Shown: positions 1-45,886 of the stretch, one piece after another
How positions within the stretch are numbered: position 1 is the stretch's first letter
Layout: the number at the start of each line of letters is the position of its first letter
DNA from: an uncultured Verrucomicrobia subdivision 3 bacterium
GTDB lineage: Bacteria; Verrucomicrobiota; Verrucomicrobiia; Limisphaerales; UBA11358
Length of the DNA stretch: 45,886 nt
Reading direction: 5' to 3'
Assembly: GCA_903875465.1 (NCBI GenBank)
Contig: CAIQWB010000037.1
Coordinates: 1 to 45,886, forward strand
The notes under the pieces: generated by a model
Database searches by the model: none
The model's input: only the letters and a program-made list of their open reading frames with translations
What the model was told of the DNA's origin: nothing
Position numbers and translations under genes: made by a program

Positions 1-84
1 CCTTCCGGTCACCATTCGGTCCTGGCTGCCCAACCGGACAAAAATGCCAAACCCGTGCTCCTGTTTACCAATCGTTCAAATTAA
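1..84 (+). CDS. C-terminal end of a truncated gene (partial)
   Basis: The first forward frame is open from base 1 and encodes 27 residues ending in KPVLLFTNRSN before a TAA at 82-84. Codon choice (GCC, CTG, CTC, ACC) resembles the real genes nearby. The rest of the gene lies outside the window, so no function can be given. It is short enough to be a chance open frame. Confidence 0.35.
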   Translation, partial: PSGHHSVLAAQPDKNAKPVLLFTNRSN

Positions 85-692
85 AAAATGTCCTGGTTTG
101 CTAACTACAAAGAATTCCTGCTTTGAAAACTACACGACATAATATTTCTTTTCCCGGGCAAGCATCAAAACACGGAGGCCTGAAAAGATTTGGCGACGAA
201 AGCGTATGTTAGTTGGGAAACCGATGACTTTGCCGAGTTGGTTTGGCCTATGGCCATCTGGAATCCAGGAGCGTGCGTTGGCAGCGCGGCAAGTGTTTCA
301 CCATCGCCCGCGGGCGGTTGAGCCACCGCCAAACTGCGGCGGCCCAAGGCAGGGCTTGGCGCACCCACAATCGCCTGGGTTGGGCGGTCTTGATGTGGCA
401 ATCCCGTTCCAAGCCCTGCCGGAGACTTTAACCCGAACTCCGAAATAAAAATGGCTGGGATGTGTCAAGATGTTGGAGCAGAAACACTATGGAAAATCGC
501 CGGCCTACCCGCAGTGGTCTTGAGAGACTGCCTCGGCGCGAAGCGCCCCCCCTTAAATGGGCAACGGCTTGGCAGCGGCTTGGGAAGCCAATCTTCCAAA
601 GCGTTTATGCCCAAGCGATGGATGCCGGCCGGCCGTTTTAATTTCGGAGTTGGGGTTTAACTGGCCAGTGAGTGACCCCTCCTGGCCGCACA
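85..692. other. Gene-free stretch with a long imperfect inverted repeat
   Basis: No frame here looks like a protein. It holds an inverted repeat: the left arm at about 427-458 reads TTTAACCCGAACTCCGAAAT and continues for about 12 more bases. The right arm at about 629-660, read on the opposite strand, is TTAAACCCCAACTCCGAAAT and also continues. The arms match at most positions over about 32 bases and enclose about 170 bases. This could be a degraded MITE-like or REP-like element. No transposase is present. Confidence 0.4.
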
Positions 693-693
693 T

Positions 694-722
694 AAAAAAC
701 GCGTCCCGAAAGGGACGCGTTT
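694..722 (-). terminator. Rho-independent terminator of the PRC-barrel gene
   Basis: A perfect 11-bp stem (697-707 with 712-722; ACGCGTCCC against GGGACGCGT plus flanking A/T pairs) closes a four-base loop. Read on the minus strand it is followed by a run of six T. It lies 45 bases past the stop of the minus-strand PRC-barrel gene, so it most likely ends that transcript. On the plus strand it has only TTT after the stem. Confidence 0.85.
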
Positions 723-766
723 CCGTTTGCGATGATTCAAACCAACTCGGGCTAGGTGATAAACAA

Positions 767-1912
767 TCAGGGTTTCGTCGAATCCGGGGTGGTCGGGGAT
801 TGATTTTCACGCGCGGCTTTTTGCATTAAATTACCTGAGACATTGGGGGCGTCCATACTGTCAAAAGGTTCAATTTTGTAGGGATAATATTCTCCGCGCA
901 AGTAGCCCGGCAGAACGAAATTCGGCCATTCGCTAACGTTGTAGCCGGCGCCGAGCGACAATTCTTCCGGGGTGGCATCCAATATGAGCACGTCGTGCGC
1001 CTCGCTAAATTGCAGTTTCGTGGGCGAAACAGCACTCGGTTCCGTGTCCGCGCCCATGAAGCCCTTGGAAGTAATCAGGACTGCGGCAATGCGTCCCGCT
1101 GCCAGGTCCACAATAAAGTTTTTCACATGTCCCAGTTTCTCCCGCTGCCGGTTGTGCACCGGCACACCAATAAGTTTGCTGGCTTCTTGAGTATAACCCA
1201 ACTTGGAAAAAGTCCCGATCGCCCGGTCGACCTTGGAATAATAATTGCGGGTTTTGGTGCCGTCGGCATTCAGCGAAACGGTGGTGTTATCGACGGCATC
1301 CCCGGAACGATGGGTAATCTCATTCGGCACCGTTTCGCCGGTTTTCACCGCATTCGCCGGCGGACGCGAGTTCTCCGTAAAACTCCCGTTCTTTTGGCCT
1401 GTCCAGTAACCATCGCGGTCCGAAATGAAATACGGCTGGTCACCAAAATAGGCATATACCGCTGCCACCCGGTTGGACTGGCAACCAGCCTGCCAATGGG
1501 CGAGCTCAAATTTGGGAGCGGCGGCAAATTGTTCCCGGCTGATATCCAAGTGCAGAATGTTATTGGCCGTTTCGCGCTGCAATTTGCCGGGCGGCACAGC
1601 CGTATAGGTGCTATGGATGCCCATGAAGCCACCCGAGGAAACGATCACCTGAACCAGGCGCCCGGCCTCCACATCCAGCGCCAGGTTGTCCACCGTGCCC
1701 AGTAATTCGTGTTGACGATTTTCCACCCTCATGCCAATGAGTTCACTCGCTCTGGCGGAGTGCTTCAATAATACCAAACGGGCTTGGATCATCCGCTCAC
1801 TGAGAACATCATATTGAGCCTGCGTGCGATTGGTGGCTTCTTGGCCCAGGGCCGCAACGGCCATCAAGGTGGCGGTAGCGGTGCTGGCCAGGAATCGGAG
1901 TTTTGGTTTCAT
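767..1912 (-). CDS. Secreted protein with two PRC-barrel domains
   Basis: A 381-residue protein with an N-terminal signal peptide (about residues 1-23, ending ALG). Two PRC-barrel-like domains follow. The first (about 55-140) contains ELIGMRVENRQHELLGTV and the second (about 240-325) contains KLIGVPVHNRQREKLGHV. Each goes on with a D-x-x-x-G-R-hydrophobic strand and GFMG. PRC-barrels are small beta-barrels found in photosynthetic reaction centres, RNA maturation factors and many bacterial stress or envelope proteins. Here the signal peptide puts the protein outside the cytoplasm, where its ligand is unknown. The start is ATG at 1912 with no Shine-Dalgarno sequence. A strong terminator lies 45 bases downstream, so it is probably transcribed alone. 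It is divergent from the MFS gene. Confidence 0.85.
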   Translation of the reverse strand: MKPKLRFLASTATATLMAVAALGQEATNRTQAQYDVLSERMIQARLVLLKHSARASELIGMRVENRQHELLGTVDNLALDVEAGRLVQVIVSSGGFMGIHSTYTAVPPGKLQRETANNILHLDISREQFAAAPKFELAHWQAGCQSNRVAAVYAYFGDQPYFISDRDGYWTGQKNGSFTENSRPPANAVKTGETVPNEITHRSGDAVDNTTVSLNADGTKTRNYYSKVDRAIGTFSKLGYTQEASKLIGVPVHNRQREKLGHVKNFIVDLAAGRIAAVLITSKGFMGADTEPSAVSPTKLQFSEAHDVLILDATPEELSLGAGYNVSEWPNFVLPGYLRGEYYPYKIEPFDSMDAPNVSGNLMQKAARENQSPTTPDSTKP

Positions 1913-2095
1913 AGTTTGTTTGGTAAAGCGGTATTTGCGTCAGAACATGCTGACCTTTAATGATGCACCCTAAGCTGGATCTCTGCGGTCGGCCATGAGG
2001 TGTTTCCCTTATCAGGAAGCAACTGGGTCGGGGTGAAAATCATGCAGAAAACTCGACCCGGCTGATTTTTCCGCTAACGTTGCGAGTGACGATTC

Positions 2096-3445
2096 ATGCA
2101 ATCCGCCCCTGCACCCATGCCACCTGCTGATCAGCAACCGCCAGCGACGAACCCGGCGCATCCCTATGCCCTGTTTCGCAATCGCCATTTTGCCCGTTAT
2201 CTCACTGGCCGGGTGGCCACCACCATGGGCTCGCAGATGCTTACCGTGGCCGTGGATTGGGAACTCTACCAGCGCACGCACTCCGCCCTGGCTTTGGGCT
2301 TTGTAGGTCTGGCGTTGATGGTGCCCATGGTGCTCTGCACCCTGCCGGCCGGCCATGTGGCTGACACCTTGGATCGCAAAAAAATTATACTCGCGTCGAC
2401 CCTGCTACTCACGGCGACCAGTTTGGGTTTGGCGCTCATTTCCATTCTGAATGCGCCCGTGGCCTGGATTTATGGCTGCCTCGTGGTGGTGGGCCTGGCC
2501 CGCACGTTCGTCTGGCCGGCCAGTGCGGCTTTCCTGCCCAATTTGGTGGCCCGCGACCAATTTCCCCGGGCCGTAACTTTTAATAGTGGAGCCTACCAGC
2601 TTTCCTCGGTGCTGGGGCCAGCCGCCGGCGGATTACTTTACGCCGCCACCGGCCGGGCCTGGGTGATTTACGTCCTCAACGCCTTGGCCTCGTTGATTTT
2701 TTTCGCGCTGGTGCTCACGATTCCACACCGCCACCAGCGGGTGGAACGGCCCCCCACCACCCTGCGCAGCCTGGTCGCCGGATTCAACTTCGTTTACCAA
2801 AACAAAATCATCCTCGGCACCCTGTCACTGGACATGTTCGCCGTGCTGCTTGGGGGTGCCGTCTCGCTCCTGCCCATCTTTGCCGGCGACATCCTTCATG
2901 CCGGTGCGGACGGTCTGGGACTGCTCCGGGCGGCCATGCCCATCGGCGCGGTGGTTTGCACCCTCTGGCTGACTCACCGGCCACCGTTGCAAAAAGCCGG
3001 GCGGGCCATGTTATGGTCCGTGGCTGTCTTTGGCCTGGCCACGATTTTGTTCGGCGTGGGCAATTCGGATTGCCTGGGCCGCTGGTTGAATTGGGGGCAC
3101 TTCCCGGCGGGGTTCTGGTTCTGGTTCGCATTCACCATGCTCGCACTCAGCGGCGCGGTGGACAACATTAGCGTGGTGGTGCGTCAAACCCTGGTCCAAA
3201 TCCTTACCCCGGACGAAAAACGCGGCCGAGTTTCAGCTGTAAATAGTTTGTTTATAGGCACTTCTAATGAGCTGGGTGGCTTTGAATCCGGTTTGGTCGC
3301 CTGGCTGGGCGGGACGGCCATCGGCCATACTGTGGCGCAAGGGGCCATTTTTTCGGTGGTCACCGGCGGTATTGGCACGGTCATTGTAGTGATTGCGGTG
3401 GCCAAAATCTGGCCGGAAATCCGTCGTTACGGCAAACTTGCCTGA
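2096..3445 (+). CDS. MFS transporter, enterobactin-exporter-like (MFS_3)
   Basis: A 449-residue integral membrane protein with about 12 hydrophobic segments, the usual length for the family. After a Pro-rich cytoplasmic N-terminus (1-25) comes FRNRHFARYLTG, typical of the EntS-like MFS_3 branch. The loop between helices 2 and 3 carries a clear MFS motif A, GHVADTLDRKK (residues 86-96). Proteins of this group export siderophores, drugs or other small molecules using the proton gradient; the substrate here cannot be told. Start: ATG at 2096; an ATG eight codons inside is also possible, and neither has a Shine-Dalgarno sequence. It is divergent from the PRC-barrel gene and followed after 43 bases by the LysM gene on the same strand, though the two functions are not obviously linked. 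Confidence 0.9.
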   Translation: MQSAPAPMPPADQQPPATNPAHPYALFRNRHFARYLTGRVATTMGSQMLTVAVDWELYQRTHSALALGFVGLALMVPMVLCTLPAGHVADTLDRKKIILASTLLLTATSLGLALISILNAPVAWIYGCLVVVGLARTFVWPASAAFLPNLVARDQFPRAVTFNSGAYQLSSVLGPAAGGLLYAATGRAWVIYVLNALASLIFFALVLTIPHRHQRVERPPTTLRSLVAGFNFVYQNKIILGTLSLDMFAVLLGGAVSLLPIFAGDILHAGADGLGLLRAAMPIGAVVCTLWLTHRPPLQKAGRAMLWSVAVFGLATILFGVGNSDCLGRWLNWGHFPAGFWFWFAFTMLALSGAVDNISVVVRQTLVQILTPDEKRGRVSAVNSLFIGTSNELGGFESGLVAWLGGTAIGHTVAQGAIFSVVTGGIGTVIVVIAVAKIWPEIRRYGKLA

Positions 3446-3488
3446 CACCATGACTTGACGCGGGCGGTGGGGCGTTTATTTTCCCCAT

Positions 3489-4082
3489 ATGAAAAAGATC
3501 GCCTTTTGGTTGTTGGCCGGGACCCTTGCCACCAGCGGGATTCGCGCGCAAGACGCGGCCACCCAGCAGCAAATTGATAAATTATCCGGCCAGTTGCAGG
3601 ACATTGTGGAAGCCGAGGCCGCCCAAGGTAAGCGGCTGGACGCCCTCGCACAGGAAATTTCCGAGATCCGCACCAAGGTTAACACCCCCGTCATTAATAA
3701 CAGCGCCAGTGTTGATGACTTGCAGCAATTGGCCGCCAAGGTTAAAGAAATTGATAAGAAACGACAGGAGGACCGCGAGTTGATTTTGCGGAAAATCGAG
3801 GATCTCGGCCGGATCGCCGCCACCCCACCGCCCGTTCGTCGTCATCTGCCCGCCCCACCCAAGGATGAAAACTCCGATACCCCCCCCGCCGCCAACGCCC
3901 AGCAAAACGGTTATGAGTATAAAGTGCAGGAGGGTGACACCCTGTCGGCGATTGCCAAAGCTTATAAAGAAAAAGGGGTCAAGGTCACCACCAGCCAGAT
4001 TTTAAAGGCCAACCCCGGCTTGAGCCCCAATTCACTCTATGTGGGCAAGACCATTTTCATTCCCGATCCCACCGCCAAATAA
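3489..4082 (+). CDS. Secreted coiled-coil protein with C-terminal LysM domain
   Basis: A 197-residue protein. Residues 1-21 form a signal peptide (MKKIAFWLLAGTLATSG, cleavage near IRA-Q). Residues about 24-115 are Gln/Glu/Lys-rich with a heptad-like pattern, probably a coiled coil that makes the protein oligomeric. A Pro-rich linker (about 118-138) leads to a LysM domain (about 143-193) that starts YKVQEGDTLSAIAKAY and ends SLYVGKTIFIP. LysM binds N-acetylglucosamine polymers such as peptidoglycan, so this is probably a periplasmic wall-binding protein; no enzymatic domain is seen. The gene is convergent with uppP, leaving 9 bases between the stops, and no terminator is visible in the gap. 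Confidence 0.9.
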   Translation: MKKIAFWLLAGTLATSGIRAQDAATQQQIDKLSGQLQDIVEAEAAQGKRLDALAQEISEIRTKVNTPVINNSASVDDLQQLAAKVKEIDKKRQEDRELILRKIEDLGRIAATPPPVRRHLPAPPKDENSDTPPAANAQQNGYEYKVQEGDTLSAIAKAYKEKGVKVTTSQILKANPGLSPNSLYVGKTIFIPDPTAK

Positions 4083-4091
4083 CCAGCCCGC

Positions 4092-4904
4092 TCAATGCAT
4101 TAAAAAGGCCAGCATGATAATGCCCAGCACGATGCGGTACCAGCCAAAGGCATTGAACGTGTGCGATTGCACATAGCGCAAGAGCCATTTTACCGCGATA
4201 AACGAGACAATGGAAGCCACGACGGTGGCCAGGATTACCATGCCCCAATCTTCCTTGGGTGCCAGTGGATCGGGGTGGTGCAAGCCTTTAAAGATCTTCA
4301 AACCACCTGCTGCCAGCATCGTGGGAATGCCCACCAGAAAGGAGAATTCCGTCGCCGCCGGCCGGCCCATCCCCAAAAGCAAGGAGAGCATAATGGTGGT
4401 ACCCGAACGCGAGGAACCAGGGAATACCGCGGCAATTAATTGCCCCACCCCCACCGCCACCACCACCGCCCAAGTAATCTCGCTCGCGGGCTTCTTGCCA
4501 CGCACAAACCATTCCACCGCCAGGAAAACACCCCCCCCCAGTAACAAGGCCCACGCCACAGGTGCCAGTTCTTCGGGCAGCTTGAACTTATGTTTGTCCA
4601 ACACGTAACCACCCGCGCAGGTGATCAGGAATGCCACAATAATCTTAATTAAATAGTTTTGCGTTTGCTTGTCGCCGAGTTCAAAGACGAATTTATACAG
4701 GCGCTGCGGAAACAGGGGCAGCACGGCAATCACCGCCCCACATTGAATTACGATGTTAAAAAGGTCGCTCTTGCCCGTGGCCATCCAGTGGGCGGCGATG
4801 AGCAGATGCTCGGTGATGAGTAAGTGCCCTGTGGAAGAAACCGGGAGAAACTCGGTGATCCCCTCGACAATTCCTAAAATTAAAACTGCCAGCCAGTCAT
4901 GCAT
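4092..4904 (-). CDS. uppP: Undecaprenyl-diphosphatase UppP (BacA family)
   Basis: A 270-residue polytopic membrane protein of normal family length. It dephosphorylates undecaprenyl diphosphate to the monophosphate (EC 3.6.1.27), recycling the lipid carrier for peptidoglycan and other envelope polymers. Overproduction in other bacteria gives bacitracin resistance. Both signature regions are intact: EGITEFLPVSSTGH at residues 14-27 (acidic pair E14/E18, S23-S24, H27) and PGSSRSGTT at 162-170 (R166). The rest is a series of hydrophobic helices. The start is ATG at 4904 without a Shine-Dalgarno sequence. Transcription points away from the long empty stretch at 4905-5922. Confidence 0.97.
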   Translation of the reverse strand: MHDWLAVLILGIVEGITEFLPVSSTGHLLITEHLLIAAHWMATGKSDLFNIVIQCGAVIAVLPLFPQRLYKFVFELGDKQTQNYLIKIIVAFLITCAGGYVLDKHKFKLPEELAPVAWALLLGGGVFLAVEWFVRGKKPASEITWAVVVAVGVGQLIAAVFPGSSRSGTTIMLSLLLGMGRPAATEFSFLVGIPTMLAAGGLKIFKGLHHPDPLAPKEDWGMVILATVVASIVSFIAVKWLLRYVQSHTFNAFGWYRIVLGIIMLAFLMH

Positions 4905-5922
4905 AAAGAATGATGACTTGAATCGCCCCTGGATTTCAAGCTGGAATTAAGCCAAACCCGAAAAGCCGGCGGGTTTTCTCTGCCCCGCCCGCTCCGCTCA
5001 CAAGTGGTTCCTAACGTGATTGCACCATGAATGAGCGATTACGGTGCTGCCTCAATTTGACAAAATCTTCCGCCCGCACTATACTCATCATAAGAGTGGT
5101 TTAGACCGGGTGGTTTTTCCGCCCCGGCGCCCGTGCCCGGCACCCGCCCTGCACCGTTTGGGTTTTCCGTGCGAACACCAGCCTGTCGGGGCCTTGGCCG
5201 AAAACGCGTAACGTGTCCGTGGGTCTGCCATGTTGCTTTTGGACGGAATCCAGTTCTTTGACATCCCCAAGCGGTCAACCGGCAGATACGCCTCCCTTCG
5301 CCCTTGGTGAATTAGAGTTAAACCCGGTTAATCCGGCCTATTCCGGGTCTAAAAAAATGAAAAAAAGCCCCCCCGCCAGCACGCTGGAAACACCTGCCCG
5401 CGCCCCCACCCACCATAACTGCCGTAGGAAGCGAACACCACACCAGGGGGAGCCAGATAAATCCATCCACATTCAGGTAAATCGCACCTAATCGTACTTA
5501 ATCGTACCTTTAACCGGGTGGGACCCTGGACATTGGACTTCTTAAGTTCTCCGCCGACCAGCGCTGTAAACCCCCTCCCTAACCGGCAAAACCGATCCAA
5601 GTCATCGAAATGCAATGAACTGCATCATTTTCAGGAAAAATCCCGTCAAGCCCCGTCAAAACCCCTCCGACGGTGACTTATCCACTTCCGCTTCCGTCCA
5701 GCATCCGGCCCGTTATAGCCCTTTGGGCGCGGATTCAAACTGCCAGCGTCGGTGAATTACCGCTTCCCCGCCATTTCGACCTGCCATATTGAACAGCGGC
5801 TTGTTTTGTTGCGGGGCGAATCTCTCTGGCTCGATTGAGTCGCCGAAGGTACCTTCACCCTTGGGCAAATATTCGACTCGGCCCGCTTGTCAAAGGGGAT
5901 AGGTTGCATTATTGTCCACTCA
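4905..5922. other. About 1 kb with no recognisable gene
   Basis: The short open frames on both strands have compositions and sequences that do not look like proteins. There is a small direct repeat near 5479-5510 (ATCGcACcTA / ATCGTACTTA / ATCGTACC). I found no tRNA, convincing terminator or transposon end. Promoters for the divergent uppP and protease genes should lie at its two ends. Confidence 0.5.
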
Positions 5923-6894
5923 ATGTGGTTGAATAAATATCAGGTACTGGCTGGCTTCCTCGTGGCGAGTGCAACCATGGTTTCGGCCGATGTGATCCAA
6001 TTAAAGGATCAGGCGTCCGTCTCCGGAAAAATTCTAACGGAGAAAACGGATTCAGTGGTGATCGACGTGGGATACACGGTTCTAATCATTCCCCGGACCT
6101 CCATCGCCAATATCAACAAAACTGGAACCACCAGCCAGCCGCTCGTGCCAACCACCTCCGTAAGTCCCTCCGCGCCCAGTACCAGCTCCCAATTTTATAA
6201 TACCGACACCCATGCCATCCCCAACCAGGAGGTCAGTTCGCTGGTTAAACAATTGGGCGAGGCCGTGGTGCAAGTGCGCAATCCCGGAGGTTTGGGCTCT
6301 GGCTTTTTCCTCAACGCCGAGGGCTATTTGATCACCAATTTCCATGTAATTGAGGGCGAAACGGAGTTGACCGTGGAAGTTTACCGGCAAAATAATGGGC
6401 AACTGGACCGGGAGACGTTTAAAAAAGTTCGCATTATCGCCATCAACAAATTTCATGATCTGGCCCTCCTGAAAGTCGATGACCCGGACGCCCCGAAATT
6501 TAAATATGTTACCCTGGGCAGTTCTGATTCCTTAAATGTCGGCAACCAAGTATTTGCCATCGGCAGCCCGCTGGGTTTGGAACGTACCGTCACCTCCGGA
6601 ATTGTGAGCACCAAAACCCGCCAAATGGAGGGGGAATTGTACCTGCAAACCAGCACCCAAATCAACCCGGGCAATAGCGGTGGACCCTTGTTCAATCTGG
6701 CCGGCGAAGTCGTGGGTGTGACCAACATGAAAATCACTTTCGGCGAGGGTTTGGGCTTCGCCATTCCGGTGGAATTGGTAAAAACCTTCTTGGATCACCG
6801 GGATGCCTTTGCCTATTCCACCGACAATCCCAACAACCCCTATCGATACTTGCAACCACCCACCCGCACTTTCAAGAAGTCGCTCGATAAATAA
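5923..6894 (+). CDS. Secreted trypsin-like (HtrA-type) serine protease without PDZ domain
   Basis: A 323-residue protein if it starts at the ATG at 5923. An upstream in-frame TTG at 5887 would add 12 residues, but the ATG gives a clean signal peptide (MWLNKYQVLAGFLVASATMV, cleaved near SA-D). Residues about 23-70 form a small beta-rich domain (VIQLKDQASVSGKIL) common at the N-terminus of verrucomicrobial envelope proteases. The protease domain has a complete triad: His141 in TNFHVIEGE, Asp179 in HDLALLKVD, and Ser252 in INPGNSGGPLFN. The domain matches the DegP/HtrA family S1C, which degrades misfolded periplasmic proteins, but no PDZ domain follows; the protein ends about 60 residues after the catalytic Ser. 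A linker rich in Ser/Thr/Pro (about 70-95) separates the two domains. Confidence 0.92.
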   Translation: MWLNKYQVLAGFLVASATMVSADVIQLKDQASVSGKILTEKTDSVVIDVGYTVLIIPRTSIANINKTGTTSQPLVPTTSVSPSAPSTSSQFYNTDTHAIPNQEVSSLVKQLGEAVVQVRNPGGLGSGFFLNAEGYLITNFHVIEGETELTVEVYRQNNGQLDRETFKKVRIIAINKFHDLALLKVDDPDAPKFKYVTLGSSDSLNVGNQVFAIGSPLGLERTVTSGIVSTKTRQMEGELYLQTSTQINPGNSGGPLFNLAGEVVGVTNMKITFGEGLGFAIPVELVKTFLDHRDAFAYSTDNPNNPYRYLQPPTRTFKKSLDK

Positions 6895-6967
6895 AGCCCA
6901 GCACCCTTGCGGGTTTTAAGCGCGGTTTATCTGAACAGATGCCCCCACATTGCGTCCAATAGTTCCC

Positions 6968-8881
6968 ATGATGTATTTGAAAAAACTTGGCTTGCCGGGG
7001 ATTTCTCTGCTGCTATTCACCCTGTGCCAGTCAGCCAGCTTGAAAGCCGCCATTCCGGCCGCCGAAAACCTGTTGCCCACCGATACGTTTTTTGTGCTCA
7101 CCGCACCCGATTGCCAGGCTCTGCGCCGGGCAACCGGGGAGTCGCCGCAGTTACTTTTGTGGAACGACCCGGCCCTCCGCCCCTTTCATGACAAGTTCAT
7201 GGGAAAATGGAACGACCAGTTTATCGGTCCATTACAAAATGACTTGGGGTTGAACCTCGCTGACTTCATGGATCTGCCCCAGGGGCAGTTAACCCTCGCG
7301 ATCACCCGCAATGGGTGGAATGGCACCGATCCCGCCCAATCCGCTGGAGTCCTATTACTGTTAGATGCCGGCTCCAAAAGCAAGGAATTGGCCACCAACC
7401 TGGCGGTGCTCGAGAAAAAGTGGGCCACTGTCGGCAAAAATCTTCGCACCGAACGGGTGCACGGAATAGTCTTTACGGTGGTGCCGTTGTCATCCAATGA
7501 TGTCCCGGCCACCCTGGCGGCAATGCTGCCGGCGAGCCAGCCAGTGCAGGAATTGGGCAAGGAAAACCCGCCGGCACACCCCACGGAAATGGTGATTGGG
7601 CAATCTGAATCGTTGCTGATCGTGGGCAATTCCGCCAAGGCCGTGGAGCCCGTCGTAGCCCGGCTCACCGGTGGCAGCCTGCCCTGCCTGGCGGACAATA
7701 CGATATTTGCCGAGGACAAAACCTCCCAATTTCGGGATTCACCCGTGTATTATTCCTGGTTGAACGCTCATGGGTTGTTCGACTTGATCGCCCAAATTCC
7801 CACCCCGGAGCCCAACCCGAATGCACCGAGCCTGTACCCGGTGCTATCCCCTAATCTTATTTTAAATGCCCTCGGGCTCACCGGCTTAAAGTCCGTGAGC
7901 TTGAGCTACCATCAGTCGCACGAAGGCTCCCTGGCCACGCTCTATTTTTCAGTGCCGGAAAGCCGCCGTCAGGGAATTTTTAAAATGCTGGCCACCGGGC
8001 AAAAGGACGCGGCTCCGCCGGCCTTTGTTCCCGTGGACGCTGCTAAGTTCTGGCGCTGGCGGCTCGACAGCCAGAATATTTGGACGGAATTGTTAAAGAC
8101 CCTGGGGGGAGTTTCCCCCAGTGTGCTGGGTTCAGTAAACGGTTTTATCGACATGGCGAATGGCATGGCCCAGGCGAAGCAGGCCAGCTTTGATCTGCGC
8201 AAGAATTTGCTGGGTAATATGGGAGATGACTGGTTGAGCTACGAAAAAGGGCCGACCGGCAAGACTATCGCGGAATTGAACCAGACGCATGGCTTGGTGC
8301 TATTTGCCGCCGCCAATCCCGAGCAAACGCTGCTGGCTTTTAAAACCACCGCCGCCCTTTACGCCCCCCAGGAAGGCGCACCGGAACCCCGGGACTTTTT
8401 GGGTCATAAAATTTACACCATCGCCCTGCGGGCCCAGGCGACTCCCAATGGCGGTGCCGTGGCCAGTTCACTCTATGGCTCGATCAGCAGTGGCTATATA
8501 GCCATGAGTTCTGATGTGGCCGTGCTGGAAGAATTTCTCCGCAGCGCTGGGAAACCGCCCGAACCTTTGTCCCACACCCCCGGCCTGGCTGAGGCGGTCC
8601 AACATATTGGCGGCATGGGCAATGGCTTGTTTGGCTATGAAGACCATCGGGTGGTCATGCGGGCGGCCTTTACCAGCCTGAAGCAATCCCCCGGTGCCAC
8701 CACCGGGCAACCCGCCCTCGCCATGGTGCCCAAGGCCTTCAACGATTGGCTGGATTTCAGCCTGCTGCCGGATTTTGACCAAGTCTCCAAATACTTTTAT
8801 TTCAGCGTCTTCACTGGCACCACCACGCCGTCCGGGATTACCTTTAAAGGCTTTTATCCGCGCCCGCCGCAGTTGAATTGA
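6968..8881 (+). CDS. Large secreted protein of unknown function (DUF3352-like)
   Basis: A 637-residue protein from the ATG at 6968 (the next codon is also ATG; a TTG at 6950 is less likely). The signal peptide is residues 1 to about 26 (KKLGLPGISLLLFTLC, cleaved near LKA). The mature part starts PAAENLLPTDTFFVLTAPD, an opening I associate with a paralogous family of secreted proteins in Pedosphaera-like genomes that resemble DUF3352: alternating alpha/beta units with phrases such as LPQGQLTLAI and GQSESLLIVG. No catalytic motif, membrane anchor or sorting tail is visible. The function is unknown. It follows the protease gene after 73 bases and may be co-transcribed with it, so a role in envelope or extracellular processes is a reasonable guess. 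Confidence 0.8.
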   Translation: MMYLKKLGLPGISLLLFTLCQSASLKAAIPAAENLLPTDTFFVLTAPDCQALRRATGESPQLLLWNDPALRPFHDKFMGKWNDQFIGPLQNDLGLNLADFMDLPQGQLTLAITRNGWNGTDPAQSAGVLLLLDAGSKSKELATNLAVLEKKWATVGKNLRTERVHGIVFTVVPLSSNDVPATLAAMLPASQPVQELGKENPPAHPTEMVIGQSESLLIVGNSAKAVEPVVARLTGGSLPCLADNTIFAEDKTSQFRDSPVYYSWLNAHGLFDLIAQIPTPEPNPNAPSLYPVLSPNLILNALGLTGLKSVSLSYHQSHEGSLATLYFSVPESRRQGIFKMLATGQKDAAPPAFVPVDAAKFWRWRLDSQNIWTELLKTLGGVSPSVLGSVNGFIDMANGMAQAKQASFDLRKNLLGNMGDDWLSYEKGPTGKTIAELNQTHGLVLFAAANPEQTLLAFKTTAALYAPQEGAPEPRDFLGHKIYTIALRAQATPNGGAVASSLYGSISSGYIAMSSDVAVLEEFLRSAGKPPEPLSHTPGLAEAVQHIGGMGNGLFGYEDHRVVMRAAFTSLKQSPGATTGQPALAMVPKAFNDWLDFSLLPDFDQVSKYFYFSVFTGTTTPSGITFKGFYPRPPQLN

Positions 8882-8899
8882 ACTAGTCGTAAGCTCTCG

Positions 8900-8919
8900 G
8901 AATCACCCGGGGGCGATTC
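8900..8919 (+). terminator. Possible weak stem-loop terminator
   Basis: GAATCaCCC (8900-8908) can pair with GGGcGATTC (8911-8919), with one A-C mismatch and a two-base loop, 18 bases after the stop of the preceding gene. No T run follows, so it may be only an RNA 3'-end structure. Confidence 0.3.
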
Positions 8920-9110
8920 AATAGGCCTGGATGAGGACCTCCCGGCCTGTTTGGCAGTGCGCATTTAACCAGCGGACAAATGGGCGGCATGTCCGGACGA
9001 GGTTAAAATGATTCCGATTGTATTTTATGGGTAATGGTTGCAACCTTGCCTTGTTGGGGCTAGTGTGCAGAGCGTCACCAAGTAGCTAGGTAAATCAACC
9101 TTTAATCCAA

Positions 9111-12100
9111 TTGAAACGTTCACTCGTTCTGGGGTTTATGGCCGGCAGTTTGCTTGCGCTGGCCGGATTATATTGCCTGCACCGTGAGGGAGTTCGGTCA
9201 CCCATGCCAGCCAGTAGTCTGACCCGTCAGGTATCCCGGCAATTACCAGCGACCAACTCACTGGTGCCACAGTCCCCTGCCCCTCATAATCATCAAGCCT
9301 CGGTTTTGACAAGTAGTTTGGTCAGAGCAACTCCGCCAAACGCCTTTGACGCCTTTGCCTATTGGGCAGGTCAATTTTCCACGAACCATCCGACTTTCAA
9401 TCTTGGCCCAGGCGTCGAACTGGCCCGCCAGCGCCGGGCGGCCATGCTGGACTTGATCCAGGCCGATCCCGCACGAGCACTTTCGCTGGCCGCGCCTTAC
9501 GCCTGGCGGCAAATCCTGCCAGCGATCGTTACGCAGTATTTCGAGGAACAAATAGACGGCCGTGGGGCCTATAATGTGGCCGTGGGCACGGACTTTGCCC
9601 GTGGCAGCACCACCACCTTTCGAAATGTGCAACTAGGCTCCCGCACCTGGCAGGCCTATGTCTATGGCCGGCGTTTGGGCCAGGTTTCCCAAGCATCCAT
9701 TCCCTTGCATGGGATCGCTTTGGACGGCCATTTGGCCGTCTCCACCGATCCGCTGCGTGCCCTGACCGTCCCGGAAGCAGCGGCCTTGGACCCCCAGACC
9801 GCCCATCCGGCAGACGTCATTTGTTCGGTTTCTGGCCAGGCCGCCACTTCGCGCGGGTCGCCGTTTTACGCTGAAAGCGGCGGCGGAGTATTGTGCTTTT
9901 GCGGCGAAGATCATTACAAGTTGGTGAACCAGCAATGGGCACTGGCGGAGAGTGGCGGATCATTGGAATCCAGCCCGGGTAGTTTTAGTCCCATTGCGGT
10001 GGCCACGGCCGACAACGATGCCTGGACCCACGGCAACAAAACCGTGCTCTATATGCGGTTAAATTTCCCCGACGATCTTACCGAGCCCATTTCGGCAGCG
10101 GACGCCAATGCCGTTATGGACGGGGTAAACACCTACTATACAGAAAATTCTTACAATCTGACTTCCCTGACCACCACGGTCACGCCCCTCATCACCTTGC
10201 CGCAAGTTAAGGCGTACTATGCCCAGGATCCCAGTTTATTGCTGGCGGATGCCCGGGCGGCGGCCCGGGCCGCCGGGTACGATACGGCCAATTACGATCG
10301 CGACATCGCCGCCTTCACGCCTGTGCCCGGCTATACCTTTGGTGGCCTTGCCTATGTTCACGGCAAAGGAGTGTGGCTGCAAAGCATGGGGGTCGGTGTG
10401 ACCGCCCATGAACTGGGGCACAACTACGGCCTCTGGCACGCTAATTTTTGGAACACGCTCACCAATGTCAGCGGCATCGGCCCGGGCACAAATTTGGAAT
10501 ATGGCAACCCATACGACACCATGGGTTCGGGTGGTGTGGCAGAATTTAATGTGGTTCATAAAAACATTCTCGACTGGATGAAGGCCGAGGCCGTGCAGAG
10601 TATTACCAGCAATGGGGTTTACCGCCTTTATCCTTTTGACGTGCCGGCGGCGGGCCGCTTGCCAGGCCGGGTCTATGCGGCCGCGCTGCCCAAGGACGCC
10701 CTGCGTAGTTACTGGTTGGAGTACCGGAAGCAATATCCCGCCAATCCGTGGCTGGTCAATGGCCTGGTGGTTTATTGGTCCCCCTGGTTGCACAGCAATG
10801 GCGGCGCCCAGTTGGTGGATACCACCCCGGGTTCCGTAAATGCCAATGACTCGGCCAGTCGGGAGGATGCCGCCGTGGTAATCGGCCGGACCTTTAGTGA
10901 TCCAGCCGCCGGAGTGCATATCACTCCCTTGCAGCGCGGCCTGACCGGCACTGAACCCTTTATCGATTATCAAATCTACCTCGGCTCTTTTACCAATGAC
11001 GAGCCTCCGGTGGTAAGTGTGGAGGTGGATCAAACCAACGTTCCCGTAAATACCCTGGTGCATTTCCACGCCACCGCAACTGACCCGGATGGCGATGCCC
11101 CGGCTTATCTCTGGACCTTTGACGACCAGACCTTTTCCACGAATAATCTGCCCTGGACCGCCAAAACGTTTACCACCCCGGGCGATCATTTGGTTCGTTG
11201 TGTCGTGAGCGATATGAAAGGGGGCGAAACCAGCGCCAATGTCGTGGTCTCCGTGGGCACCGCTAACGGCTTTCAAATCACTGGCTATGTCAATGACCCC
11301 GATGGGGTGCCCATTGCGGGTGTGCTCGTGGGCAATGGCGCACACAAAACCAGCTTCTTTACCGGAGGTTATACCGACAGCAACGGGCGGTTCACCCTGG
11401 TAAATGCCGGGGGAGTGACCAATTTGAACGCCTATAAATTTGGGTATGTATTCTCCAATTCGGCCAACTGGTCCCATCCACTGACGGTCACGAATACTTT
11501 GACGGATATTGATTTTACTGGCTTTCCTTTACCACAAGTAAGCATAGCCACCGACACCAACGTGGTGGTGGAAACCGACCGTGGGGTGCATCAATTCACC
11601 GTAACCCGCACAGGCAGTGTCAGCAATGACCTGACGGTGCAAATGGACCTGTCCGGCACCGCCTCCGTCGGCATCGACTATACTCTGGCCCCCGATCTCA
11701 GCGCGACCGGTAGCATTACCATCCCTGCCGGCAGCAGCCAGGCGAGCTTCATTTTCCAAGCCAGGGTGAACCCACTACTTCAGGGCACGGCCATGACCAC
11801 CCTGACGCTACTGGATGATGCGAATATGGATAGTCCGGCGTATGTCCTCGGACCACTCGCTGAGGCTACAATTAACCTCATTAATGCCAATCCTGCGGCA
11901 AAAGACACAGTCGATGTTGCCACAACTACCCCGGTAATTGAGGAGAATGGCAGTGACACCGGGCAGTTGGTCTTCAGCCGTTCAGGTTCTACCCAAAATA
12001 ATTTGCTGGTATATTACACGGTCAGTGGGACGGCCCTGGCGGGGCTGAACTACACTCCCCTGTCCGGGGTCGTCCTCATTCCCGCCGGGCAAAACAGTAC

Positions 12101-15100
12101 CACGGTGCCATTGCTGCCGCTGGATGATTTCCTGGTGGATGCCGACCAGACCGTCACCGTCACTCTGACAGGCAATTCGACTTATAACCTGGCCAGCTCG
12201 CCATCCGCTCAAATCATTATTTTAAATTCGGACTATACGACCGTATCGGTGACCCCAACCAGCCCGCCGGCGGCCCAACCTGCCACCCTCGGAACCTTTA
12301 CCGTACAGCGCGATGGCGATCTTACCCCGGCCTTGGTGGTGCACTATAACGTTGGCGGCACGGCCACCTCTGGAGTGGATTACCAGCCTTTAAGTGGCAG
12401 TGTGACCATTCCACCAGGAGCGGCCTCAACCGATATAACCCTGGTTCCCATGGGCGGGGTTTCCCTGGGCGGCAACCAGACTGTAACCATTATCCTGACC
12501 AACACACCCAATTACGATGTTGGCGTTCCGGGCACCGCCACTTTAAGCATTCTGGATCAAAACCTTCCCATAGTTTCCGTGCAAGCAACGGGCGGCGACG
12601 TCTCCGAACAGGGTGCCCAGTTTGGCGAATTCACCTTTACCCGCACCGGCACTACCGGCGATCTGCCCGTCTATTTTACCGTGAATGGGACCGCCATCAG
12701 CGGCTTTAATTTCGTGCCGTTGACCAGCCCGGTCATCATTCCCGATGGTTCCAGTTCGATGGTCATTGATGTCATCCCCTTTCAGGACTACATCTTGGAG
12801 GATACCCAGACACTCGTGCTTACCCTCCAATCCAACCCCGGCTACAACTTGGGCACCCCAGCCAGTGCGACGATGCACATTTTCGATGACGGCCTGAGCA
12901 GCGAGCCCGGGGTAAGTTTTTGCTTTAATGCCTCGGCTTATCCGGAAAACACTTCTCCGGGGATTGCCGTGGTGTTAAGCACTAATTACACGCAGGTGGT
13001 TACCGTGGATTATCGCGTCATCGGCGGCACTGCTCCCCATAGTCGCTACTCCCTGCCCCAGGGTACGCTGGCTTTTCAACCCGGCTCACAGGTCGCCTTT
13101 ATCCCGTTGAACATTATCAATGACAATAGCAATCAGCCTCCGCAGACCGTGCAGGTGGCTTTGTTTAATCCCATAAACGCCACGCTGGGCGGCATAAAAA
13201 TTCATACCTACATCATTTTGAATGATGATGCGGCCAGGATTAGTGTCACCGCCACGGTCCCAATTGCTTCCGAACCCGGCCCGGTGAAAGGCAATTTTCG
13301 CATCAGCCGGGTGGGGGCCACCAATACCAGCGAGTTGGTGACTTTCCAAATTACCGGCTCGGCCAGTGCCCCCAATGATTATGCTTCCCTGGGGACTTCG
13401 GCCAGCATCCCTGCGGGTGCGCAGTTTGTGGATTTGCCAGTAATCCCCGTGAATAATCACTTGTTGCTGGCCACCCAGACGGTGTTCCTCACCCTGATTA
13501 GCGCGACCAATGGCACCGTGGGTTCCCCGGCCAAAGCAACGGTGACCCTGATTGATCATTATACCAATAATTTGCCCGATGTGAACGTGACCGCCACGAA
13601 TCATCCTTATGCCTATACGGCCGGCGGCAACGGCCAGTTTTTGTTCACCCGGACCGGTCCGGCAACCAATGCGCTCAAGGTTTCCTTTACCATCAGCGGC
13701 ACGGCCACCGGCGGGGTGAATTACGTGACCTTCACCAACGTGGTGACCATTCCGGCCGGACAAACCAATGCAACGGTAAATGTGGAACCGCTGGATGACC
13801 ATCAGGTTGACGGGGAACGAACCGTGATCGTCACGCTGCTGGAGGACGGCACCTACCATTCCGATTATCCTTCCGCCGCCACCGTAACGGTTCAGGACGA
13901 TGAACAGACGGTGTGGCTGGATGCCAGTGATTTCACGGCCGCCAAGCCCGGGGTGGACACCGGCCAGTTTACCTTCTCGCGCATTGGTACCACCAATGCG
14001 TCCGTGACGGTATGGTACACCATCGGTGGGACGGCCAAAAATGGTGCCGAATACGTGTGGATAACCAATTCCATTGTTATCCCGGCCGGGCAGTTTTTTG
14101 TCACCCTCCCGGTGCAGCCGATTCAAGATCATTTGGTCGAAGGGCCGAAAACGGTGGTGTTAACCTTGCTGCCCAACCCCGGTTATTTCCTGGGTTTGCC
14201 TGCCACTGGAACGGTAACGATCAACGATGACCAGCCCATGCTCACCATCGCGGCGCTCACCCCCAGAGTGCAGGTGGATGGCACCACTAATGGGGTGTTC
14301 CGGCTGAGCCGGACCGGTGATCCCAAATATGACTTTACCGCTTATCTGGTCGTGGGAGGCACCGCCGTATATGGCTTGGATTATTCCACGTTTGCCACCA
14401 ATGTTTATTTTACCTGCGGGGTGACTTCGATTGACCTGACCTTTAGCGCCACCAACCATTTTGCCCCGGCGGGCAACCAAAGTCTCAATGCCAGTTTGGT
14501 AACCAATGCCGCCTATACCATTCTCTCCCCCAGCAACGCGGTCATCACCCTGGCCTCGGCTGGACCAGGTCAATTTCCGGTGGTTACCATCACCAACCCC
14601 CTGAACAATGTGGCTTTTTTAGTGGGCACCAATGTCGGACTGGTGCTTCAGGGTTCGGTGGTGGATGACAGTCCGTCCAACTCAGTGGTGTGGTCGGAAG
14701 TCAGCGGGCCTTCCACGCTACAATTCGAAAACACCAACTCCCTGAATACCACCGTCCTGTTTAGCGGCGCGGGCGTGTATGTTTTGGAATTAATGGCAAC
14801 CAATGGGCTCTTGGAGGGATCAGCCGAACTCACCGTCATTGTGGGGGCTGATCAACTGGGCCTCACCAACTCCCTGCACTGGCCCTTCGACGAGGGCACC
14901 GGCACCAATGCCACCGACACCTCCGGCAATGGACGAACCGGCACCTTTTCCGGGAACCCCAGTTGGACCACCAACGGCATCTTCGGCGACGCGCTCACGT
15001 TTGCGGGTACCAATGACTGGGTGCGCGAGGCCCCGGCCGATCAATTCCTCAATGGACTCAAAGCGTTTACGGTTTCACTCTGGGTCAAACCGGCGACCAA

Positions 15101-16574
15101 CTACGTCAACCGGGGTATTCTGGCCACCGATGACGCGAATGGGAATCCCACGTTCAGCCTGTCCACGCGCGCGACCGCTTATTGCGGCACTCAAACCAAT
15201 TTAGTCGAAGTCGTCATCCCCACCACCCAGGGAGCAATTTATCATGACAGTGACAGCAGTGTGCTCACTCCCAACCAATGGCAGAATATTGCCGTGACCT
15301 GGACTAATGGCGAAGCTCCCAAATTATATTTCAACGGCCAGTTGGACCAACCTGCCGCCGGTTTCGTTGGGCAGTCCGGGGTGCTGACGAATTGCCCTCA
15401 ATGGATCGTCGGCCGGGGGGCTGGTAATAGTCCGGCCGCTTGGAACGGATCGGTGGATGAGGTTCAAGTCTTTCCCCTCGCGTTGGAGCGGAATCAAATC
15501 ATTGCCCTGGCGGAATATCCGCTCACCAATCATGGCCCCGTGATCTCGGCGGGAGCAAATGTGGAGGTCCAAATTGGCATCCCGGTTACCCTAACCGGCG
15601 CGGTTTCAGATGATGGCTTGCCCAATCCACCAGGTCTCGTGGTGACGGAATGGCTCTATCTCGGCACTAATAATGTAGAGATTCCAGACTCTGGCAGCCT
15701 GACCAACACCTTGGTTTTTTCAATCCCCGGCGATTACCACTTCCGGTTGACCGCGAATGACGGGCAGATAACCACCTTCTCGGATGTGACGGTGACCGTG
15801 CTGGAACCCACCCAGGTTAGCATCACGGCCGATATTAGTCAGGCGGCGGACATGGGACCGGTACTGGGCGAGTATACAGTAATGCGCACCGGGGACACCA
15901 ACGAATTGACTGTTTACCTTGGTTTTTCCGGCACCGCCAGCAACGGGGTTAATTACGTCACCATTACCAACGCGATAACCTTTCCCGCGGGCAGCAATTC
16001 CCTGGTCATTCCGCTAACCCCCACTCTGGACTACAACATCAAGGGCGATCAAACGGCTTTGGCCACCGTGCTGACGAATATCGCCTACACCGTGGTCGGT
16101 GGTCCCGCGACCATTACCATCAAGGACTCACCCTACGGCTATTGGAGCATCGCCAACTTCAGCCTGGAGGAACTGACCTTCCCAAAAATCAGCGGTGCCG
16201 GGGCTGATTTTGATCACGACGGGCTGGTGAACTTCGTGGAATACGCCTTTAATCAGGACCCCCGCAACCCGGGTCCCAATCCTGCTTTCCAATACGGCTT
16301 TGAAGTAAATACCAACGACGGCCTGGCCCACTTCACCCTCACCTATACCCGATTGTTGCCACCCCGCGTGGTGGCGTACGGCGTGTTTGTCTCTTCCGAT
16401 CTGCTCACTTGGAACACCGGGACCAATGTCGTGCAGGAACTCTATGCCACCAATAATGGCGATGGCCTGACGGAAACCGTCAAGGCCCAGGTGCTGGCCC
16501 CAGTGTCCCGCACCAATAATTTCTTCACCACCATCCGGGTCTGGCTTGCCCAGGTCCCCACAGACTCGCCGTAA
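9111..16574 (+). CDS. Giant secreted zincin-like protein with ten Calx-beta domains and LamG
   Basis: A 2487-residue protein. The TTG at 9111 gives a signal peptide (KRSLVLGFMAGSLLALAGLY). The N-terminal ~620 residues include a zinc-protease motif, HELGHNYGLWH (433-443), and a Met-turn-like YDTMGSG (M471), as in gametzincin/M6-like peptidases. Then come a PKD domain (about 629-715), a carboxypeptidase-regulatory-like beta sandwich (about 720-806), nine consecutive Calx-beta units of about 110 residues (about 808-1820), an Ig/PKD-like unit (about 1821-1918), a LamG/concanavalin-like domain (about 1920-2132), another PKD-like unit (about 2138-2232), a tenth Calx-beta (about 2235-2340), and a C-terminal domain with DFDHDGLVNFVEYAF, typical of verrucomicrobial exported proteins. 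Calx-beta units are often Ca-binding adhesive modules. It is probably a surface or released protease/adhesin; the substrate is unknown. The gene is isolated, with 229 bases upstream. Confidence 0.9.
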   Translation: MKRSLVLGFMAGSLLALAGLYCLHREGVRSPMPASSLTRQVSRQLPATNSLVPQSPAPHNHQASVLTSSLVRATPPNAFDAFAYWAGQFSTNHPTFNLGPGVELARQRRAAMLDLIQADPARALSLAAPYAWRQILPAIVTQYFEEQIDGRGAYNVAVGTDFARGSTTTFRNVQLGSRTWQAYVYGRRLGQVSQASIPLHGIALDGHLAVSTDPLRALTVPEAAALDPQTAHPADVICSVSGQAATSRGSPFYAESGGGVLCFCGEDHYKLVNQQWALAESGGSLESSPGSFSPIAVATADNDAWTHGNKTVLYMRLNFPDDLTEPISAADANAVMDGVNTYYTENSYNLTSLTTTVTPLITLPQVKAYYAQDPSLLLADARAAARAAGYDTANYDRDIAAFTPVPGYTFGGLAYVHGKGVWLQSMGVGVTAHELGHNYGLWHANFWNTLTNVSGIGPGTNLEYGNPYDTMGSGGVAEFNVVHKNILDWMKAEAVQSITSNGVYRLYPFDVPAAGRLPGRVYAAALPKDALRSYWLEYRKQYPANPWLVNGLVVYWSPWLHSNGGAQLVDTTPGSVNANDSASREDAAVVIGRTFSDPAAGVHITPLQRGLTGTEPFIDYQIYLGSFTNDEPPVVSVEVDQTNVPVNTLVHFHATATDPDGDAPAYLWTFDDQTFSTNNLPWTAKTFTTPGDHLVRCVVSDMKGGETSANVVVSVGTANGFQITGYVNDPDGVPIAGVLVGNGAHKTSFFTGGYTDSNGRFTLVNAGGVTNLNAYKFGYVFSNSANWSHPLTVTNTLTDIDFTGFPLPQVSIATDTNVVVETDRGVHQFTVTRTGSVSNDLTVQMDLSGTASVGIDYTLAPDLSATGSITIPAGSSQASFIFQARVNPLLQGTAMTTLTLLDDANMDSPAYVLGPLAEATINLINANPAAKDTVDVATTTPVIEENGSDTGQLVFSRSGSTQNNLLVYYTVSGTALAGLNYTPLSGVVLIPAGQNSTTVPLLPLDDFLVDADQTVTVTLTGNSTYNLASSPSAQIIILNSDYTTVSVTPTSPPAAQPATLGTFTVQRDGDLTPALVVHYNVGGTATSGVDYQPLSGSVTIPPGAASTDITLVPMGGVSLGGNQTVTIILTNTPNYDVGVPGTATLSILDQNLPIVSVQATGGDVSEQGAQFGEFTFTRTGTTGDLPVYFTVNGTAISGFNFVPLTSPVIIPDGSSSMVIDVIPFQDYILEDTQTLVLTLQSNPGYNLGTPASATMHIFDDGLSSEPGVSFCFNASAYPENTSPGIAVVLSTNYTQVVTVDYRVIGGTAPHSRYSLPQGTLAFQPGSQVAFIPLNIINDNSNQPPQTVQVALFNPINATLGGIKIHTYIILNDDAARISVTATVPIASEPGPVKGNFRISRVGATNTSELVTFQITGSASAPNDYASLGTSASIPAGAQFVDLPVIPVNNHLLLATQTVFLTLISATNGTVGSPAKATVTLIDHYTNNLPDVNVTATNHPYAYTAGGNGQFLFTRTGPATNALKVSFTISGTATGGVNYVTFTNVVTIPAGQTNATVNVEPLDDHQVDGERTVIVTLLEDGTYHSDYPSAATVTVQDDEQTVWLDASDFTAAKPGVDTGQFTFSRIGTTNASVTVWYTIGGTAKNGAEYVWITNSIVIPAGQFFVTLPVQPIQDHLVEGPKTVVLTLLPNPGYFLGLPATGTVTINDDQPMLTIAALTPRVQVDGTTNGVFRLSRTGDPKYDFTAYLVVGGTAVYGLDYSTFATNVYFTCGVTSIDLTFSATNHFAPAGNQSLNASLVTNAAYTILSPSNAVITLASAGPGQFPVVTITNPLNNVAFLVGTNVGLVLQGSVVDDSPSNSVVWSEVSGPSTLQFENTNSLNTTVLFSGAGVYVLELMATNGLLEGSAELTVIVGADQLGLTNSLHWPFDEGTGTNATDTSGNGRTGTFSGNPSWTTNGIFGDALTFAGTNDWVREAPADQFLNGLKAFTVSLWVKPATNYVNRGILATDDANGNPTFSLSTRATAYCGTQTNLVEVVIPTTQGAIYHDSDSSVLTPNQWQNIAVTWTNGEAPKLYFNGQLDQPAAGFVGQSGVLTNCPQWIVGRGAGNSPAAWNGSVDEVQVFPLALERNQIIALAEYPLTNHGPVISAGANVEVQIGIPVTLTGAVSDDGLPNPPGLVVTEWLYLGTNNVEIPDSGSLTNTLVFSIPGDYHFRLTANDGQITTFSDVTVTVLEPTQVSITADISQAADMGPVLGEYTVMRTGDTNELTVYLGFSGTASNGVNYVTITNAITFPAGSNSLVIPLTPTLDYNIKGDQTALATVLTNIAYTVVGGPATITIKDSPYGYWSIANFSLEELTFPKISGAGADFDHDGLVNFVEYAFNQDPRNPGPNPAFQYGFEVNTNDGLAHFTLTYTRLLPPRVVAYGVFVSSDLLTWNTGTNVVQELYATNNGDGLTETVKAQVLAPVSRTNNFFTTIRVWLAQVPTDSP

Positions 16575-16697
16575 GAATTATAATTATCTGGCCTCCCGCC
16601 CCCGGCAAGGCGCGGTCAATGTTTGGCAAGTTCTGTCCAGCCAGCCCTGGCGGAGCGTGTTATTTCATGTTTAGATGATTAATCTTCCTTCTCCTTT

Positions 16698-16725
16698 TTG
16701 ATTAATGTAGCACATATTTTAATAT
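16698..16725 (+). promoter_or_regulatory. Candidate sigma-70-type promoter of the malic enzyme gene
   Basis: TTGATT (16698-16703) and TAATAT (16720-16725) are separated by 16 bases in an AT-rich block. The -10 ends 12 bases before the ATG, which would give a nearly leaderless mRNA, in line with the absence of a Shine-Dalgarno sequence. Confidence 0.4.
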
Positions 16726-16737
16726 TTAAAATCGCGT

Positions 16738-18432
16738 ATGAAACCAAAAATCAATCACTCCGGTCTGGCACTGCCTGTCAAGGGTGTGGACTGGTTGCAC
16801 AATCCCATTTTCAACAAAGGCACCGCCTTCACCGACGCGGAACGGGATGTGCTTGGTTTGCGGGGACTTCTGCCGCCCCACGTGCATACGATGGAGGAGC
16901 AAGTGCTGCGCGTGATGGCCAACTTCCGCAGCAAACCGAATAATTTGGAACGCTATGTGCAGATGGTCAGCTTGCAGGATCGGAACGAAACCTTGTTTTA
17001 CCGCGTGGTAACGGAACACCTGGAGGAAATGCTGCCCATCATCTACACCCCCACGGTCGGCAAGGCCTGCCAGGAATATGGTTATATCTTCCGTCGCTCT
17101 CGCGGCTTCTATCTCAGCAGTGAGGATCGCGGACGCATGGCCCAGGTGCTGCGCAACTGGCCGGTGCCGGACGTGCGGGTCATTGTCGTCACCGACGGGG
17201 AGCGCATTCTGGGGTTGGGCGATCTGGGCGCCTACGGCATGGGCATTCCGGTGGGTAAACTCTCCCTCTACACCGCCTGCGCAGGCATTAATCCCGTGCA
17301 ATGCCTGCCGATCACCATCGACGTGGGCACCGAAAATGAAGCCCTGCTAAAAGATCCTTTGTACACCGGCCTCCGTCAAACGCGCATTCGCGGCGCCGAA
17401 TATGACGCCCTTCTGGAGGAATTCATGACCGCCGCCCAACAAGTGTTCCCCGGCGTGCTGATCCAGTTTGAGGATTTTGGCAATCACAATGCCTTCCGCC
17501 TGCTGGAACGCTATCGCGACCGTGCCTGCACGTTCAATGATGATATTCAAGGCACCGGGGCGGTCGCCCTGGCAGGTGTGCTCTCCGCCTTGCGCCTGTC
17601 CGGCGGCAAACTCGCCGACCAGCGGGTCCTCTTTTTCGGCGCTGGCGAAGCCGGGCTGGGCATTGCGGATCAGATTACCGAGGTCCTGGCCGACGAAGGA
17701 CTTCCCCTCGCCGAAGCTCGCAAACGATGCTGGTTTGTGGATTCCAAGGGCCTCATCGTGCACGGACGGGAATTTCTCACGGCCAATAAATTACCCTACG
17801 CGCATACTCATGAAGGTTGCCCGGACCTCCTCGCCGCCGTGCATTCCATTCGGCCCACCATGCTGATCGGCGTGTCCGGCCAGCCGCGCACCTTTACCAA
17901 GGAAATCATCCAACCACTGACGCAGTATAGCCGGCGCCCCGTGGTGTTCGCCTTGTCCAACCCGACCTCCAAGGCGGAATGCACGGCCGAGGAAGCCTAC
18001 ACATGGACGGAAGGACGCGCCATTTTTGCCAGCGGCAGTCCGTTTGAACCAGTGACTCTGGCCGGTCGCACCCACGTTCCCGGGCAGGGCAATAACGTTT
18101 ATATATTCCCTGGTGTCGGACTCGGCGTGGTCGCCACCGGAGCACGAAGAGTAACCGATGCCATGTTCATCCGCGCGTCACGAACCCTGGCCTCCTTGGT
18201 GCGTGAAAGCGAGTTGGCCGAAGGGCGGGTTTATCCGACCCTGACCCGTATCCATGAAGTTTCCCTGGCGATTGCCGTGGCGGTGGCAGAGGAAATTTAC
18301 TCCGCCAAGCTGGCCACCCTGCCGCGGCCAGAGGATTTGGTCGGTCACATCAAAGCCCAGATGTTCAAACCGGAGTATCCTGATTACTGCCCGCACGGCA
18401 TTCCGCACATGACCTTCGCCCCGGCGGGATAA
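16738..18432 (+). CDS. maeA: NAD-dependent malic enzyme
   Basis: A 564-residue protein of the large malic enzyme family, almost exactly the length of Escherichia coli MaeA. It oxidatively decarboxylates malate to pyruvate and CO2, reducing NAD(P)+ (EC 1.1.1.38/39 type), linking the TCA cycle to pyruvate. The active-site elements are present: YTPTVGKACQ with catalytic Tyr103; GDLGAYGMGIPVGKL with catalytic Lys174; FEDFGNHNAF (metal ligands E245, D246) and FNDDIQGTG (D269). The dinucleotide fold has GAGEAG at 301-306. The start is ATG at 16738. It is a single-gene unit, with a promoter-like element in front and a stable hairpin 17 bases behind. NAD preference is inferred from family resemblance, not from a diagnostic residue. 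Confidence 0.96.
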   Translation: MKPKINHSGLALPVKGVDWLHNPIFNKGTAFTDAERDVLGLRGLLPPHVHTMEEQVLRVMANFRSKPNNLERYVQMVSLQDRNETLFYRVVTEHLEEMLPIIYTPTVGKACQEYGYIFRRSRGFYLSSEDRGRMAQVLRNWPVPDVRVIVVTDGERILGLGDLGAYGMGIPVGKLSLYTACAGINPVQCLPITIDVGTENEALLKDPLYTGLRQTRIRGAEYDALLEEFMTAAQQVFPGVLIQFEDFGNHNAFRLLERYRDRACTFNDDIQGTGAVALAGVLSALRLSGGKLADQRVLFFGAGEAGLGIADQITEVLADEGLPLAEARKRCWFVDSKGLIVHGREFLTANKLPYAHTHEGCPDLLAAVHSIRPTMLIGVSGQPRTFTKEIIQPLTQYSRRPVVFALSNPTSKAECTAEEAYTWTEGRAIFASGSPFEPVTLAGRTHVPGQGNNVYIFPGVGLGVVATGARRVTDAMFIRASRTLASLVRESELAEGRVYPTLTRIHEVSLAIAVAVAEEIYSAKLATLPRPEDLVGHIKAQMFKPEYPDYCPHGIPHMTFAPAG

Positions 18433-18449
18433 TTTGCTAGTCAGATCAT

Positions 18450-18500
18450 CACCCCGGCACGGTGGCTGTTTAATCATCCGCCAGCCGGGGTGTTTGCTTT
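18450..18500 (+). terminator. Terminator-like hairpin after malic enzyme
   Basis: CACCCCGGC (18450-18458) pairs perfectly with GCCGGGGTG (18484-18492). An inner TGGC/GCCA stem can stack on it. It is followed by TTTGCTTT. It lies just past the malic enzyme stop, so it probably ends that transcript. Confidence 0.65.
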
Positions 18501-18611
18501 CAACATTTGGAGTTTAAGGCAAAACGATTGTTGCCCGACTACCAGGACATCTAAAAATCCCCGCCCTTAAATTTCACCCTGCCCCCAATGGTTGCCGGAC
18601 AATCGTTTAGT

Positions 18612-18658
18612 GCCGGTGGCGCGGGTGGCGCCAGCGAGGCACCGGCTGGCGCCGTTTT
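18612..18658 (+). promoter_or_regulatory. Two mutually exclusive hairpins (attenuator-like leader)
   Basis: Hairpin A pairs GCCGGTG (18612-18618) with CACCGGC (18640-18646). Hairpin B pairs GGCGCCAGC (18627-18635) perfectly with GCTGGCGCC (18645-18653) and is followed by GTTTTA. The two share bases 18645-18646, and the 3' arm of A sits in B's loop, so they cannot both be fully formed. B resembles a terminator with a short U run, and A would act as its competitor. The pair lies about 125 bases before the kinase start, in the 346-base gap after malic enzyme. It is either an attenuator for the downstream cluster or simply a GC-rich dyad. Confidence 0.4.
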
Positions 18659-18778
18659 ACGGACCGCCACCAAGCGCGCAAAAACTGGCCGGCCAAGTGC
18701 AATAAAAATTGCCATGCCAAGGCTTTAACTGCCATCTTTACCTGAATGCCGCAAGGAACCGTGCATTGACTCACTAAT

Positions 18779-21700
18779 ATGGACCGCAATCACGAAGAGC
18801 TGTTACTGGCCCTGGCGCTCTCCAAGTCGGCCGGCCTCCGCGCCGCCTTTCTGGAGCGCGAATGTGGCGATGACGCCGCTTTGCGGCAGCGACTGGAGAC
18901 CCGCCTTGGCCTGCACCCAAAGCCAGCCGAGCCGGCCGCCGGAGATGCCACCCAAGTGACACCAACCATTAAGTTAGCCTTGGACGAGGCCCCGGACGAA
19001 GCGGTCGGCCAGACGCTTGGACGCTATAAATTGCTGGAGCGAATCGGCGAAGGTGGCTGCGGGGTGGTTTATGTGGCCGAACAAAGCCAGCCCGTGCGCC
19101 GGCGGGTGGCCCTGAAGGTGATCAAACTGGGCATGGACACGAAAATGGTGGTGGCCCGGTTCGAGGCGGAGCGACAGGCCCTTGCCATGATGGACCACCC
19201 AAACATTGCGCGGGTGTTGGACGCGGGTTCCACCGAGGTGGGTCGCCCATTTTTTGTCATGGAACTGGTGCGCGGCATCCGCATCACCGATTATTGCGAT
19301 CAGAACAACCTGAGTACCCGTGACCGGCTGGACTTGTTCATAAAAGTTTGCCAGGCCATCCAGCATGCGCACCAAAAAGGCATCATTCATCGAGACATCA
19401 AGCCGTCCAACATTCTGGTGACCCTGCACGACGGGGTGCCCGTTCCCAAGGTGATTGATTTTGGGATTGCCAAGGCGGTGGAAGGCAGGCTGACCGATGC
19501 GACGGTTTACACCCAGTTGCATCATTTTATCGGCACCCCCGCGTACATGAGTCCGGAACAGGCGGAAATGAGCGGGCTGGACATTGACACCCGCAGCGAT
19601 ATTTACAGTTTGGGCGTTTTACTTTACGAATTACTCGCGGGCAGCACGCCCTTCGATGGGCACGAGTTGATGTCGCAGGGCATCGACCACATGCGCAAGA
19701 CCATTCGGGAGCGGGATCCCGTGCGCCCCAGCACCCGGTTCGCCACCATGTCGGGCGAAGATTTGACCACGACCGCGCGACGGCGCTCGGCCGACACTTC
19801 AAAATTGATGCATGAGCTGAAAGGCGATCTGGACTGGATTGTCATGAAGTGCTTGGAGAAAGACCGCACCCGCCGATATGAGACCGCCAACGGCCTGGCG
19901 GCCGATCTAAAAAGGCACTTGAACAATGAGCCGGTGATTGCCCGCCCCCCCTCAACCCTTTACCGGCTGCAAAAGGCCATTCGCCGGAACAAGCTGGCCT
20001 TCACGGCAGGTGCAGCCGTGGCAACCGCCCTGCTTCTGGGAATCGTTGCCAGTTCCTGGCAATCCATCCGGGCCGTTCATGCCAGACGCGAAGCGGAAGC
20101 GGCCCAAGCCAGCGAAACGGTGCAGCGCCGCAAGGCGGAGTCCAGTGAGCAGCAGGCACTGGCCGCCCAAGCCAATGAAGCCCGGCTGCGCCAGCAAGCC
20201 GAGGCGGCAGAACTGGCCGCTCGGCAGCGCGCCTACGGGTCGGACATGAACGTGGCCAGTCAAGCGCTGGGTGAGAACAATCTGGGCCGGGCACTGATGT
20301 TACTCAACCGCCAGCGCCCCAGTCCCGGTCAAAAAGATTTACGTGGCTGGGAATGGCGGTACCTGTGGCAGCAAACCCGCAGTGATGCCCGGACCACCTT
20401 ATGGCAAAACCCCAGTGAAATTAAATCACTGGCCTGCTCCGCAGATGGTCAATGGCTGGCAATTGGGGGTCTGGGCAAAGATGGACTGACGCTGTGGGAT
20501 CTGGCGGCCCGGCAGGTTAGCATTCGGCTCGCGCAGAACGAGGAGGACGTGCATTTGGCTTTTTCTCCGTCGGCACCGTTGCTGGCTTATGTTAGCGGCT
20601 TGCAGCAAGGTAATGGCGATATCAACTACGGGCTTCACGTATGGGATGCCCGGAGCCGTCGGGGGATCGCTGACATCGATTTGCAAGCGGATGGGTGTGC
20701 CGGTTTGGCCATGGCTGCCGACGGACAAACGCTGGTCACCTCCACTTTTTCGGGGATAACCAATTACCTCACCCTCTGGCGAATGCCCACCGGTCAGAAG
20801 CTTGCCACATTTCCCACCAGTGGAACTATCTTCGGGCCCATGGCCACTAGTTTTGCGACCACCCCGGATCTGAGTATGGCCGCATTTGGCACACTGGATT
20901 ATGGATTTCAAGTGTTGGACTTGCACACCGGCCGGACTTTGTGGGGTGCCCCGCCCAGGTCCGGATTCTACATGGCCCTGGCTTTTTCGCCCGATGGCAA
21001 AACCCTGGCCACTGCTGAGGGCTTCAATGAATCAGACATCCGACTATGGGACGTGGCTTCCGGGAAGCAAACGGGCCGTTTGATCGGCCACGGTGCCTGG
21101 GTTAACTCGCTGGCTTTCTGGCCGGATGGCAAAACCTTGGCCTCAAGCAGCGCCGACCAAACCATCCGGACTTGGGACCTGGCCAGTTTAACTACCTTGG
21201 AAGTGCTGCGGGGACATCGCTTTGGGGTATGGCGGGTGGCCCTGCTGCCGGATGGTAAAACACTGGTCAGCGGTTGCAAAGACGGCACGGTTTGCCTCTG
21301 GGATACGCACCCTTCGCAACGGCGGCAGCCAGTCACCACCGTTCCTGTTAAAGTGTCCAACTGGTGTTTTGCCCCGGACAGCCTGTCGGTGATCACCCTC
21401 GATTTTCACGGCCAGGTAAGCCGCTGGACCGTGGATGGTTTGCCGGCCAGCGAACCCATAATGGACTTGGGCACTAATTTCGACTTGGTTTTCTATAACA
21501 ACAGCCAGTTTTCCCAGGATGGAACCTTGCTGGCTAATGGTTCCCTCAATGGCACCATCCGGGTTTGGGACCTGGTCCACCATACCTTGCTGCGCCAGTT
21601 TACGAATACCAGTGACATTGTGGTGCCGATCAAATTTCAAGCCGGGGGCAGCCAGTTGCTCACGGCGTCCAAAGTGGGTTATGAAATACATTTGTGGGAT

Positions 21701-22261
21701 CTGACCGAAGGCCGGGAATTGCAAAACTGGCCGTCCATCCACGCGGATGATACTCTGGCCGATTCCCGCGATGAGCATCAGTTTTTGGAGGTGGAAAAGA
21801 ACGGAAAACTGTATTTCAGAAATTTGCAAAACCGCACGCTTGCCGAGACCAATCTCGATTTTAAGGGGGTTTACAATGCCGCTTACTCGTCCAATGGCAA
21901 ACGGTTTGCCGTGGCCAGCACCTATGGCTATGCCCGGGTGTGGGATACCACCGCCTGGCGGGAGGTGGCCACCCTGAATGGCTTTCTCAGCGGGGTCAGT
22001 TCGGTGGTATTTTCCCCAGATGACCTGCGCCTGGCCACGGGCAGTGGCAAGCAACAGGCCTTGAGTCTGTGGGACACCACGAGCTGGCAAAATGTGTTTA
22101 CTCTGGCCGCCCAGGGAGCCGGTTTTTTCAGCACCGATTTCTCCCAAGATGGCAATGCCATTGCCTCGCTTAATGCCGACCGCAACTTGCAAATTTGGCA
22201 TGCCCCTTCCTGGGCCGAAATTGAACAGGCGGAGGCGAGAGAAAAAGCCCCGGTGCCATGA
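18779..22261 (+). CDS. Membrane Ser/Thr protein kinase with C-terminal WD40 propellers
   Basis: An 1160-residue PknB-type kinase. After a short N-terminal helical region (1-75), the kinase domain (about 83-380) has a Gly-rich loop IGEGGCGVVY, catalytic Lys113 in VALKVIK, HRDIKPSN (D206), DFG (227-229) and GTPAYMSPEQ. One transmembrane helix (about 407-427) is followed by an Ala/Glu/Arg-rich coiled coil (about 435-485), then about 13 WD40-like strands with LWD or VWD endings (about 530-1150), enough for two seven-bladed propellers. The topology suggests a cytoplasmic kinase with an exported propeller sensor or scaffold, as is frequent in Planctomycetes and Verrucomicrobia. The start is ATG at 18779. 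It is the first gene of a co-directional run: the papain-like gene begins 57 bases after its stop. The substrates are unknown. Confidence 0.93.
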   Translation: MDRNHEELLLALALSKSAGLRAAFLERECGDDAALRQRLETRLGLHPKPAEPAAGDATQVTPTIKLALDEAPDEAVGQTLGRYKLLERIGEGGCGVVYVAEQSQPVRRRVALKVIKLGMDTKMVVARFEAERQALAMMDHPNIARVLDAGSTEVGRPFFVMELVRGIRITDYCDQNNLSTRDRLDLFIKVCQAIQHAHQKGIIHRDIKPSNILVTLHDGVPVPKVIDFGIAKAVEGRLTDATVYTQLHHFIGTPAYMSPEQAEMSGLDIDTRSDIYSLGVLLYELLAGSTPFDGHELMSQGIDHMRKTIRERDPVRPSTRFATMSGEDLTTTARRRSADTSKLMHELKGDLDWIVMKCLEKDRTRRYETANGLAADLKRHLNNEPVIARPPSTLYRLQKAIRRNKLAFTAGAAVATALLLGIVASSWQSIRAVHARREAEAAQASETVQRRKAESSEQQALAAQANEARLRQQAEAAELAARQRAYGSDMNVASQALGENNLGRALMLLNRQRPSPGQKDLRGWEWRYLWQQTRSDARTTLWQNPSEIKSLACSADGQWLAIGGLGKDGLTLWDLAARQVSIRLAQNEEDVHLAFSPSAPLLAYVSGLQQGNGDINYGLHVWDARSRRGIADIDLQADGCAGLAMAADGQTLVTSTFSGITNYLTLWRMPTGQKLATFPTSGTIFGPMATSFATTPDLSMAAFGTLDYGFQVLDLHTGRTLWGAPPRSGFYMALAFSPDGKTLATAEGFNESDIRLWDVASGKQTGRLIGHGAWVNSLAFWPDGKTLASSSADQTIRTWDLASLTTLEVLRGHRFGVWRVALLPDGKTLVSGCKDGTVCLWDTHPSQRRQPVTTVPVKVSNWCFAPDSLSVITLDFHGQVSRWTVDGLPASEPIMDLGTNFDLVFYNNSQFSQDGTLLANGSLNGTIRVWDLVHHTLLRQFTNTSDIVVPIKFQAGGSQLLTASKVGYEIHLWDLTEGRELQNWPSIHADDTLADSRDEHQFLEVEKNGKLYFRNLQNRTLAETNLDFKGVYNAAYSSNGKRFAVASTYGYARVWDTTAWREVATLNGFLSGVSSVVFSPDDLRLATGSGKQQALSLWDTTSWQNVFTLAAQGAGFFSTDFSQDGNAIASLNADRNLQIWHAPSWAEIEQAEAREKAPVP

Positions 22262-22318
22262 ACCTTACGCTCCAACGCCCCGGTGCCTTGCGGGGCCCAT
22301 CCCAACGTAAACCCAAGT

Positions 22319-23119
22319 ATGAATCCCACCATGACCCAGCCAGTGACCGGCCGACTCGGTCGCCTGCCGCGCACCTATAATCCCCGGGTGCCGCACCTCA
22401 GCGCACTGGTCGCAGGAAAACCTCTTCCCCCGCCGCCAGTGGCGGTGGATTGGACCAAAGGCATGCCTGCCAGCCTGGGTATGATGTTGAATGACCGATT
22501 GGATAACTGCACCTGTGCGGCCATCTACCACGCCCTGCAAGTATGGAGTTTCAATGCCCGCAGCCGGATGTTGAACCTGTCCGATGCGGAGGTAGAACAG
22601 CTTTATATCCAAGCATGCGGATACCAACCGGCAAGCAAAGGCGAAGGCCCCGGCGCCACCGCCCAGCAGGTCCTTTCCTATGTGCTTAAACATGGCGTGC
22701 CCACGGGATCAAACACCAATCCCCGCCAGAAAATTGCAGCCTTTGTCGAGTTGGATCCCCGCCATTTGGATGATGTGAAACGGAGCATTCACGAATGCGG
22801 TCTGGTATATATTGGATTTAACTTACCCCAAAGCGTGGCCCCCCCGGGCACGCAGTCACCGCCAGTATGGAAGTATATTCCCGGGAAGTCCACCAGCATT
22901 GGCGGTCACGCGGTCGTGCTGGCGGGGTACGACGTGCATGGTGCTCGCTTCATTTCCTGGGGCCAGTATTTCACGATGACCTGGGAATTTTTCGCCCAAT
23001 ATGTCGAGGAGGCTTACGCCATCGCCGCCCCAGAATGGGTGGAACAGAAAGGAACCACCCCGGCCGGGCTGAATCTGGCGCAATTGGAAAGCCAAATGGC
23101 TGCACTCAAGGAACAATAA
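22319..23119 (+). CDS. Papain-like cysteine peptidase homologue
   Basis: 266 residues from the ATG at 22319. The ATG at 22331 is equally good (262 residues); a GTG at 22283 is unlikely. Numbering from 22331: MLNDRLDNCTCAA places the candidate nucleophile at Cys60 (or Cys62) at the start of a helix, GGHAVVLAGYD gives His193, and ISWGQYFTMTWEFF matches the strand that in papain holds the catalytic Asn before Ser-Trp-Gly. Here that position is Ile208. This is the pattern of a bacterial C1-like family with conserved N-D-x-x-x-x-C and (S/T)-W-G motifs. There is no signal peptide, so it is cytoplasmic. It lies 48 bases upstream of the LanKC-like gene. A role as a leader peptidase for the small peptide downstream is inferred only from position; it could be a non-catalytic binding protein. 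Confidence 0.75.
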   Translation: MNPTMTQPVTGRLGRLPRTYNPRVPHLSALVAGKPLPPPPVAVDWTKGMPASLGMMLNDRLDNCTCAAIYHALQVWSFNARSRMLNLSDAEVEQLYIQACGYQPASKGEGPGATAQQVLSYVLKHGVPTGSNTNPRQKIAAFVELDPRHLDDVKRSIHECGLVYIGFNLPQSVAPPGTQSPPVWKYIPGKSTSIGGHAVVLAGYDVHGARFISWGQYFTMTWEFFAQYVEEAYAIAAPEWVEQKGTTPAGLNLAQLESQMAALKEQ

Positions 23120-23167
23120 TTTCCCGGATGCAGGCCTGCCATCTCTCCGGAACCCCATCAACCCACG

Positions 23168-24589
23168 ATGCCGCCCAGGCGACCACAACCGTTGCTCCCC
23201 AACCAAATCGCCCGGCGCTGGGAACAAGAATGGCAACGCCTTTCACAGTCCAGCCTGCCGATCCGGCCTCAAGGCTCGATCTGGTGCTTTAGTCGGCATC
23301 GAAATCGCGATGATCCCCCGCAGGGTTGGAAGCTGCACATCTCCGCCACTATCCTTTCGGCCTGCCAGATATTGGAGCTGGTCAGTCCCTGCTTGAAGCG
23401 GCATCAGGCTTTGTTCAAAGCCCCCCAAACCCTGGCGGAGCTGCACAAATTAAACGCGGGTGTGGAATACGGTTTCAGCCAGGTTGGCAAATTCATCACC
23501 GTCTATCCTCGTTCCACCGAGTTGGCGTTAAGCCTCGCGGCAGAATTGCACCATCTCACAGCTGGCTTGCCAGCACCCAGTGTGGCATATGACGAACCCT
23601 GGCGGGCCCGATCCTGTGTCCATTACCGTTATGGTCAGTTTTATTTTGACCAAACAATCAAAGTGGGCAACCAATCCGTGCCTGCCATTGCCCGCCCGGA
23701 TGGCCGGCTCGTGCCATGCCTTCGGGAACCGCGTGCCGCCGTGCCCCAATGGCTAACCGACCCCTTCCGTCCGCGCCAATCTGCCACCCCAAAAATGGCC
23801 AGCACGCCCTTGGAAACAGATTACGGAAATTATGAGGCAATTGTCCAGCGGGGGCGGGGCGGAGTGTACCGGGCTCTGGATTTAAACTCCGTGCCGCCAA
23901 AAGTGTGCATCCTCAAGGAAGGTCGGCGACATGGCGAAACGGACTGGCTGGGTCGCGACGGGGTTGAACGTATCCGGCGCGAGGCGATATTCCTCAAAGC
24001 CATTGCTCCCGCGTGCCCGGGAGTGCCGCGGGTCTCGAAAACCTTCCGCGCTAACGCATGCTTTTACCTGGTGATGGAACACTGCGTGGGACGTAACTTG
24101 CATGCGCTCATTATCAGCCGGGAGCGCATATCTCCGAGGCGCAGCCTGACTTACTGCCGGGAGATGGCCCGCATTATGGCGGATATTCACGCCGCTGGCT
24201 GGGCCTGGCTTGATTGCAAACCGGGCAACTTTTTGTGCGGTCGCAATTACCGTTTGTGGGCGATTGATTTTGAGGGTGCCTGCCGGCAGGACAAGCCCGA
24301 TTCCCTGAGGGTGGTCACGCCGGGTTACGCCCCGCCCAAGTGGGCATTAACCAATCCACAAGCGGACGATTTATTTGCTTTGGGAACTTCCTTCGCACAG
24401 TTAATTGCGAGGAGTAATAAGCCCCCGGAACAACTCAGGGCGATTTTTGCCAATGGCACAAAGGTGCCTCAATCCGTGTTAAGGCTCATTCGGAGCTTGC
24501 GGCATGCCGATCCCCACTTTCGCCCCACCGCCCGTCAGGCACAACACTTACTCGAAAAAATGCTTGGCCCGGCAAAGATTAATCATTGA
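23168..24589 (+). CDS. LanKC-type lyase-kinase without cyclase domain (class III lanthipeptide synthetase-like)
   Basis: A 473-residue protein. The N-terminal part (about 45-165) matches the lyase region of class III lanthipeptide synthetases: QGWKLHISAT holds the K55-x-H57 pair typical of phosphothreonine lyases, Lys84 follows in ALFKAP, and then SQVGKFITVYP (K108) and HYRYGQF. The kinase part (about 220-465) has the loop RGRGGVYRA, Lys250, a DxxxxN catalytic loop WLDCKPGNF (D349, N354), the LanKC-type IDFEGA in place of DFG (D367), and TPGYAPPK. In LanKC enzymes the kinase phosphorylates Ser/Thr of a precursor and the lyase removes phosphate to give dehydro-residues. A LanC-like cyclase domain (another ~350-400 residues) should follow but is absent; the protein stops cleanly. 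The start is ATG at 23168. The small peptide gene begins 54 bases after the stop. Confidence 0.85.
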   Translation: MPPRRPQPLLPNQIARRWEQEWQRLSQSSLPIRPQGSIWCFSRHRNRDDPPQGWKLHISATILSACQILELVSPCLKRHQALFKAPQTLAELHKLNAGVEYGFSQVGKFITVYPRSTELALSLAAELHHLTAGLPAPSVAYDEPWRARSCVHYRYGQFYFDQTIKVGNQSVPAIARPDGRLVPCLREPRAAVPQWLTDPFRPRQSATPKMASTPLETDYGNYEAIVQRGRGGVYRALDLNSVPPKVCILKEGRRHGETDWLGRDGVERIRREAIFLKAIAPACPGVPRVSKTFRANACFYLVMEHCVGRNLHALIISRERISPRRSLTYCREMARIMADIHAAGWAWLDCKPGNFLCGRNYRLWAIDFEGACRQDKPDSLRVVTPGYAPPKWALTNPQADDLFALGTSFAQLIARSNKPPEQLRAIFANGTKVPQSVLRLIRSLRHADPHFRPTARQAQHLLEKMLGPAKINH

Positions 24590-24643
24590 CATAGTGTGAG
24601 TAAGTTGAAAAGGTTCGTTGAACGTCCGACTAACTACAAAACT

Positions 24644-24844
24644 ATGGCTGCTCCTAAGAAAAAAACACCGGCAAAATCCGCTGCTAAAAAAACCTCAACG
24701 GCGAAAAAAGCACCCGCCAAGGCAAGTGCCAAAGTCCAACTCAAGAATTTAAAGCCCAAAAAGCCCCTGGTCTTGAAGGCCAGAGCCGTGTCCACGCCCC
24801 AATCCGTGGTCTGCGCTGCACCCAGCAGCAAAACTCGGTCCTAA
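24644..24844 (+). CDS. Small Lys/Ala-rich peptide, candidate RiPP precursor
   Basis: 66 residues from the ATG at 24644; an in-frame GTG at 24596 would give 82. Residues 1-30 are a Lys/Ala/Pro repeat (PKKKTPAKSAAKK) like the tail of histone H1. Residues 31-45 (VQLKNLKPKKPLVLK) loosely recall the L-x-L-Q-x-L leader motif of class III lanthipeptides. The tail ARAVSTPQSVVCAAPSSK has Thr51-x-x-Ser54-x-x-Cys57, which fits the Ser/Thr-x2-Ser-x(2-5)-Cys pattern that becomes labionin; it is the only Cys. It directly follows the LanKC-like gene on the same strand. A TTGACA hexamer (24586-24591) overlaps the upstream stop, but no good -10 follows it. The alternative is a histone-like DNA-binding protein. 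The coding call is fairly safe; the precursor role is inference. Confidence 0.6.
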   Translation: MAAPKKKTPAKSAAKKTSTAKKAPAKASAKVQLKNLKPKKPLVLKARAVSTPQSVVCAAPSSKTRS

Positions 24845-24961
24845 GGCTCGTTTGGCAAGCACGATATCGCACGCCACTAGTTGGCACACAGCCCTTGAAT
24901 TTAAATCATTAATCTTGGGCTGGCCATCCTCGGCTGCAGTCAACACCACAAACGAAATTTG

Positions 24962-25696
24962 CTACTTGAGCAGTTGCTTCAACTTCGGCTCAGTCGCGTT
25001 GGCCCAGATCCGGTAACCCAGATCCCCGGGATGCAAGGCATCGGCCATCATGGACCGGGCAATGGAGCCATCGCTTTCAATCAACTGGGAACCGAAATCC
25101 AAATAGAAGACGTGGCTGCCGTCTTCAAGTTTGGCGAGGGCTTGATTCACCTGCAAGATCTTGCCCCGCTGGGCGCTAAAGGTCTTGCCCCGGGGAAATA
25201 TTCCGAGTAACAAAATTTTGGTTTCCGGCTGGCGCGTGCGGATTTGTTGAACAATGGCGGTCACTCCTTCCAGGATGTCCGCCTCGCTATTGTCATCTTT
25301 GTTGGAGTTATTGGTACCAATCATGACCTCGGCCACCCGGGCCTTGATGCCGTCAAGCTGTCCCTGCTGAAAACGCCAGAGCACGTGCTGCGTGCGATCG
25401 CCCCCCACCCCCATGTTAATCACCTTGCGGTTGCCGTAAAATTCCTTCCAGACATTGCTACCGCGCATCTCCCAACCTTGGGTGATCGAGTCGCCGATAA
25501 ATTCGATATCATAGTCCCCAGGCGCGTCCTTGGCGCGTTTTAGTACCAGCGTTTGCCGGTTGGTGGCACTGCCAGTGCGCGGCACCGGAATGAGGGCGGT
25601 GTTTGGATGCGGCGCTGGCGCGTTGGTTTGCTCGGCACCATTGGCTTGCACTGCCAATGCCACCACCGCGGCAAGGACCAGATATTTGAGATGCAT
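24962..25696 (-). CDS. Secreted SGNH/GDSL-family hydrolase
   Basis: A 244-residue protein from the ATG at 25696; in-frame ATGs at 25717 and 25738 exist, but 25696 gives the cleanest signal peptide (MHLKYLVLAAVVALAVQANG). SGNH blocks are all present: block I FIGDSITQGW (nucleophile Ser70), block II MGVGGDRT (Gly), block III IGTNN (Asn), and block V DALHP (D219 and H222). The sequence is closest in style to platelet-activating-factor acetylhydrolase-like or sialate O-acetylesterase-like enzymes, which remove acetyl or acyl esters from lipids or glycans. With carbohydrate-active genes 10 kb away, deacetylation of a polysaccharide is plausible but not shown. It is convergent with the Lys-rich peptide gene, with a 117-base gap. 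Confidence 0.92.
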   Translation of the reverse strand: MHLKYLVLAAVVALAVQANGAEQTNAPAPHPNTALIPVPRTGSATNRQTLVLKRAKDAPGDYDIEFIGDSITQGWEMRGSNVWKEFYGNRKVINMGVGGDRTQHVLWRFQQGQLDGIKARVAEVMIGTNNSNKDDNSEADILEGVTAIVQQIRTRQPETKILLLGIFPRGKTFSAQRGKILQVNQALAKLEDGSHVFYLDFGSQLIESDGSIARSMMADALHPGDLGYRIWANATEPKLKQLLK

Positions 25697-25793
25697 AGGT
25701 TGTCTTTTGTTAAAAGACATGACGGCATTGGCCAGCACTTGGTTTCAAGTTTTTAAAACAGGCACCGGGTAACAAACGGTGAACGGGGGAAAT

Positions 25794-26507
25794 TTACGGC
25801 AGCTTTAGTTGGAAAAATTGTTGAGCTTGCGCGGCAGGGATGGTGATTTCGAAATTGGTGCCCACCACGTCAGGCGCATTGGTAACCAGGGTAAATCCCG
25901 AGGAGTTGAGCTCGGGTGAAGACATCAATTTCCAATCAACCGCATTGGTAGACCATGACAGCCGGACATGCCCGGCATCACTCCGCACCAAGTTGAGTGG
26001 GAAATAATCTACCCATGGAGTAAATGTCATGTTAAAGGGGGCGCTGTCAGGATAAACTGCATTCAGGTCATGCAATTGAAATGTCAGGGAATAAATATGT
26101 CCCGGCGTTCCCTTTACAATGTCGAAAATCGGGTGGGTGTCAAAGGGCGCTTCACCAATGAAGAACATTTCCCCAATATTCAGGTAACCGGAGCCATGGT
26201 CGTTCCAAACTTCCATGCCGGGGTCTTTTGCCAGTAAAACCAATCGAAAATCAGCCCCGGTGGATAATTGGAAAAAATCTCCGTTCGAATCATCCAGAAT
26301 AGTGGAATGAAAACCCACCTCACCGGTAGCGTATCCCGGGATGCCTGGGAAAACCGATCGTTCCAGCACTAGCGGCGGAGCATATTCCTTCCTGATTTGA
26401 AGCTGTCCAACTGCATTGTGTCCCACTTGAATTTCCTCTTCGGCAAGCAGGCTAGAAATAAACATTAACCCGGCCAAGCCGAGCATCAATGGGCGAATAA
26501 ATTGCAT
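25794..26507 (-). CDS. Secreted beta-rich protein of unknown function
   Basis: 237 residues with a clear signal peptide (MQFIRPLMLGLAGLMFISSL, cleaved near LLA-E). The middle is beta-strand-rich with no catalytic motif; DTHPIFDIVKGTPGHIYSLTF may be part of a sandwich domain. The last ~70 residues (RLSWSTNAVDWKLMSSPEL to QQFFQLKLP) form a small C-terminal beta domain seen at the ends of many exported verrucomicrobial proteins. No PEP-CTERM tail is present. It is on the same strand as the SGNH hydrolase (97-base gap) and the CHRD gene (138-base gap), but I see no sign of a tight operon. I do not recognise the family. Confidence 0.75.
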   Translation of the reverse strand: MQFIRPLMLGLAGLMFISSLLAEEEIQVGHNAVGQLQIRKEYAPPLVLERSVFPGIPGYATGEVGFHSTILDDSNGDFFQLSTGADFRLVLLAKDPGMEVWNDHGSGYLNIGEMFFIGEAPFDTHPIFDIVKGTPGHIYSLTFQLHDLNAVYPDSAPFNMTFTPWVDYFPLNLVRSDAGHVRLSWSTNAVDWKLMSSPELNSSGFTLVTNAPDVVGTNFEITIPAAQAQQFFQLKLP

Positions 26508-26645
26508 AAACCGTAAGTCTTAAGAGGAAGTATTGAGGGGAGGCCAGAAAGCCAGCCAGAATGAGCCCATAGCCCAACTCCAGCCGGCTGCGGAACCAGC
26601 CCATCAACATTCGCAAGGAAGCGCCCCAACGGCAGGCCGCCTTGT

Positions 26646-27230
26646 TTAGTTAATTACCCGTTTTTTCCGCCATCCGCAGGCAGCCCAACCCGCGGTTCCC
26701 AGTCCCAATAATGCCAGACTGCTAGGCTCCGGCGTGGGCACCGGAGTCAAAAAGCCGCGAATTTCCCCGCCCGGCGATACCGTGCTGTGGATATTGAGGT
26801 ATGCCTTGTCGCCATTGATGGCCGCAATCAGTGCGGCTTCAGCCAAGGCGGTGGTCCCGCCATTTGCCGTGATATATGAGGCGCTATAGCTGGAGGCCAA
26901 AGTCAAGTCCAGGCGGTTACTATAGGTTCCGCTAGAGACTCCGATTGGAAAACCGGCAAAATAAGGTGTCGTGGTTGCGACGCCCGAAGTGCCTGTGCCG
27001 GCATTCGCCGTGGCCGCGTGAATGTGGGAAGCTGTGGTGGTTCCCAAAAGCCCGCTGAACGTGATTTGAATTTGCAAGGTATGCAGGATATCGTCATAAA
27101 TCACATCCGCGGTGCCCGTGCCCGGCGATGCGTTAGCCGGGGATTCAGCGGCACCGCTAAGAATCGTGTCATATTCAAACAGGTTCGCCTTGGACGACAG
27201 CAAGCCCCCCACCAACAAAGTGCATACCAT
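26646..27230 (-). CDS. CHRD-domain protein with PEP-CTERM sorting signal
   Basis: 194 residues. A short hydrophobic N-terminus (MVCTLLVGGLLSSKA) serves as signal peptide; Lys codons lie just upstream in frame but no other start codon is available. A CHRD domain (about 17-163) includes LSGAAESP, SHIHAATANAG and YLNIHSTVSPGGEIRG, the usual landmarks of this chordin-related fold. The C-terminus is a full PEP-CTERM signal: a Pro-Glu-Pro, a hydrophobic stretch (SLALLGLGTAGWAACGW) and a basic end RKKR. Such tails are cut by exosortase, usually with exopolysaccharide export, and deliver proteins to the surface or biofilm matrix. No exosortase gene lies in this window. The gene is divergent from the helicase across 404 bases. 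Confidence 0.92.
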   Translation of the reverse strand: MVCTLLVGGLLSSKANLFEYDTILSGAAESPANASPGTGTADVIYDDILHTLQIQITFSGLLGTTTASHIHAATANAGTGTSGVATTTPYFAGFPIGVSSGTYSNRLDLTLASSYSASYITANGGTTALAEAALIAAINGDKAYLNIHSTVSPGGEIRGFLTPVPTPEPSSLALLGLGTAGWAACGWRKKRVIN

Positions 27231-27634
27231 GATCTTTTTCGTATAATTTTTTCTATTCTTTTGTTCGACTGAGTTTAATTGAGTTTCCTTGAGAACGGTC
27301 TACCGTTCCATCGTTGTCCCTAACTGTCAAATTTGAATTTGAATTTTTTTATTTAACCACACAGGCCCCTTCAGCTCCAGCGCTGGAAGTCCCGGAGCGA
27401 TCAACATTAATAATCAATGGGCATAAGCCACGTATTACCTTCCGGCAGGCTTGGTCGGGGCATCTTTCGGCTCATGTGCCGGTCAATAATTTGCTTCAAA
27501 AAGCTTGTTCAAACGTCTCCAGCACTAGCCCTGCCGGCGGCTAATTATGCGGTTAGTGGCCGACAAGTCATTGGCCGTAAGTGCCGGTTATTTTGGTCGT
27601 GCTATCTAATCCAATTGTGTTACAATCATAAACC
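27231..27634. other. Divergent intergenic region with a candidate -10 box
   Basis: No gene is seen in these 404 bases. TACAAT at 27621-27626 lies 8 bases before the helicase ATG and could be a -10 for a leaderless transcript, but no -35 stands at the right distance. On the minus strand a TTGACA (27326-27331) points at the CHRD gene, again without a clear -10. An AT-rich direct repeat (AATTTGAATTTGAA) lies next to it. Confidence 0.35.
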
Positions 27635-28930
27635 ATGCCATTTCGCAGCCTTGGCCTAGATGCCAAAATATTGACCGCCGTGCAGGAAGCCGGCTATACG
27701 GAACCGACGCCGATTCAAACCGCCGCCATCCCGCCAATCCTGGCGGGCCACGACCTCATTGGGATTGCCCAGACAGGAACCGGCAAGACGGCCGCTTTTA
27801 CCCTGCCCATGCTGACCAAGCTCGCCACCCCAGTGGCCGGTCCTCGGCGCACCCGCGTGCTGGTGCTCGCTCCCACGCGCGAACTGGTCGTCCAAATTCA
27901 GGATAACGTGCGCGCCTATGCCAAACACCTCCCGGTAAGTGTCGCCACCGTCTTCGGCGGGGTTGGTGAGCAACCGCAGATCAAGGCCCTCCGCTCGGCC
28001 ACCGACATCGTGATCGCCTGCCCTGGCCGCCTGCTGGACTTGATGGGCCAGCGTTGCGCAGATTTTAGCGGCTTGCAATTTCTCGTGCTGGATGAGGCCG
28101 ACCGCATGCTGGACATGGGTTTCATCCCCTCCATTCGGAAGATCATCAATGCCCTGCCTCGCAACCGGCAAACACTGATGTTCTCCGCCACCCTCTCCAA
28201 GGAAATTGAATCCCTCACCCACGAATTCCAACGTGCCCCCAAGATCATCCAAATCGGCCGCCGGTCCAACCCGGCGGAAACCGTCACCCAATTTGTTTAT
28301 GAGGTGCCCAAGCACCTGAAGTCAGCCCTGCTGGTCCATCTGCTGGAGGATCCAGGCATGAACATGGTGCTGGTGTTTTCCCGCATGAAACACGGGGCGG
28401 ATCGTATTGCGCGACACTTGGAGACCAAAGGAATCCGCACCGCGACCCTGCATTCCAACCGTTCGCAAAGCCAGCGTTTGCGGGCGTTGAAAGATTTCAA
28501 AACCGGTGCGGTCCGGGTGCTGGTGGCTACGGACATCGCCGCCCGCGGGATTGATGTGGATGGCATTTCGCACGTGGTTAATTATGACTTCCCCATGCAC
28601 GCGGAAGATTATGTTCATCGTATTGGCCGCACGGGCCGGGCGCAAGCCGTGGGGGATGCCATTAGTTTCGTTACCCATGAGGATCACAGTGAATTGCGCG
28701 CCCTGGAGCGGTTCATTGGCCGCGGCATCATTCGCAAACGCGCGGAAGGCTTTAATTACAATGCGGCCCCTGCTCCTTCATTCAGCACGGACGAGCGCGA
28801 GCGCCGCGGTCCGCACGGGCGCCCGCAACGCGCGGGAAATCCGCAGCGTCCGGGCTACTCCACCTCGCCACAACGCAGTGGTTCGGCGGGTTCCCCCCGG
28901 TCGAGCGGGCCGAGCCGTTGGGGCCGGTGA
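27635..28930 (+). CDS. rhlE: DEAD-box RNA helicase, RhlE-like
   Basis: A 431-residue ATP-dependent RNA helicase. Motifs run in order: Q motif YTEPTPIQ (21-28), Walker A AQTGTGKT (Lys51), PTREL (80-84), DEAD (153-156), SAT (184-186), then the second RecA domain with LVFSRMKHGADR, VLVATDIAARGIDVDG and HRIGRTGR. The C-terminal ~60 residues are Arg/Gly/Ser/Pro-rich with RGP and QRPG repeats, a disordered RNA-binding tail typical of RhlE/CsdA-type proteins that help ribosome assembly and mRNA turnover, often in the cold. The start is ATG at 27635 with no Shine-Dalgarno sequence. The RhlE rather than DeaD assignment rests on length and tail. The serpin gene follows on the same strand after 85 bases. 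Confidence 0.95.
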   Translation: MPFRSLGLDAKILTAVQEAGYTEPTPIQTAAIPPILAGHDLIGIAQTGTGKTAAFTLPMLTKLATPVAGPRRTRVLVLAPTRELVVQIQDNVRAYAKHLPVSVATVFGGVGEQPQIKALRSATDIVIACPGRLLDLMGQRCADFSGLQFLVLDEADRMLDMGFIPSIRKIINALPRNRQTLMFSATLSKEIESLTHEFQRAPKIIQIGRRSNPAETVTQFVYEVPKHLKSALLVHLLEDPGMNMVLVFSRMKHGADRIARHLETKGIRTATLHSNRSQSQRLRALKDFKTGAVRVLVATDIAARGIDVDGISHVVNYDFPMHAEDYVHRIGRTGRAQAVGDAISFVTHEDHSELRALERFIGRGIIRKRAEGFNYNAAPAPSFSTDERERRGPHGRPQRAGNPQRPGYSTSPQRSGSAGSPRSSGPSRWGR

Positions 28931-29015
28931 GTTGGCGGCGGCTGGCAGCCTGACGTCTCCTTTGGGCATTTGCAATTTGTGTTTTGCCCGTTTATGGGCA
29001 AGGTTGTGGTTGTCC

Positions 29016-30275
29016 ATGAGACCAACCATATTTCTTCTGGCTGCCCTGATAACTTGCCAGGCCGGCCTCGCCGGCTTGGCTGACTCCAGCGCGGCCCATG
29101 CCATCAATGCCTTGGGCATAGACCTCCTGCGCCAAACTGCGACGGCCCATGACAATACCCTGCTGTCGCCTTTTTCCATTCAGATGGCCATGGCCATGAC
29201 CACGGCCGGGGCAGACGGTGCGACCCGGGATGAAATGGGTCGGGTATTGCACTATCCTGCCTCACAAAACTCTTTGGACCAATCCTTCGCGGAGTTGCAA
29301 AAGCAATTAACCGGGATCGCCCAGCGGCAAGCCCTCCAGTCGGAATCGCAAAAAAGGTATGGGATTACCAATCAACCACTCACAGTGATTACCGCCAACC
29401 GCTTGTATGTCGAGCAGGGATATGCCTTTCGATCCGAATTCCTTTCCCTGCTACAGGACAATTACCTGGCCGCGTTGGAGCCCGTGGATTTCATCGGCAA
29501 CGCCGCCAGTGCCACCATTCAGATTAACACCTGGGTGGCGGACCAAACCCGGCAGCGGATCCGGGATTTGATTCCGCCGGGTGCCTTGAGCCCCGCCACC
29601 CGGCTGGTCTTGGTAAATGCGATCTATTTGAAAGCGCCGTGGAATGAGCCCTTTAATGCCAATGCCACGCAGTCGCAACCGTTCCACGGACTGGCCGATC
29701 CCGCGGCGAGGGTGCCCACCATGATGCTGCATCATGCCTTGGGTTGTGCCCGCCGGGAAGGCTACCAGGTTGTGGTCATCCCTTATGCCGGGGCGGAATT
29801 GCAATTGGTTGTCTGGCTGCCGGACGCAGTTGATGGGCTCTCGGCCCTGACTGCGGCCCTGTCACCGGAAATGCTGGCGGCCGCCGCCGAATTGCCGGAA
29901 CAGTCGGTGACATTATATTTGCCCAAATTTAAGATGGAACCTCCCGTGTTGTCGCTGACCAGGGCTCTGAAGTCTCTGGGCATGACCACCGCCTTTAATG
30001 AGCCCAAGGGCAGTGCCAATTTCGATCGCATGGCACCTCGCCGCCCGGATGATTACCTCTATATTTCAGACATCTTCCACAAAACGTTCCTCACCCTCAA
30101 TGAATCCGGTACCGAGGCAGCGGCCGCCACCGCAGTAAGCATGGCCAGGTTTTTGGGTATAAGCCAGCATCCGCCTCCAGTGGTGGTGCGGGTGGATCAT
30201 CCCTTCCTGTTTGCCATTCAACACCGGGCGAGCGGAGCTTGTCTCTTTTTGGGGCAAATGACCGATCCAAGATGA
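29016..30275 (+). CDS. Secreted inhibitory-type serpin
   Basis: 419 residues from the ATG at 29016. The frame is open further up, into the helicase gene, but this ATG gives a signal peptide (MRPTIFLLAALITCQAGLAG). The mature domain (about 27-419) has serpin landmarks: NTLLSPFSIQMAMAM, LVLVNAIYLKAPW, LPKFKMEPPVL and the C-terminal VDHPFLFAI. The reactive-centre hinge GTEAAAATAVSM (from Gly365) has the small residues needed for loop insertion, so it should be a suicide inhibitor of proteases. Counting from the hinge as in antitrypsin puts P1 at Phe379, with Arg378 at P2: a chymotrypsin-like target, or a trypsin-like one if the loop is shifted. It may protect the cell surface from foreign proteases or restrain its own. 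A 6-bp stem-loop (TTGCCC/GGGCAA, 28984-29001) precedes it. Confidence 0.93.
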   Translation: MRPTIFLLAALITCQAGLAGLADSSAAHAINALGIDLLRQTATAHDNTLLSPFSIQMAMAMTTAGADGATRDEMGRVLHYPASQNSLDQSFAELQKQLTGIAQRQALQSESQKRYGITNQPLTVITANRLYVEQGYAFRSEFLSLLQDNYLAALEPVDFIGNAASATIQINTWVADQTRQRIRDLIPPGALSPATRLVLVNAIYLKAPWNEPFNANATQSQPFHGLADPAARVPTMMLHHALGCARREGYQVVVIPYAGAELQLVVWLPDAVDGLSALTAALSPEMLAAAAELPEQSVTLYLPKFKMEPPVLSLTRALKSLGMTTAFNEPKGSANFDRMAPRRPDDYLYISDIFHKTFLTLNESGTEAAAATAVSMARFLGISQHPPPVVVRVDHPFLFAIQHRASGACLFLGQMTDPR

Positions 30276-30382
30276 TCGAAATTTCTTGTTTGCATCCGTA
30301 AAATTATTGGGCCGGTGCTTGCATTACCTTGATAATTCGCGGAATATAGGCCACTGATTAACTGTAAAAAGGTTGCCCAATT

Positions 30383-32914
30383 ATGACGCCAGCGACAGTT
30401 CCCCCAACCGAGTCCGCCCGCTTGGACGCTCTGCAACGTTATGCAATCTTGGATACCCTGCCGGAACCGGAGTTTGATGACCTCACCCAACTGGCCTCCT
30501 TGATTTGCGGTACGCCCATCGCCCTGATTTCGCTGGTGGATGAGCATCGTCAATGGTTCAAAAGCCGGGTGGGTTTATCAGATTCCGAAACTCCCCGGAC
30601 CTATTCCTTTTGCGCTCACACCCTGGCCACTGGGGAATTATTGGAAGTACCCAACGCCCTCGCGGACGAACGCTTCAAGGACAATCCGCTGGTCACCGGC
30701 CACCCGGATATTCGCTTTTATGCTGGCGCGCCACTCACCACTGCGGATGGCTACAACCTGGGTTCACTCTGCGTCATCGATCGCGTACCCCGCCACCTCA
30801 ACAGCGGGCAACGCGAAGCCTTGGGCCGCCTGAGTCGTCAGGTAATGGCCCAACTGGAGTTGCACCGTTCCCTGCGGGTAATCAACACCCAGGCTACCTT
30901 TCAAAATGCCATTCTCGCGGGGGCGAATTACGCCATCATCTCCACCGATCCCAACGGCATCATCCAGACATTCAATGCCGGCGCTGAAGCCATGCTGGGG
31001 TACCGGGCGGCCGAATTGGTGGGTAAAACCACACCCGCTTTAATTCATGACCCGGCGGAAGTCACCGCCCGGGCCGCGGAATTAACGCGCGAGTTGGGTC
31101 GGGAGATACTACCTGGCTTTGAGGTTTTCGTGGCCCGCGCCCGCCAGCAACCCCATGAGGAACGAGAATGGACTTACCTGCGGAAAGATGGCACCCGGCT
31201 GCCCGTCTTGCTGTCGGTGACCATATTGAAAGGCGAGGATGGACAAATCACCGGTTTTCTCGGCATTGCCTCGGACATTACCGAACGTAAACGGGTGGCC
31301 GCTGAATTAGTCCGGGCCAAGGAGGCTGCCGAGGCTGCGAGCAGGGCAAAAAGCGATTTCTTGGCGGTCATGAGCCATGAAATCCGCACCCCCATGAATG
31401 CCATTATTGGCATGACCTCGCTCTTGATGGAAACGCGACTGGAAAACCGCCAGCGCGAATTTGTCAGTGCCGTGTACAACAGTGGTGAGGCGCTTCTGGA
31501 AATCATCAACGACATTCTGGACTTCTCCAAAATTGAATCTTCCCAGCTTAAACTAGAGCCGGAGGATTTTGATTTGCGTCTGGTTACTGAAGGGATTTTT
31601 GAATTGCTGGCTCCGCGGGCGGAGGGCAAGGGCTTGGAATTTGCGGCGATCATTGCCCCGGAAGTGCCCTTCATCGTCAATGGCGATGACGGGCGATTAC
31701 GCCAGGTGTTGGTCAATCTGCTCACCAATTCCATCAAATTTACGGAGAAGGGGCGGGTGGTATTGCGGGTGGTTTGCGACCAATGGAAGCCGGACCACGT
31801 TCGCTTAAAGTTTTCCGTCACCGATACGGGCATCGGCATTCCGCCAGAGAAACAATTGCAGTTGTTCCAGCCATTTTGCCAGGGGGATTCCACCACCCGG
31901 CGGCAGTATGGCGGCACTGGCTTGGGGTTGGCCATTTCCAAACGGTTGGTAGAATTGATGGGCGGGGAGATTGGTTTGATCAGCAGCGAGGGAGAGGGCT
32001 CCACCTTTTGGTTTGCGTTGGACTTTGGCTACCAGGCCCAATTGGCCGCCAATCGAGGCGAGGCTGATTTCAGTTCAGTCTACGTGGTTGTGGCGAATAG
32101 CCATGATAGTTCCGCCGAATCTGCCGAGGCCATGCTGGCAGCCTGGGGCGTGGCCGCACAACGCGTGACCGGTGGGACCGAAGCCATGGCGGCGGTCCAG
32201 TCCGCCCGGGCCCGGGGGACCACCCACGTGGTTGTGCTCGCCGATGAAAAACTGCCAGACATGAATGGCACCGACCTGGCCCGCATGGTGGCTCAAAATC
32301 CTCAAACGAGCGGGGCGCGCATCGTCCTGCTGACCCATCGCTCGCTCATGAATGAGCCCGTATCTCCCTTGCGCGGGGATGCATGGATGTTTAAGCCCCT
32401 CAAACAGTCCCAACTATACAATTATCTCATATCCCTCGTCCATCGCCAGGGACCGTCTACCAGCGTCCCTGACGCCATGCCGGCCAGTGCCCCGGTGTTT
32501 ATCGGCCAAAAATTGCGCATTTTGGTTGCCGAAGACCATGATATAAACCGCCGACTAACCATGCTGGTTTTGGAAAAGCTGGGCTGCAAGGCCGAGTTCG
32601 CCAAAGACGGCTTGGAAGTCCTCGCCTGTTGGAAGAAAAATCCCAGCGATGTCATTTTGATGGATTGCCAGATGCCCTTCATGGATGGCTTCGAAGCCAC
32701 TCGCGAAATCCGCCGGCTTGAAACCGCCGAAGGCCGGCCGCCAGCCCGGCGCACTTATATCATCGCCCTCACAGCGAATGCCTTGAAGGATGAACGGGAA
32801 AATTGTATTGAGTGCGGGATGGACGATTATTTATCGAAACCTTTTCGCACCGATGGTTTGCGGGAAGCCTTGCAACGCGCCGCCGTCGCCCTCGGCATCG
32901 CTGCCCGCACTTGA
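30383..32914 (+). CDS. Hybrid sensor histidine kinase (GAF-PAS-HisKA-HATPase-REC-REC)
   Basis: 843 residues, cytoplasmic (no transmembrane segment). A GAF domain (about 20-165) contains the common YSFCAHTL and FYAGAPL. A PAS domain (about 170-305) starts ILAGANYAIISTDPNGIIQ. HisKA has SHEIRTPMNAIIGM with phospho-acceptor His332. The ATPase has NLLTNSIKF (N box), DTGIGIP and GTGLGLAIS. Two receiver domains follow. The first (about 564-688) keeps Asp621 and Lys671 but has lost the acidic pair (VVANSHD). The second (about 710-835) is complete: D718, D761, T797, K819. No output regulator is adjacent, so signals probably leave through a phosphotransfer protein elsewhere. A weak AAGG lies 13 bases before the ATG. 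The TrhO-RluA gene follows within 31 bases. Confidence 0.95.
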   Translation: MTPATVPPTESARLDALQRYAILDTLPEPEFDDLTQLASLICGTPIALISLVDEHRQWFKSRVGLSDSETPRTYSFCAHTLATGELLEVPNALADERFKDNPLVTGHPDIRFYAGAPLTTADGYNLGSLCVIDRVPRHLNSGQREALGRLSRQVMAQLELHRSLRVINTQATFQNAILAGANYAIISTDPNGIIQTFNAGAEAMLGYRAAELVGKTTPALIHDPAEVTARAAELTRELGREILPGFEVFVARARQQPHEEREWTYLRKDGTRLPVLLSVTILKGEDGQITGFLGIASDITERKRVAAELVRAKEAAEAASRAKSDFLAVMSHEIRTPMNAIIGMTSLLMETRLENRQREFVSAVYNSGEALLEIINDILDFSKIESSQLKLEPEDFDLRLVTEGIFELLAPRAEGKGLEFAAIIAPEVPFIVNGDDGRLRQVLVNLLTNSIKFTEKGRVVLRVVCDQWKPDHVRLKFSVTDTGIGIPPEKQLQLFQPFCQGDSTTRRQYGGTGLGLAISKRLVELMGGEIGLISSEGEGSTFWFALDFGYQAQLAANRGEADFSSVYVVVANSHDSSAESAEAMLAAWGVAAQRVTGGTEAMAAVQSARARGTTHVVVLADEKLPDMNGTDLARMVAQNPQTSGARIVLLTHRSLMNEPVSPLRGDAWMFKPLKQSQLYNYLISLVHRQGPSTSVPDAMPASAPVFIGQKLRILVAEDHDINRRLTMLVLEKLGCKAEFAKDGLEVLACWKKNPSDVILMDCQMPFMDGFEATREIRRLETAEGRPPARRTYIIALTANALKDERENCIECGMDDYLSKPFRTDGLREALQRAAVALGIAART

Positions 32915-32945
32915 ACCGCCGGAACCCTGCCTGCCGATTCCCAAA

Positions 32946-34742
32946 GTGGCCATCACTAAGACCCTCAATGTTGCCGCTTACAAGTTTGTCACACTCACGG
33001 AACTCCGGTCTTTGCGCTCCCGGTTGCTGGCCTTGTGTAAAAGCTGGGAGCTCAGAGGCACCATTTTGCTAAGTCACGAGGGGATTAATCTCTTTGTGGC
33101 CGGCGTGCCTGAGTCAATTCACTCCCTGCTGGCCGAATTGCGCAGTTGGCCCGGGCTGGGAGCGCTTGAACCAAAATTTAGCGAAACCGAGCAACAACCG
33201 TTCCGCCGAATGCTGGTGCGCTTGAAAAAGGAAATCATCGCGTTTGGCGTGGACGGCATCAACCCCGCGCTGCGCACCTCACCCAAATTGCCACCGGCCA
33301 CCTTGAAACAATGGCTCGATGAAGGCCGGGCCATTACCCTGCTTGATACGCGCAACAATTACGAAATCAAATTGGGTACCTTCAAACAAGCCCTGCCCAT
33401 CGGCGTGGACCAGTTTCGCGATTTTCCCGCCGCCGTGGGAAAATTGCCCGACACCCTCAAGGAACAGCCCATCGTGATGTTTTGCACCGGCGGCATCCGT
33501 TGTGAAAAAGCCGGCCCCTTCATGGAACGCGAGGGCTTCAAAAATGTGTTCCAACTCGAGGGCGGCATCCTCAAATATTTTGAGGATTGTGGCGGCGCGC
33601 ATTACGATGGCGAGTGCTTTGTCTTCGACCAGCGCGTGGGCCTGGATCCGAATTTGCAGGAAACTGAATCCAACCAGTGTTATGCCTGCCAGACCCCGCT
33701 GACTGCTGGCGAACAGGAAGATATACGTTATGTGGCCGGGCAATCCTGCCCCTTTTGCTTCAAAACTCCCGCCGAGCAATTGGCCGTCACACTCGCCGGG
33801 CGCCACGCCGCCATCCAGCGCGTGTGCTCCCCCCTGCCCGGCAGCGTGCCCCATGACAATTTCAAATCTATTAATGTACCGGCTGATTGCGATGGCCAGC
33901 CCCTGCTCGCCACCCTGTGCCGGGTGGTAAAAAATATTTCCGCCGAAGTCTGGACCGCCGAGTGCGCGCGTGGTTTGGTGGTCAACCAAGACCGGCAGCC
34001 CGTGGCTCCCGGCCGCATTGTTCGGATGGGCGAACGGTACCGGCATATTTTTCCGGGCATCGTGGAACCAGCCGTCAATGGCCGCGTGGAAATTTTGCAC
34101 GAAGACGAGGCTTTGATTGTGCTCAACAAGCCCGCGCCCCTGCCCATGCATGCCGGCGGCCGTTTCTACCGCAACACCCTTCAGCACATCCTCAACGAGG
34201 TATATCATCCGCAAAAACCCCATCCCGCCCACCGGCTGGATGCGAATACCACCGGTCTGGTGCTGGTCACGCGCACCCGCCACTTCGCTGGTCGCCTACA
34301 GCCGCAATTTGCCCGGGGCCGTGTCGAAAAACGCTACCTGGTCCGGGTCCAAGGCCACCCCGCCGAAACTGCGTTTACTTGCAACGCCCCCATCAGCGCC
34401 CAGTCCGGCGAAACCGGCTCCCGCACCGTAGACTGGGATGACGGGTTGTCTGCCCGCACTGAATTTACCGTACGCGCGCGCCTGCCGGATGGCACCTGCC
34501 TTCTGGAAGCTCGGCCCCTCACCGGCCGAACCAATCAAATTCGCGTCCACCTTTGGCACCTTGGCTTACCCGTCTGCGGTGATACCGTCTACCTGCCCGG
34601 TCAGACCGTCGGAGACACCCAAACCCTGCGCCTGGAAGATCCGCCCCTCTGCCTCCACGCCTGGCATATCAAATTCATCCATCCCCTGACTTGCCAGCCG
34701 GTCGAGTTCACCGCCCCGCCCCCGTTATGGTACGGGGATTAA
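32946..34742 (+). CDS. TrhO-type rhodanese fused to RluA-family pseudouridine synthase
   Basis: 598 residues from the GTG at 32946, chosen because family similarity begins there (AITKTLNVAAYKF); the frame is open back into the histidine kinase gene, but that part does not look like protein. Residues 1 to about 275 match TrhO/YceA, which hydroxylates uridine-34 of tRNAs: HEGINLF, DTRNNYE and CTGGIRCEKAG with active Cys180. Two Cys pairs (C245/C248 and C268/C271) may bind zinc. An S4-like RNA-binding segment (about 305-372) and an RluA pseudouridine synthase domain (about 380-595) follow: HRLDANTTGLVLV with catalytic Asp432 and GRTNQIRVHLWHLGLPVCGD. One polypeptide therefore joins two RNA uridine modifications. 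The RNA site of the synthase half is unknown. It may be co-transcribed with the kinase. Confidence 0.93.
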   Translation: MAITKTLNVAAYKFVTLTELRSLRSRLLALCKSWELRGTILLSHEGINLFVAGVPESIHSLLAELRSWPGLGALEPKFSETEQQPFRRMLVRLKKEIIAFGVDGINPALRTSPKLPPATLKQWLDEGRAITLLDTRNNYEIKLGTFKQALPIGVDQFRDFPAAVGKLPDTLKEQPIVMFCTGGIRCEKAGPFMEREGFKNVFQLEGGILKYFEDCGGAHYDGECFVFDQRVGLDPNLQETESNQCYACQTPLTAGEQEDIRYVAGQSCPFCFKTPAEQLAVTLAGRHAAIQRVCSPLPGSVPHDNFKSINVPADCDGQPLLATLCRVVKNISAEVWTAECARGLVVNQDRQPVAPGRIVRMGERYRHIFPGIVEPAVNGRVEILHEDEALIVLNKPAPLPMHAGGRFYRNTLQHILNEVYHPQKPHPAHRLDANTTGLVLVTRTRHFAGRLQPQFARGRVEKRYLVRVQGHPAETAFTCNAPISAQSGETGSRTVDWDDGLSARTEFTVRARLPDGTCLLEARPLTGRTNQIRVHLWHLGLPVCGDTVYLPGQTVGDTQTLRLEDPPLCLHAWHIKFIHPLTCQPVEFTAPPPLWYGD

Positions 34743-34814
34743 ACCGCTGGATCACGCATCAGGCATGGATGTTTTAACCGCAATGTATCCGGGGTAAACC
34801 TCACTTCAGTTTGA

Positions 34815-37800
34815 TCAGGGTGCTCCCCAGCCCGCGCCGGCTGTGCTTTCCTGTCGCACGACTTGGCCCCCCATGGTCTCCACAATTTCGGCCACAATAT
34901 CTTTGCCCGAGCCAGCGAATTGTTTGAGGGTGATTTCTTGTACCCGGCCATCCTGCAATTCAACCCGCACCGAATCGGCGCTGGTGGCAACGGCGGATTT
35001 CACCACTGGATGATCCTCAAAGGGTTCAATGATCGTAAGAAAACGGGCCTCAGGTCCTTGCGGGGCGCGAACCGCATACACCGTGCGGCGCTGCGCCTCA
35101 TCGCCCAGCGGATAATCACTGCCGATTACGGCCTTGAAACGCATGGCGTGAAGTCCGGTCAATTCCAGATGCACAATCCCCGGTTGCGTCTCGTTCTGCG
35201 GTTCCCCCGGCGTGGCGGTGGGATATTCATCTCCTTGAATCTTGATGGGACCGCCCAAATAATCCCGGCCCGATTTCGGCGGCTGCACCACATTTTCATA
35301 GCTCACCGGCAGGGTGGACAAAGGCAATTCCCGCCCTTCCTGAGTCACGATCCGTGCACTGGCCCAGAACAACGAGGGCTGGCGGGCCAGTTCGGTCCGG
35401 GTTTCCAATTCCAATTGTTTCACGCCCGTGATGGCCACATCCACGTCCCTCCGGCCCAAAATCCACGCCCCGCATTTACCCTCGGCCAGCGTTTGACCAT
35501 CGCCCCGCACGGAGTAAAACAACCGCTTGGAGACGTCCTGCATTTCGGGCGCGGTGCCCACCATAATTTCAGCCGTCGGCGGCCATAAGGTGTGTACGTC
35601 CAGCTTAAGGCTGCCCGATTCATTCCCGCTGGACCGGCCGCCCATTTTGCCGGCCTTCGGCCCGAAAGTCATCGCAAAGTGCCCCACCGACGGCGACACC
35701 ACGGCATACCAGTTGCAATCCGTCACAAACTGCCCGCTCCCGATCGGATCGGTGTTCCATTGCGCGTCATGCCGGAGGAGTTTTTTATTCGCCGCCGCCA
35801 AACCCAGGAAACCCTTCATTTGCAGCAAGCTTTCATAGGTATGCACATTGGTCCCTTTCACATAGTCCGCCAGCAGAATATAATCATCTGTCACCAGCAG
35901 CGCCCGGCGCTGCAGAATTTTTTCCGTGTATCCGGTGATGGAACCGTACTCCGGGGGCTGGGCGGGCATGGGTACACTGCGGCCCTCGCGCCAGGTTTTC
36001 TCGGCAAAATTCTTTACCGGCTCATTTTCATATACCATCCCACCATAAGGCGGGTTTGACCACCGGGCCTCGGCCTGCACTACTGTCGCCTGCATGAGTC
36101 TGCCGGGATGGAAGAGCAACCGCTCGCCCGCTGTGGCCTCCTGCATTTTCTGGTCCACCACCACCATGTTGTGGTTGAGTGAGGTCTGGGTGTAAAACTT
36201 GTACAGAAATGACTGGTAGCCCCAGAAAACCGATTCCGGATTCCAGAAACTGCGTCCGTAACGCATCAAGGACAGCAAATCGGTGCGGTCATAGTGCCCG
36301 TGCGCCCAGCCGTGCGTGCCGTAATGCAAGACTGCCTGGATTTGTTCCCGCACCGGCCGGTTGGTGGTTTGCGACCGGAGCAGCACCAAACCCGCATTGT
36401 CGGCATAGGCATCCTTGCGGAATTGATCCGGTGTTGGCGCGGGCAATTCCGGCACCGCGTAGAGCAAATCACGCGGGCCCCCTCCCATTTTGACCATGGC
36501 CGCATAGGCGGGATCGCGGAAGGCATAATACGCCAGTTCAAAGGGATGTCCGCTCACCTCGCTGCGATAGCCCGCCACCTGGCTTTCGGTGGAATCATTC
36601 ACCCCAAACAGCACGCCCCGCCAGTCCACAAAGGGCAGCAAGCTGTTCCATAAATCACGAATTTCCCGGTAGGGCCGGCGCGTCGGACCAAAAATATCCA
36701 CGCTCATGCCAAATGGCTTGCGCCGTTCCTCCGGGTCGGCACCACTCACCGGCAAACCACCGCTTAACTCCGTTGCCAGCATCGCCTTGGGAGCGTAACT
36801 GGCGGGCAGTCGCATGTGCAAAAAGTCCACGCCAAAAGGTGCATACGCCAGCCCGACTTGAGTAAATTCACTCGCACACCACAGGTGGTAACTGATGGCA
36901 CCTTCATACCACCAACCGTCATCCATCGTGCCCTTGGCCAGTTGGTCTGCTATCCCATCCGGACCGTTAAACCATCGCTCCGCGGAGGCCAGATCCTCCA
37001 TGGCAAGTGCGCAATAAAAGGCGCCGCAATCTTCCGCCAGATTCCAATTGTTGATGGCCCCATCATCGCTCGCCCTTTCAACGGTTTCCTGAAATTCTCG
37101 AAAGGTCGCTTCAATTTGCCGCCGATCAACAGCATTCAAAACATTCGCATCCAAAATCATGTCATAGCTCATGGCCATGTGTTGAAAAAAACCTCCTTCT
37201 TGAACCAGCGCTTGATGGCACGCCCGCAGTGTGACCGGATAACCTCGTGCTGGGTCCGAGAGCCGGCGTAGAAATTGCGCCACCTTTTCCGCATGTTCCT
37301 TGTGGCCGGCAATTTGCCAGGAATATGCGGCCGCCAGCACATCATTTTCCACTTGCGTATGAAATAAATAGGCTCCATGAGTGTCACCCGGATCATTTCC
37401 TGGCGCGCTGGCAATTTCCGGCACCTGCCACGCCGTGGCTTGCTGGACCATGCCGGCGAATTGTTGCCGGGCCCAATCATAACGGGCCACTTTGTCGCGC
37501 ACTTCCTGCCAGCCGCTGGCCTGGTGTAAAATAAAGGGATGCGGCATTTCGCAGGTGGTGATCAATTTTAACTGGCTCGCACTCACCGCCGCCCCATTGG
37601 CGATGGCCTGCAATACTTGGGTTTCATGACCGCCCGGTGGCACTCGGTCCGAGATGGGCACCCGTACCGTTATCCATCGCGCTTCGCCCGGTTGCAAATT
37701 GACTGCGTCCGGCTTCACCGTGGGCACCATTTCTTCCCAGCCATAACGCACCACCGACAGCGCCACCGACTGGCCGATCGGACTGCCGTTCTGCACCTGC

Positions 37801-38438
37801 ACCGCATACTCCACCACCTGCCCCGGCAATCCACTTTTCCCCCGCACCGCACAATCCAGCGCCACCACCGGGGCTTGGATCACCCGCGGCTGCCGCACTT
37901 CAACCATCCCTCCGGGATTACCTTCCGGGTGACTCACCGAAATAGTGAATTCCTTCACTGTCTTCAAAAAAGCCGGGCCCGCCTGATCAAATGCAAAGGC
38001 TGACCACGGTAACGTGATGCGATGCCAGCCAGCGCCGCTCACCCGCTGTGAACTTACCACCGGCGCATCCACCACCTCCCCGCGCCTGGCTCGTTGAATC
38101 CCCACCGCCAGCACCACCTCCGCCGGAGCGGACAAACGCACATCAAATTGCACCCCGTAAAACTTCTGCCATTCCGCCGCGCTGTCGTTGTAAACGCGAA
38201 AGCCATGGTTATACTGACCGCGCGGCCCGTCGGGATAGGTATAACTGGTGTGGCCCGGAACATTGAGTGTGATATCCGTGCCCGATCCGCCCCCCGGGAC
38301 GGCCCAGGAATAAATGGCGTCGGTCGTGACCGGCTGGCTCACCGCCTCTTGTGCCTCAAGTGGCAGCGCCATACCAATCATCAGCGCCACCAGGCCTCTG
38401 ATGAATGCCATAATTAATTTGATGACTGTGTTGCTCAT
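34815..38438 (-). CDS. Secreted heparinase II/III-like polysaccharide lyase (large)
   Basis: 1207 residues from the ATG at 38438; frame-compatible alternatives at 38462 and 38411 exist. A signal peptide (IRGLVALMIGMALPLEAQ) is present. Residues about 30-195 look like a carbohydrate-binding beta sandwich (FYGVQFDVRLSAPAEVVLAV), and about 200-300 like an Ig/bacterial NPCBM-type domain. Then comes an alpha-helical toroid (about 320-640) like alginate and heparin lyases, with YEGAISYHLW. The heparinase II/III beta domain follows (from about 670), with HYGTHGWAHGHYDRTDLL near 702-720, the usual His-rich signature. These enzymes cleave uronic-acid polysaccharides by beta-elimination; the substrate cannot be predicted. 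It is longer than most family members because of the N-terminal modules. The gene is convergent with the TrhO-RluA gene (72-base gap). Confidence 0.88.
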   Translation of the reverse strand: MSNTVIKLIMAFIRGLVALMIGMALPLEAQEAVSQPVTTDAIYSWAVPGGGSGTDITLNVPGHTSYTYPDGPRGQYNHGFRVYNDSAAEWQKFYGVQFDVRLSAPAEVVLAVGIQRARRGEVVDAPVVSSQRVSGAGWHRITLPWSAFAFDQAGPAFLKTVKEFTISVSHPEGNPGGMVEVRQPRVIQAPVVALDCAVRGKSGLPGQVVEYAVQVQNGSPIGQSVALSVVRYGWEEMVPTVKPDAVNLQPGEARWITVRVPISDRVPPGGHETQVLQAIANGAAVSASQLKLITTCEMPHPFILHQASGWQEVRDKVARYDWARQQFAGMVQQATAWQVPEIASAPGNDPGDTHGAYLFHTQVENDVLAAAYSWQIAGHKEHAEKVAQFLRRLSDPARGYPVTLRACHQALVQEGGFFQHMAMSYDMILDANVLNAVDRRQIEATFREFQETVERASDDGAINNWNLAEDCGAFYCALAMEDLASAERWFNGPDGIADQLAKGTMDDGWWYEGAISYHLWCASEFTQVGLAYAPFGVDFLHMRLPASYAPKAMLATELSGGLPVSGADPEERRKPFGMSVDIFGPTRRPYREIRDLWNSLLPFVDWRGVLFGVNDSTESQVAGYRSEVSGHPFELAYYAFRDPAYAAMVKMGGGPRDLLYAVPELPAPTPDQFRKDAYADNAGLVLLRSQTTNRPVREQIQAVLHYGTHGWAHGHYDRTDLLSLMRYGRSFWNPESVFWGYQSFLYKFYTQTSLNHNMVVVDQKMQEATAGERLLFHPGRLMQATVVQAEARWSNPPYGGMVYENEPVKNFAEKTWREGRSVPMPAQPPEYGSITGYTEKILQRRALLVTDDYILLADYVKGTNVHTYESLLQMKGFLGLAAANKKLLRHDAQWNTDPIGSGQFVTDCNWYAVVSPSVGHFAMTFGPKAGKMGGRSSGNESGSLKLDVHTLWPPTAEIMVGTAPEMQDVSKRLFYSVRGDGQTLAEGKCGAWILGRRDVDVAITGVKQLELETRTELARQPSLFWASARIVTQEGRELPLSTLPVSYENVVQPPKSGRDYLGGPIKIQGDEYPTATPGEPQNETQPGIVHLELTGLHAMRFKAVIGSDYPLGDEAQRRTVYAVRAPQGPEARFLTIIEPFEDHPVVKSAVATSADSVRVELQDGRVQEITLKQFAGSGKDIVAEIVETMGGQVVRQESTAGAGWGAP

Positions 38439-38573
38439 GTTGTCGAACCAACAGGGTGACAATTCATTTTTTGTTGTAAAGTCGTTTCCCTATCGGCCCA
38501 TGGGTCCCCCTCAGCCGATCCAACCTGCCGATGCCCCCCTTGCATTGCATCTGAAATCTTTAAACAATGAACC

Positions 38574-39801
38574 ATGGCTGCCTGGAACAACACGTTGGCG
38601 AAGCAACAAAAGAAATCATTTCAAGTGTTTTCCCTCGCCTGCGCCTTCAGCTTGCTCGCCTGGACCACTCGCTTGTTGATTGGCCTTACCCTACTGTTGG
38701 CCGTTCTGTTACCACATTGGGCGATTGCGACCGAAGTGCCCCATATCCAAGTATCTTCATTTTTGACCGGTTGAAATGCCCTACCACCCTGGCCGACGAC
38801 GGCTCCGGCCGGTTGTTGATCACCGAACAGGATGGCTAGGTCCGCCTTGTGGTAAATGGATAGTTGCAATCCCAACCATTTCTGGACCTGTCCGACCGAG
38901 TGTCCCACAACAGCACGGAACACGGATTCAAACACTTGGTCTTACACCCTCAATTTGCCCAGAATGACCGCTTCTTCGAAAATTACGCCGGCGAACGCAA
39001 CGGCCATTCGGAAGTCATTGTGTCCGATTTTGCCGCTACTCCACGCGCACCGGCCGCCAGCGCCGCCACCGAGCATGTGATTTTCCGCTACCGCTGGCCG
39101 ACCGTGGATCATGGGAGCGGCCAGATCGCCTTTGGCCCCGATGACGTCCTTGATATCAGTAGTGGCGATGGCGACTCCCAATACGACCCGGACAATCGCA
39201 GTCAGCAACAAACACCTATCTGGGGAAAATCCTGCTTCTGGACGTGGATCTCCATGCGCCCTATGCCGTGCCCGCCGACAATCCCTTTGTCCACCAAACG
39301 AATGCCTTTTCCGAAATCTGGGCCTACGGCCTCCGGAATCCCTGGCGCTTTTCCTTTGATCGTCAGACCCACCAACTCTACTGCGCGGATATCGGCCAGG
39401 ACAAATGGGAGGGAGTGGGCCTCATTACCAAGGGCGGGAATTACGGTTGGAGCGCCCGCTAAGGCAAACACGATTTCAAGCCCGAGCGTGGCAATGGCAA
39501 ATTCATCGATCCCATTAACGACTATGGCCGATGGGATGCGGCCGGGAATTTTCTCGGCGTGAGTGTGACCGGCGGGTACGTCTATCGCGGCCAGAATTTC
39601 CCTGCCCTTCAAGGCATCTACGTCGATGGCGATTTCCAGACCGGCCGCATCTGGGGCCTCCAATAGAATAGCCAGGCTCTAACCTTTGATACCGAACTAG
39701 TGCATACCGATCTGCACCCGAGTTCCTTCGGGGAGGATGCCAAGGGTGAACTCTATCTGCTGGATTACTACAATGGTGCCGTCTACCGCATCACCCATTA
39801 G
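38574..39801 (+). pseudogene. Decayed PQQ-dependent sugar dehydrogenase (glucose/sorbosone dehydrogenase family)
   Basis: Similarity to soluble PQQ glucose/sorbosone dehydrogenases runs across three frames. The start (ATG 38574) encodes a signal-like segment (LLIGLTLLLAVLLPHWAIA), then HIQVSSFLTG, and hits TGA at 38772; loss of one T there shifts the frame to LKCPTTLADDGSGRLLITEQDG. That frame has TAG at 38837 and 38861 and continues with LDLSDRVS and HLVLHPQFAQNDRFFENYAG. Near 39205-39215 the frame shifts again to LGKILLLDVDLHAPYAVPAD and NAFSEIWAYGLRNPWRFSFD. It then has TAA at 39460 (before GKHDFKPE), TAG at 39664 and a final TAG at 39799. Two frameshifts plus four internal stops make a functional product very unlikely. 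The intact ancestor would have oxidised sugars in the periplasm. Confidence 0.9.
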
Positions 39802-39824
39802 CCGCACTGTTCCCAAATTCCCAC

Positions 39825-41990
39825 CTATCCCCTACCCCCAACTCGCGCCACGTAGAACCCACCACCGTTGGTACCAATCACCACTTCCGCCCCATCCGGA
39901 CGGAACGCGACCGATTTGACTCGCAACAAACCCAGCCCCTGATTTTGTTGGGACCAGGTTTTGCCACCATCCCACGTTTCCCAAATGCCGGTTGAGATGC
40001 TGATGTCTTGAAAAGGTTGCTGGTTGCAGGCCACGAGCAGGTGATTGCCGTTGCGCGGATCCACCGCTGCGTCTGTGATGCCCGCCCCGATATTATTATT
40101 GTAAGACCCCGCCAATTTGCCCGACCAGGTAGTTCCATCGAAACGGTAAAGACCATCCGACCCGTTTAGTCCGTTCACATTGACCACCAGCAAACCGCCG
40201 GCCCGGGTGGGATCCGCCTTTACGCGTAGATATCCCCAAGGCCAATCAAAACCAGCTGAGGGGCTGTTGGTCATGTAAGTCCACGCGCCGCCACCGTCGG
40301 CGCTCGCATAGATGCCACCCCGCGCGGCGGCGTAGATCCGTGCAGGCTGATGAGTGAGGGAATCTCCCGTCACATTGACTACGGATATTTCCGCTTTGCC
40401 ATTGGGATTTTGCAAGGTCACCGCCGTCCACCGCCCCCCGCCATCACTGGAACTGTAAAGTTGATGATCCGCAAACACCGCGAATACTTTGTCCGGGTCA
40501 TCGGGGAATGCATAAACGCTGACAGCGCCTTTGTTTTTCTCCGGCCGGGTCGTGAGCGCCCAAGTCTCGCCGTTATCCCCGCTCTTGAAAACACCGTCTT
40601 GCGTGAACCAGGCCGTTTGCGTGCCCAGCGCTGCGTAAATCGTGGTCTGCCCCACCTCCCGGCAAAAGGAAACCTCACCGCCACCGGAATATTCCGGCAA
40701 CCCCTTGTGATGCACCCGCCAGCTTCGCAAATCATCCCGGCTCACCAGGAGTTTTCCGTCATCCATGGCCTGACCGATGCTCATGTTAAGGTCGTAAGGA
40801 TTCCATGTGTAGTTTTCGCATACCAGCCCCTCGTAACCCGTCCCCCGCCAGGTGTTCAACGCCGGGTCCACCTGGGTCGCCGAGGCATCCTGCCAGGACC
40901 GGCCGCCATTGGTCGAATGGTAAATCGAAACATACGTGCCAATATAAACATTGCTCGCGTCCTGCGGATCCATGGCGAGACAGGACGTTACCAGACTCAT
41001 GCCATACGGATTGTCACCATTACTGAGCACCGGCCCCCAATGCTCCCCGCCATCTGTGCTGCGAAACGTTTTGGTCTGCGTGCTCGCATTAACATAAAGA
41101 ACCTCTGGCTTACTCGGAGCCACGGCGATGCTGTCCCAACGCCCGCCCGAAGTCAGCCCGTTCGTGGCTGCCGTCCACTGCAAGCCGCCGTTGGTCGACT
41201 TAAAAACTCCCAGTTGATCCAGCGTCACCCAGATCGTCTCCGGATCGGTGGGATGGACCGCCAGGCTGATAACGGCATTGCTGGGCAGCCCCAAATTGAC
41301 GTGCCGCCAGCCGGTGCCATTGTCATCACTCCGCATCACTCCATACCCCTCCACGGCGGCAAAAAGAGTCTGGAAATGGCCCCCCGCCGCATAAGCCACG
41401 CACGTGATATTCACCTCGTGATTCATTAGCCCGGGAATGATCCGACTGCGCAAAACCCAGTCCTCCCCGTCATCCTGACTTTCCCAAACCGCCCCATAAT
41501 TAAAACACTTTTCATCGTCAAACCTTCGTTTGTTTCCGCCAAAAGCCAGCAGATGACGGGCGTCGGCAGGATCAAACAAAATTTTTTGGATGGGCGCACT
41601 GTATTTGGTCCATTGCCCGTCCGGCGGCAACCCTTCGCGCCGTTGCGACCAACTGCGACCGCGATCCCGGCTTCGGTAAGGACCGTCCATGGTCGCCACC
41701 CAAACGCAATTGGAATCAGCCGGATCAAATGTAAATTCTGCAATCTCCCCCGTCTTCAACCCCGCATTGGCGTCCGCCTGCGTCCAGTGCTTGCCACCGT
41801 CCACACTGCGCCCAACGCCCAGCATATCGCCCCCGACAAAAACCCGCTGACTATCCCCCGGTGCCACCGCTAATGCCGTCACCGCCCCTCCCACCCCCGG
41901 TTCCAATAATGGTTCCCAGTGCAGCACTTCCGCCACCACCCGCACTTGAAACATGAACGCGCAGACCAGAATCAGAAGGAGTTTATGCAT
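39825..41990 (-). CDS. Secreted Asp-box (BNR/sortilin-like) beta-propeller protein
   Basis: 721 residues with a signal peptide (MHKLLLILVCAFMFQVRVVA). At least eleven Asp-box motifs of the form S-x-D-x-G-x-x-W are spread over the whole length: SVDGGKHW, SRDRGRSW, SQDDGEDW, SDDNGTGW, STNGGLQW, STDGGEHW, STNGGRSW, SGDNGETW, SSDGGGRW, SADGGGAW and TWDGGKTW. That is enough for two propellers, as in GH74 xyloglucanases and the VPS10/sortilin-like proteins. I cannot identify the catalytic Asp pair of GH74 with confidence, so enzymatic activity is open. Placement near a heparinase-like lyase and a former sugar dehydrogenase fits a role in polysaccharide binding or breakdown. The 3' end lies 23 bases from the end of the pseudogene, convergently. 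Confidence 0.85.
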   Translation of the reverse strand: MHKLLLILVCAFMFQVRVVAEVLHWEPLLEPGVGGAVTALAVAPGDSQRVFVGGDMLGVGRSVDGGKHWTQADANAGLKTGEIAEFTFDPADSNCVWVATMDGPYRSRDRGRSWSQRREGLPPDGQWTKYSAPIQKILFDPADARHLLAFGGNKRRFDDEKCFNYGAVWESQDDGEDWVLRSRIIPGLMNHEVNITCVAYAAGGHFQTLFAAVEGYGVMRSDDNGTGWRHVNLGLPSNAVISLAVHPTDPETIWVTLDQLGVFKSTNGGLQWTAATNGLTSGGRWDSIAVAPSKPEVLYVNASTQTKTFRSTDGGEHWGPVLSNGDNPYGMSLVTSCLAMDPQDASNVYIGTYVSIYHSTNGGRSWQDASATQVDPALNTWRGTGYEGLVCENYTWNPYDLNMSIGQAMDDGKLLVSRDDLRSWRVHHKGLPEYSGGGEVSFCREVGQTTIYAALGTQTAWFTQDGVFKSGDNGETWALTTRPEKNKGAVSVYAFPDDPDKVFAVFADHQLYSSSDGGGRWTAVTLQNPNGKAEISVVNVTGDSLTHQPARIYAAARGGIYASADGGGAWTYMTNSPSAGFDWPWGYLRVKADPTRAGGLLVVNVNGLNGSDGLYRFDGTTWSGKLAGSYNNNIGAGITDAAVDPRNGNHLLVACNQQPFQDISISTGIWETWDGGKTWSQQNQGLGLLRVKSVAFRPDGAEVVIGTNGGGFYVARVGGRG

Positions 41991-42141
41991 GCCCGGTAAT
42001 TAGCAGAACCTGGCAGCATCGACAAAGTTTTTTCGGTTATCCCCGTCCGAAGCCAGCATCCTCCTAAATGCGTCAAACTGATGACAAAAAATCGCAATCA
42101 GACCACCCTGTATTGCCATTGATTCGGATTGCCCGGCTTGT

Positions 42142-42169
42142 TTATCCATTGCCTGTTATCCATTGCCTG
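42142..42169. repeat. 14-bp tandem duplication
   Basis: TTATCCATTGCCTG occurs twice in direct succession (42142-42155 and 42156-42169), within the gap between the propeller gene and the DoxX-like gene. It could be replication slippage or a pair of binding sites; nothing shows a function. Confidence 0.6.
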
Positions 42170-42287
42170 TTGGTTATTCTGGCAACTCCATTTTCGACCG
42201 GGTGGCAAAGAACTGGCAAAACCCTGAAACTTGCGTATGCTAACTTTTCAAAAACGTACCGTAAGCCTGACCCAAGACCTAAAAAAC

Positions 42288-42674
42288 ATGAAAAAACATC
42301 TGCCAACCGTTGCCGGCATTTTACTTGGCTTGCTCTTCCTGATGGCCAGCCTGGCAGTCCTGCTCAAACTCGCGCCCGTGCCCAAATTTCCCGAAGGCAC
42401 CCCCATCGCCCTGTTTATGGGTGCGTTCGCACCCACCGGTTACATGACCTTCGTGAAAATCTTCGAACTCGCTGGCGGCATCCTGGTCATGATACCCCGC
42501 ACGCGTAACTTCGGACTCTTAGTACTCGGGCCCATCATCGTGAACATCCTCGCCTTTCACGCCTTGATTTTACATGGCGAAGGCCTGCTCGAACCCATGC
42601 TGGATGTGATTGTTGTCCTCGCCCTCTATTTACTCTGGGATGCGCGCCAAAAATTCCTTGGCTTGCTGAAATAA
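42288..42674 (+). CDS. Small DoxX-like integral membrane protein
   Basis: 128 residues from the ATG at 42288 (MKKHLPTVAGILLGLLF). A further start at 42231 would add a hydrophilic 19-residue extension and is less likely. Four hydrophobic helices (about 6-27, 42-66, 70-92 and 100-117) and the short loop phrases PEGTPIALFMG and KIFELAGGILVMI resemble DoxX/DoxD-like membrane proteins. Members of the family have been linked to thiosulfate:quinone oxidoreductase subunits and to redox-stress complexes, but most have no known role. No partner gene is adjacent. It is convergent with the S74 gene, with a 45-base gap. Confidence 0.8.
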   Translation: MKKHLPTVAGILLGLLFLMASLAVLLKLAPVPKFPEGTPIALFMGAFAPTGYMTFVKIFELAGGILVMIPRTRNFGLLVLGPIIVNILAFHALILHGEGLLEPMLDVIVVLALYLLWDARQKFLGLLK

Positions 42675-42719
42675 AAAAGTTCGTAAATCCAGTTCCAGAA
42701 AAATTTGGAACCTTGGTGC

Positions 42720-45700
42720 TCATTTATTATCCACCAGCGTTTTCACCAACGTCTCCAGTTCCTGCAAACGCGCCGCCAGCGTGTTATTTTGTTGTCGCAG
42801 GGCTTGAATTTCCGAAGTCTGGCTCTTCAGCAAGGCTTCTTTTTCGTCCATTTTTTGATTTAAACCCTGGATCGCCGCCAGGGCCACCCCCCCCTCATCC
42901 ACCGTGCTGATCGTGGTGTCATTTTGGCCGAGACCAAAGGCGGCGTGAAAGTCCTGCGCCACCGGACCCAAATGCTTTTCCGACGGCTGCGTTTTGTAAC
43001 TCCACGTTTGAATCGGCATGGCCATCACCCGGGCCAGGACTTCCTGCGGATTAATCTCCGAAAACGACTCTTTTAAGTTACGGTCCGAGGCATTCACCCA
43101 CGTGGTGCCATCGCAGTAGGCATTCAAGACTTGCAGCCGGTTGGTGGGATTGACCCCACTGCCAATACCGACGAAGCCATTGGTCACATTCATCACGAAG
43201 CGGAAACCCGCCCCCTGGTTGCCCCACAAACCGACCAAACCGATGCCATCCCCAGCCATGCCGAAAAAGGCACGGTCGCTCGCTGCCGCACTGTTATAAA
43301 GCCACAGGCCGGCCGTGTTGGCGTCGTTGCGCAGGCGGATGCGGCCGCCGATGTCGGCAATATAGGCGGGGTTGGTCACGCCAATGCCGGTGCCGCCCAT
43401 CGCCCGGATCAGGAATTGATTCGCCCCGCTGGAGCCAAAAGGCTGGTACGTGCTGGAAGCATCCGCCCACACAAAGGCTCCATCATGCCGCGCAGCGGCA
43501 TTCGCGCCCGCCGCAAAACTATACATGCCGGAAGCTGTGTTGTGGAAGCCCCCGGGAATCGTGGCGTAATTGGTGGAAGCCGAGTTGTCGGTACCGCCGC
43601 CAATCGTGGCGGCCATGCCGCTGGCCACGTTTGGTTCAGTCTCGCCATACGACGAAGCCCCACCACCGCCGATCGTGCTCAACCGGCCAGAGGCTTTGTT
43701 AAGCCATCCCCCGCCGATCGTTGACCAGCCGCCACTAGCCTTGTTTTCGCTGCCCCCCGCAACGGTGTTGTAGCCATAGTCACTGAGATTGGTGGAACCG
43801 GCGGTATTGCCATAGCCACCGCCGACGAAATTGTAGCCGCCGGAGTAGAAATAATAGTCATTAAAGCCGTTGAGGGCGGAATTATGAAAGCCACCGCTCA
43901 CGGTGTCATAACTTTGATCATTCTCATTGGTGTTACCGGCGATATTGCCGCCCCCGCCGCCAACCGTTGCCCCGTTGGCCAAGGCCTGGTTATTGGTGCC
44001 GCCGGCGATCGTGGTGGCAGGTCCCATGGCCGTGTTGACCGACCCGCCCCCGATGGTGGCATTGTACGCAAACGCATTATTGAAGAAGCCACCCGCAATC
44101 GTTGCATTGGTGCCCTGGGCGGAATTGAAATATCCGCCGCCAATCGTGGTGGAATCATTGGTGCCGGTATAGTTATTATAACCGCCGCTGACGGTGCTGA
44201 ATCGGGCGTTTGCCGCATTGTCACAGCCGCCACCAACCGTGGAATAAGCGCCATTCGCACGGTTTCCATAGAGGAAGCCCACGCCACCGCCCACCGTGCT
44301 GCCGTAGCCATTGGCAAAGTTGTAATAACCGCCGCCCACCGTGCTGTAAACATTCGTGGCACTATTCCAGATGCCGCCACTGATCGTTGAACCCAGGCCC
44401 GAGGCTTTGTTTAAATTTCCACCCGCAATGGTGGCGAAACCACCCTGAATCAGATTGCTGGACACCAAATTATAATAACCTCCGTAGTAAGGATCGTAAT
44501 ACAACCCACTGCCGCCGCCGCCGCCGATGGTCGCGCCTTGTACGCCGGGGGCCACAACATTGGCGGAGGAGCCACCAATCAGATTGGGTGCGTTATTCGT
44601 ATTGGACTGGATGGTAAGGCCATAAAAAACGAAATTCGTCACCACCGGAATGCCGTCCACGGTGAGACCCGCGCCCTTGGTGACCAGGCGCACGCCCCCG
44701 CTCGCCCGCACATTGAACTGATTGCTGGCCGTGGAGGGAAAGGCGCCGAACTGGGTATCCGCCCACACAAACGTTCCGGCATGGAGCGCCTGCGCGTTTT
44801 GGCCCGCAGCGAAACTATCCACGCCGCCGGCAACATTGAACTCACCGCCGGGCACCGTGGCGCGGGTATTGGTGGCAGTGTTGAAAAAGCCGCCACCGAC
44901 CGAAGCCCCAATTTGTGTCGCTGTGTTGTTTTGTCCACCGGCCGTCACCGCAAAATTGCCGCCGGCCAAATTGTTGCGGCCACCGCCCACAAACGCACCA
45001 AAACTGCTGGCCGTGTTGCTCGCCCCGCCGGCCACGGTGCCGAAATCATCGGCGACACTGTTCGTGTATTTGGCCCCGCCATAATTGGTCGCGCCTCCGC
45101 CCCCAATGCTGGCCCCGACCACCCCGCCCAGCACAAAGTTGGCCGCCGAGCCTTCGATCGTGTTTGGCGCGCCCTGGCTGCTGGGCTCCAGTCGCACCGC
45201 CCGTTGGTTGCCCGCCCAGATTTCCAACGGTTGATTATTCGTGCTGCCGAGAAATTGCCCGCTCCCCACATTGTTGCCCTTCAACTGCCAGAAATTGCTG
45301 GCGCCCAGGCCATTGAAGGCCGCCGCATTCACATTCGTTAACCCCGACCCGCCGCCCGAAAAGGATCCGCCCAACACCACCGTGGCCGCATTGTTCGTCA
45401 CCAGTGCCCCGGGCAATTGCCCCAGCCCCACCGTTCCGCTGATTTGACCAGCCCCCACCAACCCCGTCACGTTGCCCGCGGTAATCGCATACGGCGACGC
45501 CGTCACCGGCTGGCGGGGCGTCAGCGTGAAAAATCCCGCGCCGCCATTGGTGCGCACTCCAAGTTCCAGCCAGCGGTTCGCCCCCGGAAACACCCCCGCA
45601 CCGAAATCCAGCGCCACGGTAAATAATCCATTCGTCACCGGCTGGGCCGAGTTGGTAATCACCCCACTGACCTGCGTGCCACTGTTGGCCGCATCAAAAA

Positions 45701-45800
45701 CCGCGAACCGTAAATCATAGCTGCCGGTGGCCGGCTGCGTCCCATCGTTCAATCGTATCCGTGTGGCTAACCCCGTATAGGCCAGGTGGGCGGGCCGCAC
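42720..45800 (-). CDS. Head-repeat protein with C-terminal peptidase S74 chaperone
   Basis: 1026 residues from a GTG at 45800. The N-terminus (LNDGTQPATGSYDLRFAVFD, about 17-100) is the beta domain that opens many verrucomicrobial exported proteins, but the signal peptide normally in front is missing: the frame goes back to a TGA at about 45859 with no other start. Residues about 225-345 and 420-780 are YadA-like head repeats (ATIGGGxxNxA), each block closed by SFAAGxNAxAxHxGxFVWAD. The C-terminal ~120 residues form an intramolecular chaperone of the S74 type: the Ser-Lys pair S905/K910 in NASDRNLKESF, HLGPVAQDFHAAF, and a final coiled coil (about 980-1024). These chaperones trimerise fibres and then cleave themselves off. 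It is probably a trimeric surface fibre. It may be 5'-damaged. Confidence 0.85.
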   Translation of the reverse strand: MRPAHLAYTGLATRIRLNDGTQPATGSYDLRFAVFDAANSGTQVSGVITNSAQPVTNGLFTVALDFGAGVFPGANRWLELGVRTNGGAGFFTLTPRQPVTASPYAITAGNVTGLVGAGQISGTVGLGQLPGALVTNNAATVVLGGSFSGGGSGLTNVNAAAFNGLGASNFWQLKGNNVGSGQFLGSTNNQPLEIWAGNQRAVRLEPSSQGAPNTIEGSAANFVLGGVVGASIGGGGATNYGGAKYTNSVADDFGTVAGGASNTASSFGAFVGGGRNNLAGGNFAVTAGGQNNTATQIGASVGGGFFNTATNTRATVPGGEFNVAGGVDSFAAGQNAQALHAGTFVWADTQFGAFPSTASNQFNVRASGGVRLVTKGAGLTVDGIPVVTNFVFYGLTIQSNTNNAPNLIGGSSANVVAPGVQGATIGGGGGSGLYYDPYYGGYYNLVSSNLIQGGFATIAGGNLNKASGLGSTISGGIWNSATNVYSTVGGGYYNFANGYGSTVGGGVGFLYGNRANGAYSTVGGGCDNAANARFSTVSGGYNNYTGTNDSTTIGGGYFNSAQGTNATIAGGFFNNAFAYNATIGGGSVNTAMGPATTIAGGTNNQALANGATVGGGGGNIAGNTNENDQSYDTVSGGFHNSALNGFNDYYFYSGGYNFVGGGYGNTAGSTNLSDYGYNTVAGGSENKASGGWSTIGGGWLNKASGRLSTIGGGGASSYGETEPNVASGMAATIGGGTDNSASTNYATIPGGFHNTASGMYSFAAGANAAARHDGAFVWADASSTYQPFGSSGANQFLIRAMGGTGIGVTNPAYIADIGGRIRLRNDANTAGLWLYNSAAASDRAFFGMAGDGIGLVGLWGNQGAGFRFVMNVTNGFVGIGSGVNPTNRLQVLNAYCDGTTWVNASDRNLKESFSEINPQEVLARVMAMPIQTWSYKTQPSEKHLGPVAQDFHAAFGLGQNDTTISTVDEGGVALAAIQGLNQKMDEKEALLKSQTSEIQALRQQNNTLAARLQELETLVKTLVDNK
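43461..45128 (-). repeat. Coding repeats: two blocks of YadA-head-like units
   Basis: The region encodes about 25-30 short units with the core (T/S)(I/V)(G/A/S)GG-x-x-N-x-A, separated by 12-20 residues. Block 1 spans about 44766-45128 and block 2 about 43461-44543. Both end in the same SFAAG...FVWAD...NQF segment, so the module of repeats plus cap was duplicated and the second copy expanded. It is a coding repeat, not a CRISPR array. Confidence 0.75.
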
Positions 45801-45886
45801 TAAACTGCGGGGGATGTCAGGAGACTTTTTTGTGGGCGGCTTGCCAAACGGTTGGGGTCAGCTCGGCGACGCGGTTAATGGGCCAG

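Follow-up and report, generated by a model that had tools for sequence, protein, structure and literature searches.

A LanKC/LanL-type lyase-kinase without a detectable cyclase and a Lys-rich candidate precursor peptide in a Verrucomicrobiota genome

The 473-residue protein encoded at positions 23168–24589 joins a RamC_N lyase domain to a protein kinase domain and lacks a detectable LanC domain. Its catalytic residues are conserved, and it belongs to a clade of cyclase-less enzymes that have small peptides as neighbours. We propose, with a probability of about 0.6, that the enzyme is a stand-alone Ser/Thr peptide dehydratase, the product of which would be dehydrated and largely uncyclised. Its likeliest substrate would be a 66-residue Lys-rich peptide encoded downstream.

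Results

Three genes picked out in an earlier note on the window (the whole stretch of DNA analysed, 45,886 nucleotides) lie, as described there, on the same strand, separated by 48 and 54 bases. They are listed here with the gene preceding them.

18779–22261, same strand as the three genes below: Ser/Thr kinase with WD40 repeats, ending 57 bases 5' of the open reading frame at 22319
22319–23119, + strand: 266-residue papain-like protein; the start used is the second start of a 278-residue open reading frame
23168–24589, + strand: 473-residue two-domain enzyme with RamC_N lyase and protein kinase domains, without a cyclase
24644–24844, + strand: 66-residue Lys-rich peptide, candidate precursor, inside an 82-residue open reading frame

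The 82-residue form of the peptide is possible through a GTG start at 24596. Because the WD40 kinase gene ends so close to the papain-like gene, the same-strand run may comprise more than three genes. Promoter and terminator scans gave counts below the shuffled means and were uninformative.

Domains and fold of the enzyme

The 473-residue protein matches the Pfam families RamC_N (PF25816, E 1.4e-40, residues 35–207) and Pkinase (PF00069, E 2.1e-17, residues 262–460), and its glycine-rich loop begins at about residue 226. The K55-x-H57 (GWKLH) and IDFEGA motifs, from which the lyase and kinase halves had originally been recognised, are present. The profile search against LanKC-type models proposed in the earlier note returned the NCBIfam models LanL (1e-90, model positions 6–456 of 851) and LanKC (5.5e-72, model positions 40–426 of 833). 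Both matches are confined to roughly the N-terminal half of the model and score far under the full-length cut-offs, as a protein without the cyclase half would. The chain ends without a C-terminal LanC-like domain, and a search of the source genome, which is 96% complete, for LANC_like (PF05147) at E 0.01 found nothing. The middle gene is more than a chance open reading frame.

Eight lyase residues of the class III synthetase ThurKC have been reported (PMC10604976). By our own count on an alignment to the structures of ThurKC and CuvL, seven of them are conserved: K65, H67, K94, K117, D152, R163 and R191 of ThurKC correspond to K55, H57, K84, K108, D142, R154 and R186 of the present enzyme, and the eighth, K108 of ThurKC, is replaced by Gly98. 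The seven residues are invariant across 20 aligned two-domain sequences, as are K250, E272, D349, K351 and D367 of the kinase domain, which thus has the K, E, D and DFx residues of a Ser/Thr kinase. An AlphaFold model of the enzyme, calculated with the alignment of the 20 two-domain sequences, reached a mean pLDDT of 83.6 and a pTM of 0.54. Foldseek comparison of the model placed CuvL (8cav, E 1.4e-26) and ThurKC (8sam, E 6.6e-25) ahead of ordinary kinases. TM-scores relative to the query were just 0.37–0.44 and rmsd values 16–17, so that the domain arrangement of CuvL and ThurKC is not matched by the model. Pfam, NCBIfam, conserved residues and structure comparison together bear out the initial description of the protein as a lyase-kinase of the LanKC/LanL type without LanC.

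Distribution and phylogeny of the two-domain enzymes

A scan of the genome collection with the single 473-residue protein found no relative, but a pattern scan with a two-row alignment gave at least 429 matches, the best 80 of which were kept. Among the 24 of these 80 that were examined, 13 open reading frames were of two-domain size (L043–L053, L058 and L069, with L053 reaching a contig end) and 11 encoded 904–1073 residues. RamC_N was found in 2 of 387 genomes sampled from the source phylum, and the sole match among 293 genomes sampled from the source order is the present locus. The order of genome G441 (record titled Chthoniobacterales) contained RamC_N in 18 of 213 genomes, with 19 matches: 16 in open reading frames of 412–521 residues, three in fragments of 124–264 residues and none in a frame of three-domain size. 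The domain was also present in six of 396 genomes sampled from the phylum to which G437 (record title Pyrinomonadaceae) belongs, at two-domain size in four genomes and in proteins of 896–963 residues in three, one genome having both. Across 49 genomes of the source genus, the present locus alone gave an enzyme match starting before residue 176; the rest were kinase-domain matches.

An IQ-TREE phylogeny was calculated from 41 rows, comprising 27 two-domain sequences, 12 of three-domain size (including L063 and L070) and the pair L058/L069. The 27 two-domain rows, two of which (L053 and L155) are genes cut at contig ends, group together with support of 100/98, apart from the three-domain-size rows and the pair. 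The present enzyme falls with L146, L152, L153 and L155 into a subclade of five rows supported by 100/100. Record titles within the two-domain clade cover at least three phyla, with Verrucomicrobiota, Acidobacteriota and Cyanobacteria among them. One of the 27 rows, L052, is titled Propionibacteriales. One two-domain gene is broken into several frames on the contig of a relative (L163 1431–2595). No relative of the enzyme was present among 409 IMG/VR stretches matching one of two peptide patterns.

Peptides encoded beside the relatives

Peptides of about 96–135 residues with a leader-like N-terminus, designated type A, are encoded upstream of the enzymes L043–L053. One Cys column is common to all 12 aligned type A peptides, which include two from L050 and one from L038 (the place of L049). 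The cores vary, and those of L043 and L052 contain 24 Thr each. A poly-Thr core is seen in the cyanobacterium FACHB-502. One of the 12 weakly matches an NHLP-clan RiPP model under its cut-off (Os1348, 2.3e-4), so that the term NHLP-like is a lead rather than a test. A type A model detected a peptide upstream of the enzyme at 10 of 16 held-out loci with E 1.3e-5 or better, a count from which a seventeenth locus, L142, of the same genome as L048, was excluded. L151 (E 0.23 with the model) and L158 (no match) have an upstream peptide by eye only, and both carry the type A label in the tree. The other four of the 16 are the nearest relatives of the present enzyme, and L155 has no sequence upstream of the gene. 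The type A model recovers the 11 genomes behind it and had no match at E 10 in the window or the source genome. A trans-encoded type A precursor for the present enzyme was rejected on this result.

Each of the four closest relatives is accompanied by Lys-rich peptides encoded on its own contig. These short type B peptides carry the motif [LIVM]x[DNE]LxPxxDxxGG or a near form of it, and 11 distinct ones were collected (L146/L162, L152/L161/L163, L153/L164 and L165). They are located on either side and on either strand of the enzyme gene, and that of L165, found by regular expression, is more than 1 kb away. By reading, Ser or Thr is present in the region after the leader in each of the 11, and Cys is missing from it in nine. 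Six type B peptides were scanned together with the 66-residue peptide; none had a Pfam match, and no NCBIfam match was better than E 0.09.

A type B model built from the 11 peptides, with the present 66-residue peptide left out, matched 52 of the 213 genomes of the Chthoniobacterales-titled order. Of these 52, 41 are without RamC_N, and 11 of the 18 RamC_N genomes of the order are among the 52. The earlier note had named peptide homologues away from a LanKC-like gene as refuting evidence, and this was partly borne out: 41 genomes have the peptide model match and no RamC_N, but the LSDLTPKKD subtype was found only near synthetases among the loci fetched. Exact LSDLTPKKD occurs in 7 of 11 distinct peptides at type B enzyme loci and in none of 44 distinct peptides from the other loci fetched, a contrast that is weaker than it appears owing to shared ancestry, and in which some of the loci behind the 44 come from genomes with an enzyme elsewhere and only part of the 52-genome matches became loci.

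Twenty type-B-matching regions were fetched, of which 19 contained motif peptides identified by regular expression and 13 contained a relative, one of them partial, of a large protein of L164 with cNMP-binding, C39 peptidase and ABC domains. This exporter is accompanied by an HlyD-type protein, as scanned in L205, and by a sigma-54 activator, as scanned in L164. The C39-ABC relatives in 13 of the 20 regions suggest that the type B leader is mainly a double-glycine export signal. Among the two-domain regions, the exporter is present in L163 and L164 only, both of type B, and no relative of it was found in the window.

The 66-residue peptide

The 66-residue peptide contains 16 Lys and is rich in Lys, Ala and Pro. 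It was previously described as Lys-rich and ending with Thr-x2-Ser-x2-Cys; the motif is present, but it is followed by nine residues, AAPSSKTRS. The segment VQLKNLKPKK is preceded by Lys-rich sequence that includes S-A-K, as in KSAKTRLSDLTPKK. The leader region reads V-Q-L-K-N-L (V-x-L-x-x-L) and has no clear LxLQ of the LxLQxL motif. Of the type B features, the peptide has the Lys-rich composition and part of the motif, Gly-Gly is absent, and the short motif alone is common to both. It scores 13.7 bits against the type B model, a value equalled by 1 of 5000 shuffles, and is the best-scoring of 17 Lys-rich open reading frames in 1.0 Mb of background loci and the window. Its loose motif, which was written after the peptide had been seen, has no other case among 10,933 short open reading frames of this sequence set.

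The length of the open reading frame by itself is no evidence that 24644–24844 is a gene, and the enzyme may be a working dehydratase or kinase that acts on a cellular protein or on a substrate from another locus, the 66-residue peptide being an unrelated histone-like protein or a chance reading frame. We consider this explanation rather unlikely. It would fit the composition of the peptide, the search of the source genome at E 0.1 in which the type B model did not find it, the lack of a Pfam match and NCBIfam matches of E 0.52 and worse, and its position downstream of the enzyme, unlike the type A peptides, which lie upstream in the larger clade. The shuffle test, the first rank among the 17 Lys-rich frames and the Lys-rich peptides on the contigs of all four closest relatives argue against it. 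The 41 of 52 genomes with type B-like leaders and no RamC_N match weigh against our main proposal, as does the absence from the window of an exporter like that beside two of the relatives. The proposal that the 66-residue peptide is a plausible precursor is supported by the kinship of its neighbour with enzymes near similar Lys-rich peptides. Given a working enzyme, the odds favour the peptide as its substrate.

The papain-like gene

The papain fold assigned to the 266-residue protein in the earlier note is suggested, weakly, by the match of a four-row profile to PDB entry 3ois, 'Cysteine protease' (E 2e-5; 0.78 with the single sequence), but the protein had no Pfam match at E 1. Its AlphaFold model was unusable, with a pLDDT of 43. 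Four aligned papain-like sequences conserve Cys64, His197 and W214-G215, and have Ile or Leu at the position before S-W-G, which we take to be that of the papain Asn. The protein belongs to the phage family phrog_19005 (7.7e-24), to which no function is assigned. A 50% homologue is present in a phage-like IMG/VR contig between what, by eye, we take to be a portal and head-morphogenesis pair on one side and a prohead-protease-like protein on the other. Homologues occur in 3 of the 49 genomes of the source genus, and the other two (G002 and G048) have no match to the lyase half of the enzyme. In 56 loci that surround two-domain genes or papain homologues, a tblastn search with a threshold of E 1e-3 found the protein at its own place and in the two homologue regions only. 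The gene order proposed as a search target did not recur, the papain-like gene adjoining no other two-domain enzyme in these loci. The suggestion that the protein removes the leader was set aside as the main idea because of its phage family, the homologues in genomes without the lyase half and the lack of co-occurrence with two-domain enzymes in the loci searched. The papain-like gene is probably a neighbour and no part of the system.

Discussion

The class IV LanL enzymes VenL and CuvL have the same succession of RamC_N lyase and Ser/Thr kinase as the present enzyme, and LanL and CuvL gave its best NCBIfam and structural matches. LanL enzymes are described as three-domain proteins (PMC4159009); the present enzyme lacks their C-terminal LanC-like cyclase and has 473 residues, compared with about 850. 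The class III LanKC enzyme ThurKC shares the lyase and kinase, including most of the catalytic lyase residues, but has a metal-free cyclase domain that is missing here, and the candidate precursor differs in having no clear LxLQ. The enzyme does not have the cyclase that LanL and LanKC are expected to have and, by analogy, should work like their dehydratase half. The nearest experimental parallel is VenL truncated to lyase and kinase (VenL-deltaC), which has the same domain content and which is a monofunctional peptide dehydratase in vitro that dehydrated its substrate VenA four times, with cyclised product undetectable (PMC2843593). VenL-deltaC is laboratory-made, whereas the present enzyme occurs naturally and its two-domain form is conserved in a clade.

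Class V lanthipeptides, thioamitides and kintamdin (LanK/LanY, KinD/KinC) also employ a kinase and a phosphate lyase and have no LanKC or LanL. In these pathways the APH-like kinase and the HopA1-like lyase are distinct proteins, accompanied by a decarboxylase and a further kinase-like protein (PMC9486802, PMC9415263), whereas here a single fused RamC_N-kinase chain is present. The double-glycine peptides that go with C39-ABC exporters in the G441 order are short and Lys-rich and have LxDLxPxxD leaders; the 66-residue peptide differs in having no Gly-Gly and no exporter relative in its window.

Based on these comparisons, a mechanism can be proposed. The kinase domain would use ATP to phosphorylate Ser and Thr residues of a small precursor, and the RamC_N lyase domain would beta-eliminate the phosphate to form dehydroalanine and dehydrobutyrine. 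The product would be a dehydrated peptide and, since no cyclase is present, would stay largely uncyclised. Within the 66-residue peptide, the N-terminal half, with VQLKNLKPKK, may be the recognised leader, and the C-terminal stretch with Ser, Thr and Cys the core. This mode of recognition is modelled on class III enzymes, in which the leader docks as a helix on the N-lobe of the kinase and an LELQL motif is critical (PMC10604976). We infer the activity of the enzyme, its substrate, the fate of the single Cys, leader removal and the function of the product.

The label lanthipeptide, which the earlier note had applied to the cluster, is not supported, because the genome has no LANC_like match and Cys is missing from the part after the leader in 9 of the 11 related peptides. 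Since no cyclase was detected, a thioether ring (Lan, MeLan or Lab) in the product is unlikely. It is quite improbable that the system makes a true lanthipeptide, in which the Cys of T-x2-S-x2-C would react with a dehydro residue either spontaneously or through catalysis by the kinase domain or by a cyclase from another locus. The motif itself, the Cys column of the type A peptides and the published kinase-fold cyclases for AviCys (PMC12291118) are in its favour; the cyclase-less VenL gave no detectable ring in vitro (PMC2843593). This explanation and the one in which the 66-residue peptide is histone-like or a chance frame are mutually compatible. That the gene is a decaying remnant of a three-domain LanKC or LanL, with cyclase and function lost, is very improbable, since the reading frame is open, the catalytic residues are retained and the same architecture recurs throughout a clade with titles from at least three phyla, against which stand its being the sole RamC_N match in 293 genomes of the source order and the broken gene of one relative.

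Beyond the stand-alone dehydratase proposed for this locus, we speculate, at somewhat less than even odds, that the natural lyase-kinase fusions without cyclase of Verrucomicrobiota, Acidobacteriota and Cyanobacteria constitute a separate RiPP type that yields dehydrated, open-chain, electrophilic peptides from two precursor families of its own. One family would have an NHLP-like leader and a shared Cys, with poly-Thr cores in some members. The other would have Lys-rich LSDLTPKKD..GG leaders and be exported by C39 transporters, and the 66-residue peptide may be a diverged member in which the Gly-Gly was lost.

The titles and abstract openings listed in literature searches contained no report of natural cyclase-less LanKC or LanL enzymes, from Verrucomicrobiota or otherwise, and the available text of the review PMC10880069 names no cyclase-less lyase-kinase fusion; most subscription journals are outside this coverage, and the negative result is therefore no proof of novelty. 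The initial statement that no such system is described from Verrucomicrobiota agrees with the literature covered here, in which we found none, although relatives do occur there. A large lanthipeptide survey started from the LanC-like domain and dropped clusters that did not fit its profiles (PMC7268733), and cyclase-less enzymes would escape a survey of this kind.

Sequence comparison indicates a cyclase-less enzyme family in several bacterial groups, often encoded directly behind a precursor-like peptide of about 100 residues. If these enzymes work as proposed, they would be a natural and widespread source of peptides with open dehydroamino acids, and would offer a single-chain dehydratase for laboratory use. 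They would also make it possible to test whether the cyclase was acquired by three-domain synthetases or lost from the two-domain enzymes.

Genes around the papain-like protein

The gene of a WD40-repeat kinase in the window ends 57 bases 5' of the papain-like gene, on the same strand, and the two may be co-transcribed. A homologue of the papain-like protein (50%) is located within a phage-like run of structural genes in the IMG/VR contig L225.
18779-22261, forward strand, window: Ser/Thr kinase with WD40 repeats
3761-4531, L225: papain-like protein homologue, phage family phrog_19005

Loci with the two-domain enzyme

Two-domain enzymes adjoin precursor-like peptides with largely Thr cores, each containing 24 Thr and one Cys, at two loci (L043, L052). 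Two further enzymes of two-domain size (L069, L058) have a protein of 103-135 aa encoded immediately upstream; L069 has in addition a peptide with weak matches below the cut-off to LigA (5.8e-4) and Frankia_peptide (0.0049). A broken second two-domain enzyme gene in L163 adjoins an intact one in the opposite orientation and a short, Lys-rich type-B peptide.
5395-5715, L043, cyanobacterium: Thr-rich peptide
5611-5949, L052, contig titled Propionibacteriales: Thr-rich peptide
5387-7407, L069, titled Chlamydiales: enzyme locus
5409-7302, L058, titled Shimazuella: enzyme locus
1431-2595, L163: second enzyme gene, split into three ORFs

Export clusters in a Chthoniobacterales-titled order

Lys-rich double-Gly peptides were matched in 52 of 213 genomes of an order with a record titled Chthoniobacterales. 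Such peptides accompany export clusters (L205, L210, L213-L215, L217-L224) composed of a cNMP-binding, C39 and ABC transporter, HlyD and a sigma-54 activator; the peptide of L222 was not picked up by the type-B motif pattern. Relatives of the transporter were present in 13 of 20 regions from this order.

Haem peroxidases near type-A loci

Five genomes drawn from the Acidobacteriota search and scan carry an animal-type haem peroxidase gene upstream of the longer, type-A peptide and the two-domain enzyme. The L044 peroxidase matches PF03098 (4.5e-25), and its relatives were identified by tblastn in L045, L046/L140, L047 and L138/L173. The peroxidase is a possible tailoring partner.
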